A stretch of 64,000 bases of DNA, from contig NW_024589871.1 in NCBI RefSeq assembly GCF_018446385.1, positions 434,001 through 498,000 of the forward strand. The letters are read 5' to 3'. Both the position numbers and the translations under genes were made by a program. Under the pieces are notes generated by a model. The model was not told where the DNA came from. It was given only the letters and a program-made list of their open reading frames with translations, and did no database searches. The DNA is from Zingiber officinale. Taxonomy: Eukaryota > Streptophyta > Magnoliopsida > Zingiberales > Zingiberaceae. Below, piece by piece: positions 1 to 64,000 of this stretch (position 1 is the stretch's first letter; every line of letters begins with the position of its first letter).

Positions 1-1475
1 CTTTAGCACCTTAAAGAGAAAGAAAGTGCTACCTTTTGTTTTGTATTCATTTATGCTAGTCGTTTCTTTCTTAATCTGATATTAACCCATTCTGTATTGC
101 ATTCTCTTTTGTGAAGAGAAAAAATTAAGATCATCTCACCATGGAACATTTTTCAGAGAAACTTATGTGTGTGTGTGTACTAAAAATTCATGTCATCCAC
201 CTAGTTAGGCTGTAGAGTTTGTGAGCATTCAGTATCTCGATGAAGTGCAGGGTGAGTGCCCAGTTTAGGTTCTGTAATTCAGCCATGTGGATTTCTAATT
301 TGGCTAGCTGGTCATCTTTCAAAATGGTCAAATTGGAATTCCTGGTAGTTGTTTTACATTATGACATTAAATTGGAAAATGAGGGTTGAGAAAGTACTTA
401 AATATGATCTTTCTTGAATATGGAACATTGCTATATTAAATAAAAGGTTTTGAAGTAGGGATATGTCAAGCAGTAGCAAATAAATGTTTATTCTAGACAA
501 CTGTTTTCTGCTGGTTTAGGATAATCACTTACTAGCAACAGTTGCTTTCCTTTTTCATCCTCCTTGTCATTTATATCCTTACTAAATTAAGAGATAATTT
601 TGACTGTTTGTTCATGAGTCTAAACTGGAACTGACCGAGGTGCCACTAGAAAATGTCTGAATGATCTGGTAAAATAAATTCACAAAGACACTTCCTGCAA
701 GAGTTGACACATATCTGAAAGGTAACAAGCATTAGCATCTAAACATATTTAAAGAAGTTGAATGAATTTAAATTCTTTCAAAGTGGACGAATCTTTACAT
801 GTCATGTAGACTTGTTGGATATAAGCAAGTTACACCATTACCATTCCTCAAAACTGTTCACTATCATTGCATGTGATGAATCATTGTTACCAGACACCCA
901 TTTGTCTTCAGGGCATTTAGGAAAATGATTTAAATTTGTCAGTTTTTGATAAATGAAACCTTAGACATCCAATTAATTAGAGTATTAATGGTTTTAGAAA
1001 ACTGAGAATCGATATAATTGATTTTGCATGGTTATTAGTTAATAACTGCATGAAATGTCAAGGTTGAAAAATTTTAAACATTGAAATATAGAAAGTTTAT
1101 AGTTCTGGTGTTTGGTGATTTAAAGCATAATGAGCAAACAGAGCCATACACCTATTCTTGCTTTACCTCTTTTTTAAGCTATTGTTACTGTTTTGCTGCT
1201 CAAATTTGTTTCCCATTCTAGTAGTGACTCGTTAGCAACATTGTTATTTCCATGTCGTCACACAGAATTTTGCAATGAAAGTGCTACCTACCTACTCTTT
1301 TCTAGATTATTTTATAAACTGATATAGCTTTTACATGAAACATTGCCAACAGATTACTTTCATATATTCTGTTGACCTTAGCCTATCAAAAAAATTTGCC
1401 ACATTTCCTGTAGTTTTATTTATACCATTTTTATAGTTTTTATTAAGATTCATGGTGTTTGACTTTGTGTCTCAG
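1..1475 (+). other. Intron of the BRUNO-like gene reaching the left edge
   Basis: This is AT-rich non-coding sequence that ends in a polypyrimidine tract and a CAG acceptor at 1473-1475. The first recognisable exon follows directly and starts inside the RRM1-RRM2 linker, so the RRM1 exons of this gene should lie outside the window to the left. I see no exon, RNA gene or transposon here that I can support. Confidence 0.6.
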
Positions 1476-4400
1476 GCTTCTAGCCCAATGCAAGTAAAAT
1501 ATGCTGATGGTGAGCTTGAAAGACTAGGTAAGGGCACTGGATACATATGTGCTCCTTTGAATGCAGTAGAGATTTGTTTCAATTTTTTGGTTTAGCTCCC
1601 CCCCCCCCCCCCCTTTTCTTTGGTTGTGCACTACAAAATTTTGATAGGACTCATGTATTAGTTTGCTGTTTTTTAATTTACTCCATATGGATGATTTAAT
1701 GTACATTCTATTTCTTAACCAGAACACAAGCTTTTCATTGGAATGCTTCCGAAGGACATATCTGATACTGCTATTTTGTCTCTGTTTTCCAAGTATGGTA
1801 CTATTAAAGACTTACAAATCTTGAGAGGCTCTCAACAGACCAGCAAAGGTGCATGTCTCTTAAGATATAGATTTTATATGTCTTGACGCATCCTTCTTGG
1901 AACAAATTTTAGTTCACATTATTTCTATCACCAATGTTTGTGTGCCAAAAAATTTGTTAATGCAGCAGGTTGTGCCTTCTTGAAATATGAAACAAAAGAA
2001 CAAGCTTTGGCAGCTCTAGAAGCCCTAAATGGGAAGCATAGAATGGAGGTTTGTTTCTTTATTAGGTTCTTCAAATTCCCCTTAATTTTTTATGGACTGA
2101 GCTATTTGTATGATCAATTGTGGCATCAATGAGAGCATAATTTAACTCAAAAGAAACGATGTATAATGATGCAATAGAAAACTCACTCAAATGATAGGTG
2201 CTCTGAGTGGAACGGTCAACTAAAGTCAATGTGATTTACCATTGTTGATACTAGAATTTTAGGTTGCTTCTTGGTACATTAGCAATGGTTATAGTGGCAT
2301 GACTGGGAAGAAGATTAGTTTACAGATCGCCCATGTCAGAAGATTGACCATTAAACTAGCATTCGAAGCAATTTCTTGTCAGTGGTTTATTCCCATTTAT
2401 TCGTTGTTTAAATCCCACTTAAAAAACTTATTGTCGAATAACTGCCTAATTATACAAACATTTTTTTTGTTGTTAAAAAGGATCCTGGAGGTATTGTTCA
2501 TATTCCTACTACCTATGTTATACAAGTTTTGTGCCTATTGTTTCAGTTTGCTCGTATGACTTGGATTTAGTACCTTTTTTTCTCAACCAGATATGACTCT
2601 TAACCTCGTGCAGGGTTCAAGTGTTCCTCTAGTTGTTAAGTGGGCTGACACAGAGAAAGAAAGGCAAGCTCGAAGGGCACAAAAAGCTCAATCTCAGGTT
2701 TCTGGAATTCCCCATGCCAATTCACTGCAGCAACCATCAATATTTGGAGCTTTACCGATGGGGTATATTCCTTCATATAATGGATATGGGTATCAGGTGA
2801 GTGTTGTTGCCTCTTTTAGGCTCAATTATGTTTTAAGGACTAAATCTTGAGAATCTTCAACTTTGTTCTCGTTAATTTTTATCTTTGTCATCTTTTGCCT
2901 ATCATTTTGTGCATAGCAGCTTCCTTCAAAGGCACACTTATTTATTTTTGAATGGTTAAAAAATCTTGAAGAGACCACTTTGGGAACTCGTTCAATTTTC
3001 ATAGCTATATCTATCGCCACTTTGGGAACTTGTTCAAGTTTCATACCTATATCTATCCATATGTTGCAAAATGATTGAACCTTGTGTTATATTATATCAT
3101 AAACTTATATTTTAGTTGATAGCACTTGCTTCAAATGCTTCTTGATAGCCATTGCATCTGCTTGATTGGTTATGCTGGGATTTCTTTACTGTTGTCAGTT
3201 GCATCCAATATGTAGTTATCTTGGGCACTTTCAGTCCCTACAATGAAGTGTAATATTGTAATTCTGATTGTCATTTGACATTTTGTTGAATTGGCAATTT
3301 TAGTTGGGACAACTTGGGTGGCTATAGTGAGGCACCTTTGCTAACTTACCTTTTGTTATCAAGTATAAAACAAATGGTTCAAGTTAAATGGTAGATGCTC
3401 TAACTAAAAGATATTCTTTGCTTACTGCTATGCTTAGCAAAATCGGTAAAATTTGAAGTGTCTAAAGAATTTTATGAAGTTGATATCTATTTCCGTGATA
3501 TTTGGAAATGATGCCAAGATGGTCCTTCTTAACAATTTATTTTTTATTCAAGAAATCTACCATAGAAAAATTGGTGAAAATGCTTGTGAGATCAAATTTT
3601 CAAGTGAATTTAAGGAATTGGTGAAAATGCTTATAAGATCAAACTTCCTGGGAGGCTATACCTTTAATATTATGGATTTTATGCTTTATTATTGATTAGA
3701 TGAAGATGCAAACTTGAGGCAAGTTCTTTCCAATGGGACGGGAATGACACAAGAGTTATTGATTTCATTTCTCTACTTTTTGTTCACTGATACTAGATTT
3801 TTATGATCATTCGACTCTACTTTTCTAGAGTTTGACTTAGTAGCCAAAGGAACTCCTCAAATAGCACAACCTATTTGATGATAGTCAAATATTGCAAAGA
3901 GTTACCATAAGGAATATGTTACAAGCCAACATACAAGCATGCTTGTTTTGGTACTTGGGAATTCTTATTATAGTAACATCGACATCTGGTTTGAAGGGTC
4001 ACAACTTTAAACCTTTTATGATAAATAAAAAGAAAAACTAAGGACATTCCATTTTGATAAAAGACCATACCCAAGTTCAATAGCTTTAGATCTACTATCT
4101 CAATCATGATTTTTCTACCCCATAGGAAAGGCCCTTCCCAAAAGGGAAGATTGTGGCTTGTGGGCAAGGAGGGATTCGGATTCCCAACACCATGGTTCGT
4201 AGTCATGTGCTCTAATCCTTTGAGCTACAGGCCCCACCCCATCTCCACTGGATCTAATCTTTTTATTTCTCTCTATGAAAGTTTTGTTGTAGATTATTTT
4301 GAATGATGCTAGCTTAAATGAATTAATTTACTTTATTTTGAAGATGATCTTCTTAAAGTCTATTTAGAATAAAGGTGGATTCAGAACTGCTCTTCCATTT

Positions 4401-5301
4401 ATAACATGATTAATATATGCTGATGAAATGGAGTTTCTTTTATTTCTTACTGTTCTGCAGCCAGCTGGAGCTTATGGAGTACTGCAGTACCCTTTAACTC
4501 CAATGCAAAATCAAGCTGCATTTCATAATATAATTCCACCTGTTAATCAAGGGGATTCGCTACAGGGATTCAGTTCTGATATCTCTCCGAACATAGCACC
4601 AAGAAATTTTAATACAACTCAATCTGGCAATTTTATACGTTCTCCATACCCCAGTTTGCCAGGTCTTCAGTATCCAATGTCATATCCAACAAATAATAGA
4701 CATATGGGCAGTTCCCATGTCTCAGGTCAGCCTGTCATTATGAAGACTAATCCAGCAACATCTCCAAGCCCCTCCACAACTTCTGGTGGTCAAATAGAAG
4801 GTTAATGGGTTTCTTAATCTTTCCATCTAGTTCATATCTTTCTGTACTGTTGTTTGTGCTGATGTCTGATTTAAATACCTAGTTTCAGCATGAAATTGAA
4901 ATTTCCTCTAGTGATGAGTTTTTTTTATTATTGATTTAGGCCCTCCTGGAGCTAATTTGTTTATCTATCATATTCCACAAGAATATGGTGATCAAGAGCT
5001 ATCAAGTGCCTTTCAGGGATTTGGAAGAGTTCTAAGTGCTAAAGTTTTTGTAGACAAAGCAACTGGTGTTAGTAAATGCTTTGGTAAACCATCTTTATGC
5101 GCTCTACAGGGTTTGGATCAAATTAATCAGACACCTAAATTATCCTCTTCTCTTGCAGGTTTTGTAAGTTATGATTCACCCGCTGCTGCCCAGACCGCCA
5201 TCAAGATGATGAATGGCTTTCAATTAGGTGGTAAGAAGTTGAAAGTACAACTTAAGAAAGAAAATAAAGCTAACCTCATTAATGGTGATATACACTTATG
5301 A
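1476..5301 (+). CDS. BRUNO/CELF-like RNA-binding protein (BRN1/BRN2-like), 3' part
   Basis: Single-stranded RNA-binding protein of the plant BRN/CELF family; Arabidopsis BRN1 and BRN2 bind 3' UTRs and repress flowering. Exons as read: 1476-1527, 1723-1848, 1969-2048, 2614-2796, 4461-4800, 4940-5083 and 5159-5301, all with GT-AG borders and compatible phases. The first visible exon encodes the inter-RRM linker ([16 protein letters not shown]). RRM2 has RNP2 KLFIGML and RNP1 KGCAFLKY. A basic helix with [15 protein letters not shown] and a Gln/Pro/Asn-rich linker follow. RRM3 has RNP2 LFIYHI and RNP1 KCFGFVSY and ends close to the stop. RRM1 is off the window, so the gene is 5'-partial. The last intron is only 75 nt, has no stop and is a multiple of three, so retention would insert 25 residues inside RNP1. 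The last exon and 3' UTR are duplicated downstream. Family assignment is firm; the orthologue (BRN1 or BRN2) is not resolved. Confidence 0.93.
1598..1613. repeat. Poly-C tract (16 C)
   Basis: An uninterrupted run of 16 cytosines (guanines on the other strand) lies in the intron between the first two visible exons, about 110 bases before an acceptor. It is a simple repeat prone to length change. Confidence 0.9.
3370..3790 (+). mobile_element. Possible decayed Ty3/gypsy pol-end fossil in an intron
   Basis: Translated pieces of this stretch in the 2797-4460 intron resemble the region around the RNase H/integrase junction and the C-terminal end of plant gypsy polyproteins (an ALSKRYSLL-like block near 3400, and a DEDANLR-type block near 3700). 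It is short, old and broken, with no LTR seen. The assignment rests on memory of the family pattern only. Confidence 0.35.
3926..4240 (-). other. Nuclear plastid DNA (NUPT) with trnR-ACG and flanking spacer
   Basis: Read on the minus strand, the segment has a trnR-ACG-like sequence followed by the plastid inverted-repeat spacer as I remember it, including blocks such as AAAATCATGAT and TTTAAAGTTGTGACCCTTCA. It sits inside the 2797-4460 intron of the BRUNO-like gene, antisense to it. Many C-to-T/G-to-A differences from the plastid form, as expected after methylation in the nucleus, suggest an old insertion. Borders are approximate. Confidence 0.8.
4161..4234 (-). pseudogene. trnR-ACG: Plastid-type tRNA-Arg(ACG) pseudogene
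   Basis: The 74-nt minus-strand sequence starts GGGCCTGTAGCTCAAAGGAT, has the anticodon-loop context CTACGAA and ends CTTGCCCA. It matches the plastid trnR-ACG layout (D stem GTAGCTC, T-loop region AATCCGAATCC) with scattered transitions. A T-arm change breaks the usual GGTTCGAATCC box B. Because it lies in a nuclear intron within plastid-derived DNA, it is read as a non-functional copy. Confidence 0.8.
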
Positions 5302-5918
5302 GGAGGTAGCTTCTGCATGTCACCTGTATCATATCTGGCAACAGTGGCCTTCATCTGTACTATGAGCATCAGCAGACAAATGATTCTTCTCGTTACCCAT
5401 TCTATTCTGTTTTAAAGGTCAAAACTGGTAGCTTCGTTACTAGATTCATTGTTTAAATAGCAGAGATGTATTTACGTTGATTCTTTTTGTAACTTATCTA
5501 CCATGGGAGCTTCAATAGATGAATAACAATTTAATTCATTCAATTGTTTCAGTCAGGACTACTGGCACTATACTGGTGAGTATGGCTCAAATTAAATTAA
5601 GTCGCAGTTGAACATGTAAAATTTCAAAATTATATTCCTTCAATTCCTTGTCTACATGTAGAACAAATGAACAATTACATATTCATTGAAACACAAAAAG
5701 ACTTCTCGGTCGTGGAATTGTGTTCAAGGTTTAGTAATTTTTTTAATAGTATCTCTAAGCTTCCTTTGTCCGTAAAATAGTCTACTAAATCTTTTAGTTA
5801 TTCTTGTTGTTTGGATTTGGATGTGTATTCAAACATATTGTCCAATTTGTGAATGCTTAGATTTTTTTTCTAATATGAAATTCATCTAATTTATTTTTTA
5901 TATATATAACTTCATGTT
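5069..5918 (+). repeat. Tandem duplication, copy A: last intron, last exon and 3' UTR of the BRUNO-like gene
   Basis: Bases from about 5069 recur at an offset of 2083 from about 7152, through the 75-nt intron, the last exon, its stop and the 3' flank. By eye there are fewer than ten differences over about 830 bases, for example G/A and T/G changes in the 3' UTR. This copy is attached to the rest of the gene, so it is the ancestral one. The similarity fades in the AT-rich stretch near 5900, just before the plastid insertion. Confidence 0.92.
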
Positions 5919-5944
5919 AATATTTTATTTTTGTTAGTCATTCT

Positions 5945-6481
5945 AAATATTCCCTCTGCCAGAACTCCTTCTCAAGCTCTTGAAGCTCATCCTCTTCATG
6001 ATAAATGCTTCGCTTGCCCCGAAATGATCCGGCCCGATAGGGAAATTCTAATTCAGTGGGCCTTTCAATACAATCAAATAGATTGGTCCAAGGGCGCCAT
6101 ATTCTAGGAGGCCAAACTATGTGATCGAATAAATCCTCCTCCATTTGTTGCGGGTCGATGTCCTCTTCCTCTTCTTCAAACTCCGATTCGTATTTTTCAT
6201 AGTTTTGAATCATATCTAATTGATTCCTTGGTTCAGATCGAAGAAGTAATGTCACTCGATTATTATCAAACTGACTGTAATCTTTTTCTGTCCGTGAAGA
6301 TCCAAACAGAACGCCTTCTAGTTCTAATAGGCCATGAACTAGATCAGAATCATTCTCAGTGAATCTATAAGAAGTGATCCAATTATTTTCATCAGGTCCA
6401 GGTGAAGACCAAAGATCTTGAGCGACCAATCCGGCAGAACAATTCAAAAGATAAAGAAGTATATGATTTATTGAGAACAAG
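5945..6481 (-). other. ycf2: Nuclear plastid DNA: ycf2 fragment
   Basis: The minus strand keeps an open frame of about 180 codons that is recognisably plastid Ycf2. Blocks include [65 protein letters not shown] and SFRGKR. Compared with usual Ycf2 a short in-frame stretch after the LDMIQN block is missing, and the sequence stops abruptly at both ends, where AT-rich nuclear DNA resumes. It is a nuclear integrant and not a gene: there is no promoter and only a small part of the roughly 2,280-codon protein. The preserved frame suggests a more recent transfer than the trnR fragment. Confidence 0.9.
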
Positions 6482-6496
6482 TTATCGGAAATATTT

Positions 6497-6929
6497 TATT
6501 TTTTTAATATAAATTTTATTAATACATCAAATTTAAATAACTTTTATTAAAAGTTATTTTTTTATATAAATAAAATCCTAAAAATGTACCTACAAATAGG
6601 GGTAAGCATTCGGTTAATTCAATTTATAAATTAATCAAAAATCGATTTAGAGTTACTAATCGAATCAAATTACAATTTTACTAAAACTGAATTAGCCGAA
6701 TTAGTTATTTTAATTAATACCGAATTAATTAAATTTATGTAAAATAATAATAAAAAAATTATATAAAATTAATATTAAATTAACCGAATTAATCGAATGT
6801 GCACCCCTACCTACACAGCCTCGTATTACATATTGGAATAAGAACTTAGTTTTTTCGATATAAATTTTATTAAAACATCAAATCTAAATATGTTTTATTA
6901 AAAAATTATTTTGTAATATAAAACCCTAA
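6497..6929. repeat. AT-rich direct repeats of about 80 bp flanking a MITE
   Basis: The blocks 6497-6580 and about 6852-6929 share the core ATATAAATTTTATTAA, then ACATCAAAT and TTTTATTAAAA, in the same order and orientation. The 213-bp MITE lies between them. They look like two old copies of one segment, but their origin is not recognised. Confidence 0.6.
6597..6809. mobile_element. hAT-type MITE with 8-bp target duplication
   Basis: The ends are imperfect inverted repeats (TAGGGGTAAGCATTCGGTTA on the left; ending CGAATGTGCACCCCTA on the right) and the AT-rich interior is partly self-complementary. Flanks CCTACAAA and CCTACACA differ at one of eight bases, consistent with the 8-bp target duplication of hAT elements. 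There is no coding capacity, so it is a non-autonomous element. Confidence 0.75.
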
Positions 6930-7132
6930 ATTAACTCGCTCCCCTCTCATCCTCGCCCCGGCTTAACAATCTCGCCCCGATCTCTTGCCGGAAAACTCTC
7001 CTCCGTCAAACTCTCCTCTACTGTCGAACTGTCCTCCGCCATCAAAAAACAACTTGCTGTCCCCCGCCGTCGAACTCTCCAAACGACTTGTTGCTTCTGC
7101 CGTCAAGCGAAGAATTTTAGAATCACCAAGAG
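6921..7132 (+). repeat. Extra copy of the ESF2 gene leader/promoter segment
   Basis: The stretch from AAACCCTAAATTAACTCGCT to GAATCACCAAG matches the segment at about 8483-8622 directly upstream of the ESF2-like start codon. By eye identity is near 90%, and an extra block of about 70 bases is present here. It retains a telo-box (AAACCCTAA at 6921-6929) and CT-rich leader sequence. It joins the duplicated BRUNO exon through about 20 bases of filler at 7133-7151, which marks the tandem-duplication junction. Confidence 0.8.
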
Positions 7133-7151
7133 TGCAGGACTACTAAATGCT

Positions 7152-8014
7152 TTAGTAAATGCTTTGGTAAACCATCTTTATGCGCTCTACAGGGTTTGGA
7201 TCAAATTAATCAGACACCTAAATTATCCTCTTCTCTTGCAGGTTTTGTAAGTTATGATTCACCCGCTGCTGCCCAGACCGCCATCAAGATGATGAATGGC
7301 TTTCAATTAGGTGGTAAGAAGTTGAAAGTACAACTTAAGAAAGAAAATAAAGCTAACCTCATTAATGGTGATATACACTTATGAGGAGGTAGCTTCTGCA
7401 TGTCACCTGTATCATATCTGGCAACAGTGGCCTTCATCTGTACTATGAGTATCAGCAGACAAATGATTCTTCTCGTTACCCATTCTATTCTGTTTTAAAG
7501 GTCAAAACTGGTAGCTTCGTTACTAGATTCATTGTTTAAATAGCAGAGATGTATTTACGTTGATTCTTTTTGTAACTTATCTACCATGGGAGCTTCAATA
7601 GATGAATAACAATTTAATTCATTCAATTGTTTCAATCAGGACTACTGGCACTATACTGGTGAGTATGGCTCAAATTAAATTAAGTCGCAGTTGAACATGT
7701 AAAATTTCAAAATTATATTCCTTCAATTCCTTGTCTACATGTAGAACAAATGAACAATTACATATTCATTGAAACACAAGAAGACTTCTCGGTCGTGGAG
7801 GTGTGTTCAAGGTTTAGTAATTTTTTTAATAGTATCTCTAAGCTTCCTTTGTCCGGAAAATAGTCTACTAAATCTTTTAGTTATTCTTGTTGTTTGGATT
7901 TGGATGTGTATTCAAGCATATTGTCCAATTTGTGAATGCTTAGATTTTTTTTTCTAATATGAAATTCATCTAATTTATTTTTTCTCAACAATTACTATAT
8001 ATATAATTTTATGC
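7152..8014 (+). repeat. Tandem duplication, copy B of the BRUNO-like 3' end
   Basis: Near-identical copy of about 5069-5918, shifted by 2083 bases. It contains the 75-nt intron, the terminal exon and the 3' UTR. It lacks the plastid ycf2 and MITE insertions, which therefore entered the interval after copy A following the duplication or differed between the copies from the start. Confidence 0.92.
7242..7384 (+). pseudogene. Orphan terminal exon of the BRUNO-like gene
   Basis: Complete copy of the last exon ([11 protein letters not shown] to the stop at 7382-7384), preceded by the same TCTTGCAG acceptor and encoding the identical C-terminus. It has no upstream exons of its own. Splicing from the donor at 5084 to this acceptor would give the same protein with a different 3' UTR, so it could act as an alternative last exon. 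Otherwise it is a dead duplicate. Confidence 0.75.
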
Positions 8015-8480
8015 TGCGGTGCATAAGGTGCGGTTTTGTGCGGTACTTGTGCCACGTCAGCCGCGTTAAAACGCTCAAAAAAAAAAAAACTGCGCCAACT
8101 CAAGACGCACACTGCGCGAACCACCTCAACACGCGAACCCTAGCCGCCGAAGAGAACCCCCTCGCGCTCCCTGCCGCGCGAAGAGGAAGCCGATTTCCTC
8201 TCCGAAACTTGCCGCGGTCCAGCTCCTCTCCGCGAGCCGTCTCCACCTCCTCTCCGCGAGCCACCTCCTCTCTGCCAGCCACCTTTCTCTCCGCGAGACG
8301 TCTCCTCTCCGCGAACCCTAGCAGAGTGCGGCGCCGCTCAACCGTCTCTAGCCGAAAGTTCTCCCTCTTCGAAACCTGCCGCAAGCCGTCTCCTCTCCGT
8401 GAGCCATCTACTTCCTCTCCGCCACCTTCCTCTTCGCGAGCCACCTCCTTACTCGCCCCCTAAATTATCTCTCCCTCTCC
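8015..8480 (+). other. GC- and CT-rich, internally repetitive block upstream of ESF2
   Basis: This stretch is far richer in GC than its surroundings. It is built from degenerate copies of a motif like CCTCTCCGCGAGCC and includes an A-tract at about 8078-8090. Open frames here are a by-product of the repeat and show no protein similarity I recognise. It may be 5' leader or promoter-proximal sequence of the ESF2-like gene. It has no counterpart in the other copy of the leader, so it was gained or lost after duplication. Confidence 0.5.
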
Positions 8481-8483
8481 GCG

Positions 8484-8491
8484 AACCCTAA
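8484..8491 (+). promoter_or_regulatory. Telo-box (AACCCTAA) in the ESF2 leader/promoter
   Basis: AACCCTAA lies about 210 bases before the ESF2-like start. Telo-boxes are characteristic of plant ribosomal-protein and ribosome-biogenesis promoters, which fits the product. Related AACCCTA motifs sit at about 8134 and 8320. Confidence 0.5.
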
Positions 8492-8699
8492 ATTATCTCG
8501 CTCCCCTTCCTCGCCCCGGCTTCACAATCTCGCCCCGATCTCCAGCCGAAAAACTCTCCTCCGTCTAACTCTCCTCTACCGTCTAACTGTCCTCCGCCAT
8601 CAAAGAATTTTCGAATCACCAAGGCAAGCTCTATCGAGCTGCTCTTTCTGGCGAAGGTTTTAGATTTATGCTTATTGTTTTAGTTGAACAGGGCCAACC

Positions 8700-11600
8700 A
8701 TGGAACACGACGAGGAGCAAGAGCATGGTCATGTAAAGAAGGAAGATTCGGCATGGAAAAACAGTGGAGGATCTAAATATAAAATCAAGAAAAAAAGGTC
8801 TCGGGAAGATGCTGAACGTGAGGGAAAACATGGTATCTGCTACCTTAGTCGAGTTCCGCCACGCATGGATCCTTCTCACATTCGCCAAATCCTTTCTCAA
8901 TATGGAGAGATACAACGGATATATCTGGTTCCAGAGGGTAATACATTCTCATATGATTGATAGAAGTAATTGGTACAAGAACTTTAAGGGAACGATTTTA
9001 GAGGCAAGTATTAAAAATCTATAGGGTAGTAGTCTAGTACTGTTGCCATACATACACAAATATTTACATTGAATTAATTGACCTTCTAGCAGGACAATTG
9101 TCGTTTCATGTTGAGGAGCATGAAATATTGTCAGTGGTTTTACCCAATTTTGAGCAATCCATGGGTGGATTATCTTGATTAGTATCGGACATGTAGTGTT
9201 TTATTCATATCGGGCGAGTGCTATTTTGTTCAGCATAGGAATGAAAATTTTATGCAGGATCCCTCATAGGATTTGTTATGGAAAGCTCCTTAGCAATCAC
9301 AGGTTGAGTCCCAACTATTGGGGTCAGCTACATGGATTTATTCTTTGAACTATACAAACTGCAGTTTCATATTACTAACTACATGGTTACCTTAATGTTA
9401 ATCCGCATTAGTGATGTTCAAAACATAAAACATATGGACCAGTCAAGTATCAGGCAACTTTGGACAAAGGATATTGCATCTACACTAGTTATCCTAAATT
9501 TGTGCGCCAGCTGATATGGGCGTAGTAGGTTGGCTATATTGGTGTCAGCTCAAATTATCTCATTGACATTATATCACTATGTTTGCACTAATTTATTTGC
9601 AGGACAAGTTTGATGTGTCAAATTTTTAGCTTTGTGTATGCTTCTATTGGTGTTTGATTGGGATTCATATGGTAATTTGTCCTGTGATGCTTTCCCACAC
9701 CTATTATGTCTTGGTTTGAATCTTCATTCATTCATTCATTCATTCATTCATTTGAGACCATATATTTCATGATGCTACACATGGTAACCAGGAACAACAT
9801 TCTCTATGTTGCTTTGCAAACTATCTTGATGCATTGGACATGGATGCCCATCATCTATGATCAAGAAATTTTATTTCTTTCATTTAGGACACCTTATAAT
9901 TTGTTATCTATTGGAAATATAATGGGTCCTATTGTATGCCATTGCAAGTTTATTTGAAAACCTTTGGTGATTGGTAAGCATAAGTGGCAAATTTACCTCA
10001 AATAAATCCATTTCCAATTTTTTGAAAAAAATCTCTGATTGCATCCCTAAGCAAGTTTTCTCCTGTCATTTTATTTCTAAGCCTTGATATTGAACTTGTT
10101 GCAATCAGAGTTTTCAAATCGACTTCTTCAGTTGGTCCAGTCATGATTCAGGATGGTGTCATAACTTGAGCAATCAGTTATAGTTTCAGAGATTGGATGA
10201 TTATTTATATATGCTTATATAATCAAGAAATCGGACAAATTATAGAATGAATCAGTTGATTTGATCACATCTGACTATGCAGTATAAGATTAAAACCAGC
10301 TTGGAAAGGAGAGGCATAAGAGATGGGAAAGGAGGAGGGGGAAGTGGCATTATTGCTATTGCTAGTTTGCTGGTGGTTTCTAGGGCATTGCTTCCATCTC
10401 TATGGGAATGGCGTTATTGTAACTTGAAAATGTCGAAGGAAGGAGATGAATAATGTGGTGAGGGAGACAAGCTGATAAAGAAATATCAAGCAAAATTTAA
10501 AAAGAAGTGTATGGTTGTGGGTGTACTTTGTAAAACAATGGAAAAAGTTTGTCTAACAGTAATCGATAGGAAAAACTCTATCTTTTATATATTTAAAAAA
10601 AAATTAAGTTAAATTTTATAAATAAAAATATAAAAATTGTAGCAATGATAGATTTTAGCAATGACATTGCAAGAGAAAGATAATGGTGGCTGTGAGTTCA
10701 AACAATAATTGACTGGATGGATTTCTAGTCAATTGGAAGCTTAAGCAGAGTCTTGGTCGGCAATATAGTAAAATTCTCATGACTACTTTCACGTATTAAA
10801 CCACAAAGCACAGCTAACTTATACCATATTTTCAGCACATCTGAGCCCAACCACACAAAAGTACAATTTTCTCAACAATTGTTGGGGGAGGGCATGATTG
10901 AGTCAATATTAATATAGAGGCACCTACAGACAAATACTGGAAATTTGGGAATTTCTTTTAGTAAGTTGTCCAAGATTAAGTGTTTATACAAATATGCTTG
11001 CCTAGTTTCTGGTGATACTATGGATTCCAATGACTTTTCTTCATTTTATTCTCTTTATTTTTAGAGAATTTCCTGGTACACTTCTAATATTAGTATGTTA
11101 GTTGAAATTTTCTTTTGAATTATAGTGTTAGCAAGCAAGATGCACTTTAAATGTTTTCCAAATTAATCATAGTATGCTTTTCATCTTTCTGTTTCAGATG
11201 ATGCAGTTAAAGCTCAGCGGAAGCAATCTGGTGGTTTTCGAGGGAAAGGATTTTCTGAAGGGTAAGTATCTCAGCCTTTAAACTTCTCGGTGCAAAAATT
11301 AAAAGAGTACTCCTAGTTCTCAAAATCATCCAGGGGGTGCTCCTTTTTTATTTTTTACATCAAAATGATGCTGTAAATTTTTTTTTCAAATTACACTTTT
11401 AAAATCTGCTTAATAGACAAAAAAGATGTGTGGATAATTGGATTCACTAAAAACATTCCCAACCTCAAGGGCCTAGCTTGATTAATAGAAAAAATCTTAA
11501 TTTTATAGAATAAGAAATACTCATATGCAGAAAAATATGTTTAAGTTTGAATTCATAAGAAAATTATGGCACAACTTTAAAAATTATTTAACAATATACA

Positions 11601-14600
11601 AAATAATCATGTCAATAATGATACAAATTTAAAATTGAATTGATGCAAACACAATTTTAATATTTATGCAATATTTTTTTGGGTCTTTAACCACGAAGTG
11701 TCCGCACATCACAGTAGATGTGAGACCATCGTGTTCAAGATGAGAGCAATAAAGTTAAATATGACCCAATAGTGCCATAAATGGATTCGAAAGCTCGACC
11801 TTTGGCTAGAAGCTCTCTAGATCTAGCTTCCTTACCGCTTGACTGAGTAACTATTGGTATATTTTTATGGAACATTTAACACAAACCCAAACAAATAATT
11901 ATGACTGTAAAAGTTTTAAAAAATTAAATTAAATTTATAGGAAATTTAGTTTACTATTTCTACCAACTGTTTGACTGGTGAACAAAATTTTAATTTTGCA
12001 CAACAAAAATAATCATGTTGATAGAAGTATAAGTTTAAATTTAAATTTATTAAAAATTAATTTATAATTTGGAAAGAAATATACACTTTTTGGTTAGAAT
12101 TTATCCTGACTTGCTCATTCCCAACTCATTAAAACTCCTTGCTTATCGCTAAATCCTATATTTTAGGGCTGTTGATGTTTGTAATATGTCAGTTATGGAT
12201 GTTGATGCTTGGTAACTAGTAGTTAGCATGTCTTGCCTAATGTGAAGTTTGTCTTCCTCTGTATAAATTTCTCTTTTAACATTTTTAACAATAATTTTTT
12301 TAGGTGGGTAGAATTCACAAAGAAAAGTGTTGCTAAGGAGGTTGCGAGCATGCTAAATGGTGAACAAATAGGTAAAGTGCATGAACATTTTGTTATAGTA
12401 ACATTAGGCAAATTATTTGTACCTGCTTCTTTCCTTTCTGTGTGTTGGCATCATCATTTCATGAACATATAAGTTTATACCTTTCAATTTTTTTGTTTTT
12501 CCCTATGCATTTAGTTCTTTAATATTCAAGTTTTGTACATTGTAAATGCAAGCTGTTTGTATACCCATATTTGCTTATACCTATAGACATTAGATTTTTG
12601 GATTCATACTAAGTCTCTGTAAAAACCCTAACCTACTCGCTCAACTTGTTTTGAAGAACTGAACTGAATTGGCATAAAAAAAAGGGACTTTTTTGAGCTT
12701 TCTTTGAGTTTCAAAAATTTTGAAGCTTGTACTGGATTGAACTGAAAATTGATTGTCTCCACCTCCATATATATCTGTTTGGTTTTTAGATTTCAAATTT
12801 TTAGTAAGAACTTTGAACCATCTTTGGCTAAATTTGACTTTTCTCAAAACTTTCTTGACCTATCTTGATTTCATCAATACCACATTCCCTTTTAAGGCCA
12901 CATGACCAAAATATGTTCATCCATTGATGGATCTTACAATTTGTTTATTACCACATGGGTGCTTGTCACAATGTTTGTTCTTTGTTTTTGCTGTCGAATT
13001 CCATTCTGAAATTTCAGTTGTGTTTGCTAATGGGATAGAGAACAAAAGAGTTCCAGAGATGAAAGTGAAGATGATAGATGAAAAAAAGAGCGATTTTCTT
13101 CCTTTATGTTTCCTTGGAAGGATGAAAATAAGGAAATAAAAAGATCAGATTAGGCTTTAATAAAATTTTAGGATATAACGATATGTTATTATTACTAACA
13201 TTATAATTTTCAATAAATTGATTTAAATCTTTTTTAGCGCCAGGCACCATATTTGATATTAGGGATGTATTTTTTGGGTTTGCTCTTATTCTTGGCGGGG
13301 TTGGCATTTATTGAGTTCAATTTAGTAAGTAGCTTATCCACAGTTTGGTGTAAGTTTTTAAATGAACCCGACTTTCTCTTCTACTTCTTCAACACATGTT
13401 ACTCCATTTACTCTTGCCTATCAAAGACAACAAATATGGTGTCACCAAAAGAAAACAATGGTGTGATGTACAACCACCATGGTCTATCAACGCTGTTTTT
13501 ATATAAAGATTGTCAAAAGGTGTTTATGGGGTTTGCAATTCTTATGGGAGTTAAATGGAGAGATGTGATCTATTGAGAGATGGAAGGTAAAGTATGATCC
13601 TTTGCTGATTAGAGAAGATAGCAAGTTAAAGTTGGTAAGGGGGATAACATCAGATCGACACTAAATTATTTGCTTTTTATGGAGAAAGGAAGTTGAGATT
13701 TGCACAAAAAATTATTGTGGGAAGGAAAAGAAGGCTTAAGCTATGATGACAGTTTTATCTAGGAAGATAACAAGGAAGGAGATAATGCTGACTTTTGGTG
13801 GCAAGGTGGTTAGGCTCTCCATTTGATGTAGCTCGAGATAAATTTGCATTCCTTAGTTAGCGATCTCAAGGATTGCATACATTAGTTGACAATCATGAGA
13901 TTAGATAAAATATAAAAATTGAATTCCTTGTTATTGTTTAATGATTAGGGATCTCTTTTAGAGGCTTTTAAAAAAAGATATATTGTAAATTGTAAAATTA
14001 GATAAGACAATAAAATAATATTTCAGAAACCAAAAATGGAATGGCTGCATATCCATATTTGATGCCTCTAGTGAATTAATTTTATTGGATTCTTTTTAAT
14101 TTAATCCAGTTATTTAATTTCATCATCCCTATACTATTCAGACTCTCATATGACCTTTAACATCTACAAGCCCACTATTAATATATTTGCTCAGACTACA
14201 TAAAGCCTTGTTATTTTTTTGTACTGTTGTCTGATTTTAAAACTATTGCACTGGATTGTTGGATCTTAATTCTGTTAATCTGACCAATATGATTGACTTT
14301 GTTAACATTCAGGAGGAAAGCGTAGATCAGCTTTCTTTTATGACATTTGGAACATCAAGTATTTGAGCAAGTTCAAATGGGATGATCTGGTTGGTGAAGT
14401 AGGTAAGTGTACTTGTTATTTAATCAATTTATTTTCTTTTTTTTTTGTTGTTGTGTGTGAAACTTGTGACTTCCATTGTTCATGTAGCTATCAAGAAACA
14501 TGAACGTGAGGAAAAGTTTCAACTGGCAATATCTGCTGCAAAGAGGGAGCGAGACTTCTATTTGTCTAAGTTGGAACAATCTAAAGCTTTGAGATCTATC

Positions 14601-15534
14601 AAGGAAAAAAAAGATAAGGCATGTCTTCCATTGAGCTTATGAATATTAGGAGTAATAGATGAATATTAATACTTTTTTCCTTCCAATTTGTTACCAGAAT
14701 AAGTCATCTTGTAGGATTTAGGATGTTCTTCCGCGATCCTCTCAAGGGGAGACTACGTAGTTTACTATTCTCTCTACCATTGAGAAATCTTGATTTTCCC
14801 TACCTCGTGAGCCCACCACATTTTTTCTTCACACTTCACCAACCCCTTTGTTTCTCTCTGTCCCATCTCTATTGTGCATATCTCACTCCTCTCAGATCTA
14901 ACATCAAAATCTAATTGGATTCTTGTGTAAACACTGAACATCTAACCCATTGGGCTTTACCTCCTTTGCTACAATTTTGACCTTTGTTGTTTTGATCATC
15001 TTTCCAAGCCTCTCCCAAAGAATCCCCATCTTCATCTCCATCCTTTTGCCCTCCTGCAATGATCATTTATGGTTAATCATTATCCAACAACCATTCTCAT
15101 CCAATCTAGCAAAACTCAGGAGTGAAGGTCTCTAACTAATTTTTGTGTTTGCCTCTAACTAATTTTTGTTCGATAAATAGGGATTCCTATAGCAAATACA
15201 TGTCTCTATCCCTATCCCTGATTGGAATTCTCACTGCTGATTTTTTGCTGTAAGGCTGAAAGCATTTTCACCTAACAATTTCTCACTGTTTCACAGAAGC
15301 AAAAGGTTGAAGGGCAAGATAAAGATGGTGCATTCAAAAACAAAGTGTTTCGCCAATTTCCACAGAACAGACCAGTTGCAGATGATTTTCAAAATAAACC
15401 TGCACTCTCAAAGGATCTTCTAGCTGGGGTACAATTCTCTGTCAATGTGATACAAACTCTCAAACTCTTCTTTTTGTGTGGAATTGCTGATTATATTAGA
15501 TCTTTTGCAGGTCTTTGGCCGCTCATCCCCATGA
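8700..15534 (+). CDS. ESF2/ABT1-like pre-rRNA processing factor
   Basis: Nucleolar RRM protein of the Esf2/ABT1 family; yeast Esf2 works with the helicase Dbp8 and the U3 snoRNP in 18S rRNA processing. Exons as read: 8700-8937, 11198-11261, 12304-12371, 14313-14402, 14488-14618, 15297-15428 and 15511-15534, giving 248 residues, close to Arabidopsis homologues. A basic N-terminus (KYKIKKKRSRED) is followed by the ABT1-type RRM from about residue 45 (GICYLSRVPPRMDP, GEIQRIYLVPE), then FSEGWVEFTKKSVAKEVA and the diagnostic RSAFFYDIWNIKYLSKFKW. A charged helix (KKHEREEKFQLAISAAKRER) and a polar tail ending VFGRSSP follow. The start is the first ATG after the leader. The donor at 14619 is GC (AAG|GCATGT): only this keeps the frame, so a GC-AG intron is inferred. 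The 2.26-kb first intron carries a tetranucleotide repeat. Confidence 0.92.
9724..9752. repeat. (ATTC)n microsatellite
   Basis: About seven units of ATTC in the first intron of the ESF2-like gene. Confidence 0.9.
11690..11860 (-). mobile_element. Possible tRNA-derived SINE
   Basis: On the minus strand a box-A-like stretch (TCAGTCAAGCGGTAAGG) is followed about 40 bases later by a box-B-like TTTCGAATCC, and then by a tail with GTCTCACATCTACTGTGATG. The order and spacing suit a tRNA-derived head. I found no target duplication and do not recognise the family. Confidence 0.35.
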
Positions 15535-16769
15535 ATTCATTATTGGGTGATCCACAAAAGACATCCCATTTGAATTAAAGAAGACAAAAATGCTTGTAGG
15601 TATTCTACCAATCTGTTTCTTTGTATGGATTTATGGATTCATTTCATCTCAGAAGCTAACTGTTGCAAAATGCATGAAAATATCTGTTTAATCGTCGTAA
15701 TTTGTATAATTTCAGCAACCATCTGATTGGCAACTAGATGAGATCGATATCAAAGTGGAGAGTTGATGCATCACAATGACAGTTGAAATTCGTGAAATCA
15801 TTTCTTGTAGCTCAGAAGTATTGAGTGTTCACAGATCAGAAAAAAAGAAACAAAAAATGGTTCAAGCATGCCCCGTAAGTGCAGTATCAAGTTTTTTTTT
15901 TTTTTATTTTCCTACAGAATTTAGTGATTACTTTTATTGTTGGGGTTCCTCACTCGTGCTATTTTGTTGTTAATTATTCTGTGTTAAATTGTTTATCTTT
16001 CGAGCAGAGCCATCATACTAGTTTTTGAATATGGAGATTTTTTTACTTTTAGAGAATTAAATGTAAGTTTTGATTTAAATAATGATTTTATAAATAAAAA
16101 AAAAAGTCATGCAAAGCCTTGTCGATGATGTACTAATTTATTATGTAATTGAAAGGACACGGTTAAATCTTAGTATTTTTAAAATGAAACTTCTTATTAA
16201 ATTCGTTAGAATTTAAAAGGTCTATGTTAAATTTATTCATTATTTCTTTCAAAATCATTGTTATCAGCTACCGATTTATTGAATGACGTAGATGCACTGA
16301 AAAGGTTGTCCTGGTGGAAAAAAAAATTTAAAAATAAAATATATATTCTGAGAAATTGACGCCGCATACACTATCAAGTCGTATCATGCTTAAAATTGAT
16401 AATAACAATTAAATTGATCTCCTACCGTAGGAGTAAATCATAAGGGATATGTACTCTTCCGTCCACTTAATATAAGAGGATAAATTAGGAGGGGTATTTA
16501 TTTTAGTATAGTGGTCTTTCAGGTAAGAAAGGTTAAATATCTCGTAAAATATAAATATATTCATTGAAAATTAATTTTAAAATTTATTAGATCAATCAAC
16601 CATTAATAAAAGTTGATTATGTTTCACAACTTGTCTTCAAATTATGTAAAAGGAAATATATCATGAAATCAACTTATAGTTCATCGTCAGGTGGTCAGAA
16701 GGTGGGAGAAAATTTTTTCCAAGGACATGCACTTATGGATTATAGTAACCATCCATGTAACTCGTGGGA
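15535..16769. other. 3' flank of ESF2 and AT-rich intergenic DNA
   Basis: Includes the probable 3' UTR of the ESF2-like gene (to about 16100) and then AT-rich sequence. I see no supported gene. Short frames here are unsupported. Confidence 0.5.
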
Positions 16770-17348
16770 TAGGGATGACAATTTTTTCCATAGGATCCCA
16801 CATATTCGAGACGATATTTTGAGTATGAGTTTAGGTTTAGGAAAATTTTTGAGTATGGGTTCATGCTCACTGACTTGGGTTAATGGTCATTTGAATCAGA
16901 GATGAGACCAGGGATAAGGATTTAATCCCTACGGGGATGGGGATGGAGATTCTCCAATTAAATAGGGGCAGAGATTGAGATAGATTTAGGGGCAGAGGTA
17001 TATTTCAGGGATGAAGGTGGAAAGGACAAATCCGTCCCTGTCCTATTCCATTGGGATAGGGATGACAATTTTATACATAGGGTCCCACAGATTCGAGACG
17101 ATATTTTGAGTATGAGTTTAGGTTTGGGAAAATTTTTGAGTATGGGTTCATGCTCACTGACTTGGATTAATGGCCATTTGAATCAGAGATGGGACCAGGG
17201 ATAAGGATTTAATCCCTGCGGGGATGGGGATGGAGATTCTCCAATTAAATAGGGCAGAGATTGAGATAGATTTAGGGGCAGAGGTATATTTCAGGGATGA
17301 AGGTGGGAAGGGCAAATCCGTCTCTATCCTGTTCCATTGGCATCCCTA
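16770..17348. mobile_element. MITE-like element in two head-to-tail copies (about 287-bp unit)
   Basis: Two near-identical units start TAGGGATGACAATTTT at about 16770 and 17057. The second ends in the inverted counterpart ATTGGCATCCCTA at 17336-17348. The first unit's right end is merged with the second unit's left end (CCATTGGGATAGGG). Such ends are common on non-autonomous hAT-like plant repeats that begin AGGGATGRCAA. The G-rich interior (ACGGGGATGGGGATGGAG) gives spurious open frames. A clean target duplication was not found. Confidence 0.6.
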
Positions 17349-17604
17349 CCATAGCCCAATTAAATCTTTATCATGCTTTAAAACATGGAGAGAAAAAAAA
17401 ACTTGTTCGACTCTACTTGTTGCGATGCACGCAAGATATAGCTGATTGCTCATTCCAAACCGTTTGTCCAAGTCTAAAAGCATAGAATACCCTTTCCCGG
17501 CAGCCATACAACCGATAGAAGATTGATTCCTTGTGAAACATGCTTATTATATCTATATCTATTATTCTTCTCATTTAATTTCTTCGACAGCAGCTAGCTA
17601 CCTA

Positions 17605-17725
17605 GCTAATAATGCGCTGTCCATTTCCTTCTAGAAAAAAAAAACTCAAAAACAATTCAATTCGCAGGCCTCAACTCAAGTTAATAATGCGCTGTCCATT
17701 TCATTCTGGAAAATCACTTAATTAA
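17605..17725. repeat. Short direct repeat, about 30 bp twice, plus (ATTA)n
   Basis: AATAATGCGCTGTCCATTTC followed by TTCT(A/G)GAAAA occurs at about 17610 and again at about 17683. A run of ATTA units follows at about 17719-17742. Confidence 0.8.
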
Positions 17726-17929
17726 TTAATTAATTAATTAATGACGACCTTTTCATTCTCAAACTAAGGGCCGTGCACTGCTCAAAAAAGTAAGGCTTCT
17801 AGAACCAATTAAGTTGCCTGGACAATCATCCTTTTTCATTTCCCACAAGATATCTTCAATCTCAAACTCATGCCTAAGCCAAATCTAACACGGATCCTCA
17901 TGCACAAGCACATTGATAATTGATTAATA

Positions 17930-17953
17930 TAATATATATGCATATATATATAT
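17930..17953 (+). promoter_or_regulatory. TATA-like core promoter of the small acidic-protein gene
   Basis: An extended TATATATA-rich segment lies 50-70 bases upstream of the ATG at 18000. A start site about 30 bases downstream would make the ATG at 17952 too early, which favours 18000 as the initiation codon. Confidence 0.45.
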
Positions 17954-17999
17954 GTGTGCGCGCGCGTGCTCTGTTTCCCCACATACTGCAGTACTTCTA

Positions 18000-18410
18000 A
18001 TGTCGATCGCCATAGATATCATGCACAAGGGCTTTACTTCCTCCCCTCCTGCTGCTGCTGCTGCTGCTGCTGAAGTCGGAGACAACTTTGACATCGAGTT
18101 TTCCCGACCTTGTTCGATGAAAGAAGAAGATGCGAGCGACGCGGAGTCCGGCGTCTACAAGACAATGGCGCATGATGAAGGAGACACAGAGGATGAAGCT
18201 TGCTCGAGTTTGGTAGCAGGCGTCGTCTTTGTAAATAAGTGCTCGTCGCAAGTTTATCGGATGACTTGGGGATCGTCGTCGGACGAGGAAGAGGATATTG
18301 TGGAAGGTGATGAAGAGCAGGAGGAGAGGTCGGTGAAGGAGGATAACAGAGATCCAAGGGAGGACGACAGGGCGTTCTGGAAAGCATGCTTAGCCCATGG
18401 CTATCCGTGA
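18000..18410 (+). CDS. Small acidic single-exon protein, function unknown
   Basis: An intronless frame of 136 codons from the ATG at 18000 (an in-frame ATG at 17952 would add 16 residues but overlaps the TATA-like region). The product has a seven-alanine run encoded by a GCT repeat, then long Asp/Glu stretches (SSSDEEEDIVEGDEEQEE), and ends in the compact motif DRAFWKACLAHGYP just before the stop. I recall similar FW-x-A/T-CLAHGYP endings in uncharacterised plant proteins, which argues for a real gene, but I know no function. No signal peptide or membrane segment is evident. The acidic region and C-terminal aromatic motif could suit a small protein-interaction factor; that is inference only. 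Confidence 0.6.
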   Translation: MSIAIDIMHKGFTSSPPAAAAAAAEVGDNFDIEFSRPCSMKEEDASDAESGVYKTMAHDEGDTEDEACSSLVAGVVFVNKCSSQVYRMTWGSSSDEEEDIVEGDEEQEERSVKEDNRDPREDDRAFWKACLAHGYP

Positions 18411-19962
18411 GAATGTATAATTTATCAAAATTAATTTCACAAGTTTTTTTTTTGGTTTTCCTTCGTTCAATTGTCAATATAAAATGATGAAAAAATTATT
18501 GTAACAATGATCGATCGGTGAATCAACATTTTGAGTTTTTTTTTTGTTTGTTTGAGGGATGAAGAACACCACCAATGAAAAAAAAAAAAAAAAAGTTGGT
18601 CTTTCAACAGCGTTATTGCTCGCCATCATCTATCAAGATCGAGCTGAGATCAAATCGCAATAGTCTGTCTATCATGACCATCACTTGTCACTTACTTAGC
18701 AATTATTGTTATCCATAATCCTTTTGAAATTATTGATCTTTACTAATATTTACCCCACGTGAAGAATATTAAATATAATATATAATCATTAAAAAAAATC
18801 CCAGGTAACCTGTCCAGCTCCACGAAAAATTTCTATCGGTCATCAAAATAAATTAGGAAATGCACGTCATGATCGACTCAGGAGCCTAACATCCTTTAGT
18901 TACGTCTCTCATTTGGAGAAATAATTATTACAAATATATCATATTTGAGATTCAAATCATTAGTATCTGGATGATAATATGAATATCCGACATCATAGCT
19001 CCGGGACACAGGAGAGCCATGCTTCTCACAGAATGAGCCATGATCGAATTTCTAGAGTCACAAAGTTAATGAGAGTCAACTACGAATCCATATTATCATC
19101 CGCCATTACTTCTATGCAGTAGGAGGGACAGCAGAGTCATCGTCAGTTTTCTTATCTCTCAGACGACAGGTTCTCACTAATGATGGAAATGCTAACACGC
19201 AATTTGGCAGTGTATATGGTAATGCAGGAGCTATTCTTCACCAGTTCAATGTAAGTCCAGAAAATGAGAATGGAAGAGAATAGTCTATCATATAAATTAA
19301 AAATATAATTTATGATACATCAGAGTATCTGTGAACTTTTTTTTTTAATTTTATTATTTTTTTGGTATTCATTTTATTTCTCTGAAATCAGTTTGATGGT
19401 CTTGAGAGAAACTAAATATCCCATTGGTTTGAGGAATATAATTGATGGCTTTTTTAATTAATTAATTAATTTTTCTGTTGTATTTAGCTTTCTGTTTATC
19501 TTGTATATAAGCTATGACAATCATCAACAAAATTGATACAAAAAAAACACTCTGAAGTAGGCAGAGTTCTAGCTGAATTTTCTTATATCTAGAAAAGCAA
19601 TGCAAAAGAACATAAGATGCTCTAAAAACTTTCTAACAATAATAACCGCGTATTATATATTTGCCAAGAAATTAAAAAAAAAACTAAAGTTCAGTGAAAA
19701 TAAATTGACTATTAGAATCTTTACCTGTCGCCGCCAAAACATGTATGATTTAAATAACCATTAAGATACATAATGAACTTCATGGAATGATCAAAACAAT
19801 GATGTAGGCATTCAATATAAACATATTATTCACCTGCCTCATCTGCCATGATGTAGATCTTTGTATAAATTCCAAACTAGGGGAAAGACAACCTTAAAAA
19901 AAATATGTTTCTAAATGTTAAAGCCTCTACCAAATGAAGCTCCTGAAACAGATCGGATAACA
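18411..19962. other. Intergenic DNA between convergent genes
   Basis: AT-rich, with A and T homopolymers (for example about 18577-18594). It must contain the polyadenylation regions of the small acidic gene (+) and COG5 (-). I see no supported gene or transposon. Confidence 0.5.
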
Positions 19963-22900
19963 CTATTGAGAAGTATTCTCGACCAATGATGACCCTATCT
20001 GAAGCATCAGTGGATACACAGGACTGAATTCCTTGTCTCCTCGAGCTCTGACCTTTCTCTCATAATCATCAAGTGTAGCCTTAATTCCTTTCCAAATCTG
20101 ATCCTCACCGTGTGAATCAAGCCATATCGAGTACTTTTTAGGTGTCAGCTGATTACTTTGTAATGGAGATTGCAACTCATCAGGAGCTCTAGAGTAAAGG
20201 TGATGGAGTATAACACTGGGTGGCAGGTCCTTGAGTAATGGAGACCCTGCAAGCTGATCTGTCTCCAGAAAGATGATAGGTCGGAAAGCACGAAGTGCTC
20301 GATATGGTGCACCAAGTTGTTCCACAGGAAACAAGTTCTGGCCAACAGCATGCTCCAGCTCAGCCATATCTCTTGCCAGCTTCAGCTTACCTGACTCGGA
20401 CAGAGGTCTCAAAAGAGAAGCATGTCTGATGAAGAAGATTAAAATTCGAGAAGCCATTCTGCGAGCTAGCATTGTGCATATAGTCTCAGAATGAGAGCCA
20501 GAAGAAAGCAGAAGCTTGGATAGGAACTCATTTCGAAAATGGAGTGAGCATTTCTGTAACCCATCCATGTAACTTGTGGCATTGTTATCCAACATTGAGT
20601 CAATTCCTGCAGATCCATAATCTTGCTCATGGATTTGCAGTATGTAGGATTCCAATTGATCAAGCATAGCTTTGAATAAGGAGGTAACTGAGTCGCACGC
20701 AACTCCATAGATGACGCCAAGTGAAGGAGACAGGACATCTGAAGCTATAGCTGGAAGTGAAGAAGTTGTGTGAGAAACACGTGCATGTATCTCCTGCAAA
20801 TGCAGGCACAAAGAAAAATTCTTGATTTGGGCTGCAGTGGCAGGACCAGTGACTTGGCAAGCTTCGGGACCAGTGGAGATCTGGAAGTTAAATATAACAC
20901 AATATCAAAGATTATGTCTAATCAGTAAACAACCACAAGAAAGCTAATTGTAATACCCCAACTTATACGATAAAATAATGTTGAAATAGAAAAGGCATAA
21001 AAGCTCAAAGACAATTCTTATTTTTCAAAAACACAAACAATTTTAGAAACTGCTTCTCAAAGTCATAAAAGGAAACTTCCAATTTTTACCACAACAAATT
21101 TTTGAACAAATTTTACTCTAGGAATTATGTTCTCATCAAAACAATCATGAAAGTCATGTAGGTTCCAACTACTTGTTGTGCAAAAGGCGGGTCCCGCCGC
21201 CCAGCGGCCCCCTAGGCCTGGCCCCACAGGGATCCTAGGAGGAGGTAAATCAGCGGTGAATGCTGGCCCGGGTAAAGCGTGGTGTCTCCGGAATTTAACA
21301 CAGCCGGCCCAGATTATTCATCCAGTGCGCGTCCGTGGACCTTCGACCCTACAACTCATTGTGCAAGGATGCCACGCCTTAACCGGTTGATCCAGCCCGC
21401 GGGGGCAAGTTCCAACTACTTGTGATCACATAGATCTTGTCCCTTAGTTTAACTTTATACGAGACCATATCACTAGAATTGTTCAGATCAATAAAATTAC
21501 TTTTTATTGCATTAACTAATGTTCTTTCATTTCCCTATATCCTATAAACCTTCAAATCTAATTCAATTGATTGACCACCTTCTAACACAGTACCAACTCA
21601 AACTATTTTCTTTCATTTCATCAACTTTTGGAACTGCTTCTAATTGCAAATGATCTATTGGCTGTTAAGATAGTCGAGGAAAAACCGGAAGAGACTCAGA
21701 AGAAATACAAATCATCAAATTCTTATGTCTCCTTCATAAATTCTCAATGCCTATGAACAAAGCAAAAGAATATCTACAAAGGAGAAACCAAAACAATAAT
21801 AGGAAATATCCCAAATCAAATATGCAAATGAAATTGAAAATTCTAACCAGATAGTTCTTAGAATCCATTGGAGACTAAAATTGGATGCACATCCCAAGGT
21901 ACAAATTCTATATAGTAACAGAAGTATAACAAGTAACCAACCAAGACTTGTGAAATTAAACATAAGCATCAATGCATAGGAAAACCCAAATAGGTGAGGT
22001 AGCTATTGTTGGAGACTATTTACCTGGTATTCAGCCCTCTCTGCTAACAAGAGAAGAACTTTGCCAATCTCATGCAAAACAAGGAGGATAAGGTGCCCGT
22101 GCATTCTCACAACTTCAATCTCTTCTTGGATACGCAATATAATTCTAGAGATCTGCTCTTTTGATGGAATGCTTCCGCGATTAGACACTGCAAATATGCT
22201 ATTTACATTATCTGAAAGACGACTTAGGCATAAAGCAAGAAATGCTGTTTGGAATATGTTAATGGCAGCAACCAATTGTTCCTTTCCTTCAGGATTCAGA
22301 GCGGGTAGAACCCCCTTCACATTCGTGTCCCGTGAAATTCTTTCAAGAAGATTCTCAATCATAGAGAACAACTTTGGATACCCATGTGTAAATGCTTCTT
22401 TGACAAAACTAGATGCTGTGAAAGCAGACTTAATTTGACTAGCAAAAGTTTTCACAAGTGCTTCCCAGACCCGTTCTGTTAATAGAGGATCACCCTCCTG
22501 TATCAGGTTCAGCAAAGTGAAATAAGAGACAAAGTTTTAAACAACAAAGTGCACCAAAACATCAGCAAAAACAAAATCAAGTTAAAAAGAATAATCCATA
22601 ACATGGTGTAGAATTCAAAAGAACAAAGGAAATGTGATTCCTGTGGTTGATTGCTATAATAACAACACAACCTTTATTCTAATTTCTGCATTCACCAAGA
22701 TAACAGAATATGTCAAGGAAAACAGATTTATCACAGATAGCATAGTCATAATTTCTGAAACCATAATTTCAAGTTCATTATAGATGACAAAAAAACCAAC
22801 ACACAAAACAGAGGGTAGGGCTACTCTAGCAACTGCAGCTAAGATCATTACAAAATTAACTGAGGTAAGCTTTGCTGTTCTAATACCTAAAAGATGACCA

Positions 22901-24650
22901 GATGAAAGTTCCATTCAACTGCATATATAATTTGCTAAATTAATAAGATATGGAGGTTGCAGCACGCAAGGAAGGATCCTTCTCTCCAATTCCCAACACC
23001 CATTAGGCCAATCATTTTCCACAAATTCAATATCCCACTTCAACTGCATGTTAACCTATCCTAATTCTGCATAATTTGCAACTAAATTAATGATATATGG
23101 AACTCACAAGGCAGGATCCTTCCCTCCAATTCCAACCATTCATCAGGTCAATCATTTTCCACAAACTCAATCTCCCGCCAACAGTTTCATCAACTATGTT
23201 CAAAGAATCAGACGTTAAACAGATTGAAAAGTCCATTTAAGCTGTTCCATTTGATGAAAAAGATGTGAAAGTAGATTAGAAACAATTATGAATTTAATTA
23301 AAACACTCAGAAAGCAACATAGAATATCAAGGAAAATGGATTTGCGTTTATAAAAGAATATGCTAGCAGAAAGAAACCTGAAAAAACAGAATTTATTTTA
23401 CAGACAGAATTTTGCAGAAATCATAATGTACTGGGAAAACGTTCTAGAAATTCTCTCCTATGATAACTGCATGGTTTCAAAAGTTCAGATAAAAAAAACA
23501 ACAAATCAAAAACCAATTTCTTACTCAAAGTCTCGTAGAAGGAGTCCGATATGTTAAACAAATTACTCACCTGCCAGACCTCATTGAGGAATAGGACCTG
23601 CGTAAATGGCACCTTCTTCTTTGAGAGCACGGTCTGTAGATGCCACACCGCAGTCACGACCTTGTGAAGTTCGTCCATGCACTTCCCCATCCTTTCCCAA
23701 AGGGCATCTGTAGCCCTCTTCCCTCCCCCAATCTGTGGTGTCCCGCTCCTTTGAACCCCGCCAGGACCAAAACCCGCCGATGATGTTGAGATCGCCTTCA
23801 TGTCGAGCGCCGTTCCTACGCTTTTGACCCCGATACCCTTATATTTGCTGACAATGGTATCGACAGCAGATCTAAGCTCCCCAAGGTTGTAGAACACCTG
23901 AAGGCCACACCAAATGTCGTTCTGATTGGACTCGTCCATGCCCCTCTCGATGGTCTTCATAGCCTCAGTCCTCAGGCGAGACCCTATCTCCGAGAGCCAG
24001 CGTATCTCATCCTCGACGACGGAGATACCGGAAAGGCCGCGTTCCTGGTAGAGGAGCTCGATCTCGTGATGCATCTCAGCAGCTTTGGAGAGGTCAAGAC
24101 GGTCAGGAGTGCCTGACGAGACGAGATCTCGCAGCCTGCGCGAGAGACGGAGGAGTCTGGCAGCGGAGGCGAGGAGATCGGCAGCGGCGTGGAGGTTGGA
24201 TAGCTGGATAGTGTGGGCACGAACCACCTGGCGAGGCTCGGCGAGATCCAGACGGGAACGGCGGAGGGAGGACTGAAGGGACTCGACGCCGGAGCGGACT
24301 GCGGCGAGGGAAGACTCAGAGGAGCGGAGAGAGGCTAGCTGCGCAAGAAGGGCAGGATGGCGGGACAGCACCTCCTTTCGAAGATGGCTCTGAAGGAGGC
24401 GAATGGCATCCTGGAGGGACTCAGCGAGGGCGGCGGCGGAGCCGGAGCTTAGGGCCTGGGAAGAGAAGCGCACAGAATCGAATTCGGGGGAGAGGAAGGC
24501 GGAGAAGATGGGATCGGAAGCGAAGGCCTCGAGGGGCGAAGGTGAGGAGGAGGCGTCGGCGGAGGAAGCGGCAGTGTCGGCGGCGGAAGGGCTCTTGAAG
24601 GTCCCGAGCTTTTGGAGCGGGGAAGACGGAAGGATGCCCGGCGACGCCAT
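19963..24650 (-). CDS. COG5: Conserved oligomeric Golgi complex subunit 5 (COG5)
   Basis: Subunit of the COG tethering complex that captures retrograde vesicles at the Golgi. Three exons on the minus strand: 24650-23571 (360 codons), 22497-22024 (158 codons) and 20880-19963 (305 codons plus TAG), all in phase 0, giving 823 residues, close to the roughly 832 of Arabidopsis COG5. The N-terminus is Ser/Ala/Pro-rich (MASPGILPSSPLQK) with a low-complexity, GC-rich exon 1. The helical COG5 region follows (ESLQDAIRLLQSHLRKEVL; RGLSGISVVEDEIRWL; DIWCGLQVFYNLGELRSA). The middle part has LFSMIENLLERISRDT and the C-terminal part ILIFFIRHASLLRPLSESGK and APYRALRAFRPIIF. The start is the first ATG of the GC-rich exon. 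The 1.1-kb and 1.5-kb wide introns carry a degenerate tandem repeat and a SINE respectively. No break was seen. Confidence 0.95.
21177..21408 (-). mobile_element. tRNA-derived SINE with 15-bp target duplication
   Basis: A GC-rich insert of about 232 bp in the second COG5 intron, flanked by identical 15-bp copies of GTTCCAACTACTTGT (21162-21176 and 21409-21423). On the minus strand the head reads GGCTGGATCAACCGGTTAAG (box A-like) and, further on, GGGTCGAAGGTCC (box B-like). The body is GC-rich and it ends CCGCCTTTTG. Perfect target duplications and the tRNA-like head support a SINE that inserted fairly recently. The family is not one I can name. Confidence 0.8.
22929..23180. repeat. Degenerate tandem duplication, about 144-bp unit, in COG5 intron 1
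   Basis: Two copies share AATTTGC, AGGATCCTTC, TCCAATTCC and CAATCATTTTCCACAAA in the same order, at about 22929-23038 and 23073-23180. They differ by substitutions and small indels. Confidence 0.75.
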
Positions 24651-24745
24651 GACAAGAGGTGCAGTGCCTGCAGTCGCAGCACCAGATCAAGATCTAGTCC
24701 CTCGTCGGCTTTTCTCCCCTTCGCCTGCGTTTGTAGGCTGAACAC

Positions 24746-24785
24746 TGGGCCTTGACTTCAACACGGGCCTAGTTGCTCCGGCCCA
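24746..24785 (-). promoter_or_regulatory. Site II-like motifs upstream of COG5
   Basis: TGGGCC at 24746-24751, a GGGCC at 24765-24769 and GGCCCA (TGGGCC on the minus strand) at 24780-24785 lie 95-135 bases upstream of the COG5 start. Clustered TGGGCY site II motifs are usual in promoters of plant housekeeping genes. Confidence 0.45.
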
Positions 24786-25745
24786 TATTGTGACGACCCA
24801 TGCATCTGGTAATTCATTAAAAAACACTCATCCTGATGAAGTTGTGAATTGAGGGAGCCATACGTATAAATTCATAGGGAAGTCTTCATCTACAAGTCAG
24901 ATGGTTAATCTTCACTCTTCAAAGCGTACAGTAAACCCGAGTAATCGATTTAAAGAAATCCAAAACATATGCCGGATGATAGCAGCAGTCACATTCCCAC
25001 GCAACCTCGTGTAACCAACTTGCATATGCAGCAGTACCTCTCCATATAATACAACAGAATGTTTTTCCTTCTTGCATTTGAGAATTTGAAAAAAAAAAAA
25101 AAACACTAATAATGAATTTGCACCAGATTTTACAACTTATAGAGATGATTTTTTTTTCCAACAGAGATGGGTATGATGGTTTCCCAATAGACCTAATACA
25201 ACGTTTTATATCAAGAACTCGCTACCCAAACATTACGGGAGAAAAATTAAGAACTGGAGCATCAGCATATGCGGATATCAACTCATTTTCTCCCCGGAGA
25301 TGTTGGGATATTGATAACAGCGTTGGTTATCTGCACCCAATAAAAACAAAATGAGTTCTTGCTAACAATGCAAAAATATGAAGCATAAATAGCAAATTTG
25401 CATCTACAATGGCATCCTCATAGAGAAATTATATGATATCCATCCTAGGGTAATTTGGGTTCATTCTAAGGTTAGTCTTCGATTTTACTACAACCCCAAA
25501 ATACTGATATAATAATACAAATTGATAATTTGCCAGTGAACATAAACAGGGATGAACTACTTGCAGACAATTTGATTGAAACTATCTTTTGGTTTTGTTG
25601 TATTTTCAATGACAAAATAAAAACTTTTTTTGATCTGTTCTAGGAAAAAAGATTCTAAATGACAAAGTCACTCAGTTTTCATTCTGGATTTTATTTTGTT
25701 GTTGCATAAAGATGTATTGATAGCCTTCACTGCTGAATGCAAAAA
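24786..25745. other. Interval between COG5 promoter and CAP-D2 3' end
   Basis: About 1 kb holding COG5 upstream DNA and the probable CAP-D2 3' UTR. A possible alternative terminal exon of CAP-D2 begins at 25330, where a minus-strand TGCAG acceptor is followed directly by A-TAA. No other gene is supported. Confidence 0.45.
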
Positions 25746-28700
25746 CTAAATAAAACCAAGGTAGTAGAGACCAGACCTTCGGGTTGAGCGAGTTCTCCGT
25801 TGTTTGGTACCACTGTCAATTTGATTCAGCGATGCCGATACTCTAACTCTCCTTGTTTGGTATTTAGAGACACCTGAACGAACCCATACTCATAAATTTT
25901 TGTAACAATACCTGAATTTTATAACTAGATAAGTTTAGTTACCTCTCTTGGTTTTGGAAGATTGAACCTCTGTACCATCTGTTTCACATTCATTGGCGAT
26001 ACTAGAAACACAACTTTCCTTTGATGTTGCATCATTTGTTTCTAGTGAACCCCCTTCCCCGGATGAAATACTTTTGCCTCCAAGTGAAGGATTGATCACC
26101 CCACCTATTCAATCACTCAGAAAATAGAATGAATCTTTTAGTATTGTCTCGCAGCAAGAAATAACATGGAGAAGCTTGTGATAAAAATTGCAAAACAAGA
26201 GATAAAATTGATGATTATGTCAATTGAGATTTATGAATTTTGATAAACCAAACTGTCATTTTTCGGGAAGCATATCCTGCCTAGCACATAGTTTCAGCTT
26301 GAAATGTTCCTTTGATCTTAACACTACCTTCAGCCTTTATTCCAAGTCCAACAAGCCCATAAGTTATACAAAGATGTTCATTTAAAAATCAATAATAGTT
26401 ATACATTTTGCATTCTCATTAAGAGGTAAAATGAACAGCCTGAATTTATTTACACTCAAGCTATATTCAGATTCTTCAGCACTGTCCCAAGCTAATATTA
26501 CCAAATTTTAAAGCAATAAGGGAAACAGACAAGCAAATTGCATAATTTAAGAAGGATTCTAAAATGACCAATCTTACTATAAACACAATGCAGTGCATAC
26601 CTTCATTAGTGGCTTTACCTGAAGTGTTTTCCCTGATCAGGAAATCTTCAAGACTGCCATAGTTTTGTTGGTGAACTTGTGCATTTCTAGCAGTTGCTTC
26701 CTGTTCCTTTCTGTATGTATGTATCTTGTTAAGCTTCTCTTCAAATTCGTCGATGTAAGACTTAATCTCAGCTTTTCCAAATTTTTTACACTGTTTAGTT
26801 TTTTAAAAAAAAAAAGTTTAAGATAATCATGGACAAGATCAGAATTTGCATATTTCTACTATAACTTGCTAAGCAGTTTAAGAGTCACTAGAATTATTTA
26901 GAAATTCAAGCTTTTACCTTATTGATGATGCTCCGGAAATGGTCCATCACAGATTCATCACATAAGGCATGCTCATATGCTTTAAAAGATTCGATAAGCT
27001 TCTTCAGCCCCTTCTCACTGAATGTTAATTGAGAAAGGCAATAAGCTATATGTTTCCACTGTCTATTGTCTGTAACACAAGAAAAGTAAGAAAACACAAT
27101 TGATCAGAAACATCTTGGAATGAGCAAAACCATTCATCCTTAAGTAAAACAACTTTTCCAGATCAAATTCCTTTTAATTCAATGCAAGTGTCACAGAAAT
27201 GCAGAGTTGCAACATAAACTAATCACAGCAAAAAAAAAATATAAGATAACTACAGATAGAAGAATTCCCCAGAAGTTAAATTCTCCAGCATAACAGCATA
27301 CCTTCTGTCATATGATGCAACACTAGTGAATAATTAACCAATGGACATCTAAATTATCCTCAATTCAGTAAAAAGACAAGTTAGATTAGACAAAAACAAA
27401 GTATGTGGAATTAAGAGTTGGCTTAATTGGATGGATAACAAGGAGGAAAATTGGAGAGAAAGCATGTCAAAAGTGTATTTTAGTACACCATGATTGTGCA
27501 TTTAAGTAGTCAACCATCTAAGAATGTGTATAAGCACAAATGTGACCTTAAACTTTTCAACTATTAGAAAGGTATTAGTAAGATAGTGTAGCAAGTGTAA
27601 TATGAGACTTTGAATGCTTAATTAGGGACCTTGTAGTCAGGAGCTTTGCATCTACCTTGAGGAAGAGCTATCTAAGGAACAAGAAGAGTCAAGAGCAAGG
27701 TGTGAGTTACCCACTCAAGGATTTAAATGAGTGGGACTCTTTATAGTCACACACTCTAATAACACAATTCAAAGTTCTAAGGAAGAGATACTGAGGTAGA
27801 GGATAAACTTAATTGAAAAACTTAGCATTAATATCTTGTCTGTTTGTGCTTGTATTTGTTAATTATTGTGGCACATGTCTATGTGCAACTTGAGTCTATT
27901 TTAAATCACTTATTTATAGTTTCTTATAGTATATCTATTTGCATATTACATGTGCATCTAGAATTAGCATGCTTTGATTATGGCTAAGTATTCTTATATA
28001 TGTGGTATACAACATCTTGAATTAACATGCATTCTCAGTGTTTAGAGGTGTTCTCACATAAGTAATTCGGAAATATTGGAAGCATCAGCTAAGTTGACTG
28101 GAGAGTTACACGGACAAGGAAATGGCACACTATCTTGGTCTATTAGACTTTGCATACCTCTAGGTTCAATTTCACTATAATTTTCGGAGGGTGTATAGAC
28201 ACATAAACTAACAATTAGATGTGAAATAATCTTTAGATGACCTCCAAAGTCCAAACCACAACAATATATAAAGTTTATGTAATAGGTCTCCCGTGGATGG
28301 TGGATTGCATGATCATTATGTGCCAAAGGAAGGCTAATTAGTTTTTTTTATAGTTTATTTTCAAGGTTAAGTTGCCAACTAAATCAAATGAAGCCTTGAA
28401 ATGAGATACACCCTCTTGACACAACATTTTCTGCCCCTTCTCAAGCAAGGTTGTCAAGATCAAAGGAACGTGAATGATCCATAGGTTTCGAATCATATGA
28501 TGAAATTGTAGGATCATAAGATCCAACAATTTAAGAAGAATATTTCAAAATTATATTTAGCATTTATAGACTTTCAATATATAGTAGCAATAAAAACATT
28601 ATTTTCTAATTTAATACAGTAATTAACTAAAATTATAATAAATTCTTAAAGTACATTTCTATATACCTATTATAACTTCTATAAGTGAATGATAATTATA

Positions 28701-31700
28701 AAATGATGGAGGTAACAATAGTTGGAGATAGATGATAATATCAGTAATTAAAAAAAAAGTATTCTCAACTTTGGGTTAAAAGGAATCTTATATAATTGAA
28801 AACTTTTTTCAAATGATATGGCAAGAAAAAATTATATCTTATAGAAAATGTCAATTGTTATTGAATATAGATATATTCTCAATCAAGTTTGTTGGGACAA
28901 AGCTCGTACATATGAAGAGTAAGCAAGCATATGATCAGATCGTAGGATCATAAGATCTTAGCCCAATTAAAATCCTATTTGAGATATGGATCATTTAGGT
29001 CAATTTGGACTATAGTATCGCAAGATTCTAAGGTCCAGGCTGTAATTTTGACTACTATGTTCCCAAGTAAACAAGTCTTAAATCTTCCATTCTCACATTC
29101 TTTCTTCCCTAGTCAACAACAAGATAAAAAAAAGCATTGAACTAATTATCTCTCCTACCTTCTATCATTTCATAATATCTATCTTGTGAACTTTCTATTG
29201 AACTTTCTATTGAACTTTCTATCTTCCCTAGTAAGCAAGCCCAAGGAACAAATAGTTGCTCCATCATTGGTGTAGACATGTAGTACGCATGTGGTCAAAT
29301 TAATTATTTATCACTATAAAGTTCTATCACTCATGACATTTGATTATGATTGTTGACTTTACCATTGTAAATTCGTTGAGTAGGATGTAGTTCAATAGTA
29401 TTATTATTTCAAATTTTTATATTGCTAATATGTACACTTCATTATAGTCGTCGCATTTCTACTCTGCAGTTCCTTGTTAAATTTCTTCCCTTCACTTCTA
29501 TATCAACTAGGCAACGTTATGCAATAATTAATTAGAAGAGAGACTACATGTCACCATGGAACTACTCTACTTTGCAATTTCAACATGACTTATGTCAGGC
29601 ATTATCATCTTGTTAATAACATACTTTAAGAATTATACTTAAACTGTATAAAATTTCTGCTTGTTATATTAACTAATGATGAAATGGGCTATATTTTATA
29701 GAGCACTAGCACCTACACAGCCAGTTTAAGTCAAGAAACGCTAAAAAGAACAATGAAGTTTGGATTAGGGTCAGGTTCAAGTAATAACATTGGATTAAAA
29801 AATCAAGAATGTGTCGTGTCTGAATTTGTTTAAGCAAATGGGTATTACTATTAACAGTTGTCTACATATTATACACATTTAAGTCAAGTGCCCTTTGATG
29901 TGTATAGCTATTTATCATATTTGATAAGGTCCAAATAGAGGAATAGGAACAGAGATGGATATTTAATCGAGTGTTGAGAGTGAGTAAAATTAGATTCAAG
30001 TTTGGGACAAAACGAAAAGATATGCATACCCAGCCTACTAGAATTCTAGTTATGACTTCTTGTACAACATTCATTAGTTGTATTAATTTCTAAATGTTGT
30101 TTCAGCTATTTTTATTTAGAACTCATTCACATGGTTTTGACTTTTGAGTACTTCCATGTTTTTGATAGTATATAGTGAAACTTCCAGTTAGGCGATGTGA
30201 AACTATGATAAACATACATATCAAACGAGGAAGAGGAAGACCAAAAAAGACTTGGTTAGCAATAATAAAACAAGATAAAATTTATTTAAATATAGATGAT
30301 GATATAATAGAAGATAGAACTCAATGGCGTAAAAGGATTCATACAACCGACCCCACCTAGTGGGAAAAGGCTTAGTTGTTGTTATTGTTATAGTGACCTG
30401 TTCAAAAGTTATTCAGCATCAAAACAATATTGTCTGATGGTCAGCATAGTGCACTAAGGAAATTACTAGGCAATTGTCGAAATTTTTCTAATCACAAAGG
30501 AAATCAACACAAGGTATAACAATTATGTTCAATAAAGGCAATAAATGAACAAAGCTTTTGAACATGCTTGTAGGAAAACTCAATTTATATTAATAAAAGA
30601 ATGCCAATGATCATTATAAATATGGATGTCATCAAACATACCTGTAGCTCCACTAAACCTATTGCACAGCTTTTCAACAAGTGCTTCCATTTGCTTGTCC
30701 TAGAGTGATAGAATCTGATTATGAGAAACCAAAACAAACAGAATGCATCTAAGAGCACTTTGTAAAAAACTACCTTCTTAATAGAATTAATCAAAAACTG
30801 CATTATGTTGTTAAATGCATCTTCACTGATATTTTGATTGCTTAAACTGCTGAGGATATCAGGAAGTAGATTATATATTGGGTTGCTTCCTGCATGGACA
30901 AAATAAAGATCAGAGTGAACATCATGTTTTCATCTGTTAGCTAACTTACAAATCATCAGAATGGAACCTTTCTTTGACAACTCGTTAAAGAATAATTTGG
31001 CAAGACTTGCAATTCTTTCATCCTCATCTTCAATACGCATTGTCATTTCATATATATAGCCTTTCACCTGATAAAATGTGTGCATGGTTATGTTAAATAA
31101 TAGCAGAGAGAAATTAAGAAACATAAAAATTCAGCACCTTCATCATATCATTCAAGATAAGATGAGACAACACCAAGACAGCATTTTTCCTCACGGATAC
31201 TGAAGGATCTCTTAGTCGAGCATACATATTCTCAGTCCATGGCTCAAGAAGATTTGGGAAACGAACTGCCAAATCACCAAGAGCCACTGTGCAGTTGGAA
31301 CGAACAGTTTCTGTTGAAGCGCTCTCCACAACAGTGAACAGAAGCTGAAGATTTGATTCGCTGAAAATGTTTCGGTTTAATATTCGCATACCAGTCCAAG
31401 CAGTATTAATTTTACAAAGTATACATCTCTTACCAAAAGTCTGAATCAACAATCATTAATCTGCATAGAGCAAGCATTGCAGAGGCTTGCAATTCAGGAA
31501 ACTACACAAGCCAGTCGTACCTCAAATTAGTGTAAAACAAGCCAGTATATTCTAATAGGCAATAGCCCAGCCTATGAGCTAAGAGAAGAACAAACCCAAT
31601 GACTCACCTTTTGAATTAAATTCAAATTTCTACAGAGCTTTGAGAGAAAGGGAGCACAGTATCCAATGAGGTTTTTCTCAATAGATCCACCAGAAACAAT

Positions 31701-34700
31701 TTCTTTCTCAGCCCTCTCTGAAAGTGAGTCAATTATTGCATCTTCAGAAACCCCAAGGCCCAGTTCAGCATTTATTCCTTGAATCTGTGACAACCTCAAG
31801 AATTAGATAAATTTGTTCATTTTCAAATTACAACAAAAATTTGGCCCCTTAAAATTTTCAAAGAGAAGTGACACTTTATCTTTTATCAAATAAATTGCAA
31901 TACATAATCTCCATGAACTGAAATCTCACCTCAGTTTCTTTAGTTAAACCACCATTTACAGTTTCTGTTTCAATCTTTAACTTTTCTTTCTTCAGTTTTT
32001 GTTTCCGAATATTCTGGACGCAGGCCTCAATGTAGACCAACTGACTCAGTGCAATATGGCTTATGACGAAAAGGAATCGACCAAGCTTTGCTGCAGGCAC
32101 TGTGAACATGAAGTTATGGAACTCATTAGATGAGTTATCCGTAACCTCATCTCTTTCCCTACAACTAAAAATAGCACTGACAAACTTCTTCACGATATCA
32201 GCGGCAAAAGCTTCAGGTTGTGGATGAAGTGCATATATAGTTCTTATGGCTTTGTCAACAGTAGCATACCAAATGTTCTCTGGAAGCCAGAAACCAGTTA
32301 TTAAATTATGTAAGATACCAAAAACTTTGTTGCTAGTGGTTCTGAGTTTATCCTTATCTTCCTCAGACAACCTTTCAAGTGCTATACACGCTGTTCTTGC
32401 AAGCAAAGTTTCTTCCTTTGCCCATCGGCCAAAGCCAATATCAATAATATCTTGCAAATGAGAACCTAATATAGCTGGGGTTGATTTGGCAGCCATACAC
32501 AAAATTGACAGAGAGCCACGGCTCTGAGCTGCAGCTACTCCATTGACATTGAAGCTAAAGATGTCCCACAAGGCTGATATCTGAATAGGTCAAAAGAGAG
32601 GCACCAAAAGAAAATTAAAATAAAAAGTACAATTAATAATCCCAACAGAAAAAAGCAGAAAATTAGTTCAAGGTAACTTTCAGGAAATCAAATGTTATTC
32701 AAGCAATTCTTCTCCCATAGCACTTGTAACCTTTACTTACTGGTGTTTGAGGCCTTCACTAAGAGCTGCCTTTGATCCCACCGAATGTCAAACTCCTTGA
32801 CCACTCAGTTTCTTCACATGGCCATTGTTACAAACCTTTCCAATTCCATGACCATTACTACCGAGAAGTTGAATGAAAATACATATGAATCCTAGGCTGC
32901 AACATATGGTTCATGGGCAAAGGTTAACAAGAACATCTCACCACCTGAGTTGTTAGATTCCTAAGTCCACTAGAGGCTCATCAGAGCAGATAATCACATT
33001 CACTTGCCCTCCTATATGTACTCCATCAATCCAAAGTCTCATGAGCATATTGTGGTCCTTCTCTTGCTATGAGACCTAGACGTAATCTCAAGATCCATAT
33101 ACAAATAGCATTTCTCAAGCTTACAATGTGATTGGCAGTCTCCTACAGTAACAAAGCACAACCCAGGGATGATCACATATATTGGTTAATTCCAGGGCAT
33201 TAATACTGATCTTTGAGATATCTTCCCTGATTATATTAGAGTTGTACGAGATCATTTTAACAAGTCCATCATTATGTTCCTCACATGATTCGTCTTGAGT
33301 TGGAGTTTGCAAAAAATCAAATCTTAGGAGGCATCTCTATATCACCCATTAAATGTTTACATGAGGATGCTGAGGAATCTACAACATTCATACTATTGGA
33401 AAAAACAACCAACGCACTAAGTCTTCTTCCCCGGCATAGTGGAAGTTGTCCCTGTGTAAATAGTGTATCGTGAAAGCTGTGGTCATCTTTACTTTAATGG
33501 CAGTTTTTCACCCTACTTTCCATCTTTGCATGAAGAGATAAATTCATGCAATGTATTGTCAAAAAGATTTACTTCAATTATCACTCATGTTCCTTTTTTC
33601 CTCTATCACTCTGTTTGCTCGTGTTCTTCATTTCTCTCCCAAAATCCTCAAATTTGTATGGTATCATTGAGCCATAAGTTACGGGAGAGAAAAGATGGTC
33701 GACCATTGCTAATGAAAGTAAGACCCTTGATTCTTCTTTCATATTGTTCCTCGGTGCATTGAAGAAACTGGGAATAGTTTTGGCTCAATTTGTTTACTTT
33801 TGTACTGTCTCTGGCATGACCATGCCAAATTAGGTTAGGACATGGGTAATCCTACCAAGTTGTCACCTTTAAACCAAACACCAATAATGATAAGACACAT
33901 CTGCAAGTCATCTCAACCCTTATCTACAACAAAAGAGATTTTTTCCATAATTTTCCTTATCTTCCTACCCTAAGCCATTTCGTTTGCAACAGTAGCATCA
34001 TACAAAATGCCACCAATCCAGTTTTCATTAGATGGAAAAAAAAAACATAAAACTAAGAGATGGATTATCATTTGAATAAAGAGAGGAAGAAGGCACAATC
34101 TAAGAGACAATTACATCTTTCATTAGTTCCAATGACTAGCTAGCGGATTTGCTAACTAAATTTTTGAGAGATCCTTGAACTTATTATATTTGTCATAAAC
34201 TGACGCTCTAATGATATCTTAAAACTAGCTTGTGAGGAAATATTGAGGACCTAGTAGTTATATTGAAAATATACCAAAAAAAAATTCTAAATTTACATAA
34301 TATAATTGATATAGGTAGGGAAGCTAATAGGAATCTAAGGTAACATGTCCAATTTGCTCCCTATTACATTTACATAATATAATTGATATAGGTAGGGGAG
34401 CTACATAGAAATCTAGGATAACATGTCCGATTTTTTCCCCCATTACAAAAACAAGTAAACTTCCAATAGTCTTAGTAAAATTATTACTATAATTGTCATA
34501 AACAAAAGATTCAAACATATATCACTCAAGATAAACATATACCAACAACAATATAGAGTCATGTAAATACTATAATCATCATGAGCCAACTATTTTAAGT
34601 TCAAACAAATATCATTTTGTGTAAATTCCCTCGTTACTTTTTCATTTACTTTTTAGCAAAGTTATAAGAAATAACCAAACTACACAGCGAGACAATAGAA

Positions 34701-37035
34701 GTGCATACCGTGCCATTAGAAATCTCCCCTTTGGACATTAAAGAGCTAATTAAAATTTCCAAAGCTCCAAGATCCCCGATACTTGAGTCCATTGCCAAAT
34801 TCAACAAATTCCTAGCAGTTTCCATTGGATTTTTTCCTATGTATATAGTGGTAAATGTGTTTTCAACAGCTTCATATATGGATTTATCTTGGGAAAAAAC
34901 CTGCAAATCTCAATGAAATTGAAGATTCAAGAACAAATGAAAGTAAAAAAATATATATCTAATAGATAAATTTAATCAATCACATGAAACAGATATTATA
35001 TTTACCAATGGCAACATTCTTCTGAGTGATGCATCTGAACCATCAATCTGAAACTGTCTGCACCTCATGAGTAGAAGGATTGTGTTCTCCACATCGGTGA
35101 TTGAAGAAGAAGCCAATAGCTGAACTAGCGTTGGCATCAATGAAGTAATGCAGCGTGAGAACCGCAGACCAGCCTCAAGTGAGGCCACCAATGCCCTAGT
35201 CTGTTCTAGATTCCCAATCTCTGGAATGATTGCATCATTGTCCTGATGCTGCTCCTCAGTCGAAGTTAAACAGCTATCACTAACACTTTCTCCCTGCTCA
35301 GCCACGACTCCATCTTCCTGGTTATCATCCTCAAGATTGATGTCTGAAGTGACGGGAGGTTCCATTGATTGCAATTTATCTTTGAACTTCTCCAATGTCG
35401 CCTCAAACGCTGCAACACGGAGTTGTGGGCCAAACGGGTTATGTTGTAACATTGTAACAAGCAGAATGAGTGCTGATTTCCTCACCATCGCACTCTTATC
35501 CTCCAATCTTCCAGAAGCCACCACTGCTAGCTCATTCCAAAGGCCAATTGAAACTGCATGCACTTCACACAGTTCGGCCCATACTTGAAGCACCCGACTT
35601 CTTGAATATGCTGAAACATCTCGGCATCGCTCTAGCAATATCTCCAACATAGCTTGCTTTGCCCTCAACTGAAGACACTTGGAACTAACCTCACCTTCAA
35701 CATCCTTATAAGCTTTACAGACAAGCTTGCCCAGTACACCAACAAGAGCATTTCTAATCTTATAAGATTCACCACCAAAATGAGGAACCAGAACGCCCAC
35801 ATTTGTGGACATAAGTTTTGGTGACTTGTCAGCAAGTTCAACCAGGAACCTTCCTATATTCTCTGCCCCAGCACCATCCCTCACATACTCCTTTGAATCA
35901 GTACGACCAATCTCTCTAACTAGGGAAATTGCTACGCAACCATCACCAAATTTCTTTTCAGCTGCAGCAACCAACTCTGCAAGATGAGGAACAGTGTAGT
36001 CAAACTTGTAAATCAAGTGCAGAATTGATGCACATGATTCTGCAGTTCTCCGGTACTTTGTGGAAATAGTGCCGATTATACGCGCCAGGCCTTCTCTGGT
36101 GTCTGCATCTTTCAACAATGCCTGGATCTCATACAGACTGAAAGTGCACCTAGCAACATTAAATGTTCTCATTACTACCTTGCATATTATAATCTATTAA
36201 ATCTTGAGTAAGAAAATATGGATACTTTGAGATAAAGGAAAGATAGTTCTCATCAATATCACTTGATCCAAAGAGCAATGATAGATTGATCTCCAGAGAG
36301 TTTGCAATCAGATTGATAATCCGAACCCTTTGTGCCTGCCAATTCCATGTACATGTAGGATTCTTCTTCCGGCCTTGCATTCCAACCTAATTCAGGAACA
36401 ATAAATCAATATACTTTCTCTAAATGGAAACAAAGACACTTTAAAATTGGAGGTAAGGAGCACCTTCGAGCTAGCGCCAGAGTCGGAGCCAGACAACTCC
36501 TCTGTTCGGGCGATAGTAAGGAGGAAGAAGGTGTAAATCTTAAGGGCATTGCGGTGGGAAGCAATGCGTGTTGTGATATCGGGGACCTGATCAGCAGCAG
36601 TCCCTGGAGAAGATGTTGGCGACGGAGACGACGAATTGGGGGCGCGGGAGAGTGAGTCGACGCTAGGGAGGAGAACACTGAGGTTGGACCGAAGGGTCTC
36701 GACGAGATTGAATTTGGAGGAAGTGGGGAGATTGGCGAAGTGCCGGACGAGGGAGTAGACACGATCGAAGACGTCCTGTTCCTCGATGCAGAAAATCTCC
36801 CGGTCGGAGAGGTCAAAAGCAACGCCTTGGGCATCAAATTATAAGTAAATCAACAATACTGCAAATTGAGAGAGAGAGAGATCAAAGGAGAGGGCGGCTG
36901 ACCTTTGACGAGCTCTTCTAGCTGGGAGGAGCGAAGAGAGGAGACGTCAACAGAGCACTCCACGCTGAGCGAGAGACCGTCACCGGAGTCTTCTAGGTCT
37001 TTGAGATCGGAGGGGAAGACGAAAGGCGGAGCCAT
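25746..37035 (-). CDS. CAP-D2: Condensin I complex subunit CAP-D2
   Basis: HEAT-repeat regulatory subunit of condensin I, which acts with SMC2/SMC4 to compact mitotic chromosomes. Minus-strand exons as read: 37035-36903, 36825-36464, 36386-36226, 36149-35006, 34900-34709, 32580-31930, 31784-31608, 31501-31434, 31360-31138, 31067-30968, 30889-30774, 30699-30642, 27069-26918, 26790-26601, 26104-25943 and 25873-25746. Phases agree at every junction; total about 1,338 residues against roughly 1,400 in Arabidopsis. Recognisable blocks are LVPHFGGESYKIRNALVGV, MLEILLERCRDVSAYSRSR, LQHNPFGPQLR, ILGSHLQDIIDIGFGRWAK, FPNLLEPWTENMYARLRD and NAVLVLSHLILNDMMKVKG (Cnd1 domain), then a charged tail ending in RRTRSTRR. 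The end is uncertain: reading on gives the TAG at 25746-25748, while splicing to 25330 gives a TAA almost at once. Exon 14 has a second donor 18 nt upstream. Confidence 0.92.
30160..30392 (+). mobile_element. LINE 3' end, RTE-like
   Basis: A short reading frame (30175-30360) contains RRCETM, RGRGRPKKTW and DRTQWRKRIHTTDPT. This is the typical C-terminal tail of plant RTE-clade reverse transcriptase proteins. After the stop comes TGGGAAAAGGCTTAGTTGTT and a GTT-rich tail, as these elements end. It is a 5'-truncated copy in the 3.6-kb CAP-D2 intron, antisense to the gene. Confidence 0.75.
32581..34708. other. Large CAP-D2 intron of unrecognised content
   Basis: About 2.1 kb between the exons 34709-34900 and 31930-32580. 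It holds a 77-bp tandem repeat near its upstream end and a middle part (about 32700-33800) with more balanced composition that may be old transposon sequence, but nothing I can name. Confidence 0.5.
34291..34444. repeat. 77-bp tandem repeat, two copies
   Basis: ATTTACATAATATAATTGAT recurs at 34291 and 34368. The following sequence is shared too (GATATAGGTAGGG, then ATCTA and ACATGTCC), with a few substitutions. Confidence 0.85.
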
Positions 37036-37120
37036 AGAAGTAGAGAGAGAGAGAAGGGTTTTGCCTGATGCTGTTTGAAACAACTGAGGGATAGAATTAG
37101 GGTGCTCCGTTGGGCCAAAT

Positions 37121-37130
37121 GAAGCGGGAA
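37121..37130 (-). promoter_or_regulatory. Possible E2F-like site upstream of CAP-D2
   Basis: On the minus strand TTCCCGCTTC lies about 90 bases upstream of the ATG. The core TTCCCGC matches the E2F consensus except at the first position. E2F control would suit a cell-cycle gene, but one imperfect site is weak evidence. Confidence 0.3.
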
Positions 37131-37523
37131 GAGAGTGACGCGTCATATTTGAATTTGGTCCCAAAATTCTTCATAATCGCACAATAGCTCTTGGACAGTC
37201 CCTGAATTAAGATTCAGGGCGGGTCATAGAAATGGTTCGATTTGCTTTGAAAAAACAAGACAAAACAAAAATAAAGGTAAACCATGTAAAAAAAAAATTT
37301 AAAAAAATAATTTATCGACTGACTCCCAAGTTCTAACTGAAACGAAAATCATGAGGCTTCCATATCAAATAAAAAGTTGGATTTGATTTCGTTTAAATCA
37401 AAATTCCAGCAATAAAATTTGTTTAACAATGCAATAATAATAGGTCAAAATTTTAAATCACACGAGGGAAAGGGATACATTCATGCATTCATAATCATCC
37501 GTCATTCTATATGATGCTCTCAA

Positions 37524-37546
37524 CAATGATCATTTCAGAGGTTCAT

Positions 37547-37595
<49 letters not shown>

Positions 37596-37746
37596 ATGGA
37601 TTTCTCAAAACGTCGTGAGTGGCGAACCACCCACATCTCCCCAATCCGAACACTTCATCGGACCATTCAATCGATAGGAGCGACGGACAATGTGTATAAA
37701 GGGTAGGGACGTAATCAACATAAGCTAATGACTCGCACTTACTTAT
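37524..37746 (-). pseudogene. Nuclear 18S rRNA 3'-end fragment
   Basis: Plus-strand text such as GAAACCTTGTTACGACTTCT, CCTTCCTCTAAATGATAAGG, CCGAACACTTCATCGGACCA and GACTCGCACTTACTTA is the reverse complement of the 3' end of eukaryotic 18S rRNA, starting at the AATGATC terminus. About 220 nt are present. GC-rich helices of the gene show many C-to-T and G-to-A changes at former CpG sites, so it is a silent, methylation-decayed copy and not an active rDNA unit. No 28S or spacer sequence is seen next to it. Confidence 0.93.
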
Positions 37747-39324
37747 GGATAGGTAGTGGAGAGAATTCTAAAATTTACAAATCTAAGCTAATAGAAACCC
37801 TTTTTAAGATAAATACAAAAATATTAATTATTATAAATTAAAATATTTTTTTAATGTTGTCACTATACTCTTCTAACACTAAATTTGTCCCGAGCTATTA
37901 TATCATAGTAGGATATTCAGATTGTCACTCAGATAATAAATATCTACGGTTTAAATCCAAGCTATGATATATTTGTAAAAAATTTTCCTTCAAATAAAGG
38001 GCGCAACCAAAGAATGCTGGTCTTATAGGCTGACCGCTACATATGCTTTCCGATTTATCCTGATGATTGGAGGAAAACTTCCATAGAATCAAATCGATCA
38101 CCTCCAAAATAATCAATGAAATTAACTAGGATTATTAATTTTAACATTAAACTCTTACTCATAGCAACTATGTCAGTCTCACATAATTCGTATAACTCAT
38201 TTAATTAAAAGAATCCTAGTGCGTTAATCTAGTTATAAACAACCTTACACGAGTTGAGATATCAATTCGCTTAGTAAATGAGTCAAGTTCAAGTTGAGAT
38301 TAAACTAGTCACGAGTTTACATAAGTTTAGGTTAGATTTGCAAATGAGTCAGTTATTTGGAAACTAATGAAGCATTAATAAATAATAAATAAATAAATAA
38401 AAATCCGAGTGTCTTTCCATTAACGCAATTTGATGTTGTCCGGATAAAGCTAGACAGGCCATGGGCCTCTTCGGACCCATTACATGTAATTAACCTTCTT
38501 TTACATCCAAAGTGGCCCGGTTAGTTTTGGGCCCCGTTAAAAACTTGCTATATAGGGATCATGCTAAACTGGCTCTTTCAGATACCCGCCCCTATCTATC
38601 TTTGACGGAGGATTTGAATTTTGACGTGGTCAAGATTAATATCTCTTTTACATATTAATCATTATTTTAAGATTAATAGTCATTCATGATTTATTTCATC
38701 CATATTCATCTTAGTACGGGTTGACAGAAGTCGGGGTGCTAACGCAAGTACAGTCATCTTTTGCTAACATGGTGAAAGTGACATTAGACTTACAACAAGA
38801 GAAAGCCGGCAATAAGTACAAACTAATAGTTGTGATAGAAAGGTTCGCTTGTGCGATCGATACGCCTCGCTCATGTAGTTGTCCACATGGCTTGACGCAG
38901 GCTAACTAGCAAGGTGACTTGGATTCTCTTCGAATGAAGCTTTATAAGCTTTCAGGTAGGTGAAAGGTATGATTTTTCCTTATGGCAGTCATTTTTTTCC
39001 ATCTTCCTTTCTCTCTCAAGTTCTCTTTACTGATTTGATTGTCGAAGAGGTAACACTGACAACGGCAACCTTCAACTAATGTTCGTTGAATTTTAAGTCT
39101 CATTGCTCGGAAGATCTTTTGCGATTGCTTATTATAGAGGAGGAAAGGAGAAAAGAACCTGAACGCAATTAAATGATATTGATAATTTGTGTTAATGTTG
39201 AGCACAATCCCATTTTCTATCATCTTCTATTACGACACAAGCAACATAAGTGTCACCATTACCATTATTGGGTAGGATTCAACATTTTTTAACGGCTCTA
39301 TTCTCAGCATCTAATATAGTTTAG
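37747..39324. other. Intergenic DNA
   Basis: AT-rich sequence with an A/T tetranucleotide run near 38380-38403 and GGGCC-type motifs near 38460-38535. A stretch at about 38050-38100 resembles one at about 49120-49170 (TGATGAT...ATAGA.TCAAATCGATCA), probably an unnamed dispersed repeat. No gene is supported. Confidence 0.45.
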
Positions 39325-40420
39325 AGTATATTTACAAAGTTTCAAATTCCCCCCTATAATTTAATCATTCAATTTTTAAACTTTTTCCTAAATTGATCAT
39401 TCCGTCCAATCTCCGTTAAAATAGACGGGAAGACTTGTTTAACTAATGGAAGTGACCAGTTACTTATTTCCTCCTCTTCATTCTCGTGGTGACCGCCTCT
39501 ATTTTTGCTTTCTCACGCCTCCTTCTCAACGCTGATCCCTCTGCTTCTTTCTCTCCGCTTTCTCGCTTCTTCTCTTTGCCTGCGGACTCTTAGCTCTCCG
39601 CACCGCCTCCAACGTCGCCTTCCCCAAGAGAAGATGCGGCGGTGAGCGAGGGTTTGGCGGATCTGTTGCTGGCGAACCGAGGAGTCAGTTCCGAGAACGA
39701 AAATGGCGGTGCCAATTCTTCTTTTTCTTTGGAAAAGACTTATTTTGAAGGGTGGATTTCTGATAAGAGCGGAACTGAAGACCAAGATCTCCAAATTACA
39801 CATCAACAGCCTGATGAGAAGAATCGAACAAATGGAAAAAAGATTAGCAGTTTAGTCGTGAAGACTCCTCCTCCTCCTTCTCCTAATGCAGCCGCTACAG
39901 TCCCTGTCGTTACTGATGCTGCTGCATTAATAAGGAACGAGTCCAGTCCTCCTGCCAAGGTGAAAGCTCAGAGCGGTCTCTCCACGGAATGCGACATATT
40001 CGGCGGGAGGTGGGTGTGGGATGAAAGTATTGAACCCTTCTATCCTCCTGGATCTTGTCCTTACATTGATGATGACTTCAATTGCCATAAGAATGGGAGC
40101 TTGTCCTGCCGAGGTGAAGGCCTCGTTGCTAGCCTTGATGTCTCGGTCAGTGCTTCCTCGGAGCTTATAAACCAACAAAGGAAACAAATTTTTAAATCAT
40201 AAACTCAATCAATGTTAGGATTAGGGAAATAGCGCAAGAATAATAGTAACTGGTCACTTCCATCGGTTAAACAAGTCTTCTCGTCTATTTTAACAGGAAT
40301 TTGGACGGAATGATCAATTTGGAAAAAATTTCGAAAATTGAAAAACTAAATTTGATCAATTGAAAAATTAAGGATAAAATAAACACCACATCAATAATGA
40401 GGGACTAAATTGAGAATTAA
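39325..40420 (+). mobile_element. TIR element carrying a captured TBL gene fragment (Pack-type)
   Basis: Inverted repeats of about 95 bp and roughly 85% identity bound the segment. The left arm, about 39368-39463, contains AATTGATCATTCCGTCCAA and GGAAGTGACCAGTTAC. The right arm, about 40246-40342, carries the reverse complements. Weaker similarity continues outward to near 39325 and 40420. The interior is GC-richer than the flanks and encodes part of a host gene family, but no transposase. Long TIRs plus a captured exon suggest a Pack-MULE or similar Pack-TIR element. The superfamily stays open because I could not find a target duplication. Confidence 0.7.
39645..40200 (+). pseudogene. Captured trichome birefringence-like (TBL) fragment
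   Basis: The open frame contains [20 protein letters not shown] followed by [16 protein letters not shown], at about 39993-40104. This is the start of the PMR5N domain of TBL proteins, which are Golgi polysaccharide O-acetyltransferases. Residues upstream are Ser/Pro/Thr-rich, as in TBL stem regions. After CHKNG the TBL similarity stops, and the rest of the PMR5N and the catalytic GDS/DxxH domain are absent. No in-frame ATG precedes the conserved block. The piece is therefore a captured first-exon fragment inside a TIR element and not a working gene. Confidence 0.75.
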
Positions 40421-40773
40421 CCCATTCTCAAATAGATATATATCTTTTAAAAAGAAATACTATATTTTAAACTAGACGATTACATTATTTATTATTATTA
40501 TTATTTTAAATTTCTCAAGTGCATCCATTCAATTTTATTTAATTTGATAATAAACGATGAGCGGAATTTATCCCACTATATATTTAATATTTATATTTAT
40601 CTCTCTGTATTTATGGGACAGGACAGTTATATTTTTTATTTAATTTGATAATTCTACTAGTATTTTTGAAAAGTTGGTTATCTTTATTGTGCTTGCGGTA
40701 AACATAACCCTATACCACATCACACGTTAGTTTTGGATTAAATATGATAGGCAAGCCCAAATCGAATCAAGCC

Positions 40774-43700
40774 ATGCGGGCCAAGAACTTCAGGAAGAGA
40801 ACCCTAGATCTGCATGGCAATGACACCGATGACGACGAAGAGGAGCGCCGGTAGGATTCCGTTCCACCAGAAAAATATTCTCTCGGATTCAGTCGTCCTC
40901 CCATTCCTATTGCTTATGTGGACGGGGATCTGTTGCTTTCAGGTTGGCATTGGAGGAGGTGAAGCTCCGTCAGAAGCAACGGGAGAAGAAGGACGGAATC
41001 CCGGCTCTCTCCACAACTCCACAGCATTCATCAGTCGGCCCCGGATCCGCCTTCCGCAAGGGCTCCGCAGGCAGAGGGGGAGGGGGCGGCGATAAAGGCG
41101 ATGGAGATGGCGGCAAGGAGGACCTCGTTCTGCAGGATACCTTTGCTCAGGAGACAGCTGTTACCATCGAGGACCCCAACATGTACGTGCTGGTCCTTTC
41201 GACACCCCTCTCAAATTTTTGACAAGTCGAGCAAATTGCTTTGATGGTTTCTCTTTGAAGGCTTAAGTATGTGGAGCGAGAACTGGCAAAGAGGCACGGT
41301 AAGAGGATCGACTCAGGTGAGAAGGAGGAGAAAGATCCGATGGATGAATTGTATGTTGTGCCTGAACATCTTAAGGTCAGCTCAAATTAGCTTACATTGG
41401 AAAAGATAAAAAGAGAGAGAGAGAGAATTTACACTCTTATTGCAGGTGAAGAAGAGGAATTCGGAAGAAAGCTCGACACAGTGGACAACGGGCATTGCTG
41501 AAATCCAGCTTCCGATAGAGTAACTTCCCTTATTAGAATGATATCTCTTATATCTTTTTCTGTAAAATTTCCCTCCCCTTTTTTATTTATTTTAATATTT
41601 ATAGGAGGTGAACACTAGATTCTTCTTTAGAATAAAAGACTGCATGTTCTATCTATAAATAAGATGGCGCCATTGAATATGAGCTCAGATAAAAATTGAT
41701 TTGGTACCATAAAATTGGCTACACCCCAGTTAGTTGTTCTCACATATGGAAGAAGATTTTTTTGGTGTTTATAGGGAGTATTTTGTCAATGAAGATACTC
41801 AAAGCAGCTTCATGAATAACTCGATAAACACATCAATTTCACAGAATCAGTAGGCTATATAAATCATTTGGAATAGTGAGATTCATTGGCTTCTCTCTGG
41901 GGTATTATTAGAAAAAAGAGGGCAATCTTCCAGGTTGCATCCGGAGGAATGTGATAATAAATTAGTGTTTAGAGGAAGCATTAACCAAATTTATGTTTTG
42001 GGGATAAAATAGAAACTTTAAAACCTATGACAAATGTACAACTTCAATAGTGTAACATGTTTTTGAACTTCTTATTTCCAGTTCATATGTATCAATTGAA
42101 TAACTTTTGAAATTGTTGGATAATTTCATTGGCCAGACTCTGCCCATCATGAAAAAGCTCATAGTTGTGTCCATGTGTCAGTAAACATGAAATGATGCAG
42201 TTCTATTGAAGAACTAGTTTCTATCTCTTTCATCTGATATACCATCTACTTTCTCTATATCGCTATTAGCATATGTTAGTGAAAAAATTTTCTCTAATCT
42301 CATAGACATTTTCATGCAGTACACTTTTACTTAGGATTTTTCTCATGCTACAGATACAAGCTACGGAATATTGAAGAAACTGAGGCTGCCAAAAAGTTAT
42401 TGCAAGAGAAGAGACTTGTCAGGAAAACTAAATCCGAGTTAAATATTCCTTCAAGTTATAGTGCAGATTACTTCCAACGTGGTCGGGATTATGCAGAAAA
42501 GCTTCAGAGAGGTATTTTGTGTTCATAAAATATTATTTATTTCTCTTAATACCTTCTTAGTGAAATAATGTTTCGATATGCACTTCCAAGTATAAGCATC
42601 ATTTGTTTGTATACTAGATAGTGGTGCAAGTTAAGCAAATCTTGTAGGATTAGTTGATATTAGGCAAGGTCTGTTAATACATTGAGCATCCTTGAGGTGG
42701 ATTTGAGATTGTTCACTTCTCACTATTGGTGAATTATCTAGTGTGATAGTCAATACATATGCATTAAATTTCAACATCCTCATCATTCACATGCACGTGG
42801 CCTTAAATAAAGATAGTTTTCGAGTGTAGGAAAATGTCAAAACTAGAAGGATACAAGTGTTTGATAAATTACTATAATTAAGATGGCAAGTTATGCCATT
42901 TTTGGTCTATATAGAGAGAAATAGAATTAGTAAATTTTTAGAAGATGCTAAACTTCAAAAATTCAATTTCATAGTTTAAAACTTGTTCTGTATCTCATAC
43001 AAATGATAGATGCCATTGTGCCCGCTTGTCAAAATAAAAATCAATTGGTATTGGTGAAAATTCCATGCTTCACCAATGTTATCCCCATGTGTCGCCCAAT
43101 GGGTTTTGGTGGGGGGTGTAATTCCCAAATTGAGATTGAAAAGCCAAATCGAACTAAACTAAAAATTTTGGTTCATGGGTTTGGTTTTAGTTCCGAAAAT
43201 AAAAAGTTCCAAGTTTAGATTTAGTTTTAGCATGGATTAAATGAGTGTTTCGTAAGGTTGGTTGAGTTGAGTGTTTGCGATGACAGTGAGATTGCATATG
43301 TTTTATGACATTGGTTGGTTGCGTGTCCACCTCCTTCTTCAATTCTTCTCCATGTTCAAGAGTTTTGTCAAATGTTCCACCATCTTCCATAGTTTTTCAC
43401 CTTGGACAAAGGTTCTGCTAGCATTCCACCTCCTTCCCCAATTCTTCTCCTTAGTGCCTCTTACATGGATTGTTGGTACATTCGGCATGACATTGTCTTG
43501 TTTCGGCTGAGAAGAGAAACCCTAGTTCGAGATAAGAATTCGAACTTTGAGCTTTATTTTAGGCTAATGATAAATCTCTAAAATTGAATTGAACCATCAA
43601 GGATATATAGATATAAGCATAATCATGTATATATAGGAGTGTAAACAAACCGACCTGAGCTTCGCTATATTCAAGCTTGTTTATTATCGAGCTTGTTGAA

Positions 43701-45010
43701 GCTTCTTTATTAAAAATCTTGTTGAGTTTAAGGGGAGCCTTGGCGCAACATTAAAGTTATTGTCATGTGATCAAAAGGTCACGGGTTCGAATCTTGGAAA
43801 CAGTCTCTTGCAAAAAGCAGGATAAGGCTGCATACAATGGATTCTTCCCCGGGACCCCGCATGACGGAAGCTTCGTGCACCGGGCTACCCTTTTATTGAG
43901 TTTAAGCTAAGTTTGGATTTTTTGTCGAGTTTGATTGACAGTGTCATTGCCCTTATAAATTAGGTTAAATGCGTATTTAACAAATGGAACTTATATTATT
44001 TTCTTATTTTTAACATATTATGGATAATTTAAAATTATAAAATTTATAAATTACTATATTTGTATGTATTTGAATGGAAAAAATTTATAATTATATTTTG
44101 CGCGACTTAATTAATAAGTTTTTTTGTTCATGAACGCTAACAAACCAACCTTTCTAGCGTTAAGCTTGTTTATTTTATATATTCTTTTTACTATTGAACA
44201 AATATAAACGAGCTTTATCGAACTGTATACCAAGCTTGTTCACGAATGTTTGGTTCATTTACAACCCTATGTTATATGTTAGTATACATGTGTATGTGAA
44301 TACATGCATTTATAAATATGACAAAATTTTATGTATTATTTGATTTTTCTATCATTAAAAAAATTAAAATACATATTATTTTTGGTATGATTGTTTGGGA
44401 TTCACATTAATTTTTATTCTCTGATTTAAACAAATGCAAGTCAAATTCACATTAATTTTTATTTGATTTGTAGTTGCATATTAATATCTAGCTTGCTATC
44501 TATTTGATATCTTGAGAAATTTTGTTTCTCTTATTTGTTTGACTTTTCACTCAACTTAATAATTAGTCCAATTTGCACATACACATAATTGGTCTGCACC
44601 GGAAGGTGCATATCATCAATACTCAACTATGCCAACCAAAACTTTAATTATTTCTATTAACAGTCAAGTGTTTCTAAATGTTTGATGTATGTGTGTTAGT
44701 TTCAGTTATTTGAAGTTGCTTTTATTCTCTCTCCCTCCCTCCCTCCCTCCCTCTCCTGCATATACAACACTAACAAACCATATTCATTTTCTAATTAGCT
44801 GAATGATCAAATTCTCTCTGGTATTCAGTTGCTAGTCTTTGCATTGCAGAGCATCCAGAGTTGTACAAAGGCCAAGGTACGAGAGAAAATGAAAGGGATG
44901 GAAAACCAACAGAAACTTCAGATGCTGCAAGATGGAGGCAAACTGCTACTGATGAGTTTATGCTTGAGAGATTTCGGAAACGAGAAAGAAATCGCGTGAT
45001 GCGAAGATAA
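40774..45010 (+). CDS. C9orf78/Tls1 (Hep59) spliceosome-associated protein
   Basis: Homologue of human C9orf78 (HCA59) and fission yeast Tls1, which bind Brr2 and influence splice-site choice. Exons as read: 40774-40850, 40943-41182, 41261-41375, 41446-41519, 42354-42511 and 44850-45010; all junctions keep phase, 274 residues. Key blocks are the N-terminal KNFRKR, then ERRLALEEVKLRQKQREKK and GIPALS, a Gly/Asp-rich insert, YVERELAKRHGKR, the Hep59 core (AEIQLPIEYKLRNIEETEAA, SYSADYFQRGRDYAEKLQ) and the basic end TDEFMLERFRKRERNRVMRR. The ATG at 40774 fits homologues, which begin just before KNFRKR; an in-frame ATG at 40744 would add ten residues. The last intron (2.3 kb) contains a MITE-like repeat with a nested Au SINE. 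Confidence 0.92.
43634..44270. mobile_element. MITE-like repeat split by an Au SINE
   Basis: The left end TAGGAGTGTAAACAAACCGA and right end GGTTCATTTACAACCCTA are imperfect inverted repeats. The interior is rich in AGCTTGTT, GAGCTT and TCGAGCTTG-type words on both arms, typical of a widespread non-autonomous plant repeat with GGGTGTAAAC ends. The Au SINE lies within its left half. No convincing target duplication was found. Confidence 0.55.
43733..43895 (+). mobile_element. Au SINE
   Basis: It starts GGGAGCCTTGGCGCAAC (box A region), has TCACGGGTTCGAATCTTGG (box B), then ACAGTCTCTTGCAAAAAGCA and CCCCGGGACCCCGCAT, and ends CGTGCACCGGGCTACCCTTTT. These are signature blocks of the angiosperm Au SINE family. 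Perfect 11-bp target duplications TTGAGTTTAAG flank it (43722-43732 and 43896-43906). It looks complete, about 163 bp against about 180 bp usual, and lies in the sense direction of the host gene's intron. Confidence 0.93.
44731..44754. repeat. (CTCC)n microsatellite
   Basis: About five CTCC units in the last intron of the Hep59-family gene, upstream of the final acceptor. Confidence 0.9.
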
Positions 45011-47477
45011 TCTTAAATGTAAGTCTATGGAAACCAGAAAAGAATGCCATTCTTCTTTTCCTTTGGGATTATTTGCGAATTCAAACCCATCTCTTGATAC
45101 TTATTAAAGCAAGAACACCAGCTGTGACTGCAATTAAGGAAATCAGTGATTGATACTGATTTTTATTGTTGCAGGACATGTAGCTAAATTTGTATGTTCT
45201 TATTTTTTTGGTACACTTGCATTGTCACTGAATTAGATGTGTTGTATATATTGGAAGAATGCACTATTTGGATCCAAGTTACAATTTATTCTATTATTTT
45301 AATATATGGAATAATATTTCACCATATTTATAAATTTCCAAAGAATCATGCTGACCACACTGATGAGCTTTCTCACTGTGAGAGGAAGTAATTGATGAAT
45401 GATCACCAATAGCTGTCGTTCACCTTCATGACTCATGGTCATTGTAACTATTTCACTCTATCCACCACAACCCTCCTCCTATTACATTTTCCTGAAAATC
45501 TAATTCAACCCAATTCATTAAGTGGAACATATGTAGCAGTTGACCTACAAATGACATAACCCAACCAATTCCATAATCAAAGAAAAGATTATTCACAACT
45601 AACCAACTAGACCCAATTTATAATTTCCATAGCATTCTTTACTCTTTAGTGATCCAAAACCCAACCTATCCCTTTGAGCAGGTTTTTGATTTCCCAAGTT
45701 GGGTTCGAGCTCAAGTCAAAAAAGTTATGGACTCATGATCCACATAGTTTTATTGTGGGTTCACTATAAAAAGATGAAATTTTAACCACAGATAATATTA
45801 AATAGCTGTCATTAATTTTTTTTTTTTTAGTGTTAAATCTCTGTGGATTATAATTATGTATGTGATGGGAAAAAAAATTGTCACAAACGTTTATCACTAT
45901 TGTATCATTTGGTGACGAAGAATGTTGTCACTAATTTCACACTTCCTGCCGTATCAGATTATTTCTAGCGGAATTTAGGGCAACAAATCTAGTAACAAAA
46001 TTATTATCATCAAAAAATTTAATGACAAATTATTAAGTTTTATTGATAATTTTTATCATTCATATACACTTTTTACTGTTGTCAGCGGTGCAGTTTTTTT
46101 AAAGAGTTTATATTAGGTCTAATAACTCATTTTTCCTAAATTTTGGGAAATAGATCATTTCTCTTTTCTTGTTCTTTCTGAATCACAATGCAAAACTTGT
46201 AGTTTACTTCCATTTTGAAAACCAACTTTTGCACTCATAAGTCATCATCCTTTCAGAATCCTAGTTGTATGAAAAGAGAAGAAACACTTTTGAGTCTCCA
46301 TCTTCTCAGTCTGCCAAAATGCTGAAACTGGATTGATTATATTTGTCATTAATACTAGTGATTGTGCACACGCGTAACGTGTGTAATATAATACATTGAA
46401 ATTACATTGACCCTTTACTAATGAAATTATATTAATTAAAGTATTTTAGCATTAAAATACTAAAGTTGAATCATTAGTAGAGTCATTAGGGTAAAGTACT
46501 TTTGAAAATCTGAATTATTTTGGACTTTGAAAATCCGAATTGTTTGGATTTTCGAGTGTCACCCTTACGGTTTCCCTATGAAAAAAATTAATTAATTTAA
46601 TATTATACTTATCTTAGTAAAAAAACTAAGAAAAGTATATTTTTTAACATTGTCGGCCTAAAATATTTATAGAAACTTCTTTGATCATAGTGTTGTCAAT
46701 TCTAAGATGTGGGACTAAAGAGAACTATATGTTTTTATATAAACAACCAGAGAAAATTAATGATGAAAAAAATTCATAATAATATGCCGCAGCTGAGTCT
46801 CGAATTCTAGATCATTGATTGTTTCGCTTGTGAAATTACTAATAAACCTTGAAATTATTTTTAGTGTGAAAAGAAAAAAGGATATTAACGTAAATTCATT
46901 TTAGGCTTCATCAAAATTAGTTAGTAAAGGGAGGAGATTTTTAATAAAATAGTAAGATTTTGTTAAGGAGCCCTACACTGAGAATATGGTCTATCTATAT
47001 CACATTCAGTTGCGGAGTAGCAGCCAGATGCTTGTACTAGAAGTAACTGAATTCACTTGGACAATTGTGTAAATAGTACACATGATCAAAATGGGATGTG
47101 AAGTTTGGAAACTTTTGGATTTTTTTTAATATGATTAGGAATTTTCATTTATCTAAACTTAGACTTGGTTTGATCAGTCTAAGTCTGACTGAGTCCATAT
47201 TGAGGTACAATTGCTGCAGTGCTCCATTTTCATTTTGATTGAAGTTTTATAAAAGACATTTACAGAACAGTGTACTGCTTTCTTCTGAAAATATGCTCCT
47301 GTTTATTAATGTACTTATTCATGAGCATCTTTCAAATTATTTCACAATTTTAAAGGAAGAATCTCTCTTTGAATTGCTTCCACTAACTCCCAACCTGTAA
47401 GAATGTCACACTCTGAAGTTGAAGAATATATTCTCTTCTATAAATTTGCTGGTGCTGTCTAATTTTGTGTTGGTGCC
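45011..47477. other. Intergenic DNA
   Basis: Contains the 3' UTR of the Hep59-family gene and then about 2 kb of AT-rich DNA. Self-similar or repeat-like stretches occur near 45780-46100 but no named element. No gene is supported. Confidence 0.5.
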
Positions 47478-48029
47478 ATGGCTATTAATCTCCCTGTGCT
47501 GATGAAAAATCTCAATGCTCACTTGGAGGATGGGTTGCACAATCAATTTTTCATTCCCTTTGTCTTTATCATCATTCTTGTTTCTTTATTAAGCCCTCTT
47601 TGCTCAAAAGTTCTCATCTTCTTCTGCCCTCTTTTTATTTCCACCTCAATATGTTCAGTGGCAGTTTATATGTTCATTTTGTCAGGTAAAGAAAAAACAG
47701 ATGAAGTTTCCTTCACTGGAGAAAATTCTCCGCGTGTTCTCAAGATTTATGATGAAATAAATCTAAGCATTGGGAATGACAATGTTAGAATGTCATGTTT
47801 CTTCTTGAAGTCAGATATTCACTTGCCAAACAGTTCACCGGGAGAAGATGGTGAGCAGATAACTTTTGCGGGGAAGTTAGAGGCAGATCATGGCTCCGGT
47901 ACTTTCGATGAGGATGTTTCACTGCTCAAGTTAGATTCCTTAGCTGAAGGGGTATGGAACTACTACCTTGGAAGATATTCAACATGGCACTACCAAAATG
48001 GTATATACTTGTATGAAATAACTGATTAG
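47478..48029 (+). CDS. Unrecognised protein with two N-terminal membrane segments
   Basis: An intronless frame of 183 codons starting at an ATG in good context (GCCATGG). Residues about 24-42 (FFIPFVFIIILVSLL) and 44-68 (VLIFFCPLFISTSICSVAV) are strongly hydrophobic and likely form a membrane hairpin. The remaining 115 residues are polar and acidic, with a late aromatic block AEGVWNYYLGRYSTWHY close to the C-terminus. I do not recognise the family, though this architecture (short membrane hairpin plus acidic tail ending in a W/Y-rich motif) resembles small uncharacterised plant membrane proteins. It stands alone; the nearest gene ends 2.4 kb upstream. It could be a real gene or a decayed one; no homologue check was possible. 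Confidence 0.5.
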   Translation: MAINLPVLMKNLNAHLEDGLHNQFFIPFVFIIILVSLLSPLCSKVLIFFCPLFISTSICSVAVYMFILSGKEKTDEVSFTGENSPRVLKIYDEINLSIGNDNVRMSCFFLKSDIHLPNSSPGEDGEQITFAGKLEADHGSGTFDEDVSLLKLDSLAEGVWNYYLGRYSTWHYQNGIYLYEITD

Positions 48030-50899
48030 GCATGTTTTCTATTTAAAATCTCTATATGTTTCTGATGATAAAACTCATTATTGCAATGATCAACTTATTG
48101 ATCAGTAAGTTGATCTTAGTTCAGAGACAATTTCCAGATGGAAGCTAAGTTGACTGTTTCTTCTGAAAAAAATTTAGTAACTTGACCTGCCTTAGCATTG
48201 TGATGGATTAATGGTTTCTCTGAGACCCTGAGCCTCTTTTTCAGCTGGACTAATAATTCCAATGCCTCTGTAGCAATACTTTATGTTGTAGCGAATGAAG
48301 TATTATTATACTATAACACTATAGGCATACGGCAAATTTAGCACTATTGTGGGTACATGTGGAAATTATTAGAGTATTTTTTTAGCATTGGACGCATCAA
48401 GCATAATCTTTTCTTTAAAGATGCTCTTATCTCAACTTTAGTGGTGCTTTAGCTTGCAAACATTAACAGTAGTTTAAAAAAGCAGTATATACTCACTCAT
48501 GTGGCAGACAGAGCATTTGTTCCGTGAACTGGTTTATAGTGCCACCGATGCTCTCTTATCTTTTAATTCCAAAAAGAGAGAGGAGTGACCAGGAAGATTA
48601 AACTTTTGCTGACTGTTCTCGTAACAAGTTTTAATATCGGTCCATCATTAAACTGAGAAGTGGTGGCTGGTCTGCAAGGATTTTAAGACAAGAAAAAAAA
48701 CAAACAGATAAAATGGTGGGTAAAATCTGGTCGGAAATGCTATTTATTTGTCATGTTTGATAATACCACAAAATTAGATTTTGGTTTGAGTAGTCTCTTA
48801 GGGACTAACTTCTACTGTCCTTGATTGCATTTCATTTGAGTTGCAGCTTAGCTTCCGTTTTAATTTAAGACAAATAATCAGTGTTGAATACTATCCCAAA
48901 AGCCAATTTATAGGTTTGGCTAAAGAGGAAAATGCACTACTAAAAATTGAAAACCCTCATGCCTCTACTAGCTGCTGACTTACCAAGCATGGTAGAGCGT
49001 CTTCTTAATTTCTTAAACATACTAGAATTGAGTTCCATTTCTATAGATTAAAAGATGATTTTTTTTTTTTAATGGACGATTGATCTAATAATGTTAGATT
49101 GATGGATTATTTGTACATTTTGATTTAGTCTGATGATCAGTAAAAAATTTTTATAGAGTCAAATCGATCATTCCTAGGATTAATCTGTAAGTTAAATATG
49201 TCAACTAAAAAAAATAAAATTGAGTTTAAATTTGATGTGGTTATTTACCTTGAGGAGTTTAAATTTGATTGTAGTTATTTAGTCCATAAAATTGATTTAA
49301 CAATCTAGTATATTTTTAGAAAAAAAAAAATTGGGAGAGTAAACGAGTGGAGCTAAGTTTAGCTTTGTTTATTTATTTATTTATGTACCTGTTTAAGTTC
49401 ATTTATTAAAAAAATTTTCATCCTCGAGTCAAATTCACGTTTATTCATAAATCTTATTCACGATTTATTATTCAAATTTTTAATCGAGTTCATCTATCAT
49501 GTTTTTTTTTATAATTTATATTGTTTTTATTTATGAAATGCATATTATTTTTTATTTTTAACATGCTATAAATATTATATTTGGAAGAGAATCCCAAATT
49601 TATAAAAAATATTTTTTATACATACTTTTTATAATTAAATTTTATATAAATTAATTTATTAAAATAAAATATCAAGAAAATAGAAAGAATTTTTTTTAAA
49701 AAAAACGAATAAGTTTTTATTTTACTATATTACAAAGATATCTATTTATAAGCCTTTTGATACGTAATGGAAAGATACATCTATTTAATATAGCAAAAGT
49801 TACTATATCATGACAGAGTAACACAAAAGTCAATGATCATCCATTCAAAAGGTCACTAAGGTCACTCGTAAACATCCGCAATAAATGCGTATCATTTATA
49901 AGACCCTCTCGTAGAAGTTTATTGTATAAAGAATATGCCTAATTAAAATCCTACTAGAAAAAATCTAGTGGAAAAAAACAACCCTAAAAGAGTATATCCT
50001 TCTTTATGCATGTATTTTGATATTACAAACCCCATGTTTAAATCATCACTTACTATCTATTCCAATCTTTTGAATCAATTTCTTAAATATTATAGTTGGT
50101 AATATTTTTTAAATAAATCGGTAAGCTAGAATTCCTACTTGATTGAAATTTTATGTGTCAATATCTCCATTTTATTGTAGATCATATGTGCTTTGATATA
50201 TCCGAAGCATGATAAGTTGATTATTATTGGGTAGATATTGTTATAATAGGCAAGGGGCTAAATCTTGGCAAAGCCTAGAAAAATATCCACACAATGACCA
50301 ACTATAATTTATCGATTTATCTCTTCATAGATGATTGTGGGGTGGGTCGTGTGGAGCCATTGGGATGATAGATTCCACCTTACTATGCAAGTTGTATTAT
50401 CTTAATAAAGTATCGTTGGAGTCTTATTATTTATTAATAAACCACATGATATCTAAATGTGATAAGTTATTGACCTCAACCACACGCATTCATGACTTAC
50501 CTCATGAAGTCCAATTATTTTAGCATGATTTGATAAAGTAACAGTTATAGTCTATTTCAGAGATCTCCAAGATATTGTTGTTCCATTATATGTAAGCACA
50601 TAACTTGATTGAGGCTTGGTTGTGTGTGGATCATATAAGTATTATGCAACTATATACCCAATTAAATTTGCATTTGACCATATCAATCGTCCCTCAGAAA
50701 TATCGAAAAAAGGTTAAATTATGTTCCAATATCTTTTGGTTGGAGCAGAATTATATCTTACTAATAAATTTACAACAAAAGTAAAATTAGGTTTTTGTTA
50801 AATTAGGTTGGGTCATATTATTGTAGAAAAAAATATGATTATGCTCATCTCAAGTGCCCCTTCAGCTCGTCCCCAGGTTATGTGAAAGGAAATAAATTA
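48030..50899. other. AT-rich intergenic DNA left of the retrotransposon nest
   Basis: Long AT-rich tract with ATTT runs (for example near 49370). A stretch near 50880-50930 (GTGAAAGGAAATAAATTACT) resembles one near 16650, suggesting an unnamed dispersed repeat. Part of it may belong to the 3' end of the copia fossil. No gene is supported. Confidence 0.45.
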
Positions 50900-51894
50900 C
50901 TAGATCAACTTATAGTCGACCGTCAAATGATTGGGGGTATTATTAGCAAGAAACATTAAAACACCAATTGCACTTAAGTATGACACTCAGAACCAAGAAT
51001 TTTCTCATTATCATTCTAAGGAAGAAAAGAATTCTTTTGTATATCAAGTGATCGAGTAACCATTGGGCTGGTTAATGGGTATAAATTATTCATATTAAAT
51101 CATTTAAAAACTTTCTCAGTATAAATTGATTGATGGATAAAAATACTGTTCTTTAAATACTCGAAATTTCAATCGAGACAAAATTTAGTTTTACCAAAAT
51201 CTTTCATTTCGATTTTTTTAAAATAATCTATTGCATTTAAGATATCTTCAGAAGTGCCAATAATATTTAAATTATCAACATATACAACGATTATTACAAA
51301 ACCATATCCATACCTTTTTATAAAAATACTTGGATAAATATGGTTATTTATATAAGCTTATTTTAACAAATATTCACAAATATGCTTATTTATATAACCT
51401 TATTTTAATAAATATTCACTAAGATAATTATACCACATACGTCTAAATTATTTTAAACCATACAAATATCTTTGTAATCTAATAGAAAATAATTCTCAAG
51501 AATTACATGCTTCTAACATCTTTAGTCCTTCTGGGGCTTTCATGTCTATGTCATTATCTAGTGCATCATATAAATATGTTGTAACGGTATCCATCATCTG
51601 AATATGAAGTCTTCTTTGTGCTACTAAACTAATAAGATAAAAAGTAATAGCATTCATTATAGGAGAATATATCTCTTCATAGTTAATCTTATGTCATTGT
51701 GAAAAAATCTTATGCAACTAGTCGAGTTTTGTATCATACATTCTCAGGTTTTTCATTTTTTTTTTTTGAATACCCATTTATATCTTATTAGTTTAACAAC
51801 TTCAGACATTTCTACAATGGATCCTAAAACCTCATGTTTTAAGAGAGATGTTAGTTCTGTCTGAATTACTTCCTTCCATTTTGGTCAATCCCTT
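50900..51894 (-). mobile_element. Ty1/copia fossil, 3' part (left piece)
   Basis: On the minus strand this piece carries translated similarity to copia reverse transcriptase: the region just before RT near 51780-51890 and the catalytic-box neighbourhood near 51225-51300. It is broken in several places and old, with no LTR identified on the left. It ends exactly at the insertion site of the gypsy element, and the matching part continues beyond that element from 62786. Confidence 0.75.
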
Positions 51895-54218
51895 TGTAAC
51901 GCCCGAAAATTCTCAAATTATTTTTAGAAACATTCTATGATTTTTCTGGAATTTTTAGATATTTTTCCGGAATTTTCCGAGTATCAGAAGTAGCAAAAAT
52001 AATTAGAACCGCAAAATAACTTAGGCGGTAATGGAACCCAAGACCTATGGTATACGGGATAATGTTAGTAACCGGTGAACCCAGCAGGGCCGTGCTGAAA
52101 AAAAGAGGAACCAATTATATTTATATTGGAGTTGGGTTCAATAATCCAACTAATATAAATTAAGAACTTAAGTTGGGTTTGGTTTATTTTAGATTTTGGT
52201 TCGGCAACATCCCTCTCCACCGAAACCCTCACGCCACCCTTCTCCTCTTCCTCCTTCTCTCGGCGCCCCTCTTCCTCCTCCTTCTCACGGCACACCAAGC
52301 CCAAGGGTCAAGGGAACTCCTTCCGGCGACGACTCCAACACGAAAAAGGTTCTTCTCCGCGAGAGGAACGCGAAGACGTGAGCGGATCGTCGAGAAGATC
52401 ATCCCCACCGGAGTTTTAGCGAATAGAATCGTAAGAAATTACGAATAGGAGGTAAGAAACCCCTCACCTGCAGTATAATAGCTCCGTTTGATTTCCTACG
52501 CATTAGTTTTAGCTATATGCAGGTTTTTCCGGCGCTTGGGGTGTGTTTAAACCCTCCTCGAGGATTAGGGATCTAGTTGAGCACCTCTAGACGGGCCGGA
52601 CACGTTGTTCTCCTTTAGTTGGAGATTCTAGACGTTGTCGAGTGCCTAGAGGTGACCTCCCTATTAGAGGAGAGAGTTGGAGCACACCAAGTGTTCGGTA
52701 AAATGTTAGTGTAGCTAAATACCACCTCAGTTATGTTTAATAGCTCAGTTAAATGCATTAGAAGCGTTTAAAACAGTAAATCAGTGTATTTTAGCTTATA
52801 TGGGACTACGGTCCAATGGGTGGGCTCCCATAGTCGCCTCTAGGTTCAGACAACCTAGCTCTAGGTTCAGATAACCTAGAAACAGCAAGTTAGAACAGTT
52901 AGCTATTTTCAGTATTTTATTTTCAGTGGCACTGTACTGGATCAGATATCCATTGGGTTGGACTCCCACAGTCGTCCCTAGGTTTAGATAACCTAGTTAA
53001 CCCTACTAAATTCGGGACTTGCAAACTCGGGTCTAGTTAGGGATGCGCACAGCAAGTACAGTTGCCGGGCCTAAACAGCATGATTATGTATTTTCACTTA
53101 TTATGAAATAGTTTTCAAAACTCAAAACTTGTTATATTAGTTGAGGTTGATTTCAGTATCAGTTTAGCTTCAGTTTAGCTCTTCCTTGTTTATACCTTAT
53201 GATAGCTTATGTTCAGCTTATGTTATGTCATGCTTTGTACGATACCATGCCATGCCATGCTTGCATATTCAGTATGTTCTTTTCAAATAGCATGATTTAA
53301 AATCATATTTGCATTGTTGCATGTTTTTGTGAGGTAGATGGTTTCTTACTAAGCTTTAAGCTTACAGATACTATTTTTCCTTATACTGCAGATAAAGGTA
53401 AAGGAAAGATGGACTAGCAGAGGGAGCTGGAGGACAATGCAAAGGATGGTGTGTGTGGCAGGAACTCGAATAAAAGACCTTGGAGAGTTTAGCAAATTAG
53501 AAACTAGTTCTTCCTTAAGACATTTTCTTATACTTTGCTTTTTATACATTTCTAGTAGTTAAAGGTTGTGAGTTGATGAACCTTGCTTTAGCTTAAGTTT
53601 AGAATTGTTACTACATGTTATTAGAATAGTTTATCATGCATTAGATAGTTGTTATGTGGTATTTTGGCACGCCAGAGTGCTGAAATCAGAGTTTCAGCTC
53701 GAAATCAGAAACCCCTGATCGGTCAGCAGACCGATCAGGGAGTCTCTGATCGGTCGGTAGACCGATCAGGGACCTGATTTCTGCGAACAGCAACTTTATG
53801 TTTGTATTCTGATCGATCTGTGGATCGATCAAGAGCTGGGAAGCCTCTGATCGGTCGGTAGACCGATCCTTGATCTGGTTTCTGCGAACAGAAACTTTCT
53901 GTTCGTTCCCTGATCGATCCGTGGATCGATCAGGAGCTGGATCGCGGCTCACTGATCGATCAGCAGACCGATCAGGGGCCGGCTGGATCGGTCGGCAGAC
54001 CGATCCAGCAACGTACAGAATTACAGCCTAGTTATGGATCGGTCGGTTGAACGATCCAGAGTTTCCTACCGTACCAGTATCGGTAGATCGGTCCGTGGAT
54101 CGATCCGAAGTTAATAGTTTAGCAAAAATTTAAATTAGATCAGTTTTCCGCACAGCCAGTTCAGTACAACTGTAGCGATTCGCCTTACAGCCTAGTAGTT
54201 AGAAGGCGGGTCGTTACA
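51895..54218 (+). repeat. 5' LTR of the gypsy element
   Basis: 2,324 bp, TG...CA ends, directly followed by the primer-binding site. Near its 3' end is an array of nine roughly 22-nt GATC-type palindromes (53716-54107). Small open frames inside the LTR (for example near 52173-52448) recur in the other LTR and are not genes. Confidence 0.93.
53716..54107. repeat. Array of GATCGRTC-type palindromes in the 5' LTR
   Basis: Nine units of the form TGATCGGTC-nnnn-GACCGATCA or TGATCGATC-nnnn-GATCGATCA (some with GGATC ends) occur in under 400 bases. Arms are about 9 nt and loops about 4-5 nt. Spacers contain a second repeated word, TTCTGCGAACAG. The array is slightly shorter in the other LTR. Confidence 0.9.
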
Positions 54219-55759
54219 GAGTGGTATCAGAGCAGTGTTCCATACTTCCTACACTCACATCAGCATTGTACCTGCAGCTTCCAAGTAAGAATACCTTTAC
54301 TTTATTTATGCTCCTTGTCTTGTTATTACAGTTCATGTTTATATGTCTACTGCCTGTTAGTCTGTGCTAGTTTTAAACATGATATCAGTAGTTATATAAC
54401 TATGATTACATTAGTTATGTTATGTTCTCTATGTCTTTAGAAATGACACGAGGACGCCCAGCTAGAAGGGCATTAGCTCATCGAGCCCAAGAAGAGGCGC
54501 GGTGCCTCCTCCGGACCTTACAAGATTAGTGGCTCGATTACAGCAACAGAAATAGCCACCTTAAAGGCTAATCAGAGTACCCCACAGTCACCCCGAACCG
54601 AATTTGACTACTCCGGTAGTCTTGGAGGTTCCACCAGCTCCACCAGCACCAGCAGCCCCAGCAGGTGAGCCAAGAAAGGAAGCCTATCGATCCAGTGGCA
54701 GCGGCAAGCCGGAGAACTTCTCGGGCACTAGTGAACCATGGGATGCACAAGCCGGTTCAAAATATCGGAGAGCACGATGGAGCTTCGGACCGCCGAACAC
54801 GAAGGTGAAGTGTGCCTCATACGCTGACAGAGACGCACGCATGTGGTGGAGAAGAATCGAACGAAGCGCCCAGTGTCATGGGCTGACTTTGAGAAGGAGT
54901 TCTTCGAGGAGTTCTTCCACATACGGGTTACTGAACCGCCACTACGACGAGTTCACCGAGTTTCGTCAACCTTTCATTGAGGAAGCCGTGAAGAAATTCA
55001 ACAGGTTGGCTCGTCTGTGCAAGCTAGTCAGCACGGAGAAGGAACGAATCCGGTTGATGCTCAAGATGCCGAGGCCGAAGATAGTGAACGTGGCTGGTGG
55101 CATACATAGGCCACAAACCACAAAGGAGTTAGTGAGCAGTGCCTTGACCACAGAGCATTACCAGAACAGCATAAAGCAGCAGAAGCAAGTCTCCTCAGAG
55201 TCCAAAGGCCAAGGAAACTCTCACACTCAAAAACAGCAAGGCCACAGCTCTAACTGGAAAGGGAACTCCAACAGCAAGCGCAAATCAGGGAGTGAACCAA
55301 AAGGAGGACCATCTGGCAAGCGACCCAGCTATCCAAAGTGTGCTACTTGTGGGAAATTCCACCCAGGGGTTTGTCGCAAGGGCACACGAGGATGCTTTGA
55401 ATGTGGACAAGAAGGGCACATGGCCAAGCAGTGCCCGAACAAGACCGGTCTTCCTCAGCCACAGCAGATTCAGTATGCAGGCCAGCCAGCTCAGTTATAT
55501 CAGATGCAGGCCACTCTAGAAGGTCCACTTATCAGCCAAGGCAGATTAGAAGCCCCTCCAGCTATGGCGAATGCGAGGATCTACTCACTCACCAGAGAGG
55601 ATGTAGCCAATGCCTCGACTGTTGGTGCAATATCCCTCAGGTCAAGGGTGACCTGGTTAACCAAGCTGAGTCTTGGTTAGGGTTTAGATGTTTGACAATA
55701 AGATATTGATTGAAGAAGAGTCAAGTAGGTCAAGGGAGTGACTGGATACTTGACTGGAA

Positions 55760-55985
55760 AGTCCTAGTGAGTGAAGCTAGGCAGAAGGAAATCCTGGTGA
55801 GTGAAGCCAGGCGAAAGTCCTAGTGAGTGAAGCTAGGCAGAAGGAAATCCTGGTGAGTGAAGCCAGGTGAAAGTCCTAGTGAGTGAAGCTAGGCAGATGG
55901 AAAGTCCTAGTGAGTGAAGCTAGGCAGATGGAAAACCCTAGTGAGTGAAGCTAGGTGAAAAGTCCTGGTGAGTGAAGCCAGGCAA
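55760..55985. repeat. Minisatellite in the solo LTR
   Basis: About eight degenerate units of 25-31 bp built on AGTCCTAGTGAGTGAAGCTA and its variant with CCTGG/CCAGG. Each unit is partly self-complementary (CCTAG...CTAGG or CCTGG...CCAGG). Larger repeats of about 85 bp with CCAAGTAGGTCAAAGGATTG follow to about 56220. Confidence 0.9.
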
Positions 55986-56397
55986 GGAAGGAAATCCAGA
56001 TGGATCAAGGATGATCGGACATCTGGTGTTGGGAAGTCCAAGTAGGTCAAAGGATTGACTGGATACTTGGCAAGGAAGGAAAACCAGATGGATCAAGGAT
56101 GATCGGACATCCGGTGTTGGAAGTCCAAGTAGGTCAAAGGATTGATTGGATACTTGGCAAGGAAGGAAGTCCGATGGGTCAAGGTTGACCGGACATCCGT
56201 GGAAGTCCAAGTAGGTCAATGGAGTGACCGGATTGGCACGACGAGTAAAAGTCCAAGTGGGTCAAAGGATTGACCGACACTTGGTGAGGGAGTCCCGGTC
56301 AAGGGAGTGACCAGATGCGAGGCATGATGTACCAACAGTCAAGGTTGACCGGATGTTGGTTAGGAGGTTTGGGACTTGGTTTTGGGCAAAACCAAGT

Positions 56398-56660
56398 CGG
56401 ATCGATCCGTGGATCGATCCACGGATCGATCGGTGGATCGATCCGGATTCTTTCAGAAGCTCGGATCGATCCGTGGATCGATCGAGGTCCCGATCGATCA
56501 GCCGATCGATCGACGAGCTGCTTCGCGTGATAAGCGCCGGATCGATCCGTGGATCGATCCGTGATCGATCCAGCGCTTTCACGAGCATTGGGGGCGCTCA
56601 ATCGATCCGTGGATCGATTCAGCCCCCCGATCGATTCGAACATTCGAATCGATCGGGATC
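56398..56660. repeat. Array of GATCGATC palindromes in the solo LTR
   Basis: Repeated GGATCGATCCGTGGATCGAT units, with looser variants ending CGATTCGAACATTCGAATCG. The word is the same as in the gypsy LTR arrays although the two LTRs are otherwise unrelated. Peptide-like repeats such as RSTDRS in all frames are translation artefacts of this array. Confidence 0.9.
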
Positions 56661-59600
56661 CCACCGTTGGCGTCGTCCGCAGGCGAGCGTGGTCTTCGGC
56701 ATCTCTTTTACGAGCTCTTCTCAGAGTCATTCCAGCTCCTCCACAGCTCTCTACAAGCACGTGATCGCCAGTTCTTGAAGGTTCTTGGAGGCTTTCCAAG
56801 TCAAGAGGCAGATCTATTGCAAGAGGAAGAAGTTAGGGTTAGGGTTTTTACTGCACATCTTGTAAGCTTTTGCTTAACTTGTATTTCCCTTCCTTCTTCT
56901 TGTACCGAGAGTCTTGTAGGGCTTCTCCGCCCTCGGTAGTTACCGAAAAGGAGTGTTTCATAGTGGAGGGTGCGTGCGTGGTGTGGATCCTTGGATTAGT
57001 CACCTCCTTTGGAGGTGGATACCAAGTAAAATCCTAGTGTTAGCGTAGTTGTATTTGTTTCTGTATTTTCCGCTGCATATTCTTGAAGAAACAAGCAACG
57101 CCGAGCAACGCCAAGCACCGAGCGAACGCGACGAGCTATTCACCCCCCCTCTAGCTACTTTTGATCCTAACATCGACAGTTGTCACAGGTTAGATTAGCA
57201 TTTTTCAGTATAGTGCTACTGTTCTATTTGATACTGGGGCAACCCATTCATATATAGCCAGGGTGTTCTCCGAAAAGTTAGAAATACCCTCAGAAGCACT
57301 CAGTGGTCAATTTTTGACGACACTACTTTCAGGAGAGATCATGGCATCCACGCACTGGCTCAGAGCAGTGCCAGTCATTATAGCAGACAGAGAGCTCTTT
57401 TGTGATCTGATAGTGCTAGAAATGACCGACTATGATGTTATCTTTGGAATGAACTTTCTGATCAGATACGGTGCTACCATAGAGTGCCGTAAACAGAAAG
57501 TCATCTTCCAACCTGAAGCGGCAGTGCAATTCGAATACAGCGGGGAACCAAAGAGAAAGGCCAAGAGGTTTCTCTCAGCTATGAAAGCACAGAAGCTACT
57601 GGACTCAGGGTGTACAGGATTCCTAGCGCATGTAGTCAACGCCAGCCAGGACAAGAACCAACAGCTAGCAGAGGTTCGTGTGACTACCCAGTAGTCTTCC
57701 CTGAAGAGTTACCAGGCTTAGCACCAGACAGGGAGATCGACTTTGAGATAGAGCTCATTCCCGGTACAAATCCTATCTCCAAAGCGCCTTATCGCATGGC
57801 TCCAGCAGAACTGAAGGAACTTCAGGAGCAACTACAGGAGCTGCTCGACAAGGGTTTCATACGCCCGAGTCACTCGCCATGGGGAGCGCCTGTATTGTTC
57901 GTGAAGAAGAAGGATGGAAGCATGCGACTGTGTATAGACTACAGATCACTGAACCAAGTCACGATCAAGAACAGGTATCCCCTTCCCAGAATCGATGATC
58001 TGTTCGACTAGCTAAAGGGAGCAGCAGTGTTCTCTAAGATAGATCTCAGATCAGGTTATCATCAGGTGAAGGTCAAAGAAGGGGACATACCGAAGACAGC
58101 CTTCAGAACCAGATACGGACACTACGAGTTCGTAGTCATGCCCTTTGGCGTGACCAATGCTCCAGCTACATTCATGGATCTCATGAACAGAGTATTCAGG
58201 AAGTATTTAGATAAGTTTGTTATTGTGTTTATCGATGACATTCTTATCTATTCAGGAACTCAAGAAGAACATTCAGAGCACCTGAAACTAGTATTGCAGA
58301 CCCTTCAGCAGAACCAGCTATACGCCAAGTTCACGAAATGTGAATTTTGGTTAGATCAGGTGTCCTTCCTGGGTCACATCATCTCAAAGGATGGTATTAT
58401 GGTAGATCCCAGCAAGATAGAAGCAGTAAGTAACTGGAAGAGACCTAAGAACGCCAGCGAAATCAGGAGCTTTCTGGGATTAACAGGATATTACAGAAAG
58501 TTTGTAGAGGACTTCTCCAGGATAGTCTCCCCACTGACGGCTCTTACCAGGAAGAACAGGAAATTTCAGTGGACAGAGGACTGTCAGCGAGCTAAAAAGG
58601 AGATTGACCAGTGCTCCCATTTTGGCTCTACCAGACAACACCAGCTTTGACATCTATAGTGATGCCTCTAAGTTGGGACTAGGAGCAATCTTGATGCAAA
58701 CGGCAAGGTGATCGCCTATGCCTCACAACTCAAGGATTATGAGAAGAATTATCCTACTCATGACCTTGAGCTTGCAGAATGTTCGCCCTCAAAATTTGGA
58801 GACATTACCTATATGGAGCTCAGTGCAGAGTATCTGATCATGAGTCTGAAGTACTTCTTCACTCAGAAGGATCTGAATATGCGACAGCGTAGATGGTTAG
58901 AGCTGGTCAAAGACTACGATATAGACATCCTCTACCATCCAGGGAAAGCAAATAAGGTAGCAGATGCACTTAGCAGAAAATCCAGTGTTGCCTTATTATC
59001 TCTAGCAGCCATGTCACCAACCCTACAGAAGGAGATCGTAAATTTCGGTCTCGAACTCATCGTTGGGCAGCTCTCTACTATGACCTTAGAGTCTACCTTG
59101 CTTGGTGATATTCAGTCAGCTCTAGAACAGGACCCTGAAATTCAGAAAATCAAGCAAGGGCTAGCAGAATCAAAGAGTAGAGAATTCAGAGTGTCCGATA
59201 GCGGGGTGTTGTATTTTGGTGACAGACTCTGTGTTCCAGATCAGGAGGAGCTACGGAGACAGATTTTAGATGAGGCTCACAGGACTCCCTATGCGATGCA
59301 TCCAGGTTCCACCAAAATGTATCAAGACCTGAAGAACCGTTTTTGGTGGTCCGGGATGAAGCAAGACATCGCCAGATATGTTAGCATCTGCCTCACCTCA
59401 GAGGGTAAAGGCAGAACATCAGCGACCAGGAGGAGTTCTGCAGCCTATACAGATTCCAGAATGGAAGTGGGAGGATATCTCCATGGATTTCATAGTGGGA
59501 CTACCCAGAACCACGAACGGTTTTGACGTCATCTGGGTAATAGTCGACAGGTTGACTAAATCAGCCCACTTTTTAGCTATCAAGATATCCTACTCCATGG

Positions 59601-60508
59601 AGAAGCTAGTTCAGTTGTATCTCCAGGAGATCGTCAGACTTCATGGAGTCCCACGTACTATTATTTCGATGAGATGAGGTTTACATCATACTTCGGGAGT
59701 GTGTACAACAAGATTGGGCACGGTTAAAGTTCAAGACAACATTCCATCCGCAGATGGATGGACAGCAAAGTAAATCAGTACTCAAGATATGCTCCGAGCG
59801 TGTGCCCTAGACTTCAGGAAGTTGGTGCAAATATCCGAGCTTAGCGGAATTTGCATACAACAACTATCGTGCCACTATCGGCATGGCACCTTATGAGGCT
59901 CTCTACGGAGGTGTAGATCTCCAATCTGGTAGTATGAGTGGTGAACAGAAGGAACTAGAGCTTGAGACAGATCTAGTAGCAGATACCACAGCTGCACAAC
60001 AGATCCACCAGAGGATAGAGAGCCAAAAGCTATCCGATACCCTAGACCCTTAGAGTTTTCGGGGGATGCGGTGTTCTCGAGTAGCTCCCATGAAGGGAGT
60101 AATGCGTTTTGGGAAGAAGGGCAAGCTAAGTCCCAGATATGTGGGACCATACCTTATCAGCAGAAGAGTGGGCAAGGTAGCATATGAGCTAGAGCTACCC
60201 CAGGAAATGTCAGCTGTCCACAACGTATTTCATGTCTCTATGCTGAAGAAGCATACCCCAGATGTCACTCAGGTGATTGAGCCCCAGTCGGTACAGATCC
60301 GTGAAGACCTCAGCTATGAGAGTCGGCCTATTCAGATAATAGACCGAGCAGTTAAGAAATTGCGGAACAAGGAAGTACCATTAGTCAAAGTCATTTGGCA
60401 CAGTCACACAGCAGAAGAGGCAACTTGGGAGTCAGAAGCCAGCATGAGACAGAAGTTCCCAGAATTATTCTAAGTTCGAGGACGAACTTTTTATAAGGTA
60501 TGGGGAGT

Positions 60509-62785
60509 TGTAACGCCCGAAAATTCTCAAATTATTTTTAGAAACATTCTATGATTTTTCTGGAATTTTTAGATATTTTTCCGGAATTTTCCGAGTATCG
60601 GAAGTAGCAAAAATAATTAGAACCGCAAAATAGCTTAGGCGGGAATGGAACCCGAGACCTATGGTATACGGGATAATGTTAGTAACCGGTGAACCCAGCA
60701 GGGCCGTGCTGAAAAAAAGAGGAACCAATTATATTTATATTGGAGTTGGGTTCAATAATCCAACTAATATAAATTAAGAACTTAAGTTGGGTTTGGTTTA
60801 TTTTAGATTTTGGTTCGGCAACATCCCTCTCCACCGAAACCCTCACGCCACCCTTCTCCTCTTCCTCCTTCTCTCGGCGCCCCTCTTCCTCCTCCTTCTC
60901 ACAGCACACCAAGCCCAAGGGTCAAGGGAACTCCTTCCGGCGACGACTCCAACACGAAAAAGGTTCTTCTCCGCGAGAGGAACGCGAAGACGTGAGCGGA
61001 TCGTCGAGAAGATCATCCCCACCGGAGTTTTAGCGAATAGAATCGTAAGAAATTACGAATAGGAGGTAAGAAACCCCTCACCTGCAGTATAATAGCTCCG
61101 TTTGATTTCCCACGCATTAGTTTTAGCTATATGCAGGTTTTTCCGGCGCTTGGGGTGTGTTTAAACCCTCCTCGAGGATTAGGGATCTAGTTGAGCACCT
61201 CTAGACGGGCCGGACACGTTGTTCTCCTTTAGTTGGAGATTCTAGACGTTGTCGGGTGTCTAGAGGTGACCTCCCTATTAGAGGAGAGAGTTGGAGCACA
61301 CCAAGTGTTCGGTAAAATGTTAGTGTAGCTAAATACCACCTCAGTTATGTTTAATAGCTCAGTTAAATGCATTAGAAGCGTTTAAAACAGTAAATCAGTG
61401 TATTTTAGCTTATATGGGACTACGGTCCAATGGGTGGGCTCCCATATTCGCCTCTAGGTTCAGACAACCTAGCTCTAGGTTTAGATAACCTAGAAACAGC
61501 AAGTTAGAACAGTTAGCTATTTTCAGTATTTTATTTTCAGTGGCACTGTACTGGATCAGATATCCATTGGGTTGGACTCCCACAGTCGTCCCTAGGTTTA
61601 GATAACCTAGTTAACCCTACTAAATTCGGGACTTGCAAACTCGGGTCTAGTTAGGGATGCGCGCACAGCTGTCGGGCCCAAACAGCATGATTATGTATTT
61701 TCACTTATTATGAAATAGTTTTCAAAACTCAAAACTTGTTATATTAGTTGAGGTTGATTTCAGTATCAGTTTAGCTTCAGTTTAGCTCTTCCTTGTTTAT
61801 ACCTTATGATAGCTTATGTTCAGCTTATGTTATGTCATGCTTTGTACGATACCATGCCATGTCATGCTTGCATATTCAGTATGTTCTTTTCAAATAGCAT
61901 GATTTAAAATCATATTTGCATCGTTGCATGTTTTTGTGAGGTAGATGGTTTCTTACTAAGCTTTAACCTTACAGATACTATTTTTCCTTATACTGCAGAT
62001 AAAGGTAAAAGAAAGATGGACTAGCAGAGGGAGCTGGAGGACAATGCAAAGGATGGTGTGTGTGGCAGGAACTGGAATAAAAGACCTTGGAGAGTTTAGC
62101 AAATTAGAAACTAGTTCTTCCTTAAGACATTTTCTTATACTTTGCTTTTTATGCATTTCTAGTAGTTAAAGGTTGTGAGTTGATGAACCTTGCTTTAGCT
62201 TAAGTTTAGAATTGTTACTACATGTTATTAGAATAGTTTATCATGCATTAGATAGTTGTTATGTGGTATTTTGGCACGCCAGAGTGCTGAAATCAGAGTT
62301 TCAGCTCGAAATCAGAAACCCCTGATCGGTCAGCAGACCGATCAGGGAGTCTCTGATCGGTCGGTAGACCGTATTCTGATCGATCTGTGGATCGATCAAG
62401 AGCTGGGAAGCCTCTGATCGGTCGGTAGACCGATCAGCGATCTGGTTTCTGCGAACAGAAACTTTCTGTTCGTTCCCTGATCGATCCGTGGATCGATCAG
62501 GAGCTGGATCGCGGCTCACTGATCGGTCAGCAGACTGATCAGGGGCCGGCTGGATCGGTCGACAGACCGATCCAGCAGCGTACAGAATTATAGCCTAGTT
62601 ATGGATCGGTCGGCTGAACGATCCGGAGTTTCCTACCGTACCAGTATCAGTAGATCGGTCTGTGGATCGATCCGAAGTTAATAGTTTAGCAAAAATTTAA
62701 ATTAGATCAGTTTTCCGCACAGCCAGTTCAGTACAACTGTAGCGATTCGTCTTACAGCCTAGTAGTTAGAAGGCGGATCGTTACA
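60509..62785 (+). repeat. 3' LTR of the gypsy element
   Basis: 2,277 bp, the direct counterpart of 51895-54218, preceded by a purine-rich stretch (AAGGTATGGGGAG) suitable as polypurine tract. It differs from the 5' LTR by scattered substitutions and small indels, mostly within the palindrome array. Confidence 0.93.
62322..62672. repeat. Palindrome array in the 3' LTR
   Basis: Counterpart of the array at 53716-54107 with one stretch of about 40 bases fewer, which suggests that the palindromes promote small deletions. Confidence 0.88.
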
Positions 62786-64000
62786 CCCTTCTTGATCGAC
62801 ATTCCTTTAAAGTCATGGGTTGAAAGTCCTCATTCATAATATCAATTGCCACATTGTATGTAAATATATCAACAATATTTGTATTTGTTCGATCTCATTG
62901 TAGAAATGTAATTTATCAATATTTCTTATTTATTTCTTTCAACTTCTTCTGGAAGTTTTTCCTTATTGAAATAATGAATTATTTCCGTTTCTATATGATC
63001 AATTTGCCCATTTATTCCTCTTTTCTTTTGAGGGTTTATCCTTAGAATCCATTTGTTCCTTGGTTGATTAATGCATAAATACTCGTTATTTCCATATTGG
63101 TTGTTTCGAATGATAGCCATTAAAATGAACATATTTAAAACTTAATAATTTTTTATGGGACTTGAGTGGAAATAATGCATTGTTGATCAAAAAATTAGTC
63201 CCTTCTAGTAGTTAAACATTTGTTTTACCGGAGCCTTCGATTAAGGTTATACTAACCCGAAATAATATTCACAATTTGCTTTTTCATAATAAGATGAGAG
63301 AAATATCTTTTGTTTAGAAATTTATATGTGTAGTCACATACTACGAGACAGAGATTCTCATCTTCGATCTTTAATCCCAGTTTAGATGCAATAATATCCA
63401 CGAGTCTTTCAAAAAAACAAACAAACAATAAACTTGAATTTATTATAGATATTAAGGAATGAAAATAATTACATTAATTAAAATCATCAAATTCAACGTT
63501 ATCTAAAAAAATCACTAACTTTTAGTTGAGGTAAATTTTCAAGACCCTCACAAATATTATTAGCATTATTTTAAGATAGAGTATTTGCCTCGACATTCTT
63601 CTTCTTTTCCTTCAATGAAACTTCATAAAGCTCGTTAAGATACTTTGGCATACGATAGGTATGCGGCCAATGTCCAAACACTCAACATCCGTAGTTTTTA
63701 TTCTCAACATTTTAATTAGATCCACTTTTTTTCTTGTTTTGTCTCATTATTTTTCCACTTTTGATGATTTGTATGTCCACTACGATCATTACAGTAAACA
63801 TTCTAGCCATGACCACTGTCATGAAGATAGCCACGTCCTTGACGATGACTATTTCCACATCCTCATCCACGTCTAGAATTGTTGTCAGTTGACACATTCA
63901 CTTCAGGGAATGGACTAGAGCAGTTGGACAAGATTCATGATTTTATTAATAATTATTGGTGCAATCGTCCTTGGGAGTGAAACACTTGGTGTTGGATCCT
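62786..64000 (-). mobile_element. Ty1/copia fossil, 5' part (right piece), runs off the edge
   Basis: The minus strand shows the stretch that precedes reverse transcriptase in copia polyproteins (near 62790-62880) next to the gypsy target duplication. Further right, at about 63700-63890, a Gly/Arg/His-type region like copia gag is recognisable by its degenerate repeats. It is old and broken, and the rest of the element lies beyond the window. Confidence 0.6.

Follow-up and report, generated by a model that had tools for sequence, protein, structure and literature searches.

The window analysed here is a stretch of 64,000 nucleotides of the Zingiber officinale genome, in which a Gypsy retrotransposon bounded by two LTRs carries a solo LTR of Sirevirus type nested within its gag (Table 1). 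The sequence CCCTT flanks the Gypsy LTR pair on the outside, at 51890-51894 and 62786-62790, and is read as its TSD, while the solo LTR has a TSD of its own, TCGAC, at 55615-55619 and 57173-57177. Within the Gypsy element RVT_1 precedes Integrase_H2C2 and a chromodomain match falls below the Pfam cut-off; on sequence the element would be classed as Ty3/Gypsy, chromovirus-like. Its primer binding site is one that we take to be of the initiator Met tRNA type.

Table 1. Features of the Gypsy element, the nested solo LTR and their palindrome arrays, in positions of the window
Feature	Position	Strand	Remarks
Gypsy 5' LTR	51895..54218	+	ends TGTAACGCC...CGTTACA
Gypsy 5' LTR array, 8 units	53715..54107	+	GATCGRTC-N4-GAYCGATC units 53717-54105
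Gypsy primer binding site	54222..54233	+	TGGTATCAGAGC
Open frame with gag zinc knuckle	54565..55680	+	letters from 55620 onward belong to the solo LTR
Solo LTR, Sirevirus type	55620..57172	+	TGTTGG...CTAACA; CACCCCCCCTCTAGC close to 3' end
Solo LTR array	56398..56656	+	GATCGRTC-N4-GAYCGATC units 56400-56559
Gypsy aspartic protease (RVP_2)	57194..57694	+	
Gypsy reverse transcriptase (RVT_1)	58012..58650	+	
Integrase_H2C2	58672..59526	+	RT_RNaseH slightly below cut-off
Tf2-1-like SH3 and weak chromodomain	60054..60470	+	chromodomain E 7.5e-4, under Pfam cut-off
Gypsy 3' LTR	60509..62785	+	98.6% and 96.6% identity to 5' LTR in two aligned pieces
Gypsy 3' LTR array, 6 units	62322..62674	+	units 62324-62672

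Dyad units in the window and across the genome

The window holds 23 copies of GATCGATC, where 0.68 would be expected and 100 shuffles gave no more than 3; 22 of the 23 fall inside three arrays, one in each Gypsy LTR and one in the solo LTR, with the remaining copy at 18509. This confirms the sequence-only reading, which had reported the same dyad arrays in both LTR types, and their placement toward the LTR 3' half likewise holds for both. The LTR coordinates it gave are those of the arrays, the LTRs themselves having the spans of Table 1, and its unit of about 22 nt is a dyad of ~24 bp (10-4-10). The 5' Gypsy array is made up of four GATCGGTC/GACCGATC, two GATCGATC/GATCGATC and two mixed units, and its 3' counterpart is two units short because of a deletion of ~40 bp and one point change. 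The solo LTR array begins 780 bp into the 1,553-bp LTR and contains the forms GATCGATC and AATCGATC, the GG form being absent; neighbouring units with 3-nt and 8-nt spacers are found there too. For this array only, the CpG o/e was determined as 1.88 versus 0.38 and 0.85 in the flanking parts of the LTR.

The two LTR types were also said to be otherwise dissimilar, and with the palindromes masked nothing detectable was found in common between them: masked Gypsy array regions match the Gypsy LTR only, and the masked solo region matches Sirevirus-type LTRs only. These comparisons with palindrome-masked reference LTRs replaced a single-linkage clustering of 1.2-kb array flanks, which was dropped because it lumped 50 of the 54 array regions together, an effect of elements nested in one another, of flanks that overlap in the window and of repeats that the LTRs share. 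A 106-bp, 100% match between the two array regions of the window was likewise rejected as homology, the 1.2-kb flanks overlapping in the window.

A genome-wide motif scan, proposed as a check by the same reading, returned 103,372 copies of the perfect 8-4-8 unit of GATCGATC in the 3.09-Gb genome versus 51 of the reversed control. The perfect GATCGGTC-N4-GACCGATC unit is present in 156,429 copies and a third perfect 8-4-8 form in 101,245, each against a control of 0, so that the three forms sum to 361,046 perfect dyads. A GATC microsatellite is ruled out by the reversed control of 51 and by spacers that vary from unit to unit.

The two arms of the dyad change together, as seen at arm position 6, where mixed units number 11,535 against ~130,480 expected, a count that includes many related copies, as does a further one of 33,746 mixed units against 119,172 expected. 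At arm positions 9 and 10, to which the search pattern does not extend, complementarity amounts to 0.86 and 0.78 among 228 distinct units (shuffled 0.38 and 0.47), and to 0.85 and 0.78 versus 0.40 and 0.49 when one unit is taken per 600-nt bin (n=77). When only the 17 Gypsy units are taken, the value at position 9 is significant, 0.71 versus 0.37 (0 of 500 shuffles), and that at position 10 is not, 0.65 versus 0.48 (59 of 500 shuffles). Complementarity at positions 11-13 is weak, still above shuffle, and symmetry thus declines gradually outward from the centre.

Sirevirus-type carriers and the published repeated motif

All 88 distinct GATCGATC units first listed on one contig fall within 20 fetched loci, 19 of which contain Sirevirus-type LTR sequence and one Gypsy sequence. 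The sampled loci possess the Sirevirus 5' LTR/PBS junction CA/A(T or G)TGGTATCAGAGC, in the form CA/AGTGGTATCAGAGC, and the poly-C integrase signal of Sireviruses near the LTR 3' end; exact AACAAGTGGTATCAGAGC occurs 32,080 times in the genome. Copia-order rve and RVT_2 lie close to the array in one array-bearing region only, and a motif search of seven LTR-bounded array-bearing elements found gag knuckles and no Copia RT/INT motif. In Sirevirus-type Copia elements the arrays stand in the LTRs and again in the linker, with the same form at both places in 9/9 elements compared, and linker copies occur also in gag-only elements. One such array (L026) lies upstream of an open frame, ~1.8 kb beyond the end of an RVT_2 stretch, and this frame has no Pfam match.

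Since the solo LTR carries Sirevirus (Copia) marks, the arrays in it correspond to the 'repeated motif' already known from Sireviruses (RM; PMC2829016). As described by Bousios et al. 2010, RM boxes are palindromic dyads present in high copy in LTRs, with CpG-island character and further linker copies ahead of the env-like ORF, and the motif was termed Sirevirus-specific in that Ty1/copia study (PMC2829016). The likeness extends to the high copy number of LTR dyads, found in Copia-type elements including the solo LTR type, the linker copies and the richness in CpG. The published forms CGGTCTGACCG (Osr10), CGGTCAGACCG (Osr8) and CGGTCGACCG (Vitis) also have CGGTC..GACCG in common with the GATCGGTC-N4-GACCGATC form described here (PMC2829016). 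The CGG-CCG core is present in the latter but absent from the solo LTR's GATCGATC form, as it is from the published Tnd-1. Points of difference from the RM are a spacer of 4 nt, arms of ~10 bp, a sister form, GATCGATC, that lacks CGG, and hosts that include Gypsy and class II elements. Moreover, the published clusters start 200-400 bp into the LTR, in its upper half, with a conserved TATA box right after (PMC2829016), a placement that does not agree with the start of the solo LTR array.

The sequence-only reading knew of no description of such arrays. For the solo LTR type this does not stand, Sirevirus LTR palindromes having been published (PMC2829016), and for maize the occurrence of a Sirevirus palindrome in a TE superfamily other than that of Sireviruses had already been mentioned (PMC10760457). 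Among the literature matches listed, judged by titles and abstract openings, there is no account of the present arrays. What goes beyond the RM as presented in PMC2829016 is that a Gypsy family, a TIR family and a MULE-like MITE carry RM-type arrays as well.

Arrays outside Sirevirus-type elements

Aside from Sirevirus-type elements, it is these three hosts in which arrays were found. The MITE array is collinear with one Sirevirus-type array (L030) at 81% identity over 271 bp, and the alignment scores 221 bits, with a maximum of 153 over 40 spacer shuffles. This collinearity demonstrates transfer of the array as a block for the MULE-like MITE. The direction would be from Sirevirus to MITE, as judged from the array-free ends of the MULE-like parent: arrays were absent from 5/5 parent ends examined, which rules out that they are native to this parent. 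The TIR-family array scores 156 bits against at most 132 in shuffles, and transfer into this family is likely.

Within the Gypsy family, GATCGGTC lies at most 12 nt away at 97 of 126 Gypsy tag sites. In three Gypsy relatives with 3, 3 and 6 array units, identity is 93% across the upstream part of the LTR (1.58 kb) and only 48-51% in the array, and at another locus (L051) the array is shared (97%) but the adjoining 235 bp are not (59%). By these alignments, mosaicism of array blocks, exchanged between Gypsy subfamilies, is shown.

The origin of the Gypsy arrays themselves can be read in two ways. The Gypsy LTR may have gained its dyads independently, with one host transcription factor exploited by both element types and no exchange of DNA, a possibility that we rate somewhat short of even. 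No clear block homology was found between Gypsy arrays and 53 sampled Sirevirus-type array zones. When five Gypsy queries were each compared with the best of 40 shuffles, four scored outside the dyads at or just above the shuffle maximum (99.7/99.7, 75.4/72.5, 79.7/78.3 and 112/108 bits), which is consistent with convergence, as is the mixture of GG and AA forms in Gypsy arrays where Sirevirus-type arrays are more uniform. However, the fifth query lies clearly above its shuffles (72.5 versus 61.1 bits), and the longest word shared outside the cores has 17 letters versus at most 15 in 20 shuffles. Also counting against convergence are the block transfer documented for the MITE and the fast turnover of spacers (48-51% within Gypsy), by which an old homology would vanish even there. 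Of the options raised by the sequence-only reading, namely template switching, convergence on one set of binding sites and a mobile mini-repeat, the last is thus supported for the MITE by the collinear block and is likely for the TIR family; the Gypsy data speak neither way.

Proposed role of the arrays

The arrays are probably a GATCGRTC version of the Sirevirus RM and, as part of the same reading, a dyad-symmetric cis-regulatory module portable between TE superfamilies. The module would have been copied as a block into the MULE-like MITE, probably into the TIR family, and by some route into the chromovirus-like Gypsy LTR. Its clustered two-fold sites may bind a putative dimeric factor that boosts transcription from the adjacent element promoter; as a side effect, read-through transcripts could fold as hairpins and feed small RNAs. 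Either selection for pairing or copying templated by hairpins may maintain the symmetry. A bolder version, which is possible but which we hold with less than even confidence, is that a palindrome cassette is traded among Copia, Gypsy, MULE-like MITE and TIR elements of one genome, with one trans-acting factor for all and the cassette as the spreading unit.

A precedent is the maize Sirevirus-type palindrome CACCGGACNNNGTCCGGTG, found in Copia and Helitron elements, sited in the cis-regulatory LTR region and linked to small RNAs (Martin et al. 2023, PMC10760457, citing Bousios et al. 2016). There, too, a Sirevirus-type palindrome occurs in a second TE superfamily, but its sequence is different, the recipients are Helitrons instead of Gypsy, MITE and TIR-family elements, and collinear block transfer is seen here for one recipient. 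The same work poses as an open question why Sireviruses retain hairpin-forming palindromes that may invite silencing (PMC10760457). A genome in which one dyad array is carried by retrotransposons of two superfamilies as well as by DNA transposons, and in which at least one block transfer is documented, allows element history and array function to be told apart: one factor or one small-RNA set should act on all recipients. Cassette exchange across superfamilies is also suggested as a way in which TE promoters can be rewired.

Three other explanations of the palindromes were weighed. It is unlikely, though deserving of attention, that they act as hairpins of RNA or single-stranded DNA, or as small-RNA templates, instead of protein sites, with arm covariation maintaining pairing. 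The covariation of the core and of arm positions 9-10, with a weak signal out to 13, would fit, as would the maize link to small RNAs (PMC10760457) and folding that beats mononucleotide shuffles (mean z -12.9; 47 of 59 arrays orientable, 20 shuffles each), but folding is inherent in any palindrome. Where a unit has a single mismatch, read on the sense strand of the LTR, it is G-T in 33 cases, A-C in 15 and of another kind in 11, yet the 33:15 ratio (binomial p 0.013) counts related copies as independent and could be explained by transcription-linked mutation. The fixed letters of the GATCGRTC core, moreover, exceed what pairing alone demands. A purely mechanical origin, in which reverse transcription or replication, through snap-back template switching, perfects and multiplies functionless quasi-palindromes, appears improbable: the gradual loss of symmetry from the centre and the differing arrays in the two LTRs of one element agree with it, but the 8-bp core is identical across Copia-type, Gypsy and class II elements, and within the Gypsy family dyads remain while their surroundings diverge.

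Equally doubtful is a VANC- or TNPA-like factor, encoded by an element, that recognises the arrays and counters silencing and is hijacked by other TEs. The single form shared by LTR and linker arrays would be expected with one reader. The small number of frames scanned yielded no convincing DNA-binding protein, however, and the Pfam-negative frame downstream of the L026 array and the seven elements with gag knuckles but without a Copia RT/INT motif also argue against it. VANDAL motifs, by comparison, are read by the encoded VANC protein, and the word 'palindrome' is absent from the main text of PMC5735166, whereas the present arrays are palindromic. In other respects the arrays resemble VANC targets, whose repeated short motifs are clustered in noncoding parts of TEs, turn over fast and change in concert (PMC10398659, PMC5735166). 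A bZIP_1 match below cut-off (E 0.0084), in an internal frame (L024:3866-4387) of one array-bearing element, is a further point in favour of an encoded factor.

Distribution and structure of the dyad unit

The dyad unit GATCGRTC-N4-GAYCGATC is densely arrayed in both LTRs of a Gypsy element and in a solo LTR nested within it, and GATCGATC alone occurs 23 times in the window against 0.68 expected. The claim of the sequence-only reading that two LTR types carry common palindrome arrays was borne out, while the intervals it had given as LTRs proved to be the arrays (see table). The Gypsy LTRs are 98.6% and 96.6% identical in the aligned pieces, CCCTT flanks the element at both outer sides, and the primer site is of the Met type. 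Its internal order is zinc-knuckle gag, RVP_2 protease, RVT_1, Integrase_H2C2 and a C-terminal SH3/weak chromodomain. Upstream of its array, the solo LTR holds tandem repeats (55640-56340) rich in GGTCAA/TTGACC words, which we take to be W-box-like.

Features in the window (C90:434001-498000) and loci grouped by array type
Feature	Position or loci	Size	Remark
Gypsy element 5′ LTR	51895-54218	2.3 kb	array 53716-54107
Gypsy element 3′ LTR	60509-62785	2.3 kb	array 62322-62672
Solo LTR	55620-57172	1,553 bp	inside Gypsy gag, clean TSD TCGAC; array 56398-56660
AA form in linker and LTR	L005, L006, L012, L018, L022, L023, L024		
Mainly GG form in linker and LTR	L017, L020		
Second TIR family, ends examined	L031, L040-L045, L047		

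A motif scan of the genome (3.09 Gb, 211 contigs), suggested in that same reading, found 103,372 perfect units of the AA form (GATCGATC/GATCGATC) versus 51 for the reversed control; the GG form (GATCGGTC/GACCGATC) and a third form (AATCGATC/GATCGATT) reach 156,429 and 101,245, each with a control of 0. Among 239 inverted repeats with a 4-nt spacer (perfect arms of at least 8, in 295 kb of fetched sequence, most of it chosen for holding the motif), GATCGGTC (98), GATCGATC (57) and AATCGATC (35) lead. The dyad symmetry reaches beyond the 8-bp core: arm positions 9 and 10 are complementary in 0.86 and 0.78 of 228 distinct units, compared with 0.38 and 0.47 after partner shuffling, and in 0.85 and 0.78 versus 0.40 and 0.49 when each 600-nt bin contributes a single unit (n=77), so that the unit measures about 10-4-10. 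Among the 17 Gypsy units the excess is significant at position 9 but does not reach significance at position 10 (59/500 shuffles); in the TIR (12 units) and L026 (4 units) groups these positions barely vary or stay within the shuffle. Units with mixed arms number 11,535 at position 6 and 33,746 at position 1, against 130,480 and 119,172 expected under arm independence. Because the copies are related, this deficit speaks to symmetry of the founding lineages in each form, and does not show selection on each copy, and the co-change of the arms fits either pairing or hairpin-templated copying.

Sirevirus-type hosts

Array placement was read from loci fetched for the motif. The AA-form sample, the first 88 distinct units on contig C1 (100 rows; 12 units on both strands), falls entirely within 20 loci, 19 of which carry Sirevirus-type LTR sequence outside the palindromes (L010 being the weakest assignment); the twentieth, L015, is related to the Gypsy element of the window. 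The GG-form sample comprised 10 regions holding 51 of 100 places among the matches listed, with strong Sirevirus-type LTR similarity in six (L025, L027, L029, L030, L032, L034) and weak similarity in L033. The main match of L027, L029 and L030 is the L016 type, placed in Sirevirus by PBS alone. L026 lies about 1.8 kb beyond the end of a fetched stretch (L052) with Copia integrase and RVT_2 (E 5.3e-43), the two probably belonging to one element, and the remaining regions are a MITE (L028) and one end of a TIR element (L031). Sirevirus-type calls used the PBS junction CA/AGTGGTATCAGAGC, a poly-C signal near the LTR end and Copia gag/pol domains; the genome contains 32,080 occurrences of the PBS-junction 18-mer and 12,233 of one LTR-end tag.

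In seven Sirevirus-type elements of about 6.6-9.8 kb with an array-bearing LTR at each end (L005, L006, L012, L020, L022, L023, L024), a motif search of the internal regions detected gag knuckles but neither RT nor INT motifs of Copia; these are apparently gag-only, non-autonomous copies. The array form in the linker, an internal region holding further copies, equals that of the LTR in 9/9 elements compared (L017 and L018 with one LTR each), which may reflect just two lineages. An internal frame of L024 (3866-4387, minus strand) matches bZIP_1 weakly, at E 0.0084 and short of the Pfam cut-off, and an open frame (L026:1630-1974) downstream of the L026 array near Copia pol, with no Pfam match, is a possible env-like or extra ORF.

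Arrays in Gypsy and class II elements

Of 126 genomic occurrences of a 19-nt tag lying immediately upstream of the Gypsy array, 97 have GATCGGTC no more than 12 nt away, which makes the array a feature of that Gypsy subfamily. Five Gypsy queries scored 99.7, 75.4, 112, 79.7 and 72.5 against Sirevirus-type loci, with control maxima of 99.7, 72.5, 108, 78.3 and 61.1; a slight excess is expected anyway, since the controls kept the core and two flanking bases and not the longer symmetric flanks. Outside the cores, shared words reach 17 letters, versus at most 15 in 20 shuffles. Within the family the array region is a mosaic: the relatives L048-L050 share 93% identity in the initial 1.58 kb of the LTR and only 48-51% in the array, yet hold 3, 3 and 6 units, while L051 is 94% identical upstream, 97% in the array and 59% in the adjacent 235 bp. 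After the array, sequence similarity returns to 85-92%. The dyads persist though their surroundings differ. A second kind of short palindrome, GATACAGTAG-G-CTACTGTATC, also perfect, lies in spacers of the L050 array (about 391-412).

Two copies of a single MITE (L028 and L046) have long TIRs, five units each and flanking repeats of roughly 9 bp by eye. The MITE array is collinear with that of the Sirevirus-type L030, spacers included (81% over 271 bp; 221 bits, where 40 spacer-shuffled controls reached at most 153), and the alignment shows block transfer, with Sirevirus as the presumed donor. Related 6.5-7.7-kb TIR elements lacked arrays at 5/5 ends examined. A second TIR family, found in runs of TA dinucleotides and comprising 9-18-kb copies and 0.3-0.5-kb inverted pairs, carries 2-5 subterminal units at 8/8 ends examined (both ends in the C1, C64 and C10 copies). 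Its best Sirevirus-type match (156 bits versus a control maximum of 132) makes array transfer likely; the L026 array stays at control level (113 against 115). In the window, sequence related to the array-bearing TIR family (about 8000-8180) has no array; it adjoins 830-bp direct repeats (5069-5899 and 7152-7983; 99% identical, 2 kb apart).

Known systems and possible function

Bousios et al. 2010 describe the Sirevirus repeated motif (RM), called Sirevirus-specific there, as boxes with CGG-CCG cores in LTRs and linkers; the GG form resembles it in having CGGTC..GACCG, as in Osr8, Osr10 and Vitis (PMC2829016). Sharing across superfamilies has precedent, since Martin et al. 2023 place the maize Sirevirus palindrome in Helitrons too (PMC10760457). 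VANC target repeats show similar turnover but are read by an encoded protein (PMC5735166, PMC10398659). New relative to these systems are the distinct dyad, its very high copy number, the Gypsy and class II hosts, and one demonstrated block transfer (MITE).

The fixed 8-bp core, spacer tolerance, LTR/linker placement and reuse by unrelated elements suggest a cis-regulatory site array that would be read by a factor with two-fold symmetry. Small RNAs are reported to be associated with such palindromes in maize (PMC10760457). Sense-strand single mismatches comprise 33 G-T and 15 A-C (p 0.013, for copies that are not independent), and hairpin potential is strong: 47 of 59 arrays were orientable, and their mean z is -12.9.
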